This document shows, piece by piece, positions 1 through 64,000 of a stretch of 64,000 nucleotides of DNA. The position numbers and the translations under genes are program-made. Position 1 is the first letter of the stretch, and every line of letters begins with the position of its first letter. The DNA lies in assembly GCF_001180185.1 (NCBI RefSeq), contig NZ_CVSS01000037.1, positions 1 through 64,000 of the forward strand, read 5' to 3'. A model generated the notes under the pieces. That model was not told where the DNA came from, did not search any database, and saw only the letters and a program-made list of their open reading frames with translations. This stretch comes from Candidatus Pelagibacter communis. Its GTDB lineage: Bacteria; Pseudomonadota; Alphaproteobacteria; Pelagibacterales; Pelagibacteraceae.

Positions 1-84
1 GTTGTAAATTTTTTAAATAGAGGAATTTTAATTCCTGCTAAAGTAACTTTTAAAAATACTTTAATATTACTTTTCATTTACTAG
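1..84 (+). pseudogene. Fragment matching an internal part of the fbpC ATPase gene, inverted
   Basis: Read from base 1 on the plus strand, this stretch encodes 27 residues and then a TAG at 82-84. The first 16 residues (VVNFLNRGILIPAKVT) are identical to an internal part of the FbpC ATPase encoded on the opposite strand next door. The following KNTL also matches, after a Gly-to-Phe change. At DNA level bases 1-46 match the reverse complement of about 404-449 without a difference. Four substitutions follow by base 54, and similarity ends near base 63. The rest of the reading frame lies outside the window, so this may be the 3' end of a paralogous ATPase gene or a truncated duplicate. The differences argue against a simple assembly hairpin but do not exclude one. 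Confidence 0.45.
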
Positions 85-92
85 GCTTTTTA

Positions 93-1154
93 TTAGAAGC
101 AAACTATATGATCAATATGAATTGGTCTTTTAATACCAAATTTTTCATCAACCTCATGTTGATGAATATGGTGAGAATGTACAAATACTGGAATAAAAGT
201 ATTACTAGGCGTTTTAAGTGTATATATAAAATTAGTGCCTCTAAACTTTCTATCAACTACTTCGAGTTTTAAATTACTTTTATCGTCATGTTCTAAATCC
301 TCAGGTTGGAGTAATAATTGCACATTTGAACCCTTTGGGTATTCTTTTATAAAATTTCCCTCAATTGTACCTAAATCCCAATTCTCTAAAGTATTTTTAC
401 CTGTCACTTTAGCAGGAATTAAAATTCCTCTATTTAAAAAATTTACAACCTCCACTGAGTTAGGAAAATGATATACTTTATAAGGGTCATCAAATTGCTT
501 TAATTGTTGATCTAAAATTATTCCGCATTTTGATCCTAAATAAAATGCCTCATAAGAATCATGCGTAACTATGATAGTAGTTATTTTTAATTTACTTAAA
601 ATTTTTTTTAATCTCACTTGAATTTCCTCTTTAAAACTTTGATCAACATTTGATAATGGCTCATCTAATAATAATAAATCTGGTTTTGTAATAAGAGATC
701 TTGCAAGTGATGCTCGTTGAGCCTCGCCAGCACTTATTTCATGCGGGTATTTATTAAGTATGTGAAAGATATCTAATAAATCAACTATTTCTTTTAAGCT
801 TATTTTTTTTCCACTCTTATCTTTATTTCTGTCTGAACCAAGTAATATATTTTTTTCAACGGTATAATGTGGGAATAAACTGTTATCCTGAAAAGCTAGT
901 GAAACATTTCGATTTTCTGGTTCTACATTTATTTTTTCAGAGGAAAGGGTTTTGCCATTCAATTTTATAAAACCTTTGTTAATTTTCTCTAATCCTGCTA
1001 TTGTTCGTAATATAGTTGTTTTGCCAATACCAGAAGGTCCGAGAAGACAAACAACATCACCTTCATTTTCGATTGAAAAAGAAACATTTTTTACTTTTGT
1101 TTTTCCACTTATATTGAAGTCAACATTCTTAATTTCAAAAAAGTTTTTAGCCAT
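93..1154 (-). CDS. fbpC: Iron(III) ABC transporter, ATP-binding protein
   Basis: This 353-residue protein should be the cytoplasmic ATPase that energises iron(III) import with the FbpB and FbpA products encoded just upstream on the same strand. Walker A is GPSGIGKTT (residues 39-47), the Q-loop glutamine is Q89, Walker B is LLLLDE (160-165) and the switch histidine is H198 in IVTHD. The C-loop is SAGEAQR (141-147) instead of the usual SGGQQQR, a mild deviation. Residues after about 230 form the TOBE-like tail of the FbpC/PotA group. The start overlaps the permease gene by 8 bases, which implies translational coupling. The substrate is inferred from the operon and the Fur-like sites upstream of fbpA. 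Confidence 0.88.
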   Translation of the reverse strand: MAKNFFEIKNVDFNISGKTKVKNVSFSIENEGDVVCLLGPSGIGKTTILRTIAGLEKINKGFIKLNGKTLSSEKINVEPENRNVSLAFQDNSLFPHYTVEKNILLGSDRNKDKSGKKISLKEIVDLLDIFHILNKYPHEISAGEAQRASLARSLITKPDLLLLDEPLSNVDQSFKEEIQVRLKKILSKLKITTIIVTHDSYEAFYLGSKCGIILDQQLKQFDDPYKVYHFPNSVEVVNFLNRGILIPAKVTGKNTLENWDLGTIEGNFIKEYPKGSNVQLLLQPEDLEHDDKSNLKLEVVDRKFRGTNFIYTLKTPSNTFIPVFVHSHHIHQHEVDEKFGIKRPIHIDHIVCF

Positions 1155-2766
1155 TATTATCTTTTAAAATATATTTAGATGTAACTATTATAAAAGAAGT
1201 TGCAATCAAAATCAGAAATAAAGATGGAACAGCAGCAGCTTCTAATAAATCTTCAGATGCTGAAATATAAGCAGAAGTTGCAAAAGTTTCAAAATTAAAA
1301 GGTCTCAAGATTAAAGTAATAGGTAATTCCCTCACAATTTCTAAAGAAATTAATATACAAACAAACAATAAAGAGTTTCTTAAAAAAGGTATATGAATAT
1401 TCATAAATGTTTTTCTTTTCGAATAACCAAGTAAATAAGAACTTTCATCAACTGACAAATTAATTTTTTCATAGCCAGATTTTATTCCATTAAAAGCTAA
1501 AGAATAAAATCTTACAAAATATACAAAAACTAATCCTAAAATTGATCCAATAAATATTTTCTTTATAGAAAAAAATCCTAAATTTTTTACAACACTTTCA
1601 TCGAACCAAGCTATGAATGTTATAAATGCTACAGCTAAAATTACACCTGGTATTGCGTATCCTGAAATAGATAAAGTAGACAAAATATTTAATATTTTAT
1701 TTTTTGAAACTCTGTTTCCATAATTTGAAATTAAAGCAAAGATTATTAAAAAAAAACTAGATAAAAAAACTAGGTAAAGAGTGTTAATTAAAAGATCAAT
1801 TATCTGTAAATCAAATAAGTTTTCTGGAAATTTAATTGTCCAATAAAGCATTTGGCTTAATGGAAATAAAAAACTTAAAAAGAAAATAAAAAAACAAAAG
1901 ATAAAAGCTAAAAAAGATTTACTACCAGAAAGTTGTAACTTTTGTTTTTGTTTAAAGTCAACTCTCGTATTGAAATGATATTTCGCTCTATTTCTTGATA
2001 AATTTTCTAAAATAAATAATGAAAATATAAACAAAAGTAAAAAAAATGATAATTGATTTGCAAATGCTAAATCATCAAAAGTAATCCATGAATTATATAT
2101 TCCAGTAGTAAGTGTGTTTATTGAAAAAAAATCAACTGCTCCAAATTCAGCAAGAGTTTCCATAGCTACTAATGACAGACCGGCTACTATTGCTGGTCTG
2201 GCAGCAGGTAAAATGATTGAGTATAATGTTTTAAATTTTGTAAAACCTAAATTTTTTCCCAAATCTATAAAGTTTTGCGATTGATATAAAAACGAAGCTC
2301 TAGCTAAAATATACACATACGCAAATAAGGAGAAAGATAGGGAAAGTATAGCTCCAATCATTCCATCAAATTTCGGAATATGAGTGTTGTAATTTCCTTC
2401 TCCAAATAGGTTTTTGAAAATTGAATACGCTGTTCCATAATTTTCAAAAAAAGCTGTTAATGAATATGCATAAATATAGGGCGGAACTGCAAAAGAAAGT
2501 ATCAATGCCCATTTAAAAAAATTACTTAATGGAAATTTATAAAAAGATACTAGATATGCAGCTCCAGTACCGATTAAAAAAGTTAATATCAAAACACTTG
2601 TTAATAAAATAATTGAATTAGAGATATACTCTAGCAAAAATGTTTCTTTTAAAATTTGATAGTAATTTGAAGTATCTTCAAAGAAACTAGAAAATACTGT
2701 TAATATTGGAATGATGACAAAGGTAGAAATGATTAAGGAAGAAATGTACCAAAAATTTATTCTCAT
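1147..2766 (-). CDS. fbpB: Iron(III) ABC transporter, fused permease
   Basis: This 539-residue polytopic membrane protein carries two copies of the binding-protein-dependent permease domain, as FbpB/SfuB proteins do. About a dozen hydrophobic segments are visible. Each half has an ATPase-contacting loop: GFTKFKTLYSIILP in the first half and GYSKRKTFMNIHIP in the second. It would form the inner-membrane channel for iron(III) delivered by FbpA. It lies between fbpA and fbpC on the minus strand and overlaps fbpC by 8 bases. A gap of about 95 bases with an imperfect inverted repeat separates it from the small gene that follows fbpA, so expression could be lowered relative to fbpA. Length is normal for the family. 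Confidence 0.88.
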   Translation of the reverse strand: MRINFWYISSLIISTFVIIPILTVFSSFFEDTSNYYQILKETFLLEYISNSIILLTSVLILTFLIGTGAAYLVSFYKFPLSNFFKWALILSFAVPPYIYAYSLTAFFENYGTAYSIFKNLFGEGNYNTHIPKFDGMIGAILSLSFSLFAYVYILARASFLYQSQNFIDLGKNLGFTKFKTLYSIILPAARPAIVAGLSLVAMETLAEFGAVDFFSINTLTTGIYNSWITFDDLAFANQLSFFLLLFIFSLFILENLSRNRAKYHFNTRVDFKQKQKLQLSGSKSFLAFIFCFFIFFLSFLFPLSQMLYWTIKFPENLFDLQIIDLLINTLYLVFLSSFFLIIFALISNYGNRVSKNKILNILSTLSISGYAIPGVILAVAFITFIAWFDESVVKNLGFFSIKKIFIGSILGLVFVYFVRFYSLAFNGIKSGYEKINLSVDESSYLLGYSKRKTFMNIHIPFLRNSLLFVCILISLEIVRELPITLILRPFNFETFATSAYISASEDLLEAAAVPSLFLILIATSFIIVTSKYILKDNNG

Positions 2767-2792
2767 AATTTATAATCCGCCTTATAAACATG

Positions 2793-2880
2793 AAAAGTAT
2801 TTGTGTCCATATTTTGAGAAGTAAATAACTTGCCTATAAAACATGGACACGCAGAAGAAAATCAAAAATCAAATACTTTT
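2793..2880. repeat. Interrupted inverted repeat upstream of fbpB
   Basis: Two complementary pairs lie between the fbpA side and fbpB. AAAAGTATTTG (2793-2803) pairs with CAAATACTTTT (2870-2880), and GTGTCCAT (2803-2810) pairs with ATGGACAC (2843-2850). The left arms are continuous, while the right arms are separated by about 19 bases, so the transcript could fold as a stem with a large bulge. It could be an attenuator or RNA-stability element limiting fbpBC expression below fbpA. There is no clear U-tract, so a classic terminator is not supported. Confidence 0.4.
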
Positions 2881-3032
2881 AGGATATGCGGAACCTCCAT
2901 AGTTTTAATTTCTGACAGTTTTCTGTCATTTATTCTTTTATCGATTTTTTTACACTCCAAATGACATGGTGAACATGCTTTGGAAGATTTATTTAAATCA
3001 ATATTAGACATAAATTTCTTTTTTTCTTGCAT
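2862..3032 (-). CDS. Small cysteine-motif protein coupled to fbpA
   Basis: A 56-residue reading frame starts inside the fbpA stop codon (TAATG at 3034-3030), an arrangement used for many real gene pairs in this window. The product is basic and has a CSPCHLEC motif at about residues 20-27, which could bind a metal or an iron-sulfur cluster. An alternative ATG lies at residue 8. I recognise no family. Position directly after the iron-binding protein gene and before the permease gene suggests a role in iron uptake or sensing, but this is inference. It could be spurious, although the start/stop coupling and the cysteine spacing favour a real gene. Confidence 0.5.
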   Translation of the reverse strand: MQEKKKFMSNIDLNKSSKACSPCHLECKKIDKRINDRKLSEIKTMEVPHILKVFDF

Positions 3033-4060
3033 TATTTCCAACCAGCAGCTGTCATTACTTCTAATGCAGCAGATTGATTTTTTCCATAAGATGCTAACTT
3101 AGTTTTCATATCTTGTTTGAAATCTAATCCCAAATTATTCACAACTAATGGACTTGGAGAAACACCGTCAATCATTGGAAACTCAAATGTATTGTTTATA
3201 AAATGCTCTTGAGATTGTGGAGTTAATAAAAACTCAACAAGTTTAATTGCATTGGCTTTATTAGGTGCTCCCTTAACTAAAGCTGCGCAACTAACATTCA
3301 TGTGAGTTCCTCTATCATTCTGGTTAGGAAAGAAAGCTTTAACCTTTTTAGCAGCCTCTTGTTGTTCTGCACCTTTTTTACCAGATAACATTAAAGCTAA
3401 GTAATATGTGTTAGCTACAGCAATATCAGCTTCACCAGCTGCTACCGCCATTATTTGTGCTCTATCATTACCTTTTGGTGTTCTTGCCATATTAGCAACA
3501 ACTCCCTCTGCCCAAGCTGCTGCAGCGTTCTTACCATTATTAGCAATTAGTGATGCTACAAGAGACTTGTTATAAATGTTGCTAGATTTTCTTATTACTA
3601 ATCTTCCTTTCCATTTAGGATCAGCTAAACCTTCATAAGTCATTCCAGATAATTCGGCACCGGTAACTCTTTCAGGTGAATAATAAATTATTCTAGCTCT
3701 TTTAGCTATACCTACCCATTTATTTGTTCTAAAGTTTTTTGGAACAGCTGCTTTGATAGCTTTAGATGTTAAACCACCTTGTAGATGACCTTTAGCATCC
3801 ATAGCACCGCATCTTCCTGCGTCAGCAGTAATATAAAGATCTGCGGAAGAATCTGTACCCTCTTCGATTATTCTTTTTTCTAAAGCACCTGATTTTCCAT
3901 TTATCAAATTGACCTTAATCCCAGTCATATTTGTAAACTTAGAATAAAGTTCAGAGTCTGCTTTATAGTGTCTTGCATTAAAAACATTCACTTCATTTGC
4001 AAAAACAAAAGTTGATACAAACAAAGATGTAATCAATGTCAAAATTGATATTTTTTTCAT
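3032..4060 (-). CDS. fbpA: Iron(III) ABC transporter, periplasmic binding protein
   Basis: This 342-residue secreted protein begins with a clear signal peptide (MKKISILTLITSLFVSTFVFA, with cleavage after FA). The mature protein reads as a ferric-binding FbpA/FutA-type SBP: VNVFNARHY near the start and a tyrosine pair in ANTYYLAL, the expected iron(III) ligands of this family. It captures iron in the periplasm for FbpB and FbpC. It is the first transporter gene, with its own 115-base upstream region holding two Fur-like palindromes, so iron repression is likely. A small cysteine protein gene overlaps its stop codon. Length is typical. Confidence 0.92.
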   Translation of the reverse strand: MKKISILTLITSLFVSTFVFANEVNVFNARHYKADSELYSKFTNMTGIKVNLINGKSGALEKRIIEEGTDSSADLYITADAGRCGAMDAKGHLQGGLTSKAIKAAVPKNFRTNKWVGIAKRARIIYYSPERVTGAELSGMTYEGLADPKWKGRLVIRKSSNIYNKSLVASLIANNGKNAAAAWAEGVVANMARTPKGNDRAQIMAVAAGEADIAVANTYYLALMLSGKKGAEQQEAAKKVKAFFPNQNDRGTHMNVSCAALVKGAPNKANAIKLVEFLLTPQSQEHFINNTFEFPMIDGVSPSPLVVNNLGLDFKQDMKTKLASYGKNQSAALEVMTAAGWK

Positions 4061-4090
4061 TTTTTTTCCATATCTTCCGCATGATTATTT

Positions 4091-4131
4091 GAGAATGATA
4101 ACTATTCTCAATGCGAATGATTATCAATCGC
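4091..4131 (-). promoter_or_regulatory. Tandem Fur-like operator upstream of fbpA
   Basis: Two 19-base near-palindromes stand 31-71 bases upstream of the fbpA start. The first (4091-4109, GAGAATGATAACTATTCTC) matches 15 of 19 positions of the classical Fur box GATAATGATAATCATTATC. The second (4113-4131, GCGAATGATTATCAATCGC) is palindromic except for three positions. Their centres are 22 bases apart, about two helical turns, which would let two repressor dimers bind the same face. Iron-responsive repression of fbpA follows from family knowledge. The actual regulator (Fur, Mur or another family member) cannot be told from sequence. Confidence 0.7.
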
Positions 4132-4175
4132 AAGAATGTCGCACTTTCTCTGTATTGATTGCCTTTTTCTTTATA

Positions 4176-5066
4176 CTATGATTTCCAGTCGCCTATTTTG
4201 CTGAATAAAAAGTTCCTAAATGCTTGAACTCTAGCTGTGTTTTTTAATGACTGAGGGTAAACAAAATGTGCCTCTGTAATTGGTCCCTCAGATTTTGGTA
4301 AGACCTTAATAATATTGCTTGAATTACTGACTAGATACTCTGGTAATGCTGCTAAACCTACTCCTGCCTCTACAGCTAATAATAACCCCATTACGCTATT
4401 TACTTTCATAATTGGCTTTCTCTTTTTTCCGTCGTGCATACCTAATTTTAGAGCCCAATCAGGATTATAAACTGGTGACGGAGCTCCTTTTCCAAATGAT
4501 ATAAATTTATGTTTATTTAAGTCAGTAATAGTCTTTGGCATACCGTATTTTTCTAAATATTTACTAGAACCATATATATAATATTTAAGATCTACTAATT
4601 TTTTTTGGATGTAATTTAATTGCTTGGGTCTTCTCATAAAAATACCTATGTCAGCTTGTCTAGTGCTTAAGTCTAGCTCTTTATCCTCAAAAATTAACTC
4701 TATTTCAACTTCAGGATTTAATCTCATAAATTCTTCAATTCTAGGGGTTAACCAATGCGTACCAAAACTTCTCACAGTTGTAATTGTTAGTTTACCAGTT
4801 GGTTTATTTTTTTGATCTCCTAGAGATGTTTCAACTTCTTTTAATTTGCTTATAACTTCATGAGCAGTTTTAAATACATATTCTCCATTTTCAGTAAGAG
4901 TTAATCCTCGAGCATGTCTTTCAAATAATTGAACTTTTAAATCTTGTTCAAGGGACTGTATTTGTCTGCTGATCGCAGATTGACTAAGATTTAAATTAAT
5001 TGTAGCGTTTGTAAAACTACCTGCTTCAGCAACTGCATGAAATATTTTTAATTTATCCCAATCCAT
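4176..5066 (-). CDS. LysR-family transcriptional regulator
   Basis: This 296-residue protein has an N-terminal winged helix-turn-helix (about residues 1-65, including AEAGSFTNATINLNLSQSAI and LFERHARGLTLTENG). A LysR substrate-binding domain follows (about 90-290). Its ATG lies inside the stop codon of the upstream acrylyl-CoA reductase-like gene (TAATG at 5068-5064), so the two are co-translated. The regulator may respond to a substrate of that enzyme or control neighbouring genes. The effector is unknown. Length is normal for the family. Confidence 0.85.
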   Translation of the reverse strand: MDWDKLKIFHAVAEAGSFTNATINLNLSQSAISRQIQSLEQDLKVQLFERHARGLTLTENGEYVFKTAHEVISKLKEVETSLGDQKNKPTGKLTITTVRSFGTHWLTPRIEEFMRLNPEVEIELIFEDKELDLSTRQADIGIFMRRPKQLNYIQKKLVDLKYYIYGSSKYLEKYGMPKTITDLNKHKFISFGKGAPSPVYNPDWALKLGMHDGKKRKPIMKVNSVMGLLLAVEAGVGLAALPEYLVSNSSNIIKVLPKSEGPITEAHFVYPQSLKNTARVQAFRNFLFSKIGDWKS

Positions 5067-6067
5067 TATTTATTTAAATCAACTAAAACTCTTCCTGAAA
5101 TTTCTCCTTTTAGTATTTTAGGATAAGTTTCAATTAACTCCTCTAAACTTACTATTTGAATTGATTTTTCGAATAAACTAAAATCAACTAAATTAGCTGC
5201 TTCACCCCAAATAAATTCTCTTCTTTTAATACTGCAGTTAGCAGAGTCCATGCCCCAAAGTTTAATTCCTCTAAGCATAAAAGGTATTACATTTGTATTT
5301 AATTCATTAGTATTAGCATTTCCACATACAGCAATAATTCCATTGGGATTAGTTTGCACTATTGCATTGGCTAATATTTTTCCTCCTACAGTATCTACAA
5401 CTCCATCCCATAAACCTTTGTCAATTAATCTTGGATCTTTGTCAAATTCACTACGATTGACAACATTTTTTGCGCCTAATGATTTTAAATAATCAATTTT
5501 AGAATCTTTTCCAGTAACTGCAGTTACATTGTAACCCATTTTATTTAGTATGATTACAGCAATACTACCAACACCTCCTGTTGCACCAGTTACCAAAACA
5601 TCTTTTACTTTTTCACCTAATAATATTTCTTCTCTAGCTTTAATTGCAAATCCACTCATCAAAGAAGTAAAGCCAGCAGTTCCTAAAACCATTGCTTGCT
5701 TACTTGTTAAATTTTTTGGTCTCTTTACTAAAAAATCTCCATTTACTTTTGCAATTTGCGAATATCCACCATAAAAAATTTCACCTACTCTAAAACCTGT
5801 TAGAATAACATTATCACCTTCTTTAAATTTTGAATTTTCACTTTCTATTACTGTCCCTGAAAAATCTATTCCTGGTATATGTGGAAATTCTTTTACTAAC
5901 CGTCCACCATTTTTTAAAATCATTCCATCTTTGAAATTTAGATCTGAATAATCAACTTTAACAGTTACGTCACCGTGCTTTAAAAAACTTTTATCTATTG
6001 ATTTAACTTCTCTTGTAAAGTCTTCTCCTTGTTGATTTAAAACTAATGCTTTAAATTGATCAGACAC
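5066..6067 (-). CDS. acuI: Acrylyl-CoA reductase-like MDR oxidoreductase (AcuI/YhdH)
   Basis: This 333-residue member of the medium-chain dehydrogenase/reductase superfamily is of the zinc-free YhdH/AcuI type. The N-terminal GroES-like part includes DYSDLNFKDGMIL and HIPGIDFSG. The NADPH-binding fold has VTGATGGVGSIAV at about residues 158-170, and the YhdH-like CANCSIKRR-type region follows as SANCSIKRR. AcuI reduces acrylyl-CoA to propionyl-CoA, which detoxifies the product of DMSP lyase action, a relevant reaction in SAR11. The gene follows folE by 3 bases and is coupled to a LysR gene. No DMSP lyase gene is in the window, so the substrate assignment rests on family resemblance. Confidence 0.75.
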   Translation of the reverse strand: MSDQFKALVLNQQGEDFTREVKSIDKSFLKHGDVTVKVDYSDLNFKDGMILKNGGRLVKEFPHIPGIDFSGTVIESENSKFKEGDNVILTGFRVGEIFYGGYSQIAKVNGDFLVKRPKNLTSKQAMVLGTAGFTSLMSGFAIKAREEILLGEKVKDVLVTGATGGVGSIAVIILNKMGYNVTAVTGKDSKIDYLKSLGAKNVVNRSEFDKDPRLIDKGLWDGVVDTVGGKILANAIVQTNPNGIIAVCGNANTNELNTNVIPFMLRGIKLWGMDSANCSIKRREFIWGEAANLVDFSLFEKSIQIVSLEELIETYPKILKGEISGRVLVDLNK

Positions 6068-6070
6068 TTT

Positions 6071-6685
6071 TTATTCTTTTGCAATGCTGATAAATCTTAA
6101 ATATCTATTTTGATATGAAAGATCTTCTTTAAATTGACCTAAATAATAATTTGTTACTGTAGTGGCTTGCTCTTTTTTAATACCCCTCATAGTCATACAC
6201 TGATGTGTAGAGTCTATTGTGACAGCAACACCTTTTGCATCTAAAGACTCCATTAGTGTATTCGCAATTTGCATAGTTAATCTTTCCTGTGTTTGTAATC
6301 TTTTTGAGAAAACTTCAACAACTCTTGCTAATTTACTTAATCCAACGACTCTTTTTTTAGGTATATAAGCCACATGAGCTTTACCAATAATTGGAGCCAT
6401 ATGATGTTCACAGTGACTTTGGATAGAAATATTTTTTTGAACAACCATGTCGTCGTACCCTTCAACATCACCAAAAGTTTTATCTAAAACTTGATTAGGA
6501 TTTTCCTTGTATCCTTTAAAATATTCCTTGAATGCTTTAACGACTCTTTTTGGAGTTTCCAATAATCCTTCCCTATTTGGATCTTCACCCATCCAAGTTA
6601 GAATTGTTTTGAAAGCCTCTTCAGCTTCTTTATCAGAAACTTTTTTTAAATCTTGCTTATTCTCTGTATCTTTAACTAATTTCAT
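6071..6685 (-). CDS. folE: GTP cyclohydrolase I
   Basis: This 204-residue enzyme converts GTP to 7,8-dihydroneopterin triphosphate, the first step of folate synthesis. The zinc-site motif SHCEHHMAPI and the later HQCMTMRG supply the expected Cys, His and Cys ligands, and the GLSKLARVVEVFSKRLQTQE block is typical. The first 25 or so residues are a charged extension, as in many FolE proteins. It is divergent from hisI across a 76-base gap that must hold both promoters. Folate supply fits the heavy use of tetrahydrofolate by the C1 enzymes in this window. The acuI-like gene follows after 3 bases. Confidence 0.95.
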   Translation of the reverse strand: MKLVKDTENKQDLKKVSDKEAEEAFKTILTWMGEDPNREGLLETPKRVVKAFKEYFKGYKENPNQVLDKTFGDVEGYDDMVVQKNISIQSHCEHHMAPIIGKAHVAYIPKKRVVGLSKLARVVEVFSKRLQTQERLTMQIANTLMESLDAKGVAVTIDSTHQCMTMRGIKKEQATTVTNYYLGQFKEDLSYQNRYLRFISIAKE

Positions 6686-6761
6686 TGTGAGTTTTATACA
6701 TATAATTGTGCAATTTTAAAATATTTAATATATCCAGATATGTGCTACATAATCACCGTAT

Positions 6762-7229
6762 ATGTTCAAAAAAAGAGAAAATGTAGTCGAAATTGAAGAG
6801 GGAAATCTTCTTTCACCAAAATTTGATAATGATGGGTTGATACCTGTTGTTACTATGTGTTCAAAAACAAAAGACGTATTAATGCACGGGTATATGAATG
6901 TTGAAGCATTAAAAAAAACTATTGAAACAAAAGAAGCTCATTATTTTAGCAGATCAAGAAATGCTATTTGGCACAAAGGTAAAACAAGTGGTTTTATACA
7001 AAAAGTAATTGAAATTAAAATAGATGATGATCAAGATTCTATTTGTTTGACTGTAGATATAGGTGATGGAGCAAGTTGTCATGTTGGTTATAGATCTTGT
7101 TTTTACAGATCAGTACCATTGGGCCCAATAGATAATGGGAGTAAAATTGAAATGAAATTCTTAGAAAAAGAAAAAAAATTTGATCCAGAAAAAGTTTATA
7201 AAGGTCAACCTAACCCAACAAAAATATAA
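6762..7229 (+). CDS. hisI: Phosphoribosyl-AMP cyclohydrolase
   Basis: This 155-residue protein opens the adenine ring of phosphoribosyl-AMP in histidine biosynthesis. Family hallmarks are HYFSRSRNAIWHKGKTSG, the acidic metal-binding run DDDQD, and CHVGYRSCFYR. The HisE pyrophosphatase domain is absent, so it is the monofunctional form. An N-terminal extension of about 25 residues precedes the family core. It is separated from any other his gene and is followed at once by a DUF2237 gene (ATG directly after the stop), so the two are likely co-transcribed. Confidence 0.93.
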   Translation: MFKKRENVVEIEEGNLLSPKFDNDGLIPVVTMCSKTKDVLMHGYMNVEALKKTIETKEAHYFSRSRNAIWHKGKTSGFIQKVIEIKIDDDQDSICLTVDIGDGASCHVGYRSCFYRSVPLGPIDNGSKIEMKFLEKEKKFDPEKVYKGQPNPTKI

Positions 7230-7604
7230 ATGAGTAAAAAACAAAAAAATGTTCTAGGAGAAGAACTAGAAGAATGCTCATTAGATCCGTTAACAGGATG
7301 GTATAGAGACGGTTGTTGTAACACTGATGAAAATGATCACGGACTTCACACAGTATGTGCTAAAGTAACAACAGAATTTTTAGAATGGTGTAAAGAGGCT
7401 GGTAATGACTTGATTACCCCACATCCTGAATTTGGTTTCCCAGGTCTTAAAGATGGTGATGGTTGGTGTGTTTGTGCAACATGGTATGCTAGAGCAGTTG
7501 AAGCTGGAAAAGGATGTCCAATTTTTCTGAAAAGAACTCATCAAAATACTTTAAACATTTTACCAATCGAAACTTTAAAAAAATTTGCGATAGATCTTTC
7601 TTAA
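7230..7604 (+). CDS. DUF2237 family protein
   Basis: This 124-residue soluble protein matches the DUF2237 pattern: an N-terminal NVLGEELEECSLDPLTGWYR, the cysteine-rich segment RDGCCNTDENDHGLHTVCA, and GDGWCVCATWYARA near the middle. The biochemical role of the family is not known to me. Conserved cysteines and histidines suggest metal binding or redox chemistry, which is inference. The gene starts on the base after the hisI stop, so it is in the same transcript. A 52-residue membrane protein gene follows 12 bases later. Confidence 0.8.
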   Translation: MSKKQKNVLGEELEECSLDPLTGWYRDGCCNTDENDHGLHTVCAKVTTEFLEWCKEAGNDLITPHPEFGFPGLKDGDGWCVCATWYARAVEAGKGCPIFLKRTHQNTLNILPIETLKKFAIDLS

Positions 7605-7616
7605 AAAATTTTTAAT

Positions 7617-7775
7617 ATGAGTGATGTTATATTATCTGTTATATATCTTTTATTAGTTTTAGCTTTAGTCTTACCTGGTTTTTTATATGCAAATAAAAAT
7701 AAAAAAATTTTTCTAAAAAATTTGATTATTTGGATTGGTGTAGTTGGAGTAATTCTTATTTTAATTAATTTTTAA
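7617..7775 (+). CDS. Small predicted membrane protein (52 aa)
   Basis: This short reading frame encodes two hydrophobic segments (about residues 4-24 and 35-51) joined by a basic loop (NKNKKIFLKN). The ATG lies 12 bases after the DUF2237 stop and the stop is 8 bases before the convergent ETF-QO gene end, so it fills the gap exactly. No family is recognised. The two-helix pattern and the positively charged loop look like a real inner-membrane miniprotein, not noise. Function is unknown. Confidence 0.5.
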   Translation: MSDVILSVIYLLLVLALVLPGFLYANKNKKIFLKNLIIWIGVVGVILILINF

Positions 7776-7783
7776 ATAACTTA

Positions 7784-9403
7784 TTACATATTCCCATACT
7801 TAGGTCCGCCACCACCCTCTGGAGTTACCCAAACAATATTTTGAGAAGGTTCTTTGATATCACAAGTTTTACAATGAATACAATTTTGAGAGTTAATCAC
7901 AAATTTATTAATATCATTCTCTTTTTGTATTTCATAAACCCCTGCAGGACAATATCTTTGAGCAGGTTCATCAAATTTTCCTAATGTGTAACTGACTGGT
8001 AAATTTGGATCTTTTAATTGCAAATGTACTGGTTGATTATCTACATGATTTGTGCCAGTTAAATAAACAGAGCTTGTTTTATCAAAAGTGATTTTGTTAT
8101 CTGGTTTTGGGTATTCAATTTTTGGCATTTCATTTGCAGGTTTTAATGTTTCATGATCAGCATGTTTGTGCTTTAATGTTAAGGGTAATCTTCCTCTAAA
8201 CAATATTTGATCTATTCCTGTAAATATAATTCCTAAAATCAATCCCCAACTAAAACTTGGTTTAACATTTCTTGCTTTGTAAAGCTCTTCATATAACCAA
8301 CTTTTTTTAAAATTTTCTTCATATAAAGATAAATCTACTTTAGATTTTAAATGTTCAACAATAGTTTCAGCTGCAATTATCCCACTTTTCATTGCTGTAT
8401 GTGATCCTTTAATCTTTGGCATATTTAATGTTCCTGCATCACATCCTATTAACAAAGCTCCTGGCATATACATTTTAGGCAGGCTTTGAAAGCCTCCTTC
8501 AATTAATGCTCTGGCTCCATATGAAATTCTTTTCCCTCCCTCAATAATTTTTCTTATAGAAGGATGAGTTTTAAATCTTTGAAATTCATCAAATGGAGAT
8601 AAATGAGGATTTTTATAATCTAATCCAATAACATATCCCAAAAAAACTTGCTTATTTTCAGCGTGATAAATAAAGCTTCCGCCGTAAGTATCATTATCTA
8701 AAGGCCAACCTGCGGAATGCATAACCAAACCTTCTTCATGATTTTCTTCATTAATTTCCCATATTTCTTTAAAACCTATTCCATATTGTTGAGGATCTTT
8801 ACCTTTGTCTAACTCAAATTTTTTAATTAATTGTTTTCCTAAATGACCTCTGCAACCCTCAGCAAATACCGTTACTTTTCCTAAGAGTTCTATTCCAGGT
8901 TCAAAACTATCTTTTTTATTGCCTTCCTTATCAATACCCATATCTTGAGTCACAACACCTTTAACTGCACCTTTATCATCATACAATATTTCACTAGCTG
9001 GAAATCCTGGAAAAATTTCAACTCCTAAGGCTTCAGCTTGTTCAGCAAGCCATCTGCATAAATTAGCTAAACTGATAATATAATTTTTATGATTTTGCTG
9101 AACAGAGGGAAGTAGCCATGTTGGCCAACTTAAGGATTTATTTTTTCCTAAAAATAAAAATTTTTCTTTTGAAACTTTAGTTTTAATTGGCGAATTTAAA
9201 TTTTTCCAATCAGGTAATAATTCATCTAGGGCTCTAGTTTCAAAAACATTTCCACTCAAAATATGTGCACCGATTTCAGAAGCTTTTTCTAATACACAAA
9301 CATTTAATTCAGGATTTAACTGTTTAAGTTTTATAGCAGTGGATAAACCAGATGGACCTCCACCTATTATCACAACATCATATTCCATTGTCTCTCTAGA
9401 CAT
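7784..9403 (-). CDS. etfD: Electron transfer flavoprotein-ubiquinone oxidoreductase
   Basis: This 539-residue FAD and [4Fe-4S] enzyme passes electrons from reduced ETF to membrane ubiquinone. The N-terminal FAD motif is IIGGGPSGLS (about residues 12-21), and GSHTAMKSGIIAAE is typical of the family. A hydrophobic segment near residues 385-405 would dip into the membrane. The C-terminus holds the cluster ligands, with CPAGVYE followed by NCIHCKTCDIK. It lies 23 bases downstream of etfA, in the same direction as etfBA and dimethylglycine dehydrogenase, so the operon encodes the whole route from substrate to quinone. Length matches bacterial ETF-QO. Confidence 0.94.
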   Translation of the reverse strand: MSRETMEYDVVIIGGGPSGLSTAIKLKQLNPELNVCVLEKASEIGAHILSGNVFETRALDELLPDWKNLNSPIKTKVSKEKFLFLGKNKSLSWPTWLLPSVQQNHKNYIISLANLCRWLAEQAEALGVEIFPGFPASEILYDDKGAVKGVVTQDMGIDKEGNKKDSFEPGIELLGKVTVFAEGCRGHLGKQLIKKFELDKGKDPQQYGIGFKEIWEINEENHEEGLVMHSAGWPLDNDTYGGSFIYHAENKQVFLGYVIGLDYKNPHLSPFDEFQRFKTHPSIRKIIEGGKRISYGARALIEGGFQSLPKMYMPGALLIGCDAGTLNMPKIKGSHTAMKSGIIAAETIVEHLKSKVDLSLYEENFKKSWLYEELYKARNVKPSFSWGLILGIIFTGIDQILFRGRLPLTLKHKHADHETLKPANEMPKIEYPKPDNKITFDKTSSVYLTGTNHVDNQPVHLQLKDPNLPVSYTLGKFDEPAQRYCPAGVYEIQKENDINKFVINSQNCIHCKTCDIKEPSQNIVWVTPEGGGGPKYGNM

Positions 9404-9426
9404 AGTTTAATTTTTTACAGATTATA

Positions 9427-10380
9427 TTATTTTTGTATAGTGTTTAATTTGTTCAATTCCTCTAGAAATTGTGGAAGTGCTTCAAATAGATCAGCCTCAA
9501 GACCGTAATCTGCTACGCTAAATATCGGTGCCTCCCCATCTTTATTGATTGCAACAATTATTTTACTTTCCTTCATTCCAGCTAGATGTTGAATAGCACC
9601 TGATATACCAACTGCAATATATAAATCTGGCACTACAACTTTTCCTGTTTGACCCACTTGGTGATCATTACTTATATATCCAGCATCAACTGCTGCTCTA
9701 GATGCTCCAATAGCTGCATTCAATTTATCTGCAATCGTTGTAATTAGTTTAAAGTTATCTCCACTTTGCATTCCCCTTCCACCTGAAATTACAACCCTTG
9801 CGGTTCCAAGTTCTGGTCTATCTGATTTAATTTCCTCTCTTTTAACAAATTTTGTGTTTCCAAACTCTTCTCCTGGCTCAGCTTTCTCAATTGGAGCTGA
9901 TCCGCCTGAGCTTTCGCAAGGATCAAATGAAGTAGGTCTTATTGTAACGCATTTTTTTGTATCATTGCTTTTAACAGTTGCAAAAGCATTTCCAGCATAA
10001 ATTGGTCTTAAAAATGTATCAGAGGAAATTACTTTAATTATATCACTTATCTGAGATGTATCCAAAGCAGCTGCAATTCTTGGCATTAAATTTTTTCCAA
10101 ATGTATTTGCTGAACAAACAATATGGGAATAGTTATCTGCCAATTTAACAATCACAGGAGCAAAATTCTCAGCAACAAAATTTTCATAATAAGCCGCCTC
10201 TACATGAATAACTTTTTTAACTAAAGGTAATTCTGATAATGCTTTTGCAGCACCATCGCAATTTTGACCAATAACAATAGCATGAACATCTGTATCTATT
10301 TGTGATGCTGCAGTAACAGCATTAAGTGTAAAAGGTTTTATTTCTTTATTATTGTGTTCTGCAATTAATAAAACTGACAT
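9427..10380 (-). CDS. etfA: Electron transfer flavoprotein, alpha subunit
   Basis: This 317-residue FAD-carrying subunit has the C-terminal ETF alpha signature (about residues 190-300): ISGGRGMQSGDNF, AAIGASRAAVDAGY, and QVGQTGKVVVPDLYIAVGIS. It pairs with EtfB to take electrons from acyl-CoA or N-methyl dehydrogenases. It starts on the base after the etfB stop. The partner here is most likely the dimethylglycine dehydrogenase encoded at the head of the operon, though an ETF can serve several dehydrogenases. Confidence 0.95.
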   Translation of the reverse strand: MSVLLIAEHNNKEIKPFTLNAVTAASQIDTDVHAIVIGQNCDGAAKALSELPLVKKVIHVEAAYYENFVAENFAPVIVKLADNYSHIVCSANTFGKNLMPRIAAALDTSQISDIIKVISSDTFLRPIYAGNAFATVKSNDTKKCVTIRPTSFDPCESSGGSAPIEKAEPGEEFGNTKFVKREEIKSDRPELGTARVVISGGRGMQSGDNFKLITTIADKLNAAIGASRAAVDAGYISNDHQVGQTGKVVVPDLYIAVGISGAIQHLAGMKESKIIVAINKDGEAPIFSVADYGLEADLFEALPQFLEELNKLNTIQK

Positions 10381-11130
10381 TTAAATTACCTTTGCTTCAT
10401 TTTTTAATTTTTGAACCAATTCAGCTACACTAGAAACTTTAATGCCTGCTTTTCTTTTAGGAGGTTCCTCAACTTTAATTTGCTCGATTCTAGGAGAGGT
10501 ATCTACTCCCAAATCTGACGCATTTAATTGTTCAATTGGTTTTTTCTTAGCTTTCATGATATTTGGCAATGAGGCATATCTTGGCTCATTTAATCTTAAG
10601 TCACATGTTACAATTGCAGGAATGTTTATTTCTATTGTCTCAAGGCCTTCATCAATCTCTCTAGTAACTTCTAATTTTTTGTCTTTTATTTCAATCTTTG
10701 ATGCAAAAGTTGCTTGAGGCCAATTTAATAAAGCGCTTAACATTTGACCTGTTTGATTACAATCATCATCAATCGCTTGTTTGCCCATAAAAACTAAATC
10801 TGGTTTTTCTTTTTCAACAATTTTTTGTAATAACTTTGAGACAGCCAAGGGCTCTACTATACCATCAGCTTTGACAAGAATACCTCTATCAGCACCAACT
10901 GCTAAAGCTTTACGAACTGTTTCTTGAGCTTTTTCTTCACCAATACTTACAGCTATTACTTCTGTTGCTTTACCAGCTTCTTTAATTTTTACGGCTTCCT
11001 CAATCGCATTATCATCTGGTGGGTTAGTAGACATCTTTACATTATCAGTTACCACACCTGTATTATCTTCTTTAACTCTAACTTGAACGTTGTAATCAAT
11101 TACTCTTTTTACTGCGACTAAAATTTTCAT
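10381..11130 (-). CDS. etfB: Electron transfer flavoprotein, beta subunit
   Basis: This 249-residue AMP-binding subunit of ETF is recognised by [19 protein letters not shown] at the start, [18 protein letters not shown], and the [20 protein letters not shown] block. It forms the ETF heterodimer with the EtfA product of the next gene. Its start codon overlaps the stop of the dimethylglycine dehydrogenase gene by one base (TAATG at 11132-11128), which ties production of the electron acceptor to that of the dehydrogenase. Confidence 0.95.
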
Positions 11131-13562
11131 TAAGCTCTCAATAAGTTATTTTCAGCATCATAAGGACTCTCTTCAAGTATTGTAGCTTCGTACATCTTTC
11201 CAAGAATATCAACTTTTAGTTTTTCTCCTACGTTTGCTAAATCTGGTTTTACCATGGCTAAAGCGATAGATTTATCTAATCTAAAACCATACTCGCCTCC
11301 TGTTGCTCTACCAACAACTTTATCATCTTTATAAATAGGATTATTACCTAGTACATCTGAGTCTGTAGTGTTGTGAACTTCTAGTGTTACTAATTTATTA
11401 TCAAAACCTTTTTCTCTCCACTTGTTTAAAGCATCTAGTCCAATAAAGTTTCCTTTATTTGGATGAATAAATCTATCCAAACCTGATTCATATGGCGAAT
11501 ATTCAATTGATAATTCAGTTCCAACAAGTTTATAAGATTTTTCAACTCTCAAACTATTCATAGCTCTTATTCCAAAAGGTTTAATTCCTAAATCTTTTCC
11601 AGCTTCCATTAATTTATCAAAAATATGATTCTGATATTCAATTGGATGATGTAACTCCCAGCCAAGTTCTCCAACAAAGTTCACTCTCATAGCATTTACA
11701 GGAGCAAACCCAACATTTACATTTTTTGCAGTTAACCATTTAAAGTTTTCATTTGAAAAATCATCAGTTGAAACTTTTTTCATTAATTCTCTAGCTTTTG
11801 GACCAGCTACTACCAATACACCAGTACTATTTGTTAAATCCTCAAATATTACTGAACCATCTGTAGGCATCCATTTTTGAATCCAATCATGATCTAATCT
11901 TAAGTTAGCTCCCGCAGAAACGAGATAATAGCTATTTTCTGCCTCTTTCATTATAGTAAATTCTGAATGTACTCCACCTTTAGTATTAAGAGCATGACAT
12001 AAGTTTATTCTACCAATTTTTTTAGGAAGTTTGTTTGCAACTAAATAATCTAAAAACTCCTCAGCTTTTGGACCTTTAATTCTACATTTAGCAAATGCTG
12101 TCATATCCAAAAGCCCAACATTTTTTTTTACATTTTCACATTCTTTCTTTATTGCATCGAACCATTTTGATCTTCTAAAAGACCAGTCATCTTTTTGTTC
12201 CATGCCATCTGTTGCAAAGAAGTTTGGTCGTTCCCATCCAAATTTTTGCCCAAATACAGCTCCGAGATCTTTCATCCTTTCATAACAAGGAGAAGTTCTC
12301 AAAGGTCTAGCTGCTGGTCTTTCTTCATCTGGATAATGAACAATAAAAACATGACTATAAGCTTCTTCATTTTTTGCTTTTAAATAAGATTTGGTTGCGT
12401 AATTTCCATATCTTCTTGGTTCAACACCGAGCATATCTATTGTTGGTTCTCCGTCTACAATCCACTCAGCTAATTGCCAACCTGCTCCTCCTGCTGCTGT
12501 TATCCCAAAACTATGACCTTCATTAATCCAAAAATTTTTTAATCCCCAAGCTGGACCAACTATAGGATTTCCATCTGGTGTATAACAAATTGCTCCATTA
12601 TAAACTTTCTTTACTCCCACTTCACCAAAAGCAGGTACACGATGTATTGCTCCTTCAATATGCGGAGCAAGTCTATCTAAATCTTCTTGAAATAATTCAT
12701 ACTCTGAATTTTTTGATGGTCCTTCAACATAACATGCGGGTGCTCCATCTTCATAAGGACCTAAGATTAGTCCACCTGCCTCTTCTCTCATATACCATCT
12801 GCTATCACTATCTCTTAGCACTCCCATTTCAGGTAAACCTTCTTTTTTTCTCTTTTGAATTTCTGGATGAGGTTCTGTTACGATGTATTGATGTTCAACA
12901 GGTATGACTGGAATATCTAATCCTACCATTTCCCCAGTTTGTCTAGCAAAGTTTCCTGAGCAAGAAATTATATGTTCACATTCGATCGATCCTTTATCTG
13001 TCTCAACAATCCAACCGTCTTTAGTTTGTTTCATAGCTAAAACAGTTGTGTTTCTATAAATTTCAGCTCCTCTATTTCTTGCACCTGTTGCAAGTGCTTG
13101 TGTCAGATCTGCTGGTTGAATATATCCATCTTCTGGATGTTGGATTGCTCCAACTAAATCATCTGTATGACATAAAGGCCAAATTTCTTTAACTTCTTTT
13201 GGAGATAAAAATTTCACATCTACTCCAATCGTTTTAGCTACTCCAGCATATTGGTGATATTCATCCATTCTATCTTTTGTACTTGCTAAACGGATATTTG
13301 ATACAACGCTGAACCCAACATTTTTTCCTGTTTCTTCCTCTAATTTTTTATATAAATCGACTGCATATTTATGTAGTTGTCCAACAGAATAACTCATATT
13401 AAAAAGAGGCAGTAATCCAGCAGCGTGCCATGTCGAACCTGAAGTTAATTCTTTTCTCTCAACTAAAACAACATCTGACCATCCTTTTTTTGCAAGGTGA
13501 TAAAGAGCACTAACACCAACTACTCCCCCACCAACAACAACTACTTTTGTTTTAGTTTTCAT
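11130..13562 (-). CDS. Dimethylglycine dehydrogenase
   Basis: This 810-residue two-part flavoenzyme has an N-terminal FAD-binding DAO domain ([17 protein letters not shown], residues 11-27) containing [10 protein letters not shown]46 of that motif aligns with the histidine that carries covalent FAD in dimethylglycine and sarcosine dehydrogenases. A central FAO_M-like part and C-terminal GcvT/GcvT_C folate domains (about 430-805) follow. It should oxidise dimethylglycine to sarcosine and hand the methylene group to tetrahydrofolate and electrons to ETF. Sarcosine dehydrogenase is a possible alternative, because the two families are similar. Coupling to etfB by a TAATG overlap supports an ETF-linked dehydrogenase. 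It fits the SAR11 glycine betaine route. Confidence 0.85.
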
Positions 13563-13617
13563 AGAATGATTTCTACTAAATTTTTATTCATTTCGAAACA
13601 AAATTGTATTGAGATAA

Positions 13618-14091
13618 TCAAATTGAACTTCCTAATGAAATCGGACTCGAAACCATCGTGGTTAACCAACAGTTTTTTAAGGGGCCCTCCATAGTATATT
13701 TTTCAACCTGCCAATTAAATTTGTGGTAAATTTTTTTATTATCTAAAATAATAACCTCAAATTGAGCCCATTTGTCACCAATCTCAATTTCAGTAATTGT
13801 ATGGCTTATATGATTTAACAGCATTTGATAAGACCTACCCTTTATCATTATCTTAAAATTTGGTAATGGACCGGTATTTTTTTTATTTTCAGGATGGGCG
13901 AAATTCCAGGTTTGTTCTATTCCACTATCTTTAAAATTATCATCGTTATTCATTAATCCTGTTAATTGAATCTTAACAACCTCTTTTGGTTTTATTAAAC
14001 TATTAGGATTTATTAGATCAGCTTTTAATGTAGTAGTAGATAGAAAATAAATTAAAATAATACTAAACGTTATTAGCTGTTCTTTGAACAT
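13618..14091 (-). CDS. Secreted DUF4864-like protein
   Basis: I start this gene at the internal ATG (157 residues). That gives a clean signal peptide (MFKEQLITFSIILIYFLSTTTLKA); a start 27 bases earlier would add nine residues before it. The mature part has an N-terminal hydrophilic stretch, WNFAHPENKK, and ends in a pattern like the DUF4864 family (QVEKYTMEGPLKNCWLTTMV). The function of that family is unknown to me. The gene overlaps the end of the upstream oxidoreductase gene by about 29 bases and is the last of the minus-strand run that begins with the Rieske gene. Family assignment is by eye and moderate. Confidence 0.6.
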   Translation of the reverse strand: MFKEQLITFSIILIYFLSTTTLKADLINPNSLIKPKEVVKIQLTGLMNNDDNFKDSGIEQTWNFAHPENKKNTGPLPNFKIMIKGRSYQMLLNHISHTITEIEIGDKWAQFEVIILDNKKIYHKFNWQVEKYTMEGPLKNCWLTTMVSSPISLGSSI

Positions 14092-14632
14092 CTTTAAGAA
14101 AATGTTTTCTTTTTTCATCAGTTACAAATGGTACAGCAAAATATCTCCTATAATTGATATTATAAATGCCGCACATATGGAAAACTCCTCTTTTTAATCG
14201 TCTGATTGGTAAATTTAAAAAAAAAGTTGTTATTGCTAGTCTTGGTGAACCATAAGTACAAAATATGATTGCTTTTTTATCTCTAAGATTTCCAATTGGA
14301 TATCCATAGTTTCCCCACAATTGTTTAAATTTAAATGCCCACGGTGGAGCTAAAACTTTATCTATCCAACCCTCAACAATAGCTGGCATTCTAAAATTCC
14401 AGATTGGTGCAATTAAAACAATTGTATCACAAGAATCAATTCTTTTTCGATGATCTAAAACTGTTAAATCTGGTTCCTCACCTGCAAAAACTGGGTCAAA
14501 TTTTTCCTTATAAAGATCAACAATATCTACAGTGTGGCCTTTGTTTTTAGCAGTCTCAATAAAAGTATCTCTAATAGCAGCGTTAAATGATTTATCATCA
14601 TAATGACCATATATAAGAAAAATTTTTTTCAT
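14063..14632 (-). CDS. Flavodoxin-fold NAD(P)H oxidoreductase
   Basis: This 189-residue protein of the Flavodoxin_2 / NAD(P)H-quinone reductase type has N-terminal IFLIYGHYDDKSFNAAI in place of the phosphate-binding loop, VLIAPIWNFRMPAIVEGWIDKVL for the flavin-binding core, and a conserved histidine-tyrosine region (GVFHMCGIYN). It would bind FMN or FAD and reduce quinones or other small electrophiles in the cytoplasm. Its start overlaps the stop of the CoA-binding protein gene by one base (TAATG at 14634-14630). The substrate is unknown. Confidence 0.8.
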   Translation of the reverse strand: MKKIFLIYGHYDDKSFNAAIRDTFIETAKNKGHTVDIVDLYKEKFDPVFAGEEPDLTVLDHRKRIDSCDTIVLIAPIWNFRMPAIVEGWIDKVLAPPWAFKFKQLWGNYGYPIGNLRDKKAIIFCTYGSPRLAITTFFLNLPIRRLKRGVFHMCGIYNINYRRYFAVPFVTDEKRKHFLKDVQRTANNV

Positions 14633-15033
14633 TAGGTTAAAAATTTTTCAAATTCTATTTTTGTACATTTATTTTCAATGTATATAATGTCACTTGCCTC
14701 AACAATTTTTTTTGCTTCATTATTTTTGATATCTAATTGCAACCATAAAACTTTTGCATGAATTTTGACAGCTTCTTTAGCAATATTAATCACCTCATTT
14801 GATGGTCTAAACACGTCAATAATTTCAACTGGACTATCAATTTCTGAAATACTTCCAAAAACCTTTTCATCTAATATTTTTTCTCCCTTCATAGAGGGAT
14901 TAACAGGAAAAACCTTGAATCCATAGTCTTGTAAATATTTCATGACAACTGTAGATGTTTTTGTTAAATCTTTGCTTGCACCAACTAGAGCAATATTTTT
15001 ATATTTTTCTAAAATCTCTTTTGTATTTATCAT
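14632..15033 (-). CDS. CoA-binding domain protein (YccU-like)
   Basis: This 133-residue single-domain protein has the CoA-binding Rossmann fold: IALVGASKDLTKTSTVVMKYL (about residues 14-34), VFPVNP, and VLWLQLDIKN near the C-terminus. Small proteins of this type bind CoA or acyl-CoA, but their role is not established. The context is a crotonase-fold gene two genes upstream and a coupled flavodoxin-fold oxidoreductase gene downstream. Four bases separate it from the 62-residue gene upstream. Confidence 0.85.
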   Translation of the reverse strand: MINTKEILEKYKNIALVGASKDLTKTSTVVMKYLQDYGFKVFPVNPSMKGEKILDEKVFGSISEIDSPVEIIDVFRPSNEVINIAKEAVKIHAKVLWLQLDIKNNEAKKIVEASDIIYIENKCTKIEFEKFLT

Positions 15034-15037
15034 TTAT

Positions 15038-15226
15038 TTACTTTTCATTCATAATTTTGTCTTCACAAAATTTTTTAGCCTCTAGAGTAGTCATTGGTTT
15101 TTCTAATTTTTTACTTCCTGCAATACAAGCATCTATTGCTCTTTTAAAATTATGATCCCTAAATGTTAATATGAAATAAAGTCCAAAAATTACCAATATA
15201 ATGGTTATTATATTTTTTATTTTCAC
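15038..15226 (-). CDS. Small membrane-anchored hypothetical protein (62 aa)
   Basis: This 62-residue protein has one N-terminal hydrophobic segment (KNIITIILVIFGLYFILTF) followed by a charged domain with two cysteines (DACIAGS and KKFCEDK) that could pair in the periplasm. The start overlaps the stop of the crotonase-fold gene by four bases (ATGA), and the next gene follows after 4 bases. This argues for a real, co-translated gene. I recognise no family. The likely topology is inner-membrane anchored with the C-terminal part outside. Confidence 0.65.
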   Translation of the reverse strand: MKIKNIITIILVIFGLYFILTFRDHNFKRAIDACIAGSKKLEKPMTTLEAKKFCEDKIMNEK

Positions 15227-15996
15227 TTATTTTTCCATTTTGGTTTTCTATTTTCTAAAAAAGCAGAAATTCCCTCTTTTGCATCCATCGCCATCATATT
15301 CAAGGTCATCATCTTGCTTGTATAAACATAAGCTTTTTTAAGAGGCATTTCTAATTGTTTATAAAAAGCTTGTTTGCCAATCTTAATTGTAAGATTAGAT
15401 TTTGAGGAAATTTTTCTAGCTACCTTAAGAACTTCAATATTAAGTTTTGATTTTGAAAAATGATCATTAATCAATCCAATTTGTTTTGCATAATTTGCTT
15501 TAATTGGTTCACCAGTTAACAGCATTTTCATCATCGGTTTTCTATTTATTTTTCTACTAACCGCTACCATTGGGGTGCTGCAGAATAATCCTATATTAAC
15601 CCCTGGTGTTGCAAATAAGGCTTCACTAGAGCTGTAAGCTAAATCACAACTAGCAACTAATTGACAACCAGCTGCATACGCAGCTCCATGGACTTTTGCA
15701 ATTACTGGTTTTCTTCCCTCAACTATTTGAGTCATGAGCTTTGAGCAAAGATTAAATAACTTTTGATATTTATTTTTTCCTTTAAGACTTTTAACTTCTC
15801 TAAGATTATGTCCAGCACTAAAACCTTTGCCAGCTCCCTCTAAAATGATTACTTTTGTTTTTTTATCTTTATCAAGTTTTTGAAAAACTTTAATTAAATC
15901 AATCAAATTTTTAGTTGATAATGAATTATATGTTCTGGGTTCATTCATTGTAACTAAGGATATTCCACCAGATAAATATTTAACTTTTATGTTCAT
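15223..15996 (-). CDS. Crotonase-fold protein, ECHDC3-like, lacking catalytic Glu
   Basis: This 257-residue crotonase superfamily protein has the oxyanion region GKGFSAGHNL (57-66) and HGAAYAAGCQLVASCD (103-118). Classical enoyl-CoA hydratases use two glutamates, one in GGCE and one in QPE. Here the first is Q112 (AGCQL) and the second is G132 (TPGVNIGL). The motif set AAGCQLVASCD and ATPGVN-GLFCSTP is that of the ECHDC3-like group. It probably binds an acyl-CoA but should not be called a hydratase without evidence. It is 8 bases downstream of a nucleotidyltransferase gene and overlaps a 62-residue gene. Confidence 0.82.
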   Translation of the reverse strand: MNIKVKYLSGGISLVTMNEPRTYNSLSTKNLIDLIKVFQKLDKDKKTKVIILEGAGKGFSAGHNLREVKSLKGKNKYQKLFNLCSKLMTQIVEGRKPVIAKVHGAAYAAGCQLVASCDLAYSSSEALFATPGVNIGLFCSTPMVAVSRKINRKPMMKMLLTGEPIKANYAKQIGLINDHFSKSKLNIEVLKVARKISSKSNLTIKIGKQAFYKQLEMPLKKAYVYTSKMMTLNMMAMDAKEGISAFLENRKPKWKNK

Positions 15997-16004
15997 TAAG
16001 AAAT

Positions 16005-16379
16005 CTATTTTAGCTTTCCTTCTTGTCTCATTTTAGCTCGAATTTTTGTAGCTGAAATTTTTTGTATTTCTTCAGGTAAAATAATCTCCTCAATCTTATA
16101 TCCAACACCTCTTCCATAACAAATATTAGTAATATTAGGCACTAGCATTATTTTGAACTTACCCTCAAATTCTGGATTTAATCTATCCTCAATATTTTTT
16201 TTTACTGTTTCAAAATCAAAAGGATTGTCATCTACTCCTTGTACATCTCTTATTTGTATACAAACTTGACCAGTCTTTTTAAAAACTTCTTTAAATAAAG
16301 TGTAATGTCCATCATGAAATGGCTGCCACCTTCCAAGCATTTGTGCAGTTGGTTTTTTGTTATCCCATTTGTAAGTCAT
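16005..16379 (-). CDS. Small HxGH nucleotidyltransferase
   Basis: This 124-residue member of the nucleotidylyltransferase superfamily (cytidylyltransferase/NMNAT-like) has GRWQPFHDGH (16-25, with the HxGH of the ATP site at 22-25). Its C-terminal ISATKIRAKM matches the ISxTxxR motif. It should transfer a nucleotide to a phosphorylated or acidic substrate. Its start overlaps the stop of the P-loop kinase gene by four bases, so the two products probably act in sequence. The substrate is unknown. The length is minimal for the fold. Confidence 0.8.
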   Translation of the reverse strand: MTYKWDNKKPTAQMLGRWQPFHDGHYTLFKEVFKKTGQVCIQIRDVQGVDDNPFDFETVKKNIEDRLNPEFEGKFKIMLVPNITNICYGRGVGYKIEEIILPEEIQKISATKIRAKMRQEGKLK

Positions 16380-16786
16380 CTTTTAATGTCCTTATAAATT
16401 TTTGATGCCCAATTTTTAGCATCTTGGGTAGTAACATGAAAGTCATACTTGTTGGGTTTTACAAACATCTTATTAGTATCATCAAATCTTCCTTCTTTAA
16501 TTGTATCCACCCAAATTGTATAATCAGCTGGGAACAAACTTCTTGCTTCAGGTGTTGGGCATATAAAGTCTGCAACAACAAAGCTTCCGTCTTCTTTCAT
16601 CTTCAAAGCAAAGTCAGCCATTCTTTTGGCTTGTCTTTTTCTCCCCTCTTCTGAAAAATCCCAATCATTTGCTTCTTTTCTAACTTCATCTGCATTTAAT
16701 CTTTTTGCTTTTAACATTGGAGCCAATTCGTTTGCTAAAGTAGTTTTGCCAGATCCAGGTAATCCCATTATCAATATAATCTTCAT
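16376..16786 (-). CDS. APS-kinase-like P-loop small-molecule kinase
   Basis: I start at the internal ATG (136 residues): it forms a TAATG with the methyltransferase stop at 16788 and places Walker A (GLPGSGKTT, 8-16) where small kinases have it. A start 27 bases earlier would only add residues inside the upstream gene. LNADEVRKEAND and VVADFICPTPEARSLF resemble APS kinase, but the RDxKGLY segment of true CysC is replaced by DDTNKMF. Sulfate assimilation genes are not present here, and SAR11 is known to need reduced sulfur. Another substrate, used together with the adjoining nucleotidyltransferase, is likely. Confidence 0.78.
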   Translation of the reverse strand: MKIILIMGLPGSGKTTLANELAPMLKAKRLNADEVRKEANDWDFSEEGRKRQAKRMADFALKMKEDGSFVVADFICPTPEARSLFPADYTIWVDTIKEGRFDDTNKMFVKPNKYDFHVTTQDAKNWASKIYKDIKR

Positions 16787-17412
16787 TATTTTACTCGATA
16801 CAATCCAAGCCAAGCATTTACATCTTTGCTGGCAATATAATCTGATTTAAAAAACTCTAATTCATCCCATTTATTGTCTTGTTTTAAATTTTCAATTTTT
16901 TTATCAAAGCCATAATCTTTATAAATACCTTCATTAATTGTAAAACAAATCAACCCATTTTTTTTTGTAACTCGAACAAATTCATCTAGAGCTTGTGGTT
17001 TTACATGTCCAAAAGTAAAAGTTCCAACACACATTGTTGCATCATAAAAATTATCTTTAACATCAATAGGATTGTTTAAGTCTACTTTTATCAGTTTTTG
17101 ATAAAGTTGTTTTGGAACAGTATCGAGTAATTTTTGTGATAGATCAGCTCCATGAAAATATTTAAAACCAAATTTTTTTAATTCCAAACCTACTAAACCA
17201 GTACCACATCCTGCATCGAATATGAGTATTTCTTTATTTTCAGTATGTCTTGTTAAAACATCTACAGTTTCTTGTGGACCTGTATAATTCCACTCAACCA
17301 TATCTTTATTGTATTTATTTTTTTTACCCCACTCATCATAATATTTCATAACCTCATCAGTAGTTTTAAGTTTGTATATAGGAACTTTATTACCAACATC
17401 TTTAAGTGCCAT
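16786..17412 (-). CDS. SAM-dependent methyltransferase
   Basis: This 208-residue class I methyltransferase has motif I IFDAGCGTGLVGLEL (about residues 65-79), an acidic post-I residue in FHGADLSQ, and motif II-like DATMCVGTFTFGHV. It would methylate a small molecule with S-adenosylmethionine. It lies 7 bases after the Rieske gene, and its stop overlaps the kinase start by one base, so Rieske, methyltransferase, kinase and nucleotidyltransferase form one tight transcription unit. The substrate is unknown. Confidence 0.85.
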   Translation of the reverse strand: MALKDVGNKVPIYKLKTTDEVMKYYDEWGKKNKYNKDMVEWNYTGPQETVDVLTRHTENKEILIFDAGCGTGLVGLELKKFGFKYFHGADLSQKLLDTVPKQLYQKLIKVDLNNPIDVKDNFYDATMCVGTFTFGHVKPQALDEFVRVTKKNGLICFTINEGIYKDYGFDKKIENLKQDNKWDELEFFKSDYIASKDVNAWLGLYRVK

Positions 17413-17419
17413 CTAAGTA

Positions 17420-18631
17420 TTACTCCATTAAACTATTTGCTACCCACTTATGAAATTGATGGGTCGGTTGATCCATAATTGGTGAAAAATTTCCACCATT
17501 GTAAACTGGTGAACTTCTTCCTTCCTGCATGCCTTCAATTGCATTTATGTCTTCTAACATAACATCTTTCCAAAATCTTGAATTTTCTTTTCTTAATTCT
17601 TTTAAATCTTCTCCATTTGCACTTTCATTACCTATATAATACATTTGCATATGTTCTTTAGTTTTGTTCATTGTTAAAGGTTCTAACCAAAAAACATAAA
17701 AGTGATCTATATGCAAACCAATCATTACATTTGGAAATAAAGCTATATATTCTGAACTTTTTAACATGTTTTTATCCCAATTGGAAAAAGTATTAAACTT
17801 TTTGTTTCCTTTCACTGGTTGTTCATATTTTTTACTTCCTTGTCCAGCAAATCTGTTAGGTAATCCTTGAATGTGATAATGATCATTAATACTTGAAACC
17901 TTATTTAATTCTGGATGAATTGTTGGTAAATGGTAACTCTCACAATAGTTTTCTATTGCAAATTTCCAATTACAATTAACTTCTAAACTAAAATAACCAT
18001 AATCATTTGAATGAACTAAAGATTTGTAATCCTCTTTATTAATGAACTTTTGCCATCTGCTCTCTAAAGGTTTGATATATTCATCAAAATCAATTTCATT
18101 CGAATTTATATTTATAAAAATTATATCCATCCAAATTCTAGTTTTAACCTCTTTTAAGTTGCTTTTTGTATTATCAAAATTTGCTAATAAATGATTATTC
18201 AAACCGCCTATATGTGGTGTTGCGATTAGTTTTCCATCAAAATCATATGACCAAGAATGATAAGGGCATCTAATTACATTTTTTAAGGTACGCGGTTTAT
18301 CTAAAAGCTTAAAACCTCTGTGGCTACAAACATTGTGAAACACTCGAATCTTCATCTCTTTATCTCTTACGATGATTAATGGAATCCCGAGTAGATTGTG
18401 TGGTTTAGCATCTCCAGGATTGGGGATGGAGCTTGCTACCCCAATTACAGTCCATTTATTGAAAAAGACCTTTTCTCTCTCTTGGGCTAAATAATCCTTA
18501 TTTGTATAACACTCGTTAGGTAGGCCGTTAGCTACTTCAATTGATTTATTAACATTGTTAAGTTTATCAATATCTAGTATTTTTGCTAAGGGTAAATTTT
18601 TAAGATTTTGATCCACAAAAAAAATTATCAT
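17420..18631 (-). CDS. Rieske non-heme iron oxygenase, large subunit
   Basis: I start at the ATG at 18631 (403 residues) because an in-frame start at 18745 would run into the divergent MetF-like gene. A GTG at 18616 is also possible. The Rieske [2Fe-2S] site is CSHRGFKL followed by CPYHSW. The catalytic iron site follows in NCNWKFAIENYCESYH and LPTIHPEL, with an aspartate in MLEDINAIEG. The architecture is that of RHO alpha subunits acting on quaternary ammonium or aromatic compounds (CntA/GbcA-like). No reductase gene is adjacent, so an electron donor must come from elsewhere. The substrate is unassigned. Confidence 0.85.
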   Translation of the reverse strand: MIIFFVDQNLKNLPLAKILDIDKLNNVNKSIEVANGLPNECYTNKDYLAQEREKVFFNKWTVIGVASSIPNPGDAKPHNLLGIPLIIVRDKEMKIRVFHNVCSHRGFKLLDKPRTLKNVIRCPYHSWSYDFDGKLIATPHIGGLNNHLLANFDNTKSNLKEVKTRIWMDIIFININSNEIDFDEYIKPLESRWQKFINKEDYKSLVHSNDYGYFSLEVNCNWKFAIENYCESYHLPTIHPELNKVSSINDHYHIQGLPNRFAGQGSKKYEQPVKGNKKFNTFSNWDKNMLKSSEYIALFPNVMIGLHIDHFYVFWLEPLTMNKTKEHMQMYYIGNESANGEDLKELRKENSRFWKDVMLEDINAIEGMQEGRSSPVYNGGNFSPIMDQPTHQFHKWVANSLME

Positions 18632-18715
18632 GAGGGTAATTTTTGGCAACAAATTTCGCCACACCAATAAATAAATTTCTTTGACAGCTTTTTCAAAAAA
18701 GATAATGATCAGGAA

Positions 18716-19444
18716 ATGAAATTTTCTTTGGAAATTGGTCCTCAAACTGATCTATCAACTGTTCCTCCAGTAAATGACGTTTATATCACAATGTTGCCTG
18801 GGGGAGACTATAAGGAGACAGCTCAACAGGCAGTTGAGCTTGTAAAAAAAGGCTTTAACCCTGTTCCTCATTTTCCAGCAAGATCAATGCAAGATGAAAA
18901 GCAGCTAAAAGATTATGTTTCTAGATGTAAAGATGGAGGGGTTAAGCAAGTTTTAGTAATTGGTGGTGGTAGAGAACCAATGGGAAAGTTTGACAGCTCT
19001 TTTCAACTTTTGGAGACTGGTTATTTTGAGAAGATGATAATAGGAATCGCTGGACACCCTGAGGGGAGTCCTGATATATCCGATTCAAATTTAGAAAAAG
19101 CTATGAAAGATAAAAAGCCTTATGCTGATTATATAGTAACCCAATGGTTACTAGATCCTCAGCCAATCATAGATTTTATATCTAAACAAAGCGTACCAGT
19201 TCATGTGGGAATTACTGGGCCCTTAAAAATATCTAGCTTAATAAAATTTGCTAATATAGTTGGGGCAAAAAATTCTCTTAACTTTCTTAAATCTAATTTT
19301 ACTAAGGCGTTAGATTTATTGAAACCTAGAGACCCTAATGATTTAATTGGGAAAGTTAAATCACATACTGATTTCTTCCACATTTATACATTCGGCGGCT
19401 TGAAGGAAACAAACAAGTGGTTGAAGGAGAATAGTTATGTCTAA
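18716..19444 (+). CDS. Methylenetetrahydrofolate reductase-like protein
   Basis: This 242-residue TIM-barrel protein of the MetF superfamily has DVYITMLPGGDYKETAQQA, NPVPHFPARSMQ, LVIGGGREPMG and IGIAGHPEGSPD, which follow the MTHFR pattern. It is shorter than classical MetF (about 290 residues) and may be a catabolic form. It overlaps the next gene by 8 bases. That gene encodes a GcvT-family demethylase-like protein, so this protein probably handles the methyl- or methylene-THF produced by its neighbour. A TTGACA at 18681 and GATAAT at 18701 are only 14 bases apart, so that promoter is doubtful. Confidence 0.8.
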   Translation: MKFSLEIGPQTDLSTVPPVNDVYITMLPGGDYKETAQQAVELVKKGFNPVPHFPARSMQDEKQLKDYVSRCKDGGVKQVLVIGGGREPMGKFDSSFQLLETGYFEKMIIGIAGHPEGSPDISDSNLEKAMKDKKPYADYIVTQWLLDPQPIIDFISKQSVPVHVGITGPLKISSLIKFANIVGAKNSLNFLKSNFTKALDLLKPRDPNDLIGKVKSHTDFFHIYTFGGLKETNKWLKENSYV

Positions 19445-20795
19445 AGAGTTTGACTATACTAAATTAAAACATGTTACTTCAGTGGATCAATCTGATCGAA
19501 AAGTACCATATAATTTGAGACAAAGTGGGCCAACAAAGGTTGAAATGTTAATCTCAACAAGAGTGAGAAAATCACCCTATTGGCATTTATCAATGCAGGC
19601 GGGTTGCTGGAGAGCAACTGTTTATAATCGTATATACCATCCAAGAGGTTACGTAAAACCAGAAGATGGTGGAGCAATGGTTGAGTACGATGCTATTGTT
19701 AATCATGTTACAATGTGGAACGTTGCTGTTGAAAGACAAATACAAGTTAAGGGTCCAGATGCAGAAAAGTTTGTTGATTACGTTATAACAAGAGATGCAA
19801 CCAAAATTTCTCCTATGAGAGCAAGATATGTAATTTTATGTAATGCTTATGGAGGAGTATTAAATGATCCAATTTTATTAAGGATTTCAAAAGATGAGTT
19901 TTGGTTTTCTTTATCAGATTCAGATATTGGGATGTACCTTCAAGGAGTGAATGCTGATGGCAGATTTAATTGTACTATTGATGAAATAGATGCATGCCCT
20001 GTACAAATTCAAGGTCCTAAATCAAAAGCTTTGATGAAAGATTTGTTAGGGGATCAAGTTGATTTGGAAAACATGCCTTTCTATGGATTAGCAGAAGTAA
20101 AAGTTGCTGGTAGAAGTTGTGTAATTTCACAATCTGGTTTTTCAGGAGAAGCGGGATACGAAATATATCTAAGGGATGCAACTTTGTATGCTGATGATAT
20201 GTGGAATGCAGTTCTTGATGCAGGTAAAAAACACAACTTAATGGTTATTGCTCCTGCACATCATAGAAGAATTCAAGCGGGTATTCTTTCATGGGGACAA
20301 GATATGGACCAACAACATAATCCCTTTCAATGTAACTTAGGTTATCAAGTTTCTTTATCAGGAAAAGGTGAATGGAATAAAAAAGCTGATTACGTTGGTA
20401 AAACTGCTTTAGAAAAAATGGGTGCTGATCTTAAAGCTGGTAAAAAACCATATAAGTTACAATTAGTTGGAATGGAACTTGGTGGTAAGCCTATTGACGA
20501 TTATGCGCCTGACTTTTGGCTAATATCACCTGAAGGTGGTGGAGATCCTGTTGGATTTATTACTTCGCCTTGGTGGCATCCAGAAAAGAAAACAAATATT
20601 GCCATGGGATACGTTCCGTATGATGGAACTTTAAACCCTAACGGATTTCCAAAAAATAAAATTGGAACTAAGTTTAAAGTACATCTTCCAGAAAAATACT
20701 CAGACACTCCAGGAACCCCTGCAAATGCTGTAATTGTGGATATTCCATTCAAAGAATCTTTCAACGCAAATACAAGAGAAGTTGTAAAAGGTTAG
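19437..20795 (+). CDS. GcvT-family THF-dependent aminomethyl/methyltransferase
   Basis: This 452-residue protein has a GcvT folate-binding domain (about 60-330, including QIQGPKSKALMKDLLG and SQSGFSGEAGYEIYLRD) and a GcvT_C-like tail. It has an extra 70-residue N-terminal part and no FAD domain. It resembles stand-alone THF demethylases such as DmdA or LigM in organisation, but is longer than DmdA and matches neither closely by eye. It probably removes a methyl or methylene group from a small substrate to THF, with the overlapping MetF-like gene processing the folate product. A hairpin terminator follows 10 bases downstream. Confidence 0.75.
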   Translation: MSKEFDYTKLKHVTSVDQSDRKVPYNLRQSGPTKVEMLISTRVRKSPYWHLSMQAGCWRATVYNRIYHPRGYVKPEDGGAMVEYDAIVNHVTMWNVAVERQIQVKGPDAEKFVDYVITRDATKISPMRARYVILCNAYGGVLNDPILLRISKDEFWFSLSDSDIGMYLQGVNADGRFNCTIDEIDACPVQIQGPKSKALMKDLLGDQVDLENMPFYGLAEVKVAGRSCVISQSGFSGEAGYEIYLRDATLYADDMWNAVLDAGKKHNLMVIAPAHHRRIQAGILSWGQDMDQQHNPFQCNLGYQVSLSGKGEWNKKADYVGKTALEKMGADLKAGKKPYKLQLVGMELGGKPIDDYAPDFWLISPEGGGDPVGFITSPWWHPEKKTNIAMGYVPYDGTLNPNGFPKNKIGTKFKVHLPEKYSDTPGTPANAVIVDIPFKESFNANTREVVKG

Positions 20796-20805
20796 ATTAA
20801 TTTAA

Positions 20806-20829
20806 AGGGGAGAATTATATTTCTCCCCT
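20806..20829 (+). terminator. Hairpin after the GcvT-family gene
   Basis: AGGGGAGAA (20806-20814) and TTCTCCCCT (20821-20829) form a perfect 9-base-pair stem with a 6-base loop, placed 10 bases after the stop codon. The downstream sequence is AT-rich but lacks a long T-run, so termination may be partial. A short membrane protein gene begins 10 bases further on. Confidence 0.6.
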
Positions 20830-20838
20830 AAATTATAT

Positions 20839-20943
20839 ATGGCTAATTTGTTTCTAATTGCGATTTGCATTATAATTGCAATTGCTTTAATACTATTTCC
20901 ACTATTAGTGTCATACAAAGAACAAAAAAATAAAAAAAAATAA
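20839..20943 (+). CDS. 34-residue membrane miniprotein coupled to Yip1-family gene
   Basis: This tiny reading frame encodes a single hydrophobic helix (LFLIAICIIIAIALILFPLLV) followed by a basic tail (YKEQKNKKK). Its stop shares one base with the ATG of the Yip1-family gene (TAATG at 20941-20945), as in many authentic pairs of this window. It could be a leader peptide or a small partner of the downstream membrane protein. No family is recognised. Confidence 0.45.
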   Translation: MANLFLIAICIIIAIALILFPLLVSYKEQKNKKK

Positions 20944-21485
20944 TGTTTGCTGAATTTTTGAATATAGTTTTTAAATCAATTAAATTAGATAGATCATTAT
21001 ATAGTGATAATAAAAATTTTGGTGAAGCTGCTATTTATTTTGCTGGAATAATTATGATTTTGGATGGTATAGCCGGAGCTATAGCCGCGAATACTGTTAT
21101 TAAGACTGCTATAGCAATGTCAGGTCTTACAGCAATAATTACATGGTTAGTATGGGGTATTTTTATATATGTAATAGGAGTTAAACTTTTTCCAGAAAAA
21201 CAAACAAAAGTTCCATTTAAAAAAGTTTTGACTGCTGTGGGTTACGCTCACGCACCAGGATTAATCCGTTTTTTTGCTGTTACCCCTGAGTTAATGGTAC
21301 CAATAATTTTTCTTACACAGTTTTGGATTTTTGCAGCTTTAATTATATCAACTAAACAAATTCTAAATTTGAAATCTAATCTAAAATCCTTTGGAATTGT
21401 ATTTTTATCTTTTTTGATAATTGCATTTTTGTCTATCTCATTTGTAATGAGTAGAATGAATATTCTTCCAGTAAATAATATCTAA
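20943..21485 (+). CDS. Yip1-family membrane protein
   Basis: This 180-residue protein has about five hydrophobic segments and an N-terminal cytoplasmic stretch (KSIKLDRSLYSDNKNFGEA). The layout, with FKKVLTAVGYAHAPGLIRFFAV before the last helices, is that of Yip1-domain proteins. In bacteria these are inner-membrane proteins of unknown role. It is coupled to a 34-residue membrane peptide upstream and converges on a small zinc-ribbon gene, whose end it overlaps by 4 bases. Confidence 0.7.
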   Translation: MFAEFLNIVFKSIKLDRSLYSDNKNFGEAAIYFAGIIMILDGIAGAIAANTVIKTAIAMSGLTAIITWLVWGIFIYVIGVKLFPEKQTKVPFKKVLTAVGYAHAPGLIRFFAVTPELMVPIIFLTQFWIFAALIISTKQILNLKSNLKSFGIVFLSFLIIAFLSISFVMSRMNILPVNNI

Positions 21486-21652
21486 ACTGGATAAATTGTC
21501 TTTGAAATTCTACAAGAATTGCAAATCTTGAACCCAGTTAATATCAAATTTTGAGACACACTGTCATCAATTACTTTACATTCATCACAAACACCATTTA
21601 ACTCCTGGATGTTGTCTAGATTTTCAATTTTTTCTTTATCTTTATCAATCAT
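21482..21652 (-). CDS. Small zinc-ribbon-like protein (56 aa)
   Basis: This 56-residue protein has two CxxC pairs, CDEC (22-25) and CNSC (44-47), spaced as in a zinc ribbon and preceded by an acidic and lysine-rich N-terminus. Its ATG lies within the last codons of the DUF3726-like gene (8-base overlap), so it is co-translated as the last gene of a four-gene minus-strand operon. The function is unknown. Binding of zinc is inferred from the cysteine spacing. Confidence 0.6.
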   Translation of the reverse strand: MIDKDKEKIENLDNIQELNGVCDECKVIDDSVSQNLILTGFKICNSCRISKTIYPV

Positions 21653-22256
21653 TGTCCGTCAAACCGGCACCAGCAGCACTATTTTTTAAACTATCTGACT
21701 CTTCAACAAATGTTTCCTCGGAAAGCTTGTATAAACTTTTCCATTCTACTTCAGAAAAATTATCTGTATTTTCTAAAAAAAAAATTTCAACATTGTTTGC
21801 AAATTTTAGAAAAATTTGATTTGGTTTATTTGATAAAATATTAATATTAAAATTTAATTGATATTCAGCTTGATCAAATTTGACACGAATTCTTTTACCT
21901 ATTATTTCAGAACTTCTACTTAAAAAAGGTAAAATCAGTAATGGAAAAGAAATTTTATCAAATTTAATCATTTTAAATTTTTCAAGATTTTTAATTTGAT
22001 CTAAAATACTTATTCCAAGCAGTATTGGGCAATAAGGGTATTTTTTTGAATTATTATTTTCAGTGATTAAACTTATACTTTCAAACTTTTCTTGATTTCT
22101 TGAAATATAATATTTATTTAAGCTTTTTATTCCTTCTAGTCCAAATAATTCAAGCAAACGAATATTTTTTCCAATCTCCTCTGCAATTCCCCAGGAAAAT
22201 CCTGCAGCCCTACTTGCGCGTTTTGAGGTTGTTTCTATTTCACTAAGTGATTTCAT
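21645..22256 (-). CDS. DUF3726-like protein
   Basis: This 203-residue protein begins MKSLSEIETTSKRASRAAGF and continues with SWGIAEEIGKNIRLLE, the pattern I associate with DUF3726. The rest is a beta-rich soluble domain without an evident catalytic motif. No function is known for the family to my knowledge. It lies 8 bases after the 551-residue unknown gene and overlaps the small zinc-ribbon gene, so all are one transcript with the variant M19 peptidase gene at the head. Confidence 0.6.
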   Translation of the reverse strand: MKSLSEIETTSKRASRAAGFSWGIAEEIGKNIRLLELFGLEGIKSLNKYYISRNQEKFESISLITENNNSKKYPYCPILLGISILDQIKNLEKFKMIKFDKISFPLLILPFLSRSSEIIGKRIRVKFDQAEYQLNFNINILSNKPNQIFLKFANNVEIFFLENTDNFSEVEWKSLYKLSEETFVEESDSLKNSAAGAGLTDND

Positions 22257-22264
22257 AAATTTAT

Positions 22265-23920
22265 TTAGCTGTTATAGACCCACTGTTGATCAATATTTTT
22301 TAATTCATTTGGTAAAGGAGCTCCTTGGAACATGCATATTCTCAGCCATTTATCTGATCTAGGATCAAATTTTAATGCTCCGAAAAAAGACAATTTTAAT
22401 CTAAGCATATCAATTGGAATTACTTTTTCTCCAATCGTATTATCTTGAATTTCGGAATATGGAAATTTTTCAACTATAAAGGCTCTTCTAACCACATGTC
22501 TTAAATCACTATTTTGAAATAAAAATTTATCAATTGTGAGGTTTTCACTAGTGACAGTAACTTTATCATATAAATTTTTGATATCTCTGGCAATCGCTAA
22601 CGGCTGCTCTAACTCAGATCCGTTTTCCTCAAATCTATCAGCATATCTTGGTTCTTCTTTATTTTTTGAAATGAACCAAAAGTTTTTATAATTTTCTTTT
22701 TTATGAAAATCAATTTTTAAGATTTCAGAGTATTTTTGCTCAATTATTTTTTTTAAATCTCTAACAGTTCTATGAGCTGGTATTGTAAAATATTTATCCT
22801 CATCAGAGCTCATTTTTTTAATCAATGGTTTCACTATTTCATCAAAAGGCTCCAACATTATAGAAACTACGTATTCTATGCATTCATAACACATCCTGTT
22901 ATCTAGCCATGAATAGATCTCATTAAATGGATAATCAATTCCAAAATCAAATTCAGTTTCAATAAACTCAATAAATTTTTTTATATCCTTTAAAAGAAAA
23001 TTTAACTTTTTTTGCTGATATTCATTATCTGTATTCCAGCTTGTAATATTTTTAAGGGAATTTCTTAAACTAATCTTAAATATCTTGATTTCATTTAAGT
23101 CCACTTTTTTTAATTCCCTAATCTTTTTTAAAGCAATTTCTCTACTCATTATCCAATTATTTAATAATGTTGGATGATTTACAATAAATGGTGCCATGCC
23201 AAGCCCAGTCGAATTACCAATACCCAAACTTTTACAAATTTTATTATCTAATTTCACTGCTGTTTTTGGAGACTTAGATTTCGCTACATGATTAACTTGA
23301 TCAAAAGTGAATTGTCTTACAAGATAAACTAGCATCATCTCAAGTCTAAATGGACCATTTATTTCCTTTCGGTTTTTTATTCGGAATCGATCTGCAAGTC
23401 CAAATTTTCCTGACCCATAAACAGCAGTCGTTCTATAAAGATATCCAACTTTACTTAATAGCTTTAAATCTGGTTGATTGCCCTTGCTTAAACTATCAAC
23501 TACATGATTGAATAGTCTTATCGATTTATTTGCTCTAGAAAGAGTTAATTCCTTGTATGACAGTCTGCCGACTTCTTGTCTTGGAACTTCGTTTCTTAAC
23601 CTACTTAAATCTTCTTTAGTAGGAACTCCATCGTGTAAAGTAAATGCTGCATCCCATTTAGTTGCAATAACTCTGTCAGATCTTTCTTCATCATTTATTT
23701 CATTAGCAAAACATACTAATGAATAAACTCTATCTTTTTTTTGAAAAGAGTAAACTGCAGTTCCATGGCCATTTTCATTCAAATCAAATAAATCTCTATT
23801 ATATTTCCAATCTTTAAACTCATCTAAAAAACTTCTTAGAAAGGACAATTTAGATTGATGAAATGATCCTAATCTAGATAATTTCATAATATCTTTTGGA
23901 TTTCTTAATTTTACTTCCAT
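22265..23920 (-). CDS. Conserved-looking protein of unknown function (551 aa)
   Basis: I do not recognise this 551-residue soluble protein. It has no signal peptide, membrane segment or nucleotide-binding loop that I can see. Notable stretches are an N-terminal LGSFHQSKLSFLRSFLDEF, HGTAVYSFQKKDRVYSLVCF (about 53-72), an arginine-rich LYRTTAVYGSGKFGLADRFR (about 167-186), GNSTGLGMAPFIVNHPTLLN (about 236-255), and PAHRTVRDLKKIIEQKYSE further on. Its size and glycine-rich motifs suggest an enzyme. Its stop is 8 bases from the DUF3726-like gene, and its start directly follows the stop of the M19-type gene, so these proteins likely share a pathway. Confidence 0.75.
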   Translation of the reverse strand: MEVKLRNPKDIMKLSRLGSFHQSKLSFLRSFLDEFKDWKYNRDLFDLNENGHGTAVYSFQKKDRVYSLVCFANEINDEERSDRVIATKWDAAFTLHDGVPTKEDLSRLRNEVPRQEVGRLSYKELTLSRANKSIRLFNHVVDSLSKGNQPDLKLLSKVGYLYRTTAVYGSGKFGLADRFRIKNRKEINGPFRLEMMLVYLVRQFTFDQVNHVAKSKSPKTAVKLDNKICKSLGIGNSTGLGMAPFIVNHPTLLNNWIMSREIALKKIRELKKVDLNEIKIFKISLRNSLKNITSWNTDNEYQQKKLNFLLKDIKKFIEFIETEFDFGIDYPFNEIYSWLDNRMCYECIEYVVSIMLEPFDEIVKPLIKKMSSDEDKYFTIPAHRTVRDLKKIIEQKYSEILKIDFHKKENYKNFWFISKNKEEPRYADRFEENGSELEQPLAIARDIKNLYDKVTVTSENLTIDKFLFQNSDLRHVVRRAFIVEKFPYSEIQDNTIGEKVIPIDMLRLKLSFFGALKFDPRSDKWLRICMFQGAPLPNELKNIDQQWVYNS

Positions 23921-24886
23921 TTAAATATTTTTATAAAAATTAAACCAATTATTACCAAGTATACCATTAGTCTCATTTGCCGAAAAACCAACTTTTTTTA
24001 ATCCTGTTTCTAAGTTTTTAAAACCTCTGGCGTCTTGAAACCAACCAGGTTGTTTTGGAAATCCTGGCTTTTTTTTTGTTCCTTCTCCATAATTTTTTAT
24101 TTTAGACCAGGTGCCATTTCTCATCCAATCAACAACCGCATCAGGTTGATCTAAACATAAATCAGAGCCAATTCCTATATTTTCTACACTCATAATTTCA
24201 GCTGTTCTTGCAGCCATTTCACAAAAGCTTTCTAGTGTACACTTGCTATTTTCCTTTAAATGATGTGGATATAAAGAGAGACCTAGCATTCCCTTACTTT
24301 CTCCTAGAATTTTTAATAAGTCAGTTGATTTATTTCTTTTGGCTGCATGCCAAAAATTTGGGTTTGCATGGGTAATTGCTATAGGTTTTTCACTAAGTTC
24401 TATTGCATCGAATGTACTTTTTTCAGCTGAGTGAGACATGTCTACAACAATACCAACTCTATTCATTTCTCTTATTGCTTCCTTTCCAAAATTAGTTACT
24501 CCACTATCAATTTTTTCATAACATCCAGTCGCAAGTAATGATTGATTGTTGTATGTCAATTGCATAAACCTACAACCTAAATTATGAACTTTTTCAACTA
24601 GATGAATATTGTCTTCTATAGGAGAACAATTTTGAAACCCAAAAAAAATAGCTGTTTTATTTTCTTTTTGTGCTTTTTCAATATCTTTAAAATTTTTTCC
24701 CAAAAAAATTAAATCTGAATTTTCATTAAATAATTTTTCCCATTTTTTAATTTCAATTAATAATTCATCATAATCTTCATGATAGACTATAGTGACATGA
24801 ACAGCATCTAGATTCGCTTCTCTGTTTATTTCAAATATTTTTCGACTCCATTTGCAATATTGTAGGTTATCTATTCTATAATTCAT
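23921..24886 (-). CDS. Variant membrane dipeptidase (M19) family protein
   Basis: This 321-residue M19 (renal dipeptidase-like) TIM-barrel protein shows the family pattern from FMQLTYNNQS through NRVGIVVDMSHS to PIAITHANP and IGIGSDL. Compared with canonical M19 enzymes, the N-terminal HxD metal pair is replaced (DNLQY, so Leu8 and Tyr10). The bridging glutamate is Gln85 (FFGFQNCSP). H152, H173 and the late aspartate are kept. It may therefore bind one metal or cleave a different substrate. No signal peptide is seen, so it is cytoplasmic. It heads an operon with three genes of unknown role. Confidence 0.8.
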   Translation of the reverse strand: MNYRIDNLQYCKWSRKIFEINREANLDAVHVTIVYHEDYDELLIEIKKWEKLFNENSDLIFLGKNFKDIEKAQKENKTAIFFGFQNCSPIEDNIHLVEKVHNLGCRFMQLTYNNQSLLATGCYEKIDSGVTNFGKEAIREMNRVGIVVDMSHSAEKSTFDAIELSEKPIAITHANPNFWHAAKRNKSTDLLKILGESKGMLGLSLYPHHLKENSKCTLESFCEMAARTAEIMSVENIGIGSDLCLDQPDAVVDWMRNGTWSKIKNYGEGTKKKPGFPKQPGWFQDARGFKNLETGLKKVGFSANETNGILGNNWFNFYKNI

Positions 24887-24978
24887 GATTTATTAAATAA
24901 ACCATATCAACATGTATTTTTAATTTCTATGAATTTTATTGAAATTTTAACTATATTTTGAAATAAAGTTTCTTCATC

Positions 24979-25470
24979 ATGATCAATAATAAAATAATTA
25001 AAGTTTCAGTCATAATGGGCAGTAAATCAGACTATAAAATTATGAAATTATGTGAAAAAACTCTAAAAAAATTGAATGTTCCATTTGAAACTAAGATTAT
25101 TTCAGCCCATAGAACTCCTAAAAGAATGTACGAGTATGCCTTGAAAGTAGAAAAAAATAATATAGGCGTCATTATAGCTGGAGCTGGCGGATCGGCTCAT
25201 TTACCAGGGATGATTTCTGCATTAACGTCGGTACCCGTATTAGGTGTACCAATTGAAAGTAAAAAATTAAAAGGTTTAGATAGTCTTTTGTCAATAGCAC
25301 AGATGCCAAAAGGTATACCTGTAGGAACTTTGGCTATTGGCGAAGACGGTGCAATTAATGCTGCTCTTCTCGCATCATCGATTATTGGAAATAATAATTC
25401 AAAGATTAAAAATAAATTAAAAAGTTGGAGATCTTCTCAAACTAAATCTGTAAAAAAAAAACCTAAATAA
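24979..25470 (+). CDS. purE: 5-(carboxyamino)imidazole ribonucleotide mutase
   Basis: This 163-residue class I PurE carries out rearrangement of N5-CAIR to CAIR in purine synthesis. Hallmarks are [12 protein letters not shown] near the N-terminus, [25 protein letters not shown] and the [24 protein letters not shown] block. The C-terminus has a lysine-rich extension. The purK start overlaps its stop by one base (TAATG at 25468-25472), so both enzymes of the two-step carboxylation are made together. A 92-base gap to the divergent M19 gene holds the promoter region. Confidence 0.96.
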
Positions 25471-26516
25471 TGTCATTGATAACACTTGGTATACTTGGTG
25501 GTGGACAATTAGGAAGTATGCTTTCGGTTGCAGCAAAAGGTTTGAATATCAAAACAGTTATTTTTTGTGATGATGATGATGCGCCCGCGAAAAATTTTTG
25601 TGACGAATTCATTTATGCCGAATATGATGATAATAATAAAATTTATGATTTCGCAAAAAAAGTAAATTTTATTACTTATGAATTTGAAAATATTCCCTAT
25701 GAAACTTTAAATGAACTCAATAAATTGAAACCTGTTTTACCTAAACCTTCTGTAAATCGTTTAATACAACATCGTATAGCTGAGAAGGATTTTGTGAATA
25801 AATTAAATATTAGAACAACCAGATATGTGCTTGTAGAAAATCAGGATGATTTATTGCCTTTAGATGATTTCTTGCCTGGAATATTAAAAACTACTACAAT
25901 GGGATATGACGGCAAAGGTCAATACCCTATTAATAATAAATTAGATATTAAAAATTTAAATATTGATTTTAAAAAAGATTATATTTTAGAAAAAACGGTT
26001 AAACTTAAAAAAGAAATATCTGTGATTATTACTCGATTTAGAAATAATAAATACGAAATTTATGAACCAATTGAAAACATACATAAAGATCAAATTTTGA
26101 AATACTCAAAAATACCAGCAGATATTAATCAAAAACTCTACAATCAATCCAAAGAGTGGGCAATCATGATAGCTGAGGAACTTAAATATATTGGAACTCT
26201 TTGTGTAGAATATTTTATTGATAGAAATGACAACTTATATGTTAATGAAATTGCTCCAAGAGTACATAATTCTGGTCACTTAACAATTAATGCTTACAAC
26301 ATAAGTCAATTTGAGAATCATATCAGAGCTGTTTGTTCTCTCGAGCAAATTAATCTTAAAAAAATTTCAAATGCAGAAATGATAAATATTATTGGGGATG
26401 AAATAATTTACTATCGTCAAAATCCTAAATTAAATAATAATCAATTTTTTTTTGATTATCAAAAAAAAGATATCAAAGAAAAAAGGAAAATGGGACACCT
26501 TACAACTTTGAAATAA
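25470..26516 (+). CDS. purK: N5-carboxyaminoimidazole ribonucleotide synthase
   Basis: This 348-residue ATP-grasp enzyme converts AIR and bicarbonate to N5-CAIR. The start LGILGGGQLGSMLSVAAKGL and the core KTTTMGYDGKGQYPI, ELKYIGTLCVEYFID and NEIAPRVHNSGHLTIN are typical of PurK. It is coupled to purE upstream and to a GNAT gene downstream by one-base TAATG overlaps. Codon use is very AT-rich, with many Asn and Lys residues. Length is normal. Confidence 0.95.
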   Translation: MSLITLGILGGGQLGSMLSVAAKGLNIKTVIFCDDDDAPAKNFCDEFIYAEYDDNNKIYDFAKKVNFITYEFENIPYETLNELNKLKPVLPKPSVNRLIQHRIAEKDFVNKLNIRTTRYVLVENQDDLLPLDDFLPGILKTTTMGYDGKGQYPINNKLDIKNLNIDFKKDYILEKTVKLKKEISVIITRFRNNKYEIYEPIENIHKDQILKYSKIPADINQKLYNQSKEWAIMIAEELKYIGTLCVEYFIDRNDNLYVNEIAPRVHNSGHLTINAYNISQFENHIRAVCSLEQINLKKISNAEMINIIGDEIIYYRQNPKLNNNQFFFDYQKKDIKEKRKMGHLTTLK

Positions 26517-26983
26517 TGCTAAAATCTATAGAGGGTAATTTTGATCATCCAGAGGTAAATCAGCTTTTAAAAAAACATTTTGTAGAACTTAGAGCCGCTT
26601 CACCTGAGGGCAGTGCTCATGTATTAGACATACCTGGGCTTAGAGAACCATCGATAAAATTTTGGAGTTTATGGGATAAAAATCAACTAATGGGGTGTGG
26701 TGCTTTAAAATTTTTAGAAAAATTTCATGGCGAATTTAAATCAATCAGAGTGCATGATGATTATAGAGGCAAAGGTAACGGTGTAAAAATTATTGACCAT
26801 TTAATTGGTGAGGCAAAAAAACTGGGAATTAAAAGATTAAGTATAGAAACGGGTGCAGGAGAATTTTTTGCACCGGCAAGAAAATTGTTTGATAAATTTG
26901 GGTTTAAATCATGCCAACCTTTTGCTCATTATAAAAAAGATATAAATTCCCTATATTTTACAAAAATTTTAGACAATATTTAA
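26516..26983 (+). CDS. GNAT-family N-acetyltransferase
   Basis: This 155-residue GNAT protein has a core of GEFKSIRVHDDYRGKGNGVKI (acetyl-CoA pyrophosphate loop RGKGNG, about residues 82-90) and then RLSIETGAGEFFAPARKLFDKFGF. It resembles the YhbS/ElaA-like small-molecule acetyltransferases. The substrate is unknown. The start overlaps the purK stop by one base, so it is expressed with purine genes, which may only reflect genome compaction. Confidence 0.82.
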   Translation: MLKSIEGNFDHPEVNQLLKKHFVELRAASPEGSAHVLDIPGLREPSIKFWSLWDKNQLMGCGALKFLEKFHGEFKSIRVHDDYRGKGNGVKIIDHLIGEAKKLGIKRLSIETGAGEFFAPARKLFDKFGFKSCQPFAHYKKDINSLYFTKILDNI

Positions 26984-27050
26984 TTTTTTTAATTTATTAT
27001 TTAATCAATTTAGTTGACAAAACTGATAATTTTCTAAAGAAAGCGTTTAA

Positions 27051-27070
27051 ATTACTTAATTATAAGTAAT
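27051..27070. repeat. Palindrome in the cspA leader
   Basis: ATTACTTA and TAAGTAAT form 8-base arms around a 4-base centre, starting 52 bases upstream of the cold-shock protein ATG. A TTGACA hexamer lies at 27014-27019. It may form a hairpin in the 5' untranslated region, as cold-shock mRNAs often have structured leaders, or be an operator. No matching -10 was convincing. Confidence 0.35.
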
Positions 27071-27102
27071 AAATTAATATAACAAATAGTAAGAAGAAAA
27101 AT

Positions 27103-27309
27103 ATGAGTCTACAAGGAAAAGTAAAATGGTTCAATCCTACCAAAGGTTTTGGTTTTATTGAAAGAGATGACAAAGAAAAAGATGTATTCGTACATGTGTC
27201 AGCAGTAAGAGATGCTGGTATGAACGGATTAGATGAGGGTCAGGCTTTGACTTTCGATGTTGAAGATGGTCCTAAAGGTCCTTCGGCAGTTAACTTAAAA
27301 ACTGCATAA
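27103..27309 (+). CDS. Cold-shock domain protein
   Basis: This 68-residue single OB-fold protein has both RNA-binding motifs: KGFGFIER (RNP1-like) and [10 protein letters not shown] (RNP2). It begins [16 protein letters not shown], as CspA-family proteins do, and should bind single-stranded RNA or DNA as a chaperone. It is a single-gene unit: about 120 AT-rich bases precede it with a possible leader hairpin, and a long hairpin terminator follows. The purine-rich AGAAGAAAAAT before the ATG is a plausible ribosome site. Confidence 0.95.
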
Positions 27310-27321
27310 TTTTCACATAAA

Positions 27322-27381
27322 AAATTGGCTATAAATTTAATTATTTTTAATTAAGAATTAATTTATTTTTATAGCCAATTT
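27322..27381 (+). terminator. Long hairpin terminator after cspA
   Basis: AAATTGGCTATAAA (27322-27335) pairs perfectly with TTTATAGCCAATTT (27368-27381). The 32-base interval between the arms is itself nearly self-complementary (TTTAATT and AATTAATT), so the whole element can fold into one long AT-rich hairpin. It lies 13 bases after the cspA stop. It may also stabilise the 3' end of the message. Confidence 0.6.
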
Positions 27382-27411
27382 ACTATTCTTCAATTTAATT
27401 AAAAACTATTT

Positions 27412-28158
27412 ATGATTGGTATTTTAGGTGGAATGGGTACTCAGGCAGGTTTAGATTTTTGCAATAAGCTTGCAATTTTATACAGAGGTAAGATAGATCA
27501 GGATTATCCATTGTTTTTACTCTATAACAAATCTAATATACCAGGTAGACCTGAATCAATTGGTATTCATACAGGAAAGCTATCAAAAAAAACAAGTGAT
27601 AAAAAAACTAAACAAAAATATTCATTAGTTTTAAAAAGTTTAATTTATGGCTGTAATCTTTTAAAAAAAAGTAATTGTAAATTTATAGTCATACCCTGTA
27701 ATACAGCACATTATTGGTATGATGACTTAAAAAAAAAAATTAGCATACCCATAATAAATATGCCCAAAGAAGTTTTTTTATATGCCCAAAAAAAATGTAA
27801 AAAAAATTCATCAATTGGTTTGCTTGCAACTGAAGGAACTTTAAAAACAGGTGTCTATAACAAGTTTTTTGATAAAAAATATAATTTAGTTTTTCCAAAT
27901 AAATCTATTCAAAGTATATCTGTAAATAAAGCAATTAAATTTGTAAAAATGGGTAAAATAAAATTAGCAAGTAAAGTAATTAAACCTGCGATAAATTATT
28001 TAATCAAAAAAAAATGTAAAAAAATTATCTTAGGTTGTACAGAGCTTCCTATTGCCATATTTGCCTATAAACCATTCAAGACAATTAAATCTTCAAAAAT
28101 TTTTTTAGATCCAAATTTGATTTTAGCTAATGCTGCCATGAAGAAATACAAAAAATAG
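27412..28158 (+). CDS. Aspartate/glutamate racemase family protein
   Basis: This 248-residue protein of the Asp/Glu racemase superfamily has N-terminal IGILGGMGTQAGLDFCNKL, the first catalytic cysteine in FIVIPCNTAHYWYD, and the second in IILGCTELPIAI. Both cysteines are present, so a racemase activity on an amino acid is plausible, most likely aspartate. The protein is very lysine-rich. It starts 30 bases after the cspA terminator and is followed 3 bases later by an unknown gene. Confidence 0.83.
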   Translation: MIGILGGMGTQAGLDFCNKLAILYRGKIDQDYPLFLLYNKSNIPGRPESIGIHTGKLSKKTSDKKTKQKYSLVLKSLIYGCNLLKKSNCKFIVIPCNTAHYWYDDLKKKISIPIINMPKEVFLYAQKKCKKNSSIGLLATEGTLKTGVYNKFFDKKYNLVFPNKSIQSISVNKAIKFVKMGKIKLASKVIKPAINYLIKKKCKKIILGCTELPIAIFAYKPFKTIKSSKIFLDPNLILANAAMKKYKK

Positions 28159-28161
28159 ATA

Positions 28162-28572
28162 ATGCCATCTAAAGGAAAACCTTATGTGTTGTTAGTTGCA
28201 GAAGCAATTTACTTAAAAGTTTGTGAGATAAAGAAAAAAAATCCTGAACTTTCAAACATAAACGCAATTGAAAATTTTATTGGATCAACTGTCTACAATG
28301 AAATTAGTAGTGGAAAATTTCATGATAAATTAATTGATCAGGTTTCTAAAAAAAAAGCACCTGAAGAAACTATAAGATTACTCCATATTCAAAAAGAATT
28401 ATCTGTCAAACAGTTAATCCAATTTCCTGAATTATATTATGCAAAGAGTCACTATCCTCTTGAAATTTCTCAAAGAGCCTTTGATCATTTGTGGAGAATG
28501 TGTGAAAGTTATGAGCTATGGTGTAAGGAAAGCAAACAAGAAAATTTAATTAAACTAAATATTATTGATTAA
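28162..28572 (+). CDS. Hypothetical protein (136 aa)
   Basis: I recognise no family for this 136-residue soluble, helix-rich, lysine-rich protein. It lacks a signal peptide and membrane segments. It has two cysteines and a tryptophan near the C-terminus (LWRMCESYELWCKES). It lies 3 bases after the racemase-family gene and ends overlapping the convergent 103-residue gene by 11 bases. Its placement suggests co-transcription with the racemase-family gene, but that gives no clear functional hint. Confidence 0.55.
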   Translation: MPSKGKPYVLLVAEAIYLKVCEIKKKNPELSNINAIENFIGSTVYNEISSGKFHDKLIDQVSKKKAPEETIRLLHIQKELSVKQLIQFPELYYAKSHYPLEISQRAFDHLWRMCESYELWCKESKQENLIKLNIID

Positions 28573-28873
28573 TATTTACCAGATTTATTTTTTTCCTAGC
28601 TAAATAAATTCTTTTTTCAACCAATTTTCTTAATTCTTCATTCAGATCTTTTTTAGAATTATTTTTTTCTATTGTTTCTTTAACTAAATCTAGAGAATTT
28701 TTTCCAGTTTTGTATTTAATAGATTTATTAATCAAATATTGACCACCAGCTTTATAAATATTTCCTGAGGTTATTGCGGTTACACTTGGTCCAATTAAAG
28801 ACATTAAAGGTATGAATCCTGACAAGAAAACGAAGGATATTAAAATTAATGTTAATCTAATAAACCTATTCAT
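28562..28873 (-). CDS. Hypothetical exported or membrane-anchored protein (103 aa)
   Basis: This 103-residue protein has an N-terminal hydrophobic segment (LTLILISFVFLSGFIPLMSLIG) and then a second weakly hydrophobic stretch. A charged, helix-prone C-terminal half with many Lys and Glu follows. No family is recognised. It is a single gene between convergent and divergent neighbours, with about 100 AT-rich bases upstream shared with the EamA permease promoter region. Confidence 0.5.
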   Translation of the reverse strand: MNRFIRLTLILISFVFLSGFIPLMSLIGPSVTAITSGNIYKAGGQYLINKSIKYKTGKNSLDLVKETIEKNNSKKDLNEELRKLVEKRIYLARKKINLVNINQ

Positions 28874-28977
28874 ATCAAAACCTTAGTTGATTTGATTAGA
28901 TTATTCTATTTAATTGTAGTCCAAATTAGGGTTAAAATATCCAAAATTTATTAAGATTAATGTAATTTGAACGTTTT

Positions 28978-29826
28978 ATGCTGAAGATATATCCATTAAT
29001 ATTTATTATCTTATGGTCTTCTGCATTTATTACTACAAAACCGATTATAGATAATAGTGATCCATTTTCAGCATTAGCATTCAGATTTTTTTTTGTTGCA
29101 ATAGGATTTTTTTTATTTTCTCTTTATCTTAAACAATCAGTAATTATTCGAAAAAAAAATTTAATTGAGTCTATATTAAGTGGTATTCTTTTTCATGGAT
29201 TTTATTTAGGTGGGGTATTTTATTCCATATCAATTGGTATGCCTACAGGTACTGCTGCATTAATAGTAACACTACAACCTGTTTTAACAAATGTGTTGAG
29301 CGGACCAATACTAAATGAAGAAGTTACTATAAATCAATGGATCGGAGTATTTTTAGGATTTTTTGGGGCAACATTAGTTCTGGGTTTTGATATTGGTGTT
29401 GATATTCCTCTAATTGGTGTAGTGGCAACAATAGTAGCTTTAATCTCAATTACTGTTTCTACAATTTGGCAAAAAAAATTAAGTAACAATTTACCTTTAA
29501 CAGTCAGTAATTTTTATCAAGCTTTGGGTGGTTGTTTGTTTCATATAATAATAATAATTTTATTTGCTAAACCATATATTGATTTTACGAAAACATTTAT
29601 CATTTCGATGAGTCACCAAATTTTTCTAGTTTCATTTGGAGCATTTACGATATTAATGTTTTTAATAAAAAACAATTCTGCTAGTAAAACAGTTTCTATA
29701 TTTTTTTTAATTCCAGCTACCTCGGCTTTAATGGCTTGGCTTTTTTTAGACGAAAATTTAACTAAAATAGATATTTTGGGTTTTATCATAACAACAATAG
29801 GAGTTTATATTGCGACCAGGAATTAA
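28978..29826 (+). CDS. EamA/DMT-family permease
   Basis: This 282-residue protein has about ten transmembrane helices in two EamA repeats. The first repeat includes LWSSAFITTKPIIDNSDPFS near the start and PTGTAALIVTLQPVLTNVLS. The second ends in FLIPATSALMAWLFLDENLT. Drug/metabolite transporter proteins of this type move amino acids or metabolites, and the substrate cannot be told. It converges on soxG with a 5-base gap. Confidence 0.87.
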   Translation: MLKIYPLIFIILWSSAFITTKPIIDNSDPFSALAFRFFFVAIGFFLFSLYLKQSVIIRKKNLIESILSGILFHGFYLGGVFYSISIGMPTGTAALIVTLQPVLTNVLSGPILNEEVTINQWIGVFLGFFGATLVLGFDIGVDIPLIGVVATIVALISITVSTIWQKKLSNNLPLTVSNFYQALGGCLFHIIIIILFAKPYIDFTKTFIISMSHQIFLVSFGAFTILMFLIKNNSASKTVSIFFLIPATSALMAWLFLDENLTKIDILGFIITTIGVYIATRN

Positions 29827-29831
29827 ATATT

Positions 29832-30419
29832 TTATATGGTTTTAAACCCAAATTCTAAAGACGCATCAGTAATAGAGTGATAAAATGATTCTCCAAAACT
29901 TCTAAGTGTAAATAACCTTACTTTTTCAGGGTTGGTATCAAGCATATCAATGGTAAATGCTATTCCATTATAAGTTGAATTTATTGAATTATTTTTTTCT
30001 AAAGTATTGAAGTTAAAAGGACAACCTTTTTTTAAAACTTCTCTAGTATTTTTTCCCTCAAGTTCAATTATTGCTTTAGAGTGAGACAAATCAGTAACTG
30101 CAAAATCTGATTCGTTGCAAACATTGAGAAGATTATTAATTAGATCTTTTTTTGAAGACACTAAAAGCCAATTTTTTGGTCCGTTCCATAAAATTCTTGT
30201 ATCACTATTAGATGTTACTTTTAATGGTTCATTATTAAAATTTAAATTATCTATACTTATATTTTCTAAAGAAACTTGAGAATTTTTATACTGAACTATT
30301 TGAATAATTAACAAATTTTTTAACTCTGAAATCTTTAGGAGTTCTCTCTCATTTTTATCCTTATAATCACCAAATTGGCCCTTAGAGTGAATATTTGCTA
30401 AAGGTGATATTAAATTCAT
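29832..30419 (-). CDS. soxG: Sarcosine oxidase gamma subunit (or NMG dehydrogenase MgdD)
   Basis: This 195-residue small folate-domain-like subunit of heterotetrameric sarcosine oxidase is recognised by RILWNGPKNWLLVSSKK, FAVTDLSHSKAIIELEGKNTRE and VRLFTLRSFGESFYHSI. It stabilises the complex near the alpha subunit. It overlaps soxA by four bases (ATGA). Because N-methylglutamate dehydrogenase (MgdABCD) has the same subunit architecture, the whole complex could oxidise N-methylglutamate instead of sarcosine. Confidence 0.85.
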   Translation of the reverse strand: MNLISPLANIHSKGQFGDYKDKNERELLKISELKNLLIIQIVQYKNSQVSLENISIDNLNFNNEPLKVTSNSDTRILWNGPKNWLLVSSKKDLINNLLNVCNESDFAVTDLSHSKAIIELEGKNTREVLKKGCPFNFNTLEKNNSINSTYNGIAFTIDMLDTNPEKVRLFTLRSFGESFYHSITDASLEFGFKTI

Positions 30420-33412
30420 GATCTAACCCTTTCACCTTTTGGGTCAACATAATGTGAAGAAACTATTTCAACTGGAATTATTTTATTTTTTAAAGGGGAC
30501 ATCACAAATAATTTTTTACCGATCATATTCTTTCCATCTTTAAGAATAGCCAAAGAAAATGGATTATCGTGTTCTACACTCCAGCATGATGCCGAAATAT
30601 AACCTAATTTTGGGTTAGGTAGTGGTGCATTAGAGTCTTTTACTAAATGGGAGCCCTCTGGAATAGTTGTTTTCTTATCTAAAGGGACTACTCCTACTAT
30701 TCTTTGTCTATCAGCAGCTACAAATGCAGCTCTTTGTAATGATCGTTTTCCAATAAAATCTTTTTTTTTACTTATTAGGCCATCTAACGCATTATCGTAA
30801 GGGATTGTTCTCCCGTCAAGTTCCGAGCCCGCAACATGGCCCATCTCGATACGTAGTGTAGATAGTGCTTCTGTTCCGTACGGTTGAATTTTAAATTCCT
30901 GACCTAATTCAATGATTTTTTCCCACATATAGTTACCACTATCCGACTTTACGTTCACCTCATAAGCCAACTCACCTGAGAATGAAATTCTAAAAATTCT
31001 TGCCTCTGTACCAAATAAATCTGCCTCCATGTAACCCATAAATGGCAAATTTTCATTGGATACATTATCCTTTGGAAATAATTTTTGTAATAAAGCTCTT
31101 GATTTTGGTCCAGCTATTGCTGCGCCAGCCCATTGTTCAGTTGTTGAAACTACATTTACATTTAATTCTGGCCAAACAAGTTGTAAATAATATTCAAGAT
31201 GTGAAAGTACATTTGCTGCTTGAGCTGTTGTTGTGGTCATATGATAATGGTTTTCTGAAATTCTTGTGGTAGTTCCATCATCCATTACTATACCATCTTC
31301 TCTTAACATAACTCCGTATCTAGCTTTACCAATTGGCAATTTCAACCAAGCGTTAGTATAAATTCTATTTAAAAACTCTGCAGAGTCAGGGCCTTTAATA
31401 TCTATTTTACCTAAAGTTGTAACATCACAAACACCAACATTGGTTCTAACATTTTTAGCTTCTCTTTTAGAGGCTTCAAATAAAGTTTCATTTCCTATCT
31501 TATAGTATCTAGGTCTCAACCAAACTCCAGCATCTACAAAAACTGCATTATTCTTTTCATGCCATGAATGCATTGGTGATTTTCTGGTTGGTTTTGAGTG
31601 TTTACCAATTTCTCTTCCAACTATGGCTCCAATTGAAACTGGTGAGTAAGGAGGTCTAAATGTTGTATGACCTACTGCTGGAACAACTTTATTCTCAATT
31701 TCAGACACAAGTTGTAATCCATTTAAGTTACTCGTTTTACCTTGATCTGTAGCCATTCCAAGTGTTGTATACCTTTTAACATGCTCAATTGATCGGTAAC
31801 CTTCTCTTAACGCTAGCTCTATATCTGTAACAGCAACATCATTTTGAAAATCTAAAAATCTTTTGTAATTTTTTCCTTTTGGCAAAGGTACGCACCAAAA
31901 CTTATCGTGCTTTGAAGATTTTTTTTCAACTACATTTGGTATTGAGATTTCATTTTCTTTTTTTGTTATTTTTTTTGATATTTCATTTGCTGCTTTAAAT
32001 GAAGTTTTTAAGGTATTCTGAAGTGAAAAAATTCCATTAGCTGCTCCTAAAGTAGTTTCTTTTTGTTTAGATTTACCGGGAACAAAGGCGTCTATTTCTT
32101 CATTAAATTTTGTTTTATTACCTGATTGAGAAGCGAGATGAATAGTTGGTGTCCAAAAACCAGAAACACATATACAGTCGCATTTTATATTTTCAATTTT
32201 TCCTAATTGTTTTTTGTCTTCTGAAATACCTGCAATATCAGCAGATTTTACTTTTTTATAACCCTGAGCAGCAACAACAACATAAGAAAATTTTATTTTG
32301 ATTCCAAGATTAATTGCCTCATCAATAATTTCTCCGCTAGGGTTTTTTCTTGAATCTAAAACAATTGGATCGATCCCATTTTTTTTAAATTCAATGGCCG
32401 TTTCATAACCACTATCATTATTTGTAAATACTAAAGGATTTTTTCCAACTAAAACGCCATAAACTTTAAGATATTCTTTTGCTGCTGATGAAAGCATTAC
32501 ACCAGGAGTATCATTATTTCCAAAAACTATAGGTCTTTCAATAGATCCTGAAGAAATCAAAACTTCTTTTGCTCTGATGTACCAAAGTCTCTTGTTTGGG
32601 TGAAATTTTTTTGTTTGTGGCAAGTGATCGCTCACCTTCTCAGACATTACAAGCATATTATGATCGTAATATCCAAAAATTTGTGATCGATTTTTGATAG
32701 TTACATTGGGCATTTCTTTAAGTTCTGAAATAATACTCTCAGCCCAATCTTTTCCTGATTGATTTCCAATATTAACATCACTAGTCAAAAGAGATCCTCC
32801 AAATCTAGGTTTTTCCTCTGCTAAAATTACTCTTGCACCATTTTTTGCAGCTGTATATGCGCTTGCCAATCCTGAAGGTCCCGATCCAGCAATTAATAAA
32901 TCACAATATTCGTATTTATGTTCATACCTCTCTTTATCGTGCTCGGTTGACGCAACACCTAGTCCAGCTGCTTTTCTAATAAATGGTTCATAAACTTTAT
33001 ACCAAAAACTTTTTGGCCACATAAATGTTTTATAATAAAATCCAGCTGGTAAAAAAATATTCAAAAAATTATTTATTGCCCCGACATCAAAATTTACACT
33101 TGGCCAACAATTAACACTTTTTGCCTCTAGACCTTCAAAAAGTTCTTGTTCTGTGGCTTTAATATTTGGTTCAGTCTCCCCATTTCTATAAAGCTGAACT
33201 ACAGCATAAGGTTCATCAACTCCTGCTCCAAAAAAACCTCTTGGTCTATGATATTTAAAGCTCCTTCCTACTAAATGAACTCCATTAGCTAATAGTGCTG
33301 ACGCTAAAGTATCTCCTTCGTATCCAAAATAATTTTTACCGTTAAATTTAAATGAAATCTTTTTATCTCTATTTATAAGTCCAATATTTTGTAATCTATA
33401 ATTTTGAGACAT
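30416..33412 (-). CDS. soxA: Sarcosine oxidase alpha subunit (or NMG dehydrogenase MgdC)
   Basis: This 998-residue alpha subunit has an N-terminal ferredoxin-like domain without cluster cysteines (GDTLASALLANGVHLVGRS), a nucleotide-binding domain with IAGSGPSGLASAY (about residue 174), and C-terminal GcvT and GcvT_C domains (about 600-990) that bind tetrahydrofolate. The complex oxidises sarcosine to glycine and passes formaldehyde to THF as methylene-THF. Its start overlaps the soxD stop by one base (TAATG at 33414-33410). Length matches the family. The alternative substrate is N-methylglutamate. Confidence 0.9.
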   Translation of the reverse strand: MSQNYRLQNIGLINRDKKISFKFNGKNYFGYEGDTLASALLANGVHLVGRSFKYHRPRGFFGAGVDEPYAVVQLYRNGETEPNIKATEQELFEGLEAKSVNCWPSVNFDVGAINNFLNIFLPAGFYYKTFMWPKSFWYKVYEPFIRKAAGLGVASTEHDKERYEHKYEYCDLLIAGSGPSGLASAYTAAKNGARVILAEEKPRFGGSLLTSDVNIGNQSGKDWAESIISELKEMPNVTIKNRSQIFGYYDHNMLVMSEKVSDHLPQTKKFHPNKRLWYIRAKEVLISSGSIERPIVFGNNDTPGVMLSSAAKEYLKVYGVLVGKNPLVFTNNDSGYETAIEFKKNGIDPIVLDSRKNPSGEIIDEAINLGIKIKFSYVVVAAQGYKKVKSADIAGISEDKKQLGKIENIKCDCICVSGFWTPTIHLASQSGNKTKFNEEIDAFVPGKSKQKETTLGAANGIFSLQNTLKTSFKAANEISKKITKKENEISIPNVVEKKSSKHDKFWCVPLPKGKNYKRFLDFQNDVAVTDIELALREGYRSIEHVKRYTTLGMATDQGKTSNLNGLQLVSEIENKVVPAVGHTTFRPPYSPVSIGAIVGREIGKHSKPTRKSPMHSWHEKNNAVFVDAGVWLRPRYYKIGNETLFEASKREAKNVRTNVGVCDVTTLGKIDIKGPDSAEFLNRIYTNAWLKLPIGKARYGVMLREDGIVMDDGTTTRISENHYHMTTTTAQAANVLSHLEYYLQLVWPELNVNVVSTTEQWAGAAIAGPKSRALLQKLFPKDNVSNENLPFMGYMEADLFGTEARIFRISFSGELAYEVNVKSDSGNYMWEKIIELGQEFKIQPYGTEALSTLRIEMGHVAGSELDGRTIPYDNALDGLISKKKDFIGKRSLQRAAFVAADRQRIVGVVPLDKKTTIPEGSHLVKDSNAPLPNPKLGYISASCWSVEHDNPFSLAILKDGKNMIGKKLFVMSPLKNKIIPVEIVSSHYVDPKGERVRS

Positions 33413-33681
33413 TACGATATCTCCTCATCAGCTTTTAGTGTATTAAATATTTCATGAGTAGCTGTATCTCTCTCAACTTTTATCCATTGTCTACATCCTG
33501 AAAGATGTTGCCATAACTCCCAGTGTTTTCCTCTCAAACTTTTTCTATTATAAACAAAATTATCCCAATCCTTATCTGAGATTTCCTGATTTAATTCTGG
33601 TCTTTTTACACTTGCATCTCCTCCATAGGAAAATTCATTTTGTGATCTCAAACCACAATGTGGGCACTTTATATGAAGCAT
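33412..33681 (-). CDS. soxD: Sarcosine oxidase delta subunit (or MgdB)
   Basis: This 89-residue zinc subunit has CPHCG at the N-terminus (cysteines 6 and 9), and HLSGCRQW supplies the remaining histidine and cysteine ligands. ELNQEISDKDWDNFVYNRK and GKHWELWQH are the classical delta-subunit motifs. It sits between soxB and soxA, adjoining soxB and overlapping soxA by one base, so all four subunits are made in one transcript in the order B, D, A, G. Confidence 0.92.
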   Translation of the reverse strand: MLHIKCPHCGLRSQNEFSYGGDASVKRPELNQEISDKDWDNFVYNRKSLRGKHWELWQHLSGCRQWIKVERDTATHEIFNTLKADEEIS

Positions 33682-34938
33682 TTATGAGATCCAAGTTTTG
33701 GTACCAAGTCCTTTTTCATCAAGTAAGTAACCTGTATTAAATCTTTTTAAGCTATATCCTGAATTTAATTCATGAACTTTATCTTGTGCAATCGTGTGAG
33801 CGAAAGTCCAACCTGAGGCTGGAGTAGCTTTAAAACCTCCATAACACCAACCACAATTTAAATATAACCCTTCGATATGAGTTTTGTCTATGATCGGCGA
33901 ACCATCCATTGACATATCCATTATTCCACCCCATGTTCTTAACATCTTAAGTTTGCTGAGGAAGGGCATCATTGCAATTCCCTCAGTTAACACATGTTGT
34001 AATGTTGGCAAATTTCCTCTTTGAGCATAACTATTATAACCATCTAGATCTCCGCCCATGACCATCTCACCTTTATCTGATTGACTTATATAAAAGTGAC
34101 CTGCACCAAAAGTTACTACTTTATCTAAAACTGGTTTAACTGGTTCTGACACACATGCTTGTAAAAGATGTGTTTCTATCGGTAAAGTCATATTCAATTT
34201 TTCAGCTAAAATATTTGTGCTACCAGCAACACATAGACCTATTTTTTTTGCTTTTATGTTTCCACGTGATGTTCTAACTCCATTTATTTTTCCTGCAGAT
34301 ACATCGAATCCTATAACCTCACAATTTTGAATTATATCTACACCCATAGAATCTGCTTGACGTGCATAACCCCATGCTACAGCATCATGTCTTGCTGTTC
34401 CTGCACTTGGCTGCATTAAACCTCCAAAAATTGGAAATCTTACATTTTCAGAAAAATCTGCCATTGGAATAATTTCTTTTACTTGTTCTCTGTTAAGTAA
34501 AACTGCATCAATACCATTCAATCGCATTGAGTTTCCTCTTCTTGCATAAACATTCATTTGAGCATCAGAGTGTGCGAGATTTATTATACCCCTAGGAGAA
34601 AACATCACATTATAATTTAAATCCTGGCTCATGCTTCTCCATAAATCCATTCCGAACTCACTGAATAAACCATTGTCATCATGCATGTAATTTGATCTAA
34701 TAATTGTCGTATTACGACCTACATTTCCTCCACCAATCCAGCCTTTCTCTATGATTGCAACATTTGTTATATTGTGTTCTTTTGCCAAATAATATGCTGT
34801 AGCTAATCCATGGCCTCCACCACCAATAATCACAACATCATACTCATTTTTTGGAGTTGGATCTTTCCAAGCCAAATCCCAATTTTCATGGTTAGAGAAG
34901 GCATTTTTTATTAAGCTGAATATTGAATAATTTTGCAT
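33682..34938 (-). CDS. soxB: Sarcosine oxidase beta subunit (or MgdA)
   Basis: This 418-residue catalytic flavoprotein has the FAD loop VVIIGGGGHGLATAYYLAKE (about 35-54). SAGTARHDAVAWGYARQAD contains the histidine that carries covalent FMN in heterotetrameric sarcosine oxidases. It oxidises the N-methyl substrate and passes electrons to the alpha-subunit side. It heads the soxBDAG operon and is divergent from fhs across a 122-base gap. The pairing with Fhs makes sense, because Fhs connects formate with folate-bound C1 units. Confidence 0.92.
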   Translation of the reverse strand: MQNYSIFSLIKNAFSNHENWDLAWKDPTPKNEYDVVIIGGGGHGLATAYYLAKEHNITNVAIIEKGWIGGGNVGRNTTIIRSNYMHDDNGLFSEFGMDLWRSMSQDLNYNVMFSPRGIINLAHSDAQMNVYARRGNSMRLNGIDAVLLNREQVKEIIPMADFSENVRFPIFGGLMQPSAGTARHDAVAWGYARQADSMGVDIIQNCEVIGFDVSAGKINGVRTSRGNIKAKKIGLCVAGSTNILAEKLNMTLPIETHLLQACVSEPVKPVLDKVVTFGAGHFYISQSDKGEMVMGGDLDGYNSYAQRGNLPTLQHVLTEGIAMMPFLSKLKMLRTWGGIMDMSMDGSPIIDKTHIEGLYLNCGWCYGGFKATPASGWTFAHTIAQDKVHELNSGYSLKRFNTGYLLDEKGLGTKTWIS

Positions 34939-35060
34939 AAATAAATTTTATAATAATGAATATAAATAGTTCATATTTTTTTTATATATAATTTTTAGAT
35001 ATTTCCAAAGGCTCTAAAAAGAGATACTAATCTGGCAGTTTTATATTTTAATAACATTTA

Positions 35061-36746
35061 ATGAGTGAAGTTAAATCAGACATTCAAATAGCTAGAGAAG
35101 CAAAAATGAAGCCGATAAAAGATATATTGGCTGATATAAACGTACCAGATGAAAGTTCAGCTTTTAGCCCAATGGGAAGGCATATTGCGAAAATTAATCT
35201 AGATTTCATAGATAATTTAAAAAATAATAAAGATGGAAAATTGATTTTAGTAACTGCAATTACGCCTACACCGGCTGGTGAAGGTAAAACTACTACTTCT
35301 GTTGGTCTCACAGATGGGCTTAATAAAATTGGAAAAAAATCTATTGTGTGTCTGAGAGAACCAAGCCTTGGGCCATCTTTTGGATTAAAAGGAGGAGCTG
35401 CTGGAGGAGGTTATGCTCAAGTTGTTCCTATGGAACAAATTAATTTACATTTTACTGGAGATTTTCATGCAATAACCTCCGCTCATAATTTATTATCTGC
35501 TTTAATAGACAATCATATTTATTGGGGAAATAAGTTAAATATTGATGTTAGAAGAATTTCTTGGAGAAGAGTAATGGATATGAACGATAGATCTCTAAGA
35601 TCAATTATTGTTGATCTTGGAGGTGTTGCAAATGGTTATCCACGTCAGGATAGTTTTGATATCACTGTCGCTTCTGAATTAATGGCAATTTTTTGTTTAG
35701 CAAAAGACTTAAAAGATTTAGAAAACAGAATAGCAAATATAACAATAGGTTATACGCGTGATAAAAAAGCAATATTTGCAAAAGATTTAAATGCTCAAGG
35801 ACCAATGACTGTTTTATTAAAAGAGGCAATTCGACCTAATGTCACTCAAACACTAGAGAATAATCCAGCCATAATTCATGGTGGACCATTTGCAAATATT
35901 GCACATGGATGTAACTCAGTGATTGCAACAAAAGCAGGATTAAAGTTGGCAGACTATGTCGTTACAGAAGCTGGTTTTGGAGCTGATCTCGGTGCAGAAA
36001 AATTTTTGAATATTAAATGTAGAAAATCTGGGATTAAACCTGATTGTGTGGTGATTGTTGCAACGATTAGAGCTCTAAAAATGCATGGTGGACTTTTAAA
36101 AGAAGAATTAAAAAATGAAAATGTAAGTGCATTAAAAAAAGGTTTAACAAATTTAGAGAGACATATAAATAATATAAGAAAATTTGGTCTACCTGTTACA
36201 ATAGCAATAAATCATTTCATTAATGATAGTGATAAAGAGATGAAAACTTTGTTAAATTTCTGTAAAACTCAAGGAGTAAAAGCTTCCAAATGCACACACT
36301 GGTCAAATGGAAGTGAAGGAACAATAGAATTAGCAAAAAATGTGATTGAAATTTGTGAAGATAATCAAGATACATTTAAATTTTTATACGACGAAAAACT
36401 TCCATTGTTTAAGAAAATTGAAAAAATTGCACAAGAAATTTATCACGCAAGTGAGGTAGTTGCAGACACTAAAGTAAGAACGCAGTTAAGAGAGTTTGAA
36501 GAAAAAGGTTATGGAAAACTTCCAGTTTGTATTGCAAAAACACAATATAGTTTTTCAACTGATCCTAATCTTAAGGGGGCCCCTACAGGTCACGTTCTTC
36601 CGGTTAGAGAAGTTAGATTATCATCAGGAGCAGAATTTATTGTGGTGGTATGTGGAGAAATAATGACTATGCCTGGTCTACCAAGGATACCTGCTGCAGA
36701 TTCTATAAAATTGAATAAAAAAGGTGATATAGAGGGATTATTTTAA
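35061..36746 (+). CDS. fhs: Formate-tetrahydrofolate ligase
   Basis: This 561-residue ATP-dependent ligase joins formate to tetrahydrofolate, or runs in reverse to make ATP during C1 oxidation. The P-loop is [15 protein letters not shown] (68-82). [32 protein letters not shown] and [14 protein letters not shown] are signature stretches. Length is normal. It is divergent from the sarcosine oxidase operon and upstream of the trimethylamine monooxygenase gene, so it sits at the centre of C1-generating genes. It likely converts methyl groups taken from N-methyl compounds to formate and ATP. Confidence 0.96.
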
Positions 36747-36889
36747 TAAATTTAAACTATTGTAATAAATAAATTTTAAAAAAGTTACCAAAATTCAACT
36801 GAGAGTTAGTACTTTGTAAAAAATTTTTTTATTTTTTTTAAATTTTTTGTAGAATAACTTTTAATATTTTTATTATTGGAAAATACTAA

Positions 36890-38221
36890 ATGACTAAAGT
36901 AGCAATTATTGGATCAGGGCCATGCGGCTTATCAATGTTGAGAGCATTCGAGCAAGCTGAAAAAAAGGGTGAAAAAATTCCAGAAATAGTTTGTTTTGAA
37001 AAGCAAGAAAATTGGGGTGGTTTATGGAATTATAGTTGGCGAACAGGTTCCGACCAGTATGGTGATCCTGTTCCAAACAGTATGTACAGATATTTATGGT
37101 CAAATGGACCAAAAGAATGCTTAGAGTTTGCTGATTATTCTTTTGATGAACATTTTGGTTTTCCTATTCCTTCTTTTCCACCAAGAGAAGTTCTATACGA
37201 CTATATTGTTGGAAGAGTTAAGAAAGGTAAATCTAAAGATAAAATAAAGTTTAATACCAGAGTTGCAAACATTGAATATAAGAATGACAAGTTTGAATTA
37301 ATTTATCAAGATAAAGTAAGTAATGAGACGTCTAAAGAAACATTCGATTATGTGGTTGTTTCATCTGGTCATTTCTCTGTTCCTTTTATCCCTGAGTATA
37401 AAGGAATGAATTCTTTTCCTGGAAGAATAATGCATTCTCATGATTTTAGAGATGCTGAAGAATTTAGAGGTAAAGATGTAATAGTACTTGGTAGTAGTTA
37501 TTCAGCAGAGGACATTGCACTTCAATGTAACAAATATGGTGCAAAAAGTGTAACAATTGGCTACAGACATAATCCGATGGGTTTCAAATGGCCTAAAGGA
37601 ATGAAAGAAGTTCACTATCTGGACAGACTTGAAGGTAAAAAAGCTTTCTTTAAAGATGGAACTGAACAAAATGCAGATGCAATTATTTTATGCACTGGTT
37701 ATCTTCATCACTTTCCATTCATTGATGAAAACTTGAAATTAAAAACTCATAATAGATTATATCCACCAAAATTATACAAGGGTGTAGTATGGCAGGATAA
37801 TCACAAGATGATGTATCTTGGAATGCAAGATCAATTTCACACATTTAATATGTTTGACTGCCAGGCTTGGTTTGCAAGAGATGTCATCATGGGCAAAATA
37901 AAAATGCCTAGCTCTAAAGAAATTGAGTCTGATATTAATAAATGGGTTGCGATGGAAGAAAAACTTGAAAACCCAGATCAGATGATTGACTTTCAAACTG
38001 AGTATACAAAAGAGTTACATGAAATGTCTGATTATCCAAAAATTGATTTTGAATTAATCAGAACTCATTTCAAAGAATGGGAACATCATAAAGTAGAAGA
38101 TATAATGACATACAGAAATAAATCTTTCTCTTCACCAGTAACAGGATCTGTTGCACCAGTTCATCATACACCGTGGGAAACTGCGATGGACGATTCTATG
38201 AAGACTTTTTTAGATCAGTAA
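36890..38221 (+). CDS. tmm: Trimethylamine monooxygenase
   Basis: This 443-residue bacterial flavin-containing monooxygenase has the FAD loop VAIIGSGPCGLSML (4-17), the FMO signature region SSGHFSVPFIPEYKG, the NADPH loop VIVLGSSYSAEDIALQ, and CTGYLHHFPF. Size and motifs match marine Tmm, which oxidises trimethylamine to trimethylamine N-oxide. Tmm can also oxidise dimethyl sulfide. The other TMAO genes lie about 10-17 kb away in this window, which supports the assignment. It is preceded by a 143-base AT-rich gap with nothing recognised and converges on a G3P dehydrogenase gene. Confidence 0.92.
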   Translation: MTKVAIIGSGPCGLSMLRAFEQAEKKGEKIPEIVCFEKQENWGGLWNYSWRTGSDQYGDPVPNSMYRYLWSNGPKECLEFADYSFDEHFGFPIPSFPPREVLYDYIVGRVKKGKSKDKIKFNTRVANIEYKNDKFELIYQDKVSNETSKETFDYVVVSSGHFSVPFIPEYKGMNSFPGRIMHSHDFRDAEEFRGKDVIVLGSSYSAEDIALQCNKYGAKSVTIGYRHNPMGFKWPKGMKEVHYLDRLEGKKAFFKDGTEQNADAIILCTGYLHHFPFIDENLKLKTHNRLYPPKLYKGVVWQDNHKMMYLGMQDQFHTFNMFDCQAWFARDVIMGKIKMPSSKEIESDINKWVAMEEKLENPDQMIDFQTEYTKELHEMSDYPKIDFELIRTHFKEWEHHKVEDIMTYRNKSFSSPVTGSVAPVHHTPWETAMDDSMKTFLDQ

Positions 38222-38226
38222 TTTAT

Positions 38227-39258
38227 TTACTTCCAATCAATTTTGAGTTTTTCATTGTTACAAATACATTCAATCATGCTGAGTAACAATGGAAACTCTT
38301 TTTTATCAAATTCCTTTAATATCTTTGGGCCAATTGCAAAAGCTAAGTCGGCTCCTTCAACTGTGATTTCTTTCATAAATTTAGCTTTAGCATCTTTAAA
38401 AGTATGTCCTATTCCAAGATAAAAACCCATTTTACTATTTCTTCCACCAGCAGAACTTACATGTAGATCTCCTAAACCAGCTAATCCATAAGCTGTGTCT
38501 GGTTTACCATTAAGTTTTTTTGTTAAGTTTTTCATCTCTAAAACTGCTTTATAAACTAGAGAAGCAGCAGTATTTAAATAATACTTGTTTTTTATTTCAT
38601 CATTTTGATTTTCGCTACTTAAGCCCTCTGAAGCTCCTATTAACATTGAATATATGTTTTTTGTAGCAGCGCATACTTCAACACCCATAAGATCGTCTGA
38701 ATATTCTGTTGAATAATATTTTGTTGATATTATTGATCCTATTTTTTTAACAATATCTAAATTTTCATTAGCTAAAACTACACTGCTATTAATTCTATTT
38801 GCTAAACCACTTGCTAAACATGGTCCACCTACTGCTGAAATTTTTGCAGATTTAATATTTTTTTTCTCTAAAATTTTATTTAATTTTTCAGCTAGAGTCT
38901 CAAAATTATTATCGATCACAGCTAAACCTTTTGTGAGTAAAAGAATATTTGTAGAATGATTATAAAATTTAGACAACTCTTCTCCAATCCACTCTATCCC
39001 TTTTGAACTTACACCTACTACAATTAAATCAATATTTTTTTTTATTTCTTCGTCAAATTCAGAAAATTTAATAACTTTTACAGTTTCTGGGAGTTGACAT
39101 TCTAAAATAGGATGAAAATTTTTATTTGAATTAATTTCTTCTATTACTTTGTCTTCTAAATATGATCCTACTAAATAAACTTCATTTGAATTGTCTGCAC
39201 AAGGAACTGCGAAAGCTGATCCCATCGCACCCGCACCTATAATTACTACTTTGCTCAT
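38227..39258 (-). CDS. gpsA: NAD(P)-dependent glycerol-3-phosphate dehydrogenase
   Basis: This 343-residue GpsA-type dehydrogenase has the N-terminal loop VVIIGAGAMGSAFAV (3-17), GPCLASGLANR-type substrate region after SAVG, VCAATKNIYSMLIG, and GLAGLGDLHVSSAGGRNSKMG. It interconverts glycerol 3-phosphate and dihydroxyacetone phosphate. It is the last gene of the glycerol uptake operon, 5 bases after the DUF2160 gene, and no GlpD-type flavoprotein gene is present. It may therefore run in the catabolic direction on glycerol 3-phosphate made by GlpK. Confidence 0.87.
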   Translation of the reverse strand: MSKVVIIGAGAMGSAFAVPCADNSNEVYLVGSYLEDKVIEEINSNKNFHPILECQLPETVKVIKFSEFDEEIKKNIDLIVVGVSSKGIEWIGEELSKFYNHSTNILLLTKGLAVIDNNFETLAEKLNKILEKKNIKSAKISAVGGPCLASGLANRINSSVVLANENLDIVKKIGSIISTKYYSTEYSDDLMGVEVCAATKNIYSMLIGASEGLSSENQNDEIKNKYYLNTAASLVYKAVLEMKNLTKKLNGKPDTAYGLAGLGDLHVSSAGGRNSKMGFYLGIGHTFKDAKAKFMKEITVEGADLAFAIGPKILKEFDKKEFPLLLSMIECICNNEKLKIDWK

Positions 39259-39263
39259 GTGTT

Positions 39264-39629
39264 CTAAACGTACCTAAATACAAATATTGCAAAAATAAAT
39301 GATAAAATAGTAGCAATCCAAAGCATTGGGCCTATTAAACCTAACCATCCCAAATGAATGTAGGCTGAGCTCAATAATGAAATAAAGAGCCTATCTCCTC
39401 TTGTTGTGTCTAATCCTAGAACACCTCTTCTAGGACTGCCTCCAGGTTTTTTCTTTTCCCATAAAACCATTACAACAAAACACAGTATAATGAATAAGAA
39501 GAAAGCTGCGGTTTGCCAAGTCCAAGCCATCCAAGTAATAAATTCAAAATCAAAAAAACCTTTTTTTTGAGTTTCAGCAACGGACCCCCAAGTATTTGTG
39601 TCGGAAGCAAATGAATTAGTAAATATCAT
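39264..39629 (-). CDS. glpU: DUF2160 membrane protein of glycerol ABC transporter
   Basis: This 121-residue protein has three or so transmembrane helices. The linker WEKKKPGGSPRRGVLGLDTTRGDRLFIS is the DUF2160 signature found with the rhizobial glycerol transporter GlpSTPQUV. Its exact part in transport is not known. An N-terminal stretch (NTWGSVAETQKKGFFDFEF) precedes the first helix. It overlaps the glpQ stop by four bases. The neighbours are permeases and ATPases of the same transporter. Confidence 0.85.
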   Translation of the reverse strand: MIFTNSFASDTNTWGSVAETQKKGFFDFEFITWMAWTWQTAAFFLFIILCFVVMVLWEKKKPGGSPRRGVLGLDTTRGDRLFISLLSSAYIHLGWLGLIGPMLWIATILSFIFAIFVFRYV

Positions 39630-40426
39630 ACCCTACCTAAAGCAAATCCTTTCGCAATATAATTCCTTACGAAATAAATTACTATTGCGCCTGGAATAAT
39701 TGTTAAGCTACCAGCTGCAGCCAATAGTCCAAGTTCATACCCTGATGTACTGGCGGTTCTCGTCATTGTAGCAGCGATTGGTTTAGCTGCAACAGCAGTT
39801 AAAGTTTTAGCTAGTAATAATTCAACCCATGAGAACATAAAACAAAAAAACATTGTAATTCCTATTCCTGCAGTAATTGTTGGAATAAATATCTTAAAGA
39901 AAAATTTAGTAAATGAATATCCATCAACATAAGCAGTTTCATCTAATTCTTTTGGTACTGCTGACATAAACCCTTCTAAAATCCAAACAGCTAAAGGAAT
40001 GTTAAATAGACAATGCGATAAGGCTACAGCTACGTGTGTATCAAACAAATTTACTGAAGAATAAAATTGAAAGAATGGTAGTGCAAAAACTGCTGGTGGT
40101 GCCATTCGATTTGTTAGCAGCCAAAAAAATAAATGTTTATCACCTAAAAATTTATATCTTGAAAAAGCATAAGCAGCTGGCAATGCAGCTGCAACCGAAA
40201 TAATAGTATTTAAAACTACATAATAAATTGAATTTAAATAGCCAGTGTACCAAGTGCTATCTGTAAATATTTTTTTATAGTTTTCTAATGTAAACTCTTG
40301 AGGCCACAATGTGTAAGTATTTATAATCTCAGTTGTGGTCTTAAATGACATGTTTAATAACCAATATATTGGTAACATTAAAAAAATAATATAAATCGTT
40401 GGTACTAACCACTTAACTTTTTTCAT
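39626..40426 (-). CDS. glpQ: Glycerol ABC transporter permease
   Basis: This 266-residue inner-membrane permease of the carbohydrate-uptake type has six hydrophobic segments. The ATPase-contacting loop DETAYVDGYSFTKFFFKIFIP is clear. It would form the channel with GlpP. It overlaps glpP upstream and the DUF2160 gene downstream by four bases each. Substrate assignment to glycerol rests on the gene set (GlpK, DUF2160 and the long SBP), which matches the described rhizobial system. Confidence 0.87.
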   Translation of the reverse strand: MKKVKWLVPTIYIIFLMLPIYWLLNMSFKTTTEIINTYTLWPQEFTLENYKKIFTDSTWYTGYLNSIYYVVLNTIISVAAALPAAYAFSRYKFLGDKHLFFWLLTNRMAPPAVFALPFFQFYSSVNLFDTHVAVALSHCLFNIPLAVWILEGFMSAVPKELDETAYVDGYSFTKFFFKIFIPTITAGIGITMFFCFMFSWVELLLAKTLTAVAAKPIAATMTRTASTSGYELGLLAAAGSLTIIPGAIVIYFVRNYIAKGFALGRV

Positions 40427-41289
40427 AACTGACTCTCATTTTTCATCATTAAATTATAAAAAACCCAACAAACTGTAAGAACAATAAAAAAATATATTAA
40501 TGACATTGCTGCTGCTGGTCCTAAATCAAATTGCCCTAATGCCATTTTAACTAAATCAATAGATAAGAAAGCTGTTGCATTTCCTGGTCCTCCCCCAGTT
40601 AAAACAAAAGGCTCAGTATATATCATAAAACTGTCCATAAACCTTAGAAGGATTGCAATAGTTAAAACTTTTTTCATCTTAGGTAATTCTATGTGTCTAA
40701 ATACAGCCCATCTTGTTGCGCCATCAATTTCGGCTGCTTGATAATAAGCAGGTTGAATAGATCTCAATCCTGCATAAGAAAGTAAAACAACCAATGAAGT
40801 CCAGTGCCAAACATCCATTAATATAGTGGTAAACCAAGCGTCACCACTTTGTTGCGTAAAATTATAATCAAAACCCATTGCATTTAATGAGTGACCTAAA
40901 AAACCAATATCTGGAAGCGCAAAAATATTCCACATTGCTCCAACTACATTCCAAGGAATTAATAGTGGCATAGACATTAAAACTAAACAAATTGGAACTC
41001 CAATTCCCTCTTTTGGCATATTCAATGCTATAAAAATTCCTAAAGGTATCTGAATAACTAAAATAATTAACGTAAATAAAACTTGTCTACCTAAAGCAGC
41101 ATGAAATCTTTCAGAAATTAAAATTTGTTTGAACCATCTTGTTCCTTCCCACATAAAGACATTGTTTCCAAAAGTTTCTTGAAAAGCATAATTAACAACT
41201 GTCATCAATGGAATGATTGCATTAAATGCAACAAGGACAAAAACAGGTACAACAAAGAACCAGGCTTTTTGATTTACAGTTTTATTCAT
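40423..41289 (-). CDS. glpP: Glycerol ABC transporter permease
   Basis: This 288-residue permease has six hydrophobic segments, an N-terminal helix (AWFFVVPVFVLVAFNAIIPL), and the loop QAAEIDGATRWAVFRHIELP for ATPase contact. It pairs with GlpQ. The start overlaps the glpT stop by one base (TAATG at 41291-41287). Length and layout are those of MalF/UgpA-like permeases without extra periplasmic domain. Confidence 0.87.
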   Translation of the reverse strand: MNKTVNQKAWFFVVPVFVLVAFNAIIPLMTVVNYAFQETFGNNVFMWEGTRWFKQILISERFHAALGRQVLFTLIILVIQIPLGIFIALNMPKEGIGVPICLVLMSMPLLIPWNVVGAMWNIFALPDIGFLGHSLNAMGFDYNFTQQSGDAWFTTILMDVWHWTSLVVLLSYAGLRSIQPAYYQAAEIDGATRWAVFRHIELPKMKKVLTIAILLRFMDSFMIYTEPFVLTGGGPGNATAFLSIDLVKMALGQFDLGPAAAMSLIYFFIVLTVCWVFYNLMMKNESQL

Positions 41290-42356
41290 TAATCTACTAT
41301 CCAGTTGTCTCCATACACATAAGTGTATTCTTTTTTGAATGTTAAGAAAGCTGAGCCTTCTGGTATTTTTTCTGAAGCTTTAGTAATTAATTTTATTTTT
41401 CCACTATCACTTTCAGTTTCTATGATCTTGTTTTTTCCAATGTTACTCACGTTAAGTATTTTTACTGGTAAGCCTTCGTTGTTAAATGAAATAAACTCAG
41501 GTCTCACACCAATTTCCATTTTAGAAAAATTAGCATTATCTATTTTTAAATTTGAAGTCTTAATTTTTGTTCCATTAACAACGACTAAACCTTTGTCGAT
41601 TTCACATGGAAGAATATTCATCCCCGGAGAACCTATAAAATGACCTACAAAAGTGTGCTTAGGTTTTTCAAACAATTCCACTGGTGTTCCTGTTTGGACT
41701 ATTTGACCTTCATGCATAACAACTACTTGATCAGCAAAAGTTAAGGCTTCTGTTTGATCATGAGTAACATAAATCATGGTTCTCTTAATTTTTTGATGAA
41801 GCTCTTTTAGTTTTGATCGTAATACCCATTTCAAATGAGGATCAATAACAGTTAAAGGTTCATCAAACATTATTACATTTACATCCGATCTAACCAATCC
41901 CCTTCCAAGTGATATTTTTTGTTTTCCATCGGCTGTTAAGCCTGAAGCTCTATTATGTAATGTTGAAGTAAGTTCCAACATTTCAGCAATCTCATTAACT
42001 TTTCTTTTTATCTCTTCATCTGGAATTTTTCTATTTCTTAGTGGGAACGCTAAATTTTCAAAAACAGTCATAGTGTCATAGATCACGGGGAACTGAAATA
42101 TTTGAGCTATATTTCTTTCTACAGGATTTTTTTCAGTAATATCTTCATCATTAAATAGAATTTGTCCTCGAGTGGGAATAATTAATCCTGAAATAATATT
42201 AAGCAATGTTGTCTTTCCACATCCAGAAGGTCCAAGTAAAGCATATGCTCCTCCATCCTCCCAATCAATATTTACATTTCTAATTGCCCAATCTTCATCT
42301 TTACTTTGTTTTTGTAAATAACTATGGCTTAATTCATTTAAAGTTATTTTAGACAT
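41289..42356 (-). CDS. glpT: Glycerol ABC transporter ATPase with degenerate C-loop
   Basis: I start at the internal ATG (355 residues) that overlaps the glpS stop by 8 bases; a longer frame would add 16 residues inside glpS. Walker A is GPSGCGKTT (42-50), Walker B is VIMFDEP (161-167) and the switch histidine is H199. The C-loop, however, reads LTADGKQK (140-147) where active ATPases have LSGGQQQR. The partner GlpS has the opposite defect, so the heterodimer probably has one canonical and one degenerate ATP site. The TOBE-like tail follows residue 230. Confidence 0.87.
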   Translation of the reverse strand: MSKITLNELSHSYLQKQSKDEDWAIRNVNIDWEDGGAYALLGPSGCGKTTLLNIISGLIIPTRGQILFNDEDITEKNPVERNIAQIFQFPVIYDTMTVFENLAFPLRNRKIPDEEIKRKVNEIAEMLELTSTLHNRASGLTADGKQKISLGRGLVRSDVNVIMFDEPLTVIDPHLKWVLRSKLKELHQKIKRTMIYVTHDQTEALTFADQVVVMHEGQIVQTGTPVELFEKPKHTFVGHFIGSPGMNILPCEIDKGLVVVNGTKIKTSNLKIDNANFSKMEIGVRPEFISFNNEGLPVKILNVSNIGKNKIIETESDSGKIKLITKASEKIPEGSAFLTFKKEYTYVYGDNWIVD

Positions 42357-43413
42357 TTCCCACCAATCTATTATTGCTGTCGAAATATAAAAATTCATCA
42401 GCATTCATGAAAAGTTTTGTATTTTCGCCCACATCTTTTTGATGAATTCCCTCTGACAATGATACCCAATTTAAATCCCCATTGTTAAAATGAATCATGC
42501 TTTCAGATCCACTCAGTTCTGAAATGATTACCTTTCCATTAATTTCTATAGAATTATTGCCTTCTTTATATGTGGTAATATTATGAGGTCTAATTCCTAC
42601 TTTATAATTTCCATCTTTAAGATTTAAATTTGTTTTCCAGCTAACTTTATCTGATAATAATGAACAAGTTTCTCCTTTTTTGCTTATATCCGCAATATTC
42701 ATAGGTGGATCACTAAATACTTTTGCTGAATCTAAATTATTTGGTTTGTTGTATACATCTAAAGTTTTACCATGTTGAATTACTTTTCCTTCTAAAAGTG
42801 TTGCTGTGTAACCGCCAATTAATAAGGCATCCGATGGTTCTGTAGTTGCATAAACCACAATACAATCTCTATCTTTAAATAATTTTGGTAATTCTTCTCT
42901 TAGCTCTTCTCTTAATTTAAAATCTAAATTAGCTAAAGGTTCATCTAGCAAAATTAGATCAGAGTCTTTTACTAAAGCTCTAGCCAATGCTGTTCTTTGT
43001 TGTTGACCTCCAGATAATTCCATTGGTTTTTTAGATAACATTGGAGTAAGTTTTAATAAGTCCGCAACTTTGCCAACTCTTTGATCTATCTCACTTTTTT
43101 CTATACCAATAATTTTTAGTGGTGAAGCAATGTTTTCGTAAACTGTAAAATTTGGATAATTTATAAACTGCTGATAAACCATCGAAACATTTCTTTTTTG
43201 GACTTTCACACCAGTTACATTTTTGTCATTAAAGTAAATCTCACCTGATGTTGGCTTATCTAATCCAGCCATTAGTTGCATTAAAGTTGTTTTTCCAGCT
43301 AGAGTGGAGCCAAGCAAAACATTAATTGTATTTTTTTCAAATTTAAGGTCAGTTGTGTAAATATGAGTTTCTTCACCAATTTTTTTTTCAATACCTTTAA
43401 GCTCTAAACTCAT
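42349..43413 (-). CDS. glpS: Glycerol ABC transporter ATPase lacking the switch histidine
   Basis: This 354-residue ABC ATPase has Walker A GSTLAGKTT (35-43), Q-loop YQQF, a canonical C-loop LSGGQQQR (133-140), and Walker B LILLDEP (153-159). In the switch region VVYATTEPSDA the usual histidine of YVTHD is threonine (T191). Its Walker site would pair with the degenerate C-loop of GlpT, giving a weak site, while its own good C-loop would complete the GlpT site. It follows an internal terminator after the SBP gene. Confidence 0.87.
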   Translation of the reverse strand: MSLELKGIEKKIGEETHIYTTDLKFEKNTINVLLGSTLAGKTTLMQLMAGLDKPTSGEIYFNDKNVTGVKVQKRNVSMVYQQFINYPNFTVYENIASPLKIIGIEKSEIDQRVGKVADLLKLTPMLSKKPMELSGGQQQRTALARALVKDSDLILLDEPLANLDFKLREELREELPKLFKDRDCIVVYATTEPSDALLIGGYTATLLEGKVIQHGKTLDVYNKPNNLDSAKVFSDPPMNIADISKKGETCSLLSDKVSWKTNLNLKDGNYKVGIRPHNITTYKEGNNSIEINGKVIISELSGSESMIHFNNGDLNWVSLSEGIHQKDVGENTKLFMNADEFLYFDSNNRLVGNV

Positions 43414-43432
43414 AAAAATTTATTTGTGAATT

Positions 43433-43466
43433 AAAAAAACAAAGAGGGGTAATTAAACCCCTCTTT
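43433..43466 (-). terminator. Internal terminator between SBP and ATPase genes
   Basis: On the minus strand AAAGAGGGG (43466-43458), an 8-base loop and CCCCTCTTT (43449-43441) form a perfect 9-base-pair stem, followed by G and seven T residues. It lies about 27 bases after the binding-protein stop and about 20 bases before glpS. It should let most transcripts stop after the SBP gene and a fraction continue, setting SBP above the membrane subunits. Confidence 0.85.
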
Positions 43467-43492
43467 GAAAAGATTTTATTTACAACGTAAAA

Positions 43493-45211
43493 TTAGTTCC
43501 AAGCTTTTTCGTACGGAACAGTTTTACCTTGAGGCTTCTCATCTCGCTTAGCTTTTGGCGATCCTGCTTGTCCTAACCAGTATTCTTCACCTTTCGGTTT
43601 AGATAATCTTGGACCACATCCACCATACGTATTGTTAGCTTTATCTGCAGCCTCCATACGTGACATTACTAAGTTCATTTCTTCTGCAAGACGATTCATA
43701 GCTTCTTGTGGAGAAAAAGCACCTGAGTTAACATCTCCAATTTGTTGCCACCATATTTGCGCAAGTTTCGGATAATCCGGAACATTGATGCCTGTAGGTG
43801 ACCATAATACTCTATTAGGAGATCTATAAAACTCTACTAATCCTCCTAACTTTGGAGCTCTTTCAGTAAAAGATTTATGGTTTATATCACTATCTCTTAT
43901 GATGGTTAAACCAACGTGACTTTTCTTTAAAGAAACAGTTTTAGATACAACGAACTGAGCATATAACCATGCAGCTTTTCTTCTATCAACTGGAGTAGAC
44001 TTAAATAAAGTCCATGAACCAGCATCTTGATATCCAAGCTTCATTCCCTCGTCCCAATAAGGTCCTTTTGGTGACGGACCCATTCTCCATAAAGGAGTTC
44101 CATTGTCATCAACAGTTTTATTTCCTGAGCTCTTAGGCGCTACCATCGATGCAGTAAACGCTGTATACCAGAAAATTTGTTGTGCTACGTTACCAGATGA
44201 TAAAGCTGGTAAAGACTGGTAGAAGTCCATACTTGCAGCACCTGGAGGAGCATAAGCTCTTAACCATTCATCCCATTTTCGAATAGCGTAGACGGCAGCA
44301 GGACCATTTGCAGCTCCACCTCTTGCCACATCAGCTCCAACTGGGTTACATGTTCCTTTTTCCATTCTGATACCCCATTCATCTACTGGAACACCATTAG
44401 GTTTTCCAACAGATCCGGCACCAGCCATAGATAACCATGCGTCAGTCATTCTCCAACCTAAATCTGGAGCTCTTTTACCATAATCCATGTGTCCATAAAC
44501 TCTAACACCATCGATGTTTTTAACATCATTAGTAAAATAATCAGCGATATCTTCATATGCTGACCAATTTACAGGTACACCTAAATCATATCCATATTTA
44601 GCTTTAAAACCTTTTTTGATTTCAGGTCTATCAAACCAATCTTTTCTAAACCAATAAAGGTTTGCAAATTGTTGGTCAGGTAATTGATAAAGTTTTCCAT
44701 CTGGGCCTGTTGTAAATGATTTACCAATAAAATCATCGATATCAAGCGTTGGTAAAGTAACATCTTTTCCTTCACCAGCCATCCAGTCAGTTAAATTTAC
44801 TGCTAGTTGAAGTCTTGAATGAGTACCAATTAAGTCAGAATCATTAATATATGCATCATACAAGTTTCTTCCTGTTTGCATTTGCGTTTGCACAGCCTGT
44901 ACAACTTCACCTTCTCCTAAAAGTTGGTGATTTACTTTTATTCCAGTAATTTCCTCAAATGCTTTTGTTAGTGTTTTAGACTCATACTCGTGAGTAGGAA
45001 TTGTTTCGGATAGGACATTTATTTCCATTCCTTTAAATGGTTTCGCGGCTTTTTGAAACCATTTTAATTCCTTAATTCTGTCTTTCTCAGATAATGTAGA
45101 AAGACTAAACTCACCTGTAGCATACTTCTTAATTGCATCAGCATAAGAAGAAGTTACAAGTAGTGAGAATGAAACAACAAAAGCTAGGATTGTTTTTATT
45201 TTATTAAGCAT
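43493..45211 (-). CDS. glpV: Glycerol ABC transporter substrate-binding protein
   Basis: I start at the ATG giving a clean signal peptide (MLNKIKTILAFVVSFSLLVTSSYA), 572 residues. An upstream TTG would add 14 residues. AGAGGA just before the ATG is a good ribosome site. The mature protein is much longer than typical sugar SBPs and ends in an aromatic and lysine-rich tail, as the glycerol-type GlpV does. Motifs include YINDSDLIGTHSRLQLAVNL and YQDAGSWTLFKSTPVDRRKA. It is followed by a strong terminator, then by glpSTPQU. Ligand glycerol is inferred from the gene set. Confidence 0.85.
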   Translation of the reverse strand: MLNKIKTILAFVVSFSLLVTSSYADAIKKYATGEFSLSTLSEKDRIKELKWFQKAAKPFKGMEINVLSETIPTHEYESKTLTKAFEEITGIKVNHQLLGEGEVVQAVQTQMQTGRNLYDAYINDSDLIGTHSRLQLAVNLTDWMAGEGKDVTLPTLDIDDFIGKSFTTGPDGKLYQLPDQQFANLYWFRKDWFDRPEIKKGFKAKYGYDLGVPVNWSAYEDIADYFTNDVKNIDGVRVYGHMDYGKRAPDLGWRMTDAWLSMAGAGSVGKPNGVPVDEWGIRMEKGTCNPVGADVARGGAANGPAAVYAIRKWDEWLRAYAPPGAASMDFYQSLPALSSGNVAQQIFWYTAFTASMVAPKSSGNKTVDDNGTPLWRMGPSPKGPYWDEGMKLGYQDAGSWTLFKSTPVDRRKAAWLYAQFVVSKTVSLKKSHVGLTIIRDSDINHKSFTERAPKLGGLVEFYRSPNRVLWSPTGINVPDYPKLAQIWWQQIGDVNSGAFSPQEAMNRLAEEMNLVMSRMEAADKANNTYGGCGPRLSKPKGEEYWLGQAGSPKAKRDEKPQGKTVPYEKAWN

Positions 45212-45306
45212 TTTTTTTCCTCTCTTGTGTTTGATAAAAATTAAGACTAACAAGAATTCGTAATGAGTGTAAAGAGCAAATTCTTTATTTTCAATTTTAA
45301 GTTGAA

Positions 45307-46788
45307 TTAAATTATTAAACTTCTTTTAATTGCCTTTTGCCAGCCAATGATTAATTTTTTTCTTTTAGATAGTCCCATTTTTGGAATGAATTTTTTATCT
45401 AATTTCCATTTATTTGAAATATCTTTAAGAGACTTGTAAACTCCAATTTTTAGACCAGCCATAAATGCTGCACCCAACGCTGTTGTTTCGTCCACTTTTG
45501 GTCTTAAAACTTTTACATTTACTACATCACTTAAAAATTGAGCAAACCAATTATTTTTTACCATTCCTCCATCTACTCTTACGATTTTAGGTCTTAGGCC
45601 ATCATTTTTCATTGCCTCGAATAAATCATAAGTTTGATACGCAACTGACTCGACTGTTGCTCTAACAATATCATTTATACCTGAGTCTCTAGTTAATCCA
45701 CTTAACACTCCTCTAGATTTTGCATTCCAGTAAGGAGTACCCAATCCTGTAAAAGCTGGTACTAAATAGATACCATTATTTGAATTAAGCTTCTTAATTA
45801 ATCTTTCAGTATCAGAGGCTTTTTTGATAAACTTTATCTTGTCTCTCAACCATTGAATACCTGCACCAGCAATAAATATTGATCCCTCTAACGCGTAAAC
45901 ATTTCTTCCGTTCAGTCTAAAACCAATTGTAGTAAGTAACTTATTTTTTGAATAAATTATTCTACTACCAGTATTTAGTAGTAAAAAAGCTCCTGTTCCA
46001 TACGTACTCTTTAAAGATCCTGCCTCAAAACAACACTGTCCTACTGTTGCTGATTGCTGATCTCCAATCATGCCTGTGATAGAATATGACTCTCCAGTTA
46101 TTTTTGGATCCGTATGCCCAAAATCATCTGAACAATCTTTTACTTCTGGTAGAATATGTTCTGGTATTTTAAGCATTTTTAAAATTTGTCTGTCCCATTT
46201 ATTGTTTATGATGTTAAATAACATTGTTCGACTAGCATTTGTTGCATCAGTAAAATGATTTGTACCCCCAGTTAGTCTCCATAACAAAAAACAATCCACA
46301 GTTCCAAATAGTAACCTTCTTTTTTTAATTAATTCTTTAGCTTTAGGAACATTATCAATTATCCATTTTATCTTAGTTGCTGAAAAGTAAGCATCAATTA
46401 ACAAACCTGTCTTATTATAGATTAATGTTTCTTTTTTTTGCTTAATAAGCTTATTGCAATAATCAACTGCTCTTCTATCTTGCCAAACTATTGCATTATA
46501 AATTGGTTTTCCAGAATGTTTGTCCCAAAGTATTGTTGTCTCTCTTTGATTTGTAATTCCTATAGTTAGAATTTTTCCTTTCAGATGTTTACTTTTTTTT
46601 ATTACATTTCGTAAAACTTTTTGAGTTGTTGACCAAATTTCATCTGGATCATGCTCTACCCACCCATCTTTTGGGAAATATTGTTTGAATTCCATTTGTG
46701 AAACAAATTTAACTCTTCCGCTGAGATCAAAAAGAATTGCTCTACTAGATGTTGTGCCTTGATCAATAGAAACTATAAATTTATGCAT
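45307..46788 (-). CDS. glpK: Glycerol kinase
   Basis: This 493-residue FGGY-family kinase has the N-terminal loop SIDQGTTSSRAILFD (7-21), ITNQRETTILWDKHSGKPIY, GTVDCFLLWRLTGG and FTGLGTPYWNAKSRG, which are typical of GlpK. It phosphorylates imported glycerol to glycerol 3-phosphate. Its ATG overlaps the stop of the preceding TMAO-type permease gene (TGATG at 46790-46786), which joins the methylamine-oxide and glycerol operons on the same strand. Length is normal. Confidence 0.95.
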   Translation of the reverse strand: MHKFIVSIDQGTTSSRAILFDLSGRVKFVSQMEFKQYFPKDGWVEHDPDEIWSTTQKVLRNVIKKSKHLKGKILTIGITNQRETTILWDKHSGKPIYNAIVWQDRRAVDYCNKLIKQKKETLIYNKTGLLIDAYFSATKIKWIIDNVPKAKELIKKRRLLFGTVDCFLLWRLTGGTNHFTDATNASRTMLFNIINNKWDRQILKMLKIPEHILPEVKDCSDDFGHTDPKITGESYSITGMIGDQQSATVGQCCFEAGSLKSTYGTGAFLLLNTGSRIIYSKNKLLTTIGFRLNGRNVYALEGSIFIAGAGIQWLRDKIKFIKKASDTERLIKKLNSNNGIYLVPAFTGLGTPYWNAKSRGVLSGLTRDSGINDIVRATVESVAYQTYDLFEAMKNDGLRPKIVRVDGGMVKNNWFAQFLSDVVNVKVLRPKVDETTALGAAFMAGLKIGVYKSLKDISNKWKLDKKFIPKMGLSKRKKLIIGWQKAIKRSLII

Positions 46789-48941
46789 CAGTCAATTCCA
46801 AGGTGTTTTTTTCTTTTATCAACCCAAGATCTAATTAGATTATCAAATATTAAAGCTATAAATGCTACGCATATGCCTAAAGTTAATCCGATCCCCGCAC
46901 CTTTTTTATCTGATAATGCTTTTAAAATATATTGACCTAAATCTTCTGTACCAATGAATGCTCCAATAATTACCATAAATAGAGCAAATACAATTGTTTG
47001 GTTTATACCAAGCATCATATGAGGAAACGCTAAAGGAAATTCTATTTTAGTTAATCTCTGAAACTTATTTACACCTGACATAGTTGCAGCATCATGCAAG
47101 CCTGCTGGAACACTTCTAAGTCCCTCAATTGTATATCTTGTTGCTGGTATTGTAGCGTAAACTATAACTGCAATTAATACAGATGTATCCGTTATTCCAA
47201 ATAACATCATTACAGGAATTAAATATACAAAAGAAGGGAATGTTTGAAAAATATCACAAACACCTAACATAAAATTTGCTGAGTGTTTATTTTGGAAACA
47301 TAAAGTGCCAACTGTGAATCCAATAATGCATGATACTATTACGCCAAAAGTTGCCATATATGCAGTTACTAAAGCTCTATCCCACCAAGGGCTGAATGCG
47401 ATAAATAAAGTTAAAGCACAAACTACTAATGCTGAACGTAAACCACCAATTAAATATCCCGCACCAACAATCAAAACTATTGTGGCTATTGCAGGCATTC
47501 TTAAATACAAAGCTCTCATAGGTTGAAGTACTTCTTGTATTAACCATGTATTGAAAGCTTTAATATAAATAAAGAAAGTATCAAAAATCCAATCTACTCC
47601 TTTATTCCAAAAATCAGCAGTTGATATTCCTTTATTATGAGGAATTTCAAATAAATAATTGAAAGTATCTTTAAATAAATAAGTTCCAATATAAGCTAGC
47701 ACTATTCCAATAACAAATATAGCTCCAAAAAATAAAAGGTTTTTGTTTCTTTGGTAAAAGGTAAGATTACCAAAATAATCTGTTTGTTTATTGGCCCATG
47801 CCAGAGACAACTTGTCTAAAAGAATTGCAATCAAACTAATACATAAGCCTGCCTCTAAAGCTAATCCAATGTTTAATTGGTTTAGTGCTAATAACAAATT
47901 AAATCCTAAACCTTTTGCACCAATAAAAGCTGATATAACTGCCATTGAAAAGCAAACCATGATCACTTGGTTTACCCCAATTAAAATATCTCTTCTTGCG
48001 GTTGGAATTAATACTTTAAACATTAATTGAAAATTAGTGCATCCACTCATTCTACCTGCCTCAATAACTTCTGGAGAGACTGCTCTTAAACCTAATAAAG
48101 TTAATAAAATCATCGGAGGTATTGCTACAACCATAGTAATAATCACTGCAGCATGATCACCCACTCCAAAAAGAACTAGTGCTGGAACCAATACAGCGTA
48201 TTGTGGCATGGTCTGCATTACCAGTAATATTGGGTATAAAGCTTTTTCTACTCGTTTACTTCTAAAAGCTGCTATCCCCAATCCTAAACCAAAAATAAAA
48301 GATAATGGAGCAGCAACCAATATAAAAGAAAGTGTTTGCATAGAGGGTTTCCATTGACCAAATACAGAAATGTAAACCATAGTTAAACCTGCGAATAAAG
48401 CTAGACCTTTACCACTAAGCTTATATGAAAGAAGCGCCGCACCTGCTGCAACAATTGTCCAAGGTAATCCTGGTAATTCAGCCCATGGATTTTTATCTAT
48501 CCAATCCCAACTAGTAAAAGCAACTATAGTTTCAAGACCTCCTAATAATATCTCTCTAATTAATTCTATTAAAAAAGTCATGAAGGCAGTCAAATTTCTG
48601 CTTATTTGTAAAACTATCGGACGACTTTTAAATTCTTGAGTATCTTCGTTCCAAACTTCAATTGGCATCCAATCGTTCATTAAAAAAAATAATGAGTCAT
48701 TAATCCAAATAGGCAACCAGCCAAGCAATGGAGGCAATCTCCAAAAGACATCAAAAGCATAATATCTTACTTCTTTTCCTAAAAATACATAACTACTTTG
48801 ATTAGGATCTTTCACAAATTCTGCTTGGCCTCTAATGAACTTATATGTTTCAGGGACATCGACCGCAAAACATAAAGCAAAAAATACGATTAATAAAAAT
48901 AACCATTGAAAAGTTTTTGGATATTTTTTTAAAAGTTCCAT
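46788..48941 (-). CDS. tmoW: TMAO-type ABC transporter, double permease
   Basis: This 717-residue permease contains two ProW/OpuAB-type domains in tandem. The first ATPase-contact loop is EAGRMSGCTNFQLMFKVLIP and the second is DAATMSGVNKFQRLTKIEFP. About fourteen or more hydrophobic segments are visible, and a hydrophilic N-terminal section precedes the first domain. The fused form and its place beside TMAO demethylase match TmoW of the marine TMAO transporter. Glycine betaine or choline remain possible substrates. It starts 3 bases after tmoV ends and overlaps glpK. Confidence 0.85.
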   Translation of the reverse strand: MELLKKYPKTFQWLFLLIVFFALCFAVDVPETYKFIRGQAEFVKDPNQSSYVFLGKEVRYYAFDVFWRLPPLLGWLPIWINDSLFFLMNDWMPIEVWNEDTQEFKSRPIVLQISRNLTAFMTFLIELIREILLGGLETIVAFTSWDWIDKNPWAELPGLPWTIVAAGAALLSYKLSGKGLALFAGLTMVYISVFGQWKPSMQTLSFILVAAPLSFIFGLGLGIAAFRSKRVEKALYPILLVMQTMPQYAVLVPALVLFGVGDHAAVIITMVVAIPPMILLTLLGLRAVSPEVIEAGRMSGCTNFQLMFKVLIPTARRDILIGVNQVIMVCFSMAVISAFIGAKGLGFNLLLALNQLNIGLALEAGLCISLIAILLDKLSLAWANKQTDYFGNLTFYQRNKNLLFFGAIFVIGIVLAYIGTYLFKDTFNYLFEIPHNKGISTADFWNKGVDWIFDTFFIYIKAFNTWLIQEVLQPMRALYLRMPAIATIVLIVGAGYLIGGLRSALVVCALTLFIAFSPWWDRALVTAYMATFGVIVSCIIGFTVGTLCFQNKHSANFMLGVCDIFQTFPSFVYLIPVMMLFGITDTSVLIAVIVYATIPATRYTIEGLRSVPAGLHDAATMSGVNKFQRLTKIEFPLAFPHMMLGINQTIVFALFMVIIGAFIGTEDLGQYILKALSDKKGAGIGLTLGICVAFIALIFDNLIRSWVDKRKKHLGID

Positions 48942-48944
48942 AAT

Positions 48945-49973
48945 TTAATTATTATTTTTTCTTCCTCCAAAAACTGTATTAATTATTTTAGTTGGATTAA
49001 TGGAACCTATAATTTCGTTGTTTTCATTCACTACAGCAACTGGTTTTTCTTGAGTGAGAATTTTTTCTGCAACATTCTCTATAATTTCATCTTTTGAGAC
49101 TTTTAAGTCACCTAAATTATCTTTAGATACCTCCATAACATCTTCAATCAACAAGACTTTTTCTCTTGGTACTTCTTCAGTAAATTTTCTGACATATTCA
49201 GTAGCTGGGTTTAAAACAATATTAGCAGGTGTATCTAACTGCTCAATTATACCATCTTTCATAATTGCAATTCGGTCTGCAAGTTTTAAAGCCTCGTCAA
49301 AATCATGTGTAATAAACATAATTGTTTTTTGTAACTTATCTTGAAGTCTTAAAAACTCATCTTGCATTTCTTTTCTAATTAATGGATCTAAAGCTGAAAA
49401 AGGCTCATCTAAAAACCAAATATCTGGCTCAACTGCTAATGATCTTGCAATACCTACTCTTTGTTGTTGTCCTCCTGAAAGTTCTCTTGGAAAATAGTTT
49501 TCTCTACCATCAAGACCAACTAGTTTAACCATGTCCATTGCTTTACTAATACTGTCTTCAATCTTGATTCCTTTAATCTGAAGTGGAAAGGCTATATTTT
49601 CAACAACAGTTTTATGAGGAAGTAAAGCAAAGCTTTGGAAAACCATTCCCATTTTATTTCTTCTAAGATCTATGAGGTCTTTATTGTTTAGTTTTAACAA
49701 GTCTTGGCCCTCTATAAAAATTTTACCACCTGTAGCATCTGTTAATCGTGAGATGCATCTTAGTAAAGTTGATTTACCTGAGCCTGATAAGCCCATAACA
49801 ACTAACATCTCTCCTTTTGAAACTTCAAAAGAAGCATTGTTCACACCTACAATACACCCATTTTCTTGGAAAGTTTTAGCATCAACATTACCATTAGAAT
49901 CTTGAAGCATTTTTTGAGCATTTGCTCCAAATATTTTATACACATTTTCACATTTGATAACTGGCTCAGACAT
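48945..49973 (-). CDS. tmoV: TMAO-type ABC transporter, ATPase
   Basis: This 342-residue ProV-like ATPase has an unusual Q/N-rich N-terminal extension, Walker A GLSGSGKST (about 62-70), C-loop LSGGQQQRVGIARSL, Walker B IWFLDEPFSALD and switch FITHDFDEAL. The C-terminal 65 residues form a partial CBS-like domain (KPVAVVNENNEIIGSINPTK), which in relatives senses ionic strength or nucleotides. It drives the TmoW permease encoded directly downstream. Three unrelated genes separate it from the binding-protein gene. Confidence 0.88.
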   Translation of the reverse strand: MSEPVIKCENVYKIFGANAQKMLQDSNGNVDAKTFQENGCIVGVNNASFEVSKGEMLVVMGLSGSGKSTLLRCISRLTDATGGKIFIEGQDLLKLNNKDLIDLRRNKMGMVFQSFALLPHKTVVENIAFPLQIKGIKIEDSISKAMDMVKLVGLDGRENYFPRELSGGQQQRVGIARSLAVEPDIWFLDEPFSALDPLIRKEMQDEFLRLQDKLQKTIMFITHDFDEALKLADRIAIMKDGIIEQLDTPANIVLNPATEYVRKFTEEVPREKVLLIEDVMEVSKDNLGDLKVSKDEIIENVAEKILTQEKPVAVVNENNEIIGSINPTKIINTVFGGRKNNN

Positions 49974-50036
49974 AAATTTTAATTAGGTTATATGAAATTA
50001 GGATAAAATTAAATCCATAATATTGTTACTTTCCCC

Positions 50037-50588
50037 CTAAAAATTTTTAATATAATAAACTCTTGTATCAATTCCTGTACTTAAAAAACTTAATGCTTCA
50101 CCACTTACAGTTATTGACTCGTCAACTCCAACATTATTTCCGCTCACTGTAAACCCTGCAAAACACTTATTTTTCTCCTCATCCCACTTAACAAATGTTT
50201 CATCAATTTTGTTACCGTTAATTGTATAAATTTCATGAGCTCTAAAATTTAAAAAATTTGCACCCATAATTGCACGTTGAGGAATTAATTTTGTAGCTTT
50301 ACAAACTTGCTCGTAAACTTCATCTGTTAACTTATAGTGATCTGTGCCATCAAAAGTTACTAATATTCCTGAGGGCAATTTAGAAATTAATTCACTTAAT
50401 TTCTTTTCTTTAGCAATTCTTTCCTCCTCTAATTTCATTTTTCTAACAAGTTCATCACCACCACCAAACTTTATATTTAGAATAAAAAAAGATAATGAAA
50501 TAATGAAAATTATTAATATCAACCCACCAAACTGTTTTGTGGTCTCAGGTAAATATTTTATTTTATTCAAAAAATTTTCTTTCAACAT
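50037..50588 (-). CDS. Membrane-anchored hypothetical protein (183 aa)
   Basis: This 183-residue protein has one N-terminal transmembrane segment (FGGLILIIFIISLSFFIL) and then a coiled, charged stretch (RKMKLEEERIAKEKKLSEL). A periplasmic beta-rich domain with two cysteines (YEQVCKATK and NKCFAGF) follows. No family is recognised. It adjoins the MORN-repeat gene (stop and start are next to each other) and lies inside the tmo cluster. It may act with the MORN protein at the membrane, which is inference from the gene order. Confidence 0.6.
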   Translation of the reverse strand: MLKENFLNKIKYLPETTKQFGGLILIIFIISLSFFILNIKFGGGDELVRKMKLEEERIAKEKKLSELISKLPSGILVTFDGTDHYKLTDEVYEQVCKATKLIPQRAIMGANFLNFRAHEIYTINGNKIDETFVKWDEEKNKCFAGFTVSGNNVGVDESITVSGEALSFLSTGIDTRVYYIKNF

Positions 50589-50966
50589 TTAATCTTGTAA
50601 CTCTCCATTTTTCCATATTCCTGTTTTTTGAGTTCCATCGGACCAAGTAAAAGTTCCTTTTCCATTCATAAAACCTTTTGCCCATTCACCTTCATAAGTT
50701 GAACCATCAGGAAAGGTTAAAATACCTAAGCCGCTCCATTCGCTATTTTTAAACTCACCTTTGTAGATGTATCCGTTAGGCCAAGTCTCAATTCCTTGTC
50801 CGTTTTTCTTAGTACCTACCCACTCACCCTCATAAGTAGTTTTATCTGTGTAAACCCATTTTCCAAAACCGTTTTCACAATTTCCTTCTTTGCACCCTGT
50901 ACTTCGTGCTATCGCAACTGAACTGATAAATAAACCTAAAATAATTACTAAGAGGTATTTTTTCAT
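50589..50966 (-). CDS. Secreted MORN-repeat protein
   Basis: This 125-residue protein has a signal peptide (KKYLLVIILGLFISSVAIA) and about four MORN repeats, for example TYEGEWVGTKKNGQGIETWP, YKGEFKNSEWSGLGILTFP and TYEGEWAKGFMNGKGTFTW. MORN repeats bind lipids or proteins. Here the protein would be periplasmic or attached to the outer face of the inner membrane. It sits between an exported hypothetical and a membrane-anchored hypothetical, all within the TMAO transporter gene set. The role is unknown. Confidence 0.78.
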   Translation of the reverse strand: MKKYLLVIILGLFISSVAIARSTGCKEGNCENGFGKWVYTDKTTYEGEWVGTKKNGQGIETWPNGYIYKGEFKNSEWSGLGILTFPDGSTYEGEWAKGFMNGKGTFTWSDGTQKTGIWKNGELQD

Positions 50967-51000
50967 AGCAATACTTTACACAAAATTAGTTAAAAAAAAA

Positions 51001-51462
51001 TTATACTTTTTTGTCATCCTTATTACATGAATAAATAGAAATATATTTTTCAGAGTTTTCACTTTTCATATTTTTTGTTATTTCATGAATTAATTCACCT
51101 GTTTTTCTTGTGATAATACCGGACTCAGAATAATTTTTTTCTTTATCAATTGATTTAAATAAAACCACATCTTTATTGACTACTTTGACATTAAGTTTTG
51201 ATGAAACTGAAAGAAATGATGATAACCCTTTGATTAAAAGTGTTTCTGGTTTTTTTGATAAAATTTTTAAACTATCTATACCTTTTTCATTTAAATCTTT
51301 TGCTAAAAATGTTTGATAGTTATATTTTGAATTTTTAATTATTTTTTTTTCTAAATCACAGACAAACTCGAGATCAATATTTTCATTTATGCTAACATCT
51401 TTTGCTAAAGTTTGATTAAAAAATAATAAACTAATTAGTATAGTAAAAAAATATTTGATCAT
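51001..51462 (-). CDS. Exported hypothetical protein (153 aa)
   Basis: This 153-residue protein has a signal peptide (MIKYFFTILISLLFFNQTLA). The rest is lysine- and serine-rich with two cysteines (LEFVCDLEKK and YSCNKDD). No family is recognised. It lies after the terminator that follows the binding-protein gene and before the MORN-repeat gene. Its expression would depend on read-through or on its own promoter. Confidence 0.55.
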   Translation of the reverse strand: MIKYFFTILISLLFFNQTLAKDVSINENIDLEFVCDLEKKIIKNSKYNYQTFLAKDLNEKGIDSLKILSKKPETLLIKGLSSFLSVSSKLNVKVVNKDVVLFKSIDKEKNYSESGIITRKTGELIHEITKNMKSENSEKYISIYSCNKDDKKV

Positions 51463-51474
51463 CTAAATTTGTTT

Positions 51475-51510
51475 AAAAAAAATCTCCCCCAACATAGTTG
51501 GGAGAGATTT
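51475..51510 (-). terminator. Terminator after the TMAO binding-protein gene
   Basis: On the minus strand AAATCTCTCCCAA (51510-51498), a 5-base loop and TTGGGGGAGATTT (51492-51480) form a 13-base stem with one mismatch, running into a tract of eight T residues (51482-51475). It lies about 20 bases after the SBP stop. Position and strength parallel the terminator after the glycerol SBP gene. Confidence 0.85.
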
Positions 51511-51532
51511 AAAGATTTAACTGCCTTTAATA

Positions 51533-52477
51533 TTATTTAATAAAAGCTTTCCAAACTTTCTCGTTATCTTTCAGCCATTTTTTAGCTGCATCCTCATGAG
51601 TCATTTTGTCAATGTCAACTAAAGCTGCCATTGCACCAATCTGACTTGTTGAGAAAGAAAGTTTTTTGAACATTGCTGCTGCATCCGGATGAGTTTTTGG
51701 AAAATCAGCATTAACCGCTTTTTTCAAATAACCATCTGGCGAACCACATTTTCCATCTCCACCATCTTCAGGTCTGCAACCTGCAGTGTAAGGAGGAAAG
51801 TCGATAAATGTAAAACCAGCACCATCAGTAAAGTTTGGTGTCCAGTTAAAAATGATTGTTCCTCTTCCTTCTTTTTCAGCTGCTGCTAACTCTGCCCAAA
51901 GTGCATCCGCACTTCCAGCAAATTTAACCCACCATAGATCTCCCAATCCTAAAGCGTCAACTCTTTGGGGGATTAGGTCACCATGCCAAGTTTGTGGACC
52001 TTCCAACATTCTTCCTTTTCCATCTGGAGAGTCAGGTGTTGTAAAGTTTTTAGCACAGTCTGGATTTTTTAAAGCAGTCCAGTCTGGTAATCCTGGGCAT
52101 AATCCTTTTTCAGCAACCCAATTAGGATATCCCATATCCTCAAGTGTTCTTGCTTCATGGTCTCCCCAGTCTAGCAATCCACCTTTATCAAGAGCTGTTG
52201 TGAATGATTTACCAAAAGCAGATTCCCATACCTCATGAGATATAGTAACGTCACCAATTCTAATTGACTCGTATACTGCTTGTGAGTCAGCATTTACGTA
52301 TTTTACGTTGTTACCCATGCTTTCCATTATTCCACCAATAACGTAAGCCATTACAATTTGACTTGACCAATTGTGTGTCGGAATTACGATGGGTTTTTTG
52401 CTATCTGCATTAGATAGTCCAGCAAAACTAACTGCTGAGATTATCGCTGCAGAAATTAACGATATTATTTTTCGCAT
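51533..52477 (-). CDS. tmoX: TMAO-type ABC transporter, substrate-binding protein
   Basis: I start at the ATG (314 residues) preceded by AAAGGGG, which gives the signal peptide MRKIISLISAAIISAVSFAG. A start 60 bases earlier would spoil it. The mature protein is an OpuAC-type SBP rich in tryptophan, with HNWSSQIVMAY, HEVWESAFG, LGDLWWVKFAG and IIFNWTPNF, the kind of aromatic cage that binds quaternary ammonium groups or TMAO. It is divergent from the TMAO demethylase gene with a 100-base gap. Neighbourhood favours TMAO, but betaine is possible. Confidence 0.85.
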   Translation of the reverse strand: MRKIISLISAAIISAVSFAGLSNADSKKPIVIPTHNWSSQIVMAYVIGGIMESMGNNVKYVNADSQAVYESIRIGDVTISHEVWESAFGKSFTTALDKGGLLDWGDHEARTLEDMGYPNWVAEKGLCPGLPDWTALKNPDCAKNFTTPDSPDGKGRMLEGPQTWHGDLIPQRVDALGLGDLWWVKFAGSADALWAELAAAEKEGRGTIIFNWTPNFTDGAGFTFIDFPPYTAGCRPEDGGDGKCGSPDGYLKKAVNADFPKTHPDAAAMFKKLSFSTSQIGAMAALVDIDKMTHEDAAKKWLKDNEKVWKAFIK

Positions 52478-52577
52478 TATTTCCCCTTTCTTAATATTAA
52501 GTATGGTTAGTATGTGCCTAAGTAAAATGATAGTCAACTACTAGATATTTATATAATATAACAATAGATTATAAAAA

Positions 52578-54917
52578 ATGTCGCAAACTACTTTAGATAT
52601 AAAGGAACCAGGCCTTAATGTGTTACCACCTGGAGTTGAAAGACATGTAGTTAATGCAGGAGGTCTCACTGGCTTACAAATTTTCCCCGATGATGAAATA
52701 GAAATTATAAATGATGAAGGAAATCAGATTTGTGAAATAATTTGTTTTGATAAAGATGGAAAATCTGAAAACGGAATTCTTAATTTAAAAGAGAATGCTA
52801 AGGAAAGTTTTATAAAAGAAATTTTACTTAGAAAAGATGAAAGTTCTTTAATTACCAATCTTCAATTAAAAAAACGGAATTTAAATATAAATAAATCTAA
52901 ATCCTCAATTTTGTTTGATGACAATACTCCTAGTGGTGAAAAAATTAAAATTAAATCTAAAGATAAATGTTATGTGATTTTTTCAGCACCACAAAATGAT
53001 ATGCTAGTGAGTGATCAAAACCCTTCGAGTGATTTAACAATATTTATAAATAGAGCAAAAATTATTAATGATAAAGAGTTGTCAATTATACCTGATCCAA
53101 TTTATGAACCTAATTATGAAAAAAATATTGATAGAGAAACTTCAATTTCTTATGAAGTTAAAGAAGGTGATTATATTCAGGTCATAAGCCCAGCAGGAAG
53201 ACAATGTTCTGACTTTGTGGCATTTGATACTAGAAAACTAGATAAAAAAATTGAAAAAGGTCTTGATTGGCAAACAACAAGAACTTTTATGGGTAATACT
53301 TTTCCTGGGCCAGGATTGTTTTCAAAATTTTATGATACTGATCATGAACCACTAATTGAGGTAATTAGAGATACTGTTGGCAAGCACGATACATTTAACC
53401 TTGCTTGTACTTCAAAATATTATGAAGATGCTGGCTATTTTGGCCACCCAAATTGTTCTGACAACTTAACTAATTCTATGTCTAAATATGGTGTTCAAAA
53501 ACAAAAAGGTTGGCATGCTATAAACTTATTTTTTAACACGTCAGCTTCAGGATTAAATTCTGTTATTTCTGATGAGTCATTTGCTAGGCCTGGTGATTAT
53601 GTAATGTTTAAAGCTCTAAAAGATTTAACAATTGGAACTACCGCATGTCCAAGTGATATAGATGCTTGTAATTCATGGAATCCAACTGATATTTTTGTTA
53701 GAACTTATGACAAAAAAAAAGAATTTACAAAATCATTTGCTTTTAGAATGAAAACAGACTCTGAAAAAAAACTTACTAGAAATTCTGGTTTTTATGAAAG
53801 GACATCAAAATTAACCAGAAACTTTATTGATGCTAGAGGATTTTGGTTACCTAATGATTATACTAAACATGGTGTAGTTGAAGAATATAATGCTTGTAGA
53901 GAAAAAGCTGTCCTAATTGATTTATCTTCTTTAAGAAAATTTGAAATTATAGGACCGGATGCTGAGGAATTAATGAATTATACACTCACAAGGAACATTA
54001 AGAAACTTTCTGTTGGTCAAGTTGTTTACTCTGCAATGTGTTATGAAAATGGAATGATGTTTGATGATGGTACATTATTAAGATTAAGTGAAACTGGTTT
54101 TAGATGGATTTGTGGAGATGAATACGCTGGTGAATGGTTAAAAGAAGTTGCAAAGAAAAAAAAATTCAAGGTAAATGTAAAAAATTCAACAGATCAAATT
54201 AGTAATGTTTCTATTCAAGGTCCTAAAAGTAGAGAAATCTTAAAAAAATTAATTTTTACTCCTCCTACCCAACCATCAATAGATGAGTTGGAATGGTTTA
54301 GATTCACAATTTGTAGAATTGAAGACCTTCAAGGTATTCCACTAATTGTTTCCAGAACAGGTTATACTGGCGAACTTGGTTATGAAGTCTGGTGTCACCC
54401 AAAACATGCTCCTGAAGTGTGGGATAAACTTATGGAAGCTGGAAAAAATCACGGTTTAATCCCTGCAGGATTTGCTGCTTTAGATAAATTAAGAATTGAG
54501 GCAGGTTTAATTTTATTTGGTAATGAATTTGATGGACAACAAGATCCTTTTGAAGCTGGGATTGGATTTGCAGTTCCACTCAAAACTAAGGATGAGGATT
54601 TTATAGGAAAAGAAATTCTAAAAGAGCGGAAAGCAAATCCACAAAAAAAACTTGTTGGTTTAGAGCTTATTGGAAAAGAACATGCTGGTCATGGTGATTG
54701 TGTGCATGTTGGAAGATCACAAGTTGGAATAATAACAAGTGGTTGTTTATCAACAACTCTTAATAAAAATATAGCACTTTGTAGAATAGATACTCAATAC
54801 TCAGAGCCAGGGACAGAGGTTGAGGTTGGAAAAATAGATGGTCACCAAAAAAGAATTTCAGCAAAGGTTGTGAGTTTCCCACACTTTGACCCTAAAAAGA
54901 CTAGAGTAAGATCTTAA
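52578..54917 (+). CDS. tdm: Trimethylamine N-oxide demethylase
   Basis: This 779-residue protein has an N-terminal half of the DUF1989 (urea carboxylase-associated) type, with the metal-site cysteines in SPAGRQCSDFVAFD, FGHPNCSDN and TTACPSDIDACNSWNP. A C-terminal GcvT/GcvT_C folate domain (about 430-775, with SNVSIQGPKSREILKKL and SRTGYTGELGYEVW) follows. This domain fusion is that of Tdm, which splits TMAO into dimethylamine and formaldehyde, with formaldehyde captured by tetrahydrofolate. It is divergent from tmoX, and the MarR-like gene overlaps its stop by one base. Length agrees with characterised Tdm. Confidence 0.92.
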   Translation: MSQTTLDIKEPGLNVLPPGVERHVVNAGGLTGLQIFPDDEIEIINDEGNQICEIICFDKDGKSENGILNLKENAKESFIKEILLRKDESSLITNLQLKKRNLNINKSKSSILFDDNTPSGEKIKIKSKDKCYVIFSAPQNDMLVSDQNPSSDLTIFINRAKIINDKELSIIPDPIYEPNYEKNIDRETSISYEVKEGDYIQVISPAGRQCSDFVAFDTRKLDKKIEKGLDWQTTRTFMGNTFPGPGLFSKFYDTDHEPLIEVIRDTVGKHDTFNLACTSKYYEDAGYFGHPNCSDNLTNSMSKYGVQKQKGWHAINLFFNTSASGLNSVISDESFARPGDYVMFKALKDLTIGTTACPSDIDACNSWNPTDIFVRTYDKKKEFTKSFAFRMKTDSEKKLTRNSGFYERTSKLTRNFIDARGFWLPNDYTKHGVVEEYNACREKAVLIDLSSLRKFEIIGPDAEELMNYTLTRNIKKLSVGQVVYSAMCYENGMMFDDGTLLRLSETGFRWICGDEYAGEWLKEVAKKKKFKVNVKNSTDQISNVSIQGPKSREILKKLIFTPPTQPSIDELEWFRFTICRIEDLQGIPLIVSRTGYTGELGYEVWCHPKHAPEVWDKLMEAGKNHGLIPAGFAALDKLRIEAGLILFGNEFDGQQDPFEAGIGFAVPLKTKDEDFIGKEILKERKANPQKKLVGLELIGKEHAGHGDCVHVGRSQVGIITSGCLSTTLNKNIALCRIDTQYSEPGTEVEVGKIDGHQKRISAKVVSFPHFDPKKTRVRS

Positions 54918-55267
54918 TGGCAAAAACAACTAAAGATTTACTTGAATTTTGGGAAGATCAAATGAAACTTTCCCATACATCTTCTAATTACTTTTTTAGA
55001 AAGTCACCTTCACATTATCACATGATGCTTCTAGTTATGCATGCATATAAATATAAAGAGAATTTAACAGTTGAGGAACTAAAGACTAAATTGTTTAAAA
55101 CATCTCGACCGAAGTCTGCTTTAATGATCAATGAAGCATGTGAAAAAGGTTTTTTTTTCTTAGAAAAAACTTCAGGTGATCAAAGAAAAAAACACATAAA
55201 ACCAAGTGTGTCTTTTATTGAAGAATTTAACAGATATCTGGAAACTTTAAAAAATCTAAGCTTCTAA
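54917..55267 (+). CDS. MarR-like winged-helix regulator
   Basis: This 116-residue protein has the helix content and wing of a small winged helix-turn-helix protein: LTVEELKTKLFKTSRPKSAL as the recognition part and LEKTSGDQRKKHIKPSVSF as the wing, followed by a C-terminal helix. It resembles MarR. Its ATG overlaps the tdm stop by one base (TAATG at 54915-54919), so it is likely a local regulator of methylated-amine genes, possibly responding to TMAO. The family assignment is by eye. Confidence 0.65.
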   Translation: MAKTTKDLLEFWEDQMKLSHTSSNYFFRKSPSHYHMMLLVMHAYKYKENLTVEELKTKLFKTSRPKSALMINEACEKGFFFLEKTSGDQRKKHIKPSVSFIEEFNRYLETLKNLSF

Positions 55268-55349
55268 AGAATAAGTAATTAATTATTTATATATTTTATA
55301 TATATAAAAAATTATATATTTAAGTCGCACGAAAAATAAAGATGTATCA

Positions 55350-56675
55350 ATGTCATTACCGACGAAAGCAAAAGTAGTAATAATCGGTGGAGGTATCCAC
55401 GGTTTAAGTACTGCTTGGAAATTATCAGAAACTTATAAAAACCCTGGTGACATCGTAGTTTTAGAAAAAAAAGACACAGCAGCTGGTGCAAGTGGAATAG
55501 CTTGTGGGGTTGTGAGAAATAATTATTTCCAACCAGCGATGAGAGAATTAATGGCTCATTCAGTTTCAGTTTGGGAAAGCGACCCTAAAGCATTTAAATA
55601 CAATCCAGTTGGTTATTTACAAATATCACCTGAGGTTATGCATGAAGATGTTGCGAGCATTTATGAGCAACAAAAAGCAATAGGATATGAATCTGATTTT
55701 ATAGAAGGTGAAAAGGATTGCATGAAATACATGAAGGGAATGTTTGATGACTGGCAAGCCCAAGGTATAACTTCAATTCTTCATGAAAAAAAGGGTGGAT
55801 ACGCATTTAATAAAGATTCTATTAAAGCTTTAGAAAATAAATCTACTTCTAATGGTGTTCAAGTGATGAAAGGTGTGAAAGTTACAGGATTTAAAAGAGG
55901 AAGTAATAGTAAAGCGGTTACAGGGGTTGAAACAGATAAAGGCACAATCGATTGTGAACAAGTAGTAATTGGAGCAGGACCGTGGGCTAGAGATTTTTGG
56001 AATATGTTGGAATTACCTAAAACAGCAAACATAAAAGGTAAAGATGGTAAAATGCATGTAACTGATATGTGGACTTACTGGATGCTTCAAGAGGGTGTTA
56101 TTGGTGTTGAGCCAGATTTCTTAAAAACAAATGATGGTAAACAGCCACCAGTAGTTCATGTTGACTCGACTGCACCATTATATTCGGATAAAACAAAAAA
56201 ATTAATTACGGATAAAATTTGGGGAATTTATTATAAACCTGATATTGATGGTTTAGGAGTTCAAGGTGGAACATCACCTTACATTGTTAAAAAACATTTT
56301 GATCAAGTAAATGTTGATCCTTATGGAATTGAGTCTCCAGAGTATCAAACTACTGATGCGTTTAGTGATATGTGGTGCTCTGCTTTAGCACATTGCCAAA
56401 AAAGATTTGAAGGAAAATCTGATTTATATAGAAAAGGTCCATCAGGTGGTCTTGGATGCATGACACCAGACTCATTTCCAATCTTTGATAGATTTTTTGA
56501 AAACGTATATATGATTGCCGATGCTAACCATGGTTATAAAATGATTGGTGTTGGAGAGCTTGTTGCAAAAGAAATTCTTGGTACTGAAAGTGATTTATTG
56601 AAACCGTTTAGATTCAACCGTTACGAGAAGGGAGAACTTCACCCTACTTCGAACAGTCCGTTCCCTTGGAGTTAA
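55350..56675 (+). CDS. FAD-dependent DAO-family oxidoreductase
   Basis: This 441-residue flavoprotein of the DAO family has the FAD loop VVIIGGGIHGLSTAWKL (9-25), and GGLGCMTPDSFPIFDRFFEN with NHGYKMIGVGELVAKEI near the C-terminus. It resembles monomeric N-methyl amino acid oxidases and the beta-like subunits of sarcosine oxidase, but no delta or alpha subunit gene is near it. It is placed between tdm and a glutamine synthetase-family gene. It could act on a methylated amine or a gamma-glutamyl derivative. The substrate is unknown. About 80 AT-rich bases precede it. Confidence 0.78.
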   Translation: MSLPTKAKVVIIGGGIHGLSTAWKLSETYKNPGDIVVLEKKDTAAGASGIACGVVRNNYFQPAMRELMAHSVSVWESDPKAFKYNPVGYLQISPEVMHEDVASIYEQQKAIGYESDFIEGEKDCMKYMKGMFDDWQAQGITSILHEKKGGYAFNKDSIKALENKSTSNGVQVMKGVKVTGFKRGSNSKAVTGVETDKGTIDCEQVVIGAGPWARDFWNMLELPKTANIKGKDGKMHVTDMWTYWMLQEGVIGVEPDFLKTNDGKQPPVVHVDSTAPLYSDKTKKLITDKIWGIYYKPDIDGLGVQGGTSPYIVKKHFDQVNVDPYGIESPEYQTTDAFSDMWCSALAHCQKRFEGKSDLYRKGPSGGLGCMTPDSFPIFDRFFENVYMIADANHGYKMIGVGELVAKEILGTESDLLKPFRFNRYEKGELHPTSNSPFPWS

Positions 56676-56742
56676 ACTCTAAGCCTAGACACAAATAAAA
56701 TTTTCAGCTACGTTTGAATAAATATAATTCATTGAGGGGAAA

Positions 56743-58212
56743 ATGACTGATCTAGAAAAACATGTTAACCGACCAGGAAGAGATAAGTTAGTAAAAAAAG
56801 TTAGAGAAAAAATTAATGAGTTAGGAATAACTTATATTTATTATCAATTTATATCAGTAACAGGTAGAGTTGTTGGTAAAGGAATTCCAGCAGATCATTG
56901 GGAAAGAACTGCAGAAAAAGGTTTTCAATTAGTTTACGGAGCAACAGCAAACTTATTTTTAGATCGTCATAACAACTATATTGGATACGGTCCAGAGGCT
57001 ATGGAGCTAGTTGGTATTCCTGATCCTGAAACTTTTTGCCAATTACCTTGGGATAAAAGAGTTGGAAGAGTATTTGTAACATGTTTTAGAAATAGAGAAG
57101 AAAGACAAAATCCAGGTGGACATTTAACTTCTGACTGTAGAGGTAATTTGAGAATTTTCATGGAAGAATTCGAAAAGAAACATGGACTTGAATTAAGAGT
57201 TGGAACAGAGCCTGAAATGATGTGGCTTACAAAAAATGAGGATGGAACTCCGACTGGAAAAGGTTTTTCTAAACCATTCTGTTATCATATTGATCAATTT
57301 GAATCTTTAAGACCTGTTTTTATGAAGGTTATTGAGTATTCAAAAGCTATGGGTTTAGATATGATTCAAGGTGACCACGAAGATGCTCCAGGTCAATTAG
57401 AGTTAAACTGGACTTATGATAATGTTTTAAGAAATGCTGATAGATTATCAACTTATAGACAAATTTGTGCACAAGTTGCAAGAGAACATAACTTAATTGC
57501 ATGTTTCATGACTAAGCCTTTTATGGGTGTGTCAGCTAGTGGTTGTCATACTAATATGTCTTTATGGAAGGGTGGAAAAGTAAAAACTAACAAACTTGGA
57601 CATAAAACTTTACCGGCTGTTGAAGAGGTATTTGGTTATGTTGAAGGTGGAACAAATACTTTTATGCCTGATACAAAAGATATGCAGTTACCGGGTAAAA
57701 TTGGTTTACAATCAATTGCTGGTATAATGGAACACTTGCCAGCTTTAACTGCGTTAGGATCTTCAACTGTAAATTCATATAGAAGATTGTGGGATCAAGG
57801 TTTTTGGGCTCCTGTTTATGCTGACTGGGGTTACCAAAATAGAACTTGTGGATTGAGAGTATCAGCACCGGGTAGATTTGAATACAGATCGGTAGATTCA
57901 ATGCATAATCCTTATTTATTAGGTGCAGCCTTACTGAAAGCTTGTGATCATGGAATTAGTAAAAAGATGCAACCAGCAGCTCCAGAGTCTAGAAATATTT
58001 ATGAAGCTCAAAAGGCAGGTAAAGATGTTAAGAAACTTCCTTTGAGTTTAGGTGAAGCTTTAGAAAGATTATCAGAAGATGAAGTTATCAAATCTGCAAT
58101 GCCTGATGAGATGTATAAAGTTTTCCATTGGTATAAAAATGATGAATGGGAAAGATTTTTAGGTGCAACAACTCAATGGGATTTAGATACTTATTTAGAT
58201 TGTTTACCATAA
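56743..58212 (+). CDS. Glutamine synthetase-family ligase (489 aa)
   Basis: This 489-residue protein has the GS catalytic barrel: RVGTEPEMMWL and HEDAPGQLELNWTYDN supply the metal-binding acids, ASGCHTNMSLW the histidine, and NRTCGLRVSAPGRFEYRSVD the phosphate and glutamate arginines. It is longer than typical type III enzymes. In this operon it should attach ammonia, methylamine or another amine to the gamma carboxyl of glutamate. A second GS-family gene begins at 63868, so the two probably have different amine substrates. A GAGGGGAAA ribosome site precedes the ATG. Confidence 0.85.
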   Translation: MTDLEKHVNRPGRDKLVKKVREKINELGITYIYYQFISVTGRVVGKGIPADHWERTAEKGFQLVYGATANLFLDRHNNYIGYGPEAMELVGIPDPETFCQLPWDKRVGRVFVTCFRNREERQNPGGHLTSDCRGNLRIFMEEFEKKHGLELRVGTEPEMMWLTKNEDGTPTGKGFSKPFCYHIDQFESLRPVFMKVIEYSKAMGLDMIQGDHEDAPGQLELNWTYDNVLRNADRLSTYRQICAQVAREHNLIACFMTKPFMGVSASGCHTNMSLWKGGKVKTNKLGHKTLPAVEEVFGYVEGGTNTFMPDTKDMQLPGKIGLQSIAGIMEHLPALTALGSSTVNSYRRLWDQGFWAPVYADWGYQNRTCGLRVSAPGRFEYRSVDSMHNPYLLGAALLKACDHGISKKMQPAAPESRNIYEAQKAGKDVKKLPLSLGEALERLSEDEVIKSAMPDEMYKVFHWYKNDEWERFLGATTQWDLDTYLDCLP

Positions 58213-58234
58213 TAGATACAGAGAGAGAAAATAT

Positions 58235-59179
58235 ATGTGCGGAATAGCAGGATTAATTCATAGAGGAAAATCATCAAACGTTGGTCATGAACTTCAGGGA
58301 ATGTTACAGGCTTTAAAACACAGAGGAGAAGACTCTACAGGTTATGCTTTATATGGCGATACCGATGGAAAAAATTTCATTATGAGATTTAAAGTTGGTG
58401 AAAATGTTGGTGAAGGAAGCACATCTGTTGCTGAAGATGTTTCTGTTTATGACGAGAGAAAAAAAATAGTAGATACTTACCTTACTGAAATGGGAGCAAA
58501 AATTATAAAAGAAGAAAGAATTCTTCCCTACTCTCTAAGATATGAAATTCAATATGATAAAAAAGATTTATTAGAATTCTCACAAAAAATTGAAAGTATA
58601 CCTGGTGTTGAAATACTTTCTATGGGCAAATCTTTAGAAGTTATAAAAGATCTTGGAAATGCTAAAATGGTTTGTGACAGATATAATTTAGATAAACTTG
58701 TTGGCACTCATGCAATCGGTCATGCTAGGATGGCGACGGAGTCTGGAGTAGATATCAAGTCAGCTCACCCTTTTTGGGGTTATCCATTTAGTGACGTATC
58801 AGTAGTACATAATGGACAATTAACTAATTACTGGAACAATAGAAGATCTTTAGAAAATAAAGGAATGCGTTTTATGTCTGAATGTGATTCAGAACTAATA
58901 GCTGTTTATCTAGCTGAAAAGATGAGAGATGGAGCATCTTTGGAAGAAGGTATGAAAGAGTCTCTTACAGGTTTAGATGGTGTTTTTACTTATTTTGTTG
59001 CGACTAAAGACTCATTAGGTATGGCAAAAGATACGATGGCTGCAAAGCCTTTAGTTCTTTATGAGTCAGATGATTTAGTTGCAATGGGCTCAGAGGAAAT
59101 AGCGATAAGATCAATTTTGCCACAAGAAATTGATACTTATGATCCGTTCGATGGAGAGGTGAAAGTATGGCAAATATAA
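58235..59179 (+). CDS. mgsA: N-methylglutamate synthase-type glutamine amidotransferase
   Basis: This 314-residue class II glutamine amidotransferase has MCGIAGLIHRG at the start, placing the nucleophile at Cys2 after loss of Met, and RGEDSTGYALYG, GHARMATESGVDIKSAHPF and VVHNGQLTNYW following the Ntn pattern. In MgsABC it hydrolyses the gamma-glutamyl amide, and in GlxB the role is similar. It overlaps mgsB by 13 bases. It is the first of three subunit genes that together resemble the large subunit of glutamate synthase split in three. Confidence 0.85.
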   Translation: MCGIAGLIHRGKSSNVGHELQGMLQALKHRGEDSTGYALYGDTDGKNFIMRFKVGENVGEGSTSVAEDVSVYDERKKIVDTYLTEMGAKIIKEERILPYSLRYEIQYDKKDLLEFSQKIESIPGVEILSMGKSLEVIKDLGNAKMVCDRYNLDKLVGTHAIGHARMATESGVDIKSAHPFWGYPFSDVSVVHNGQLTNYWNNRRSLENKGMRFMSECDSELIAVYLAEKMRDGASLEEGMKESLTGLDGVFTYFVATKDSLGMAKDTMAAKPLVLYESDDLVAMGSEEIAIRSILPQEIDTYDPFDGEVKVWQI

Positions 59180-60021
59180 AAACTGTTACAAAAAAAACGA
59201 AGGCCCAGGCAATGGGAATGCATAAAGAGGTTTTAACAGGAAGAACTCAACAAAAATTTTTTAATCCTGACGAGGCTGAAAATTTTTATTACTTTGGAAC
59301 TTATGATGTGGACTTTAATAAAAGAACTGACCTTGATGTTGAAAATATGACTGCAGCAGAAGCAAACAAAGAAATAGATAATTTAATGAGTCAAGGTTAT
59401 GGAACTATAGTTATCAAAAATCCACAAGGTAAACACAGTATAGGTGTTGGAATTTTAAATAAATTAAATTTAATTTTTGAAGGTAGTTTGGGATATTTTG
59501 GAATTGGTTCATGTGATGGACCAATAGTTAGAATCAATGGTCGAGTTGGTTGGTCCTGTGCTGAAAATTTAATGGCTGGTAAAGTGGTAATAGAAAAAAA
59601 TGCAGGGTCGTGTTTTGGGGCAGCAATTAGAGGTGGAGATTTAATTTGCAAAGGTAGTGTTGGTGCTAGAACTGGTATTGATATGAAAGGTGGAACCATA
59701 ATTATTGGTGGAGATGCTGGTGCTTTTACTGGTTTTATGATGCAAAGAGGTAGAATAATTATACTAGGAGACGTTGGGATTAATTTAGGCGACTCTATGT
59801 ATGATGGGACAATTTTCGTAGGTGGAGAAATTGGCTCTTATGGTAGTGATGCTGTAGACGCGGAATTGACAAAAAGCGACCAAGATTGGTTAAAACGAAA
59901 ATTAAAGGTTGCTGAAATAGGTGAAAACTTTGACGTGAGTAAAATGAAAAAAATAGTAGCTGGTAAAAAACTTTGGAACTATGACAATCTAGAACCTACT
60001 GAGAAAAAAGGAGCAATTTAA
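59167..60021 (+). CDS. mgsB: N-methylglutamate synthase-type GXGXG subunit
   Basis: This 284-residue protein is a GXGXG beta-helix domain like the C-terminal domain of glutamate synthase: GSLGYFGIGSCDGP, RGGDLICKGSVGARTGIDMK, GGTIIIGGDAGAFTGFM and GDSMYDGTIFVGGEIGSYG. It has a 60-residue N-terminal extension. It would hold the subunit interfaces of MgsABC. The mgsC start overlaps its stop by one base (TAATG at 60019-60023). The GlxC designation is the alternative. Confidence 0.85.
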   Translation: MANIKTVTKKTKAQAMGMHKEVLTGRTQQKFFNPDEAENFYYFGTYDVDFNKRTDLDVENMTAAEANKEIDNLMSQGYGTIVIKNPQGKHSIGVGILNKLNLIFEGSLGYFGIGSCDGPIVRINGRVGWSCAENLMAGKVVIEKNAGSCFGAAIRGGDLICKGSVGARTGIDMKGGTIIIGGDAGAFTGFMMQRGRIIILGDVGINLGDSMYDGTIFVGGEIGSYGSDAVDAELTKSDQDWLKRKLKVAEIGENFDVSKMKKIVAGKKLWNYDNLEPTEKKGAI

Positions 60022-61439
60022 TGCCTAAGAAAAAAAAGAAAAAAAATGGTAAAATAAAAAAGAATGGTAATGTTGGTGGAAAAGCAGATGTTCACTTAAG
60101 TTCAAATGGTGGAAGAAACAAAAGTCTCTTAGGACATAATGCTATTTTTACTCCTGATGTAATTGATGACATTCATATAAAATCGCAATTAGGAAGATAT
60201 AGAATGCGAGGAATGGCATTAATGAAAAAAATTCCTACATTTGATGATTTAGTTTTCTTGCCAGGTACACTTACAAGATTTGTAATCGAAGGATATAGAG
60301 AAAAATGTGAAACCAAAACTGTAATTGGTCCAAGATGTGAAAATCCAATTGAATTAGATATACCGGTTTATATTACTGGTATGAGTTTTGGAGCTTTATC
60401 ATATGAGGCTAAAACAGCTCTTGCAAGAGGAGCGACAATGGCAGGTAGTGCAACATGTTCAGGTGAAGGTGGAATGATACCTGATGAAAGAAGATATTCA
60501 GAAAAATGGTTTTACCAATGTATTCAATCAAGATATGGATTTAACCCACATCATGCTCAACTTGCTGATGGGATAGAAGTTTTTATTGGACAAGGACAAA
60601 AAGTTGGAATGGGTGGACACTTAATGGGTCAGAAAGTAACTGACCAAGTAGCTGAGATGAGATCATTACCGTCTGGTATCGATCAAAGATCTCCTGCTAG
60701 ACATCCAGATTGGTTAGGTCCAGATGATTTAGCTTTAAAAGTTGAAGAGTTAAGACAACTGACTAAAAATAAAGTTCCAATTCAATTAAAATTGGGTGCA
60801 TCAAAAGTTTATGATGATGTTCGTATGGCAGCTAAATGTGATCCAGATTCTATTTATTTAGATGGTATGGAGGGATCAACAGGAGCTGGTCCGCATATTG
60901 CAGCAGCTAATACAGGGATTCCTGGAATAGCAGCAATCAGAGAAGCTAGAAGAGCATTAGATGATGTTGGTAAAACAGGAAAAGTAACTTTAATTTATGC
61001 AGGTGGTGTTAGAGATGGTGCTGATATGGCAAAAGCTTTAGCTTTAGGTGCTGATGCTATTGCAATAGGAACAGGTTCTATGATTGCGCTTAACTGCAAC
61101 AAAGATATTCCTGAAGCAAATTTTGAAAAAGAAATGGGTGTAAAAGCAGGTGAATGTTATCACTGCCATACTGGAAGGTGTCCAGTTGGTGTTGCAACTC
61201 AAGATCCTAAGCTTAGAGCTAGATTAAATCCTGATGATGCTGCACTTAGAGTTTACAATTACCTTCACTCAATGACTTTAGAAGCGCAATTGTTAGCCAG
61301 AGCGTGTGGAAAAACAAATATCCATTCTTTAGAACCTGAGGATTTAGCAGCACTAACTTCTGAAGCATCAGCTTTAGCTAAAGTTCCTTTGGCTGGTACT
61401 AATTACACAGTTGGAGTTGATAACTACCACAAAATTTAA
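60021..61439 (+). CDS. mgsC: N-methylglutamate synthase-type FMN/3Fe-4S subunit
   Basis: This 472-residue FMN-binding glutamate synthase domain protein has an N-terminal lysine-rich tail (KKKKKKNGKIKK). The FMN/2-oxoglutarate barrel includes ITGMSFGALSYEAKTALARG, GEGGMIPDER and GMEGSTGAGPHIAAANTGIP. The cluster motif CYHCHTGRCPVG follows. It would make N-methylglutamate from 2-oxoglutarate and methylamine, or glutamate from ammonia. An 8-base gap leads to a small lysine-rich protein gene. GlxD is the alternative name. Confidence 0.87.
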   Translation: MPKKKKKKNGKIKKNGNVGGKADVHLSSNGGRNKSLLGHNAIFTPDVIDDIHIKSQLGRYRMRGMALMKKIPTFDDLVFLPGTLTRFVIEGYREKCETKTVIGPRCENPIELDIPVYITGMSFGALSYEAKTALARGATMAGSATCSGEGGMIPDERRYSEKWFYQCIQSRYGFNPHHAQLADGIEVFIGQGQKVGMGGHLMGQKVTDQVAEMRSLPSGIDQRSPARHPDWLGPDDLALKVEELRQLTKNKVPIQLKLGASKVYDDVRMAAKCDPDSIYLDGMEGSTGAGPHIAAANTGIPGIAAIREARRALDDVGKTGKVTLIYAGGVRDGADMAKALALGADAIAIGTGSMIALNCNKDIPEANFEKEMGVKAGECYHCHTGRCPVGVATQDPKLRARLNPDDAALRVYNYLHSMTLEAQLLARACGKTNIHSLEPEDLAALTSEASALAKVPLAGTNYTVGVDNYHKI

Positions 61440-61447
61440 AGATAATT

Positions 61448-61864
61448 ATGGCTAAAAAGAAAAATAAAAAAAAAGCGTCAAAATCAGTGGCTGTAAAAGA
61501 CCAACAATTAGGTAAAAAAAAAGAAACAGCTAGAGAAAAAATGATAGGCCAATCTATTGGTTATAGATATGACGTTAATCTTCTTCCTGATTACAGTAAG
61601 ATGACACCTTTTTTAAAAAAATACGTGGAAGCAATGGGTTGGGATGATTTGAATTGGTTAGAAGATGTACATATGGGTTATGAAGAGGGAAGACCCGCAG
61701 TATTTTGTAGAAACGCGAATGGCTGGGTTACAATTCCAAGTTCAATTAAACTACCAAACAATCAACAAGATAGAGATATGATAGCTAGAGAACTTTTAGT
61801 TAAATTTCAAATGTCTCCAAAACACCCTCTTGTTGATTTGAAAAAAGCTTACTTAAAATTTTAA
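61448..61864 (+). CDS. Hypothetical basic protein of the mgs operon (138 aa)
   Basis: This 138-residue protein has a very lysine-rich N-terminal 30 residues (MAKKKNKKKASKS) and then a compact domain with tryptophans and acidic residues (YVEAMGWDDLNWLEDVHMGY, VFCRNANGWVTIP) that looks well folded. It is placed 8 bases after mgsC and before the ammonium transporter. The lysine-rich start resembles that of MgsC, which could help the two associate or bind RNA or membranes. I recognise no family. Confidence 0.65.
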   Translation: MAKKKNKKKASKSVAVKDQQLGKKKETAREKMIGQSIGYRYDVNLLPDYSKMTPFLKKYVEAMGWDDLNWLEDVHMGYEEGRPAVFCRNANGWVTIPSSIKLPNNQQDRDMIARELLVKFQMSPKHPLVDLKKAYLKF

Positions 61865-61868
61865 TCAC

Positions 61869-61928
61869 ACAATCTAAAGTTGATTATTTTTTGAAACCTG
61901 TTGTGAATATTAGGTTTTAGAAGATTGT
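61869..61928 (+). repeat. Nested inverted repeats upstream of the Amt gene
   Basis: ACAATCT (61869-61875) pairs with AGATTGT (61922-61928), and AAACCT with AGGTTT forms an inner stem. Together they make a roughly 60-base interrupted hairpin, just after the stop of the basic protein gene and about 60 bases before the Amt ATG. It may be a weak terminator or an RNA element lowering read-through into the transporter gene. It lacks a strong T-tract. Confidence 0.4.
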
Positions 61929-61988
61929 TTTAATTGTCACATCTTTACAAATTTTATAGGCTTTCAAAAACTAATATGGAGAGAGAAT

Positions 61989-63389
61989 ATGACTGATCAG
62001 TTAGGTGCTCTTACTACTATATTTACAGAATTCTACTACTGGGTAACAGTAGTACTGATGTTTTTGATTCATGTCGGTTTCTGTATGTATGAAGTTGGAG
62101 CTTCTCGATACAAACATCACCAACATACTTTAATGAAAAACACGATGCTGATACCTTTGGTAACAGTAACTTGGTTTTTATTTGGTTGGTGGATTTATTG
62201 GGCTTTCCCAACAGGACCGGGATTAGCACCATCAATAATGAATGAAAGTACGGCTCTAATTACAGATGATTCTGCATTTAGTGCTACTTGGTATACTGCA
62301 ACAAGTGAATTAATGGCTGTAAATTTAGGAGACCACATTTCGGGTGTCTTCTGGGCTGCATTCCTTTTATTCTCTTGGACAGCTGCTTCCATCGTTTCAG
62401 GAGCAATCATTGAAAGAATTACAACTTTTGCATTTGGAATTTTAGCAATTGCAATTGGATCTGTATTCTGGACAATTGATGCTGCTTGGGGATGGCACTT
62501 TGATGGCTGGATGCTTAAACTATTAGGATACCACGATGCTTATGCATCAGGAGTAATTCACGCTATAGCTGGTGGATTTGCTTTAGGTGTTCTTATGGTT
62601 TTGGGACCAAGAATTGGAAAATTTTCATCTAGCGGTGAACCAAGAAACATTGGACCAAGAAATCCTTGGTTAGTAACAATTGGATTATTTCTAATTTATA
62701 CTGGTTTCTGGGGCTTCTACGCAGCGTGTAATATACCAATCTTTGATCTTGGGCCTGAGTACGGTATGGAAGGCATAAGTTATTGGACAGCAACAAACAT
62801 ATACGTAACCCCTACTACACTTAGTGGTATTACTTTTAACTTCTTGATGTCATTATCAGGAGGATTATTAGCCGGTTATTGGATTGCAAAAGGTGATCCA
62901 TTCTGGACATACTCAAGTGGACTAGCAGGTATTATATGTGCTTCAGCTGGAAATGATTTATATCATCCAATTCAGGCTATGATAATCGGTATGATCGGTG
63001 TTGTGATTTCATACAAACTACATTATTTCGTTGAGCGTAAGTTCAAAATTGATGATGCAGTTGGTGCAGTTGCAGTACATGGTTATGCTGGATTCATTGG
63101 TTTAGTAATATGTGGTTTTGTTCTTAATGGTTATCCATCATCTGGTTACAGTGTTGGTGCTATGTGGGATGGAACTACTTACGCAACAATTAATCCATTA
63201 GGACAGTTCATAGGAGCATTAATTATGTTCGTAGTTCTTGGACTAATACCGGGCTATGTTATTGCTAAAGTTCTCGCAGGTATGGGTAAATTAAGAATAC
63301 CACGAGAGGTAGAAATAGCGGGTCTAGATTATGAAATGATGGAAACTGCTAAATCGGATGAAAAAGCAGTTGCATCAGCAACCAGGTAA
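61989..63389 (+). CDS. amtB: Ammonium/methylammonium transporter (Amt family)
   Basis: This 466-residue Amt family protein has about eleven helices. The twin-histidine pore residues appear in ASGVIHAIAGGFALG and VAVHGYAGFIG, and the first helix region has LMFLIHVGFCMYEVGASR. It would import ammonium or methylammonium, both substrates of the operon enzymes. A GGAGAGAAT ribosome site precedes the ATG. No glnK gene is adjacent. Instead a 76-residue single-helix protein gene follows after 11 bases. Confidence 0.92.
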   Translation: MTDQLGALTTIFTEFYYWVTVVLMFLIHVGFCMYEVGASRYKHHQHTLMKNTMLIPLVTVTWFLFGWWIYWAFPTGPGLAPSIMNESTALITDDSAFSATWYTATSELMAVNLGDHISGVFWAAFLLFSWTAASIVSGAIIERITTFAFGILAIAIGSVFWTIDAAWGWHFDGWMLKLLGYHDAYASGVIHAIAGGFALGVLMVLGPRIGKFSSSGEPRNIGPRNPWLVTIGLFLIYTGFWGFYAACNIPIFDLGPEYGMEGISYWTATNIYVTPTTLSGITFNFLMSLSGGLLAGYWIAKGDPFWTYSSGLAGIICASAGNDLYHPIQAMIIGMIGVVISYKLHYFVERKFKIDDAVGAVAVHGYAGFIGLVICGFVLNGYPSSGYSVGAMWDGTTYATINPLGQFIGALIMFVVLGLIPGYVIAKVLAGMGKLRIPREVEIAGLDYEMMETAKSDEKAVASATR

Positions 63390-63400
63390 AGGAGAAATAT

Positions 63401-63631
63401 ATGGCGACTGTTACAAACTGGGTAGATCACCTAAATAAACCAGCAGAAGAAGTTGTTGGTGCTGTTTATCCTGGTGCTGGATCTAGTGAAGGTATACTTG
63501 TTATACTAGCTATAATTTTATGGGTTGGTTGGACTGTTTTAACTGCCAAATCCGAAAGTGATGAGCTTGAAAGATTGGGTAGAAAAAGACATGGTCCAAA
63601 TGACCATAAAAGCAATATTACCGATTGGTAA
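63401..63631 (+). CDS. Small single-helix partner of Amt (76 aa)
   Basis: This 76-residue protein has a short N-terminal amphipathic part (NWVDHLNKPAEEVVGAVYPG), one transmembrane helix (EGILVILAIILWVGWTVLTA) and a charged C-terminus (LERLGRKRHGPNDHK). AAAGGAGAAAT precedes the ATG, a strong ribosome site. It is followed by a perfect terminator, so amt and this gene share the transcript end. I recognise no family. A small modulatory subunit of the transporter is a reasonable guess. Confidence 0.65.
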   Translation: MATVTNWVDHLNKPAEEVVGAVYPGAGSSEGILVILAIILWVGWTVLTAKSESDELERLGRKRHGPNDHKSNITDW

Positions 63632-63647
63632 TTTCAACTAAAAATTT

Positions 63648-63680
63648 GGGCACTGTTAATCACAGTGCCCATTTTTATTT
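63648..63680 (+). terminator. Intrinsic terminator after the Amt unit
   Basis: GGGCACTGT (63648-63656), a 5-base loop and ACAGTGCCC (63662-63670) form a perfect 9-base-pair stem followed by ATTTTTATTT. It lies 17 bases after the stop of the small membrane protein gene and ends the long plus-strand unit. Confidence 0.9.
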
Positions 63681-63691
63681 CTTAACCATTA

Positions 63692-63850
63692 ATGCCTGAA
63701 GAAGATAATAATAACGAAGAATTGAGACCAAGTAAAATGCGGGGTGTTGTTTTTCCTAAAGCAAAGTATGGTGTAATTATAGCTATAATAATAATTATCT
63801 GTGTAAATTTAATTTTATATAAAGAAACAATTTTTTCCTTTTTCAAATAA
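63692..63850 (+). CDS. Small predicted membrane protein (52 aa)
   Basis: This 52-residue reading frame has an acidic N-terminus (PEEDNNNEELRPSKMRGVV), one very hydrophobic helix (YGVIIAIIIIICVNLILY) and a short C-terminal tail ending in lysine. It lies between the terminator and the second GS-family gene, 17 bases upstream of the latter. It may be co-transcribed with that gene. No family is recognised, and it could be spurious. Confidence 0.4.
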   Translation: MPEEDNNNEELRPSKMRGVVFPKAKYGVIIAIIIIICVNLILYKETIFSFFK

Positions 63851-63867
63851 CTATGTTAACCTGAGTT

Positions 63868-64000
63868 GTGACAAAAAATTTATTTAAAATTGCAAAAGAA
63901 AAAAAAATTAAATATTTCTTAATAAGCTTTGTTGATCTATTTGGAGTTCTTAGATCTAAACTAGTGCCAGCACATGCAATAAAAGAAATGCAAGAAACTG
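63868..64000 (+). CDS. gmaS: Type III glutamine synthetase / GmaS-like ligase, 5' part
   Basis: The reading frame starts at a GTG (63868-63870) and runs off the window after 44 codons. The N-terminal EKKIKYFLISFVDLFGVLRS and KLVPAHAIKEMQET match the start of GlnT/GmaS proteins, which join an amine to glutamate; GmaS makes gamma-glutamylmethylamide from methylamine. No in-frame ATG is available nearby upstream, and the ribosome site is weak. Placement next to mgsABC and Amt supports GmaS, but the decisive catalytic region is not visible. Confidence 0.7.
   Translation, partial: MTKNLFKIAKEKKIKYFLISFVDLFGVLRSKLVPAHAIKEMQET

Follow-up and report, generated by a model that had tools for sequence, protein, structure and literature searches.

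The window, a 64,000-nucleotide stretch of Candidatus Pelagibacter communis DNA, contains four closely packed genes encoding an M19-type amidohydrolase, a 551-aa protein, a DUF3726 protein, and a small four-cysteine protein, as well as a soxBDAG-type operon and fhs (Table 1). The four open reading frames, separated by 0, 8, and -8 bases, were recovered exactly as given in the preliminary description, which had presented them as a fixed four-gene set.

Table 1. Features of the locus and its surroundings in the window
Feature	Coordinates	Strand	Basis
M19-type amidohydrolase gene, 321 aa	23921..24886	minus	ORF and PF01244
551-aa gene, without family	22265..23920	minus	ORF; Pfam and PDB comparisons
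DUF3726 gene, 203 aa	21645..22256	minus	ORF, PF12525, and AF2 model
Four-cysteine (putative zinc-ribbon) gene, 56 aa	21482..21652	minus	ORF; neighbor outside the module
soxBDAG-type operon (taken as HTCC1062 soxB2D2A2G2 from its position next to fhs)	29832..34938	minus	TIGR01372 and TIGR01373 above cut-off
fhs, formate-tetrahydrofolate ligase	35061..36746	plus	ORF; named by eye and by position relative to PMC3160333

The real unit consists of three genes (M19, 551-aa, and DUF3726) and is present far outside SAR11. In three relatives (L212, L213, and L214), the order purE, zinc-ribbon gene, 180-aa gene, and dmdA-like gene is kept and the trio is absent; because this order survives the absence of the trio, we treat the trio alone as the module. 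The trio is also found at eight loci (L023-L030) of the second family of the order, where a search of 24 genomes gave no match to the zinc-ribbon gene. Matches to this gene, whose product keeps all four cysteines in 12 of 12 aligned rows and is a putative zinc ribbon, were detected in 25 of 61 relatives, all within one genus. The 8-base overlap with the DUF3726 gene and the adjacency to the trio in most Pelagibacteraceae loci would suit a fourth subunit or a regulator in Pelagibacter, but the persistence of the zinc-ribbon gene where the other three are gone and the lack of a match to it beside the trio in the second family largely refute a four-gene module, which we consider very improbable. 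Within SAR11, the trio occurs patchily, at a fixed spot.

The three module proteins

The M19-type protein matches PF01244 over residues 19-318 (E = 2.1e-67, 228 bits against a cut-off of 26), and its nearest solved structure is 2i5g. Classical M19 enzymes have a binuclear zinc site with a bridging Glu, and an HxD motif is expected near the N-terminus. The window protein shares with renal dipeptidase and 2i5g the family match and, in the profile alignment to dipeptidases, the conserved His152, His173, and Asp242. It differs from them at the metal site, as proposed in the preliminary description: the Glu of the classical dipeptidases aligns with Gln85, which is invariant across 27 rows, so that the bridging Glu is missing. 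There is no His among the first 29 residues, and the alignments to classical dipeptidases do not cover the HxD region.

The DUF3726 assignment was confirmed by a match to PF12525 (E = 3.3e-22, 78.6 bits against a cut-off of 22.1). Comparison of the AF2 model (pLDDT 86) with known structures retrieved 15 Ldh2-type (malate/L-lactate dehydrogenase type 2) entries with Z-scores of 8.4-10.3, the next entry scoring 3.5; between 156 and 185 residues were aligned, with rmsd values of 3.5-11.4, and the best Foldseek match had an E-value of 9.5e-3, none reaching 0.001. From this model, we predict that DUF3726 adopts a truncated Ldh2 fold, a relationship that is new here. The part matched is the substrate half of the fold of this family, which includes delta1-piperideine-2-carboxylate reductase (1wtj). 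The matched chains comprise 312-361 residues compared with 203 in DUF3726, and the SHG stretch, which has a catalytic role in Ldh2, has no DUF3726 counterpart in the profile alignment. PF02615 was absent from the Pfam matches up to E = 1, a PDB profile search came back empty, and a literature search found no paper on DUF3726. The C-terminal tail of the protein is predicted to be disordered and is conserved in SAR11 (GAGAGLxDND).

The 551-aa protein had been described as free of recognizable motifs, and this stands: the window protein had no match in NCBIfam and nothing above chance level in Pfam, and none of 32 diverse members matched Pfam at E = 0.01. Judged by sequence comparison, it belongs to no Pfam family, which is new here. 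A PDB profile search yielded no significant match (the best being V-ATPase subunit C, E = 0.032), and Foldseek found none for the model (pLDDT 67) at E = 0.001 or better; the best candidate for a known fold (VIA, Z-score = 4.9 over 86 residues, 9va7) was rejected as not meaningful. In the alignment, which like those of the other module proteins leaves out loci with odd lengths or low scores, one His and no Cys are invariant, and no cofactor motif was recognized. An apparent Ldh2-551 fusion (a 909-aa ORF in L183) was dismissed, the Ldh2 match being in another frame.

Distribution and gene neighborhoods

The 551-aa gene was found in 40 of 61 relatives, 53 of 386 Alphaproteobacteria, and 38 of 397 Pseudomonadota; 44 of the matches from these three genome sets, picked for diversity, supplied the flanking regions. 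In the 386 Alphaproteobacteria, all 43 DUF3726 matches, 42 of them above the Pfam cut-off, lie no more than 121 bases downstream of a 551-aa match (one 551-aa fragment row, G131, was left out of this count), and none of the 333 genomes without the 551-aa gene carries a DUF3726 gene. Close M19 matches, counted at E = 1e-100 or better with weaker relatives excluded and fragments of one gene merged, are situated within 2.2 kb of a 551-aa match in 46 of 51 cases, 41 of these within 300 bases. Among the five unlinked matches, three belong to genomes with the 551-aa gene on another contig (G142, G114, and G092) and two to genomes without it (G305 and G418). The co-occurrence raised in the preliminary description holds for the trio, in Alphaproteobacteria and in other Pseudomonadota, the latter with a more divergent DUF3726-like gene. 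The same sub-family is represented in Shinella and in Aminobacter from soil, and distant versions accompanied by IclR regulators are found in S. meliloti and a haloarchaeon; these members indicate that the family does not serve marine homarine only. A Vibrio plasmid carries the M19 and 551-aa genes; viral contigs contained no relative of the module.

In larger genomes, the module is accompanied by betaine-transporter, aldehyde-dehydrogenase (ALDH), LysR, and Ldh2-type genes. Across 52 hand-chosen loci, which include related, cut, and divergent ones as well as the query's own, ALDH with at least 50% identity was found in 20, Ldh2 in 15, BCCT with at least 49% identity in 9, and ProX together with ProV in 7; only matches spanning at least half of the query were kept, so that end-cut Sox alpha subunits and many DUF3726 genes go unseen. 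Ruegeria TM1040 (operon proteins WP_011536996-WP_011537000) and Phaeobacter inhibens share the order LysR-ALDH-M19-BCCT-551-DUF3726, located beside AraC- and sarcosine-oxidase-type genes that resemble tmaR-mgd; the AraC genes encode a DJ-1/PfpI domain, and their identity as tmaR is putative. An operon of the sox/mgd type is directly beside the module at three loci (L205, L211, and L219), one gene away at L175, and 5 kb away in the window. Near the module in L217 is a gene for a type III glutamine synthetase (gmaS-like), with similarity-based counterparts in L218 and L220. The betaine transporters, ALDHs, and enzymes of the sarcosine-oxidase or N-methylglutamate-dehydrogenase type point, as proposed, to breakdown of a nitrogen compound, and nothing was found that points to the cyclic peptide-like substrate suggested along with it.

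The Pelagibacter module has no adjoining ALDH, betaine transporter, or regulator, leaving three of the six operon genes together in the window. Identity to the operon type is 27-36% for the ALDHs encoded in the window's genome, which is 77% complete, and 28-36% for those from three complete genomes (G012, G255, and G341). The L197 operon's ALDH and ProX had no close orthologue in the Pelagibacter genomes tried, a ProX-like match in G000 being weak. Other ALDHs, 33-36% identical, adjoin the module in L217, L219, and L220.

Homarine as the candidate substrate

Homarine (N-methylpicolinate) is a nitrogen-containing compound from phytoplankton, and SAR11 are very abundant ocean bacteria. In 2026, Ferrer-Gonzalez et al. 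(Nat Microbiol 11:1531, cited in PMC13390433) reportedly described an operon for its degradation, homABCDER, with five genes and a regulator, an N-methylglutamate intermediate, and representatives in SAR11. The reported gene set fits that of TM1040 and P. inhibens, including the mgd-like genes beside it, whereas Pelagibacter has three of the genes together. We consider it likely that the M19, 551-aa, and DUF3726 genes are the SAR11 form of a bacterial homarine catabolic module; we infer the substrate, the order of steps, and the role of each protein from the genes, their co-conservation, and their context. The absence of a known function stated in the preliminary description is therefore probably out of date. 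The available parts of PMC13390433 place Mgd in homarine catabolism and state that tmaR is often adjacent to mgd, and rapid homarine drawdown by Ruegeria pomeroyi is reported in the accessible part of PMC12817926. An earlier growth test of R. pomeroyi, in which homarine was the poorer substrate compared with trigonelline (PMC8269262, in part), counts against this reading, as do the missing ALDH and betaine transporter beside the Pelagibacter module and the family members in Shinella, soil Aminobacter, S. meliloti, and a haloarchaeon. The homarine literature since 2023, in the portions available, contains no operon description and no statement that these families degrade homarine.

Homarine would be taken up by a betaine-type transporter, whose gene adjoins the module in many larger genomes but not in Pelagibacter. 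The 551-aa protein, proposed as the core of the ring-opening enzyme by what is a guess at its chemistry, with DUF3726 as partner subunit, would activate and then open the pyridinium ring, and an aldehyde dehydrogenase would oxidize the newly formed aldehyde. The M19 variant may then split off, as formate, the ring carbon adjoining the nitrogen, or perform another N-acyl cleavage, on an N-formyl-N-methylglutamate-like intermediate, giving N-methylglutamate. A heterotetrameric Mgd, probably the product of the soxB2D2A2G2 operon, would convert this to glutamate and a one-carbon unit. By arithmetic from formulas, homarine + 4 H2O -> N-methylglutamate + formate + 2[H]; this balance amounts to a single net two-electron oxidation and so does not require an oxygenase.

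Trigonelline degradation (tgn) likewise opens the ring of an isomeric N-methylpyridinium carboxylate and continues with ALDH and amidohydrolase steps. It employs the TgnA/TgnB oxygenase system, whereas the three module genes encode no recognizable oxygenase; action of TgnA/TgnB on homarine is considered unlikely in the part of PMC8269262 that is available. More speculatively, and in our estimate unlikely, the 551-aa and DUF3726 proteins could form a new class of N-methylpyridinium ring-opening enzyme without a classical oxygenase. DUF3726 would then derive from an Ldh2 reductase of which one half was domesticated, and its tail, conserved and otherwise disordered, would reach into the active site of the 551-aa protein, a site rich in arginine.

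There are two other readings of the module. Homarine could undergo simple hydration to N-methyl-2-aminomuconate semialdehyde, from which a RidA-type deaminase would free methylamine, N-methylglutamate arising only via gmaS-mgs. The gmaS-like neighbor in L217 would also fit free methylamine release, gmaS- and mgs-like genes (named by eye) are present in the window, and the L188 operon ALDH, all of whose matches are below cut-off and whose best match is alpha-ketoglutaric semialdehyde dehydrogenase, also resembles ring-cleavage semialdehyde dehydrogenases (HpaE third, OH_muco_semi_DH lower). RidA-type genes do occur in several operons, but in only 5 of 52 loci with the L188 query, plus one annotated in L204. 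Together with the naming of Mgd for homarine and the linkage of tmaR to mgd in strains without the upstream genes (PMC13390433, in part), this makes the methylamine route somewhat unlikely. Alternatively, the module could degrade another N-methylated or cyclic amino-acid betaine, such as proline betaine, hydroxyproline betaine, or trigonelline, through an analogous series of transporter, cleavage of the ring or an N-C bond, ALDH, and Sox/Mgd. Neighbors of the betaine-transporter and N-methyl amino-acid oxidase types do not fix the substrate, and 2i5g is presumably PA5396, which adjoins dimethylglycine genes of Pseudomonas. Against such a substrate stand the tie of Mgd to homarine in the same partly available source and the AraC- and Mgd-like genes directly adjoining the module in TM1040 and P. 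inhibens, and we regard it as decidedly unlikely.

If the trio is indeed the SAR11 homarine module, its genes trace a flow of carbon and nitrogen from phytoplankton, and its patchy presence at a fixed spot makes it easy to follow how the trait was gained or lost in SAR11. The homarine assignment also makes testable the identity of the ring-opening protein (551-aa with DUF3726) and of the SAR11 N-methylglutamate dehydrogenase. Homarine concentrations were later corrected as overstated owing to an impure standard (PMC10134881, in part).

Candidate N-methylglutamate dehydrogenase operon

SAR11 carries two soxBDAG operons, and PMC3160333, whose available part lists fhs as SAR11_1285 and soxB2D2A2G2 as SAR11_1281-1284 in HTCC1062, left undecided in 2011 which one encodes N-methylglutamate dehydrogenase. 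The soxB2D2A2G2 alpha subunit scores 405-417 bits against the module-linked TM1040 gene, compared with 318-354 bits for the second set (G012, G255, G341, and G050). A single sox set was found in G000, and in G212, from another family, the module-near alpha subunit and its paralogue are nearly tied (359 and 356 bits). These sequence scores point to soxB2D2A2G2 as the better SAR11 candidate for N-methylglutamate dehydrogenase, a preference that is new here. The enzyme would use the module's product, and fhs may use the released formate. The operon corresponding to soxB2D2A2G2 is the one that abuts the module in L219.

Composition, linkage, and spread of the module

The four minus-strand open reading frames reported in the preliminary description, with intergenic gaps of 0, 8, and -8 bases, were recovered at their positions, along with the identities of the 321-aa protein as an M19 peptidase (Pfam E-value 2.1e-67) and of the 203-aa protein as DUF3726 (3.3e-22). 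The 551-aa protein, described as lacking recognisable motifs, showed only chance-level matches to Pfam and none to NCBIfam. Its gene has an open reading frame with 62-83% identity in 40 of 61 relatives and was also matched in 80 loci kept from the locus search, and is thus plainly coding. The claim of a fixed set of four genes did not hold: the module comprises three. The 56-aa zinc-ribbon gene was detected in 25 of the 61 relatives, all from one genus; none was found in the second family of the order, which accounts for 17 of the 40 genomes with the 551-aa gene. In three genomes (G016, G029, and G036; 81%, 92%, and 77% complete, respectively), the 56-aa gene persists alone: purE, the 56-aa gene, the 180-aa gene, and the dmdA-like gene still follow one another in this order, but the module genes are missing, with about 77-115 bases (between match boundaries) from purE to the 56-aa gene in these relatives, which are otherwise syntenic. 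Two other genomes (G020 and G021), with a 56-aa match near a contig end and no 551-aa match, are uninformative on linkage, G020 also carrying a piece of DUF3726; in G030, the 56-aa gene and the module are on different contigs. Because the 56-aa gene occurs without the module genes and the module without the 56-aa gene, the overlap of the 56-aa and DUF3726 genes is packing rather than common function. At sites lacking the module, the 56-aa/180-aa pair and the dmdA-like gene remain linked. The genome that contains the window is 77% complete and fragmented (62 contigs); contigs related to the window are labeled Pelagibacteraceae (SAR11), and we infer that the second family of this order is SAR11 as well.

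Coordinates of empty sites and associated features
Feature	Sequence	Positions	Content
Empty site	L212 (G029)	5661-5750	purE to 56-aa gene, three module genes missing
Empty site	L213 (G036)	5946-6060	purE to 56-aa gene, three module genes missing
Empty site	L214 (G016)	5645-5721	purE to 56-aa gene, three module genes missing
56-aa gene	window	21482-21652	four cysteines; convergent with 180-aa gene, 4-base overlap
180-aa gene	window	20943-21485	product matches no Pfam family
Dense methylated-compound and C1 gene run	window	17420-61439	Rieske GbcA-like, MetF-like and DmdA-like pair, soxBDAG type, fhs, tmm-like, betaine ABC transporter, TMAO-demethylase-like, gmaS/mgs-like (several named by eye)
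199-aa protein	L217	6829-7428	between module and glutamine-synthetase-like gene; no NCBIfam family
199-aa protein	L218	10946-11545	between module and glutamine-synthetase-like gene
199-aa protein	L220	11700-12299	between module and glutamine-synthetase-like gene
Distant version, Sinorhizobium meliloti plasmid	L208	8007-11453	551-aa relative (23% identical), hypothetical protein, dipeptidase; IclR regulator and ABC transporter genes alongside
551-aa relative, Natrinema versiforme (haloarchaeon) plasmid	L207	5053-13303	ALDH, hypothetical protein, and BCCT nearby

Co-occurrence elsewhere, on which the proposed module depended, was borne out for the remaining three genes, which are tightly linked across 386 alphaproteobacterial genomes. 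The 551-aa family was found in 53 of these and DUF3726 in 43 (42 above the Pfam cut-off). All 43 DUF3726 matches lie downstream of a 551-aa match on the same strand, with 14-121 bases between match boundaries, and none occurs in the 333 genomes without a 551-aa match (Fisher p = 8e-48, the genomes not being independent). The pairing is strict. The 10 genomes with the 551-aa gene and no PF12525 match include cases of cut contigs and of divergent paralogues, and others, such as G302 and G353, in which a custom profile still found a DUF3726-like frame. Close M19 proteins (E-value 1e-100 or better) gave 51 matches in 50 genomes, 48 of which also have the 551-aa family; 41 matches are less than 300 bases from a 551-aa match (one on the opposite strand) and five more within 2.2 kb.

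The 551-aa family is also present in 38 of 397 Pseudomonadota (nine of the 38 outside Alphaproteobacteria), in 168 plasmid records, including those of Sinorhizobium, Phaeobacter, and Vibrio, and in one haloarchaeon. In the four such loci examined from outside the class (L180, L181, L182, and L188), a divergent DUF gene follows the 551-aa gene; two of these match the custom profile weakly (E-values 4e-5 and 1e-4), and the other two only cluster with this pair. In a midpoint-rooted tree of 32 family members, the window falls within a supported group of 27 that includes Roseobacter and non-alphaproteobacterial forms, and the rhizobial and haloarchaeal relatives form a separate deep group. The three-gene set is real and widely conserved. 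The S. meliloti version probably acts on another substrate.

Gene neighborhoods and the candidate substrate

Across 52 flanked loci, many mutually related and some cut or divergent, an ALDH at least 50% identical to that of locus L197 is encoded in 20, an Ldh2-type dehydrogenase in 15, a BCCT transporter (at least 49%) in nine, and ProX together with ProV in seven, with the query's own locus counted every time. Ruegeria TM1040 has, in order, genes of sarcosine oxidase alpha and gamma type, AraC type, LysR, ALDH, M19, BCCT, 551-aa, DUF3726, and Ldh2. Phaeobacter inhibens DSM 17395 shows the same order, with the Ldh2 match unannotated, and has a second module copy without BCCT. Both copies reside on plasmid pPGA1_262, one adjoining DMSP-demethylation genes and the other sox/mgd-type genes. 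A sox-type operon adjoins the module in L219, and in L175 a single gene separates the two. Near the module in L217, a type III glutamine synthetase is encoded. A 209-aa protein of L219 resembles, by eye, the 199-aa protein of the table. The window contains a soxBDAG-type operon of its own, and fhs-, tmm-, and gmaS/mgs-like genes, recognized by eye, lie within 37 kb.

PMC13390433 states, citing Ferrer-Gonzalez et al. 2026, that Mgd participates in homarine catabolism, and that the AraC-type tmaR is often adjacent to mgd. In TM1040 and P. inhibens, the AraC-type and sox-type genes that adjoin the module match this description and are candidates for tmaR and mgd. The 2026 work of Ferrer-Gonzalez and colleagues reportedly names homABCDER, a conserved operon that is found in SAR11 and whose pathway passes through N-methylglutamate. 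The TM1040 set, five genes and a regulator, presumably corresponds to it. Given the link of Mgd to homarine, these neighbors, and the correspondence to homABCDER, homarine is probably the substrate of the module. The three-gene set is most likely what SAR11 carries of the homarine pathway, itself probably described in print already; as far as checked, the removal of the zinc-ribbon gene from the set, the proposed DUF3726 fold, the strict 551-aa/DUF3726 pairing, and the sox assignment are new.

SAR11 has two candidate operons for N-methylglutamate dehydrogenase, soxBDAG and, beside fhs, soxB2D2A2G2, between which PMC3160333 did not decide. In the four genomes of the order in which both sets were found, the module-linked TM1040 alpha subunit scored 405-417 bits against one set and 318-354 bits against the other. 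The higher-scoring set stands next to fhs in the window and adjoins the module in L219, which favors soxB2D2A2G2 as the candidate Mgd. In G212, from another family, the two scores hardly differ (359 and 356 bits).

Proposed chemistry and predicted DUF3726 fold

The formulas balance as homarine (C7H7NO2) + 4 H2O = N-methylglutamate (C6H11NO4) + formate (CH2O2) + 2 H. Overall, this requires a single two-electron oxidation, for which the ALDH could account; a route that consumes O2 and includes reductions balances as well. Provided that the skeleton is retained, it must be the ring carbon adjacent to nitrogen that is lost, because the alpha carbon of N-methylglutamate is the carboxylated carbon of homarine. 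The simplest way to lose that carbon would be through an N-formyl intermediate with an amidohydrolase, a role that suits the M19 protein. Its metal site is altered, as originally proposed: in the alignment to dipeptidases, Gln85 replaces the usual Glu, and His152, His173, and Asp242 are kept, all positions that we take to be metal ligands. In 35 aligned rows of the 551-aa protein, 13 arginines and one histidine are invariant; across a wider set of 32, this holds for eight arginines and that histidine. No cofactor motif was recognized in the protein. Together with DUF3726, it may open the homarine ring.

The AF2 model of DUF3726 (pLDDT 86, 49 alignment rows) matched 15 Ldh2-type entries with Z-scores of 8.4-10.3, the next entry scoring 3.5. 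One of the 15, delta1-piperideine-2-carboxylate reductase (1wtj), aligned over 165 residues (Z-score = 8.8, rmsd 4.2). Against the match, rmsd exceeded 8 for 11 of the 15, and the alignment tool cautions that Z-scores below 8 or so can reflect a common arrangement. Foldseek returned no match for the model at E ≤ 0.001 (best 9.5e-3), and the sequence profile found no chain in the PDB. Comparison of the profile with neighboring Ldh2 genes was only suggestive (probability 54%, E-value 1.3e-4; with another alignment, 10% and 0.003). The model points to DUF3726 as a probable truncated relative of Ldh2 rather than a catalytic member. Its last 18 residues are predicted to be disordered, and the C-terminal end in SAR11, GAGAGLxDND, is almost invariant; 15 diverse rows share only GAG without exception and mostly end in DND. 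This pattern would be expected of a tail folding onto a partner protein.
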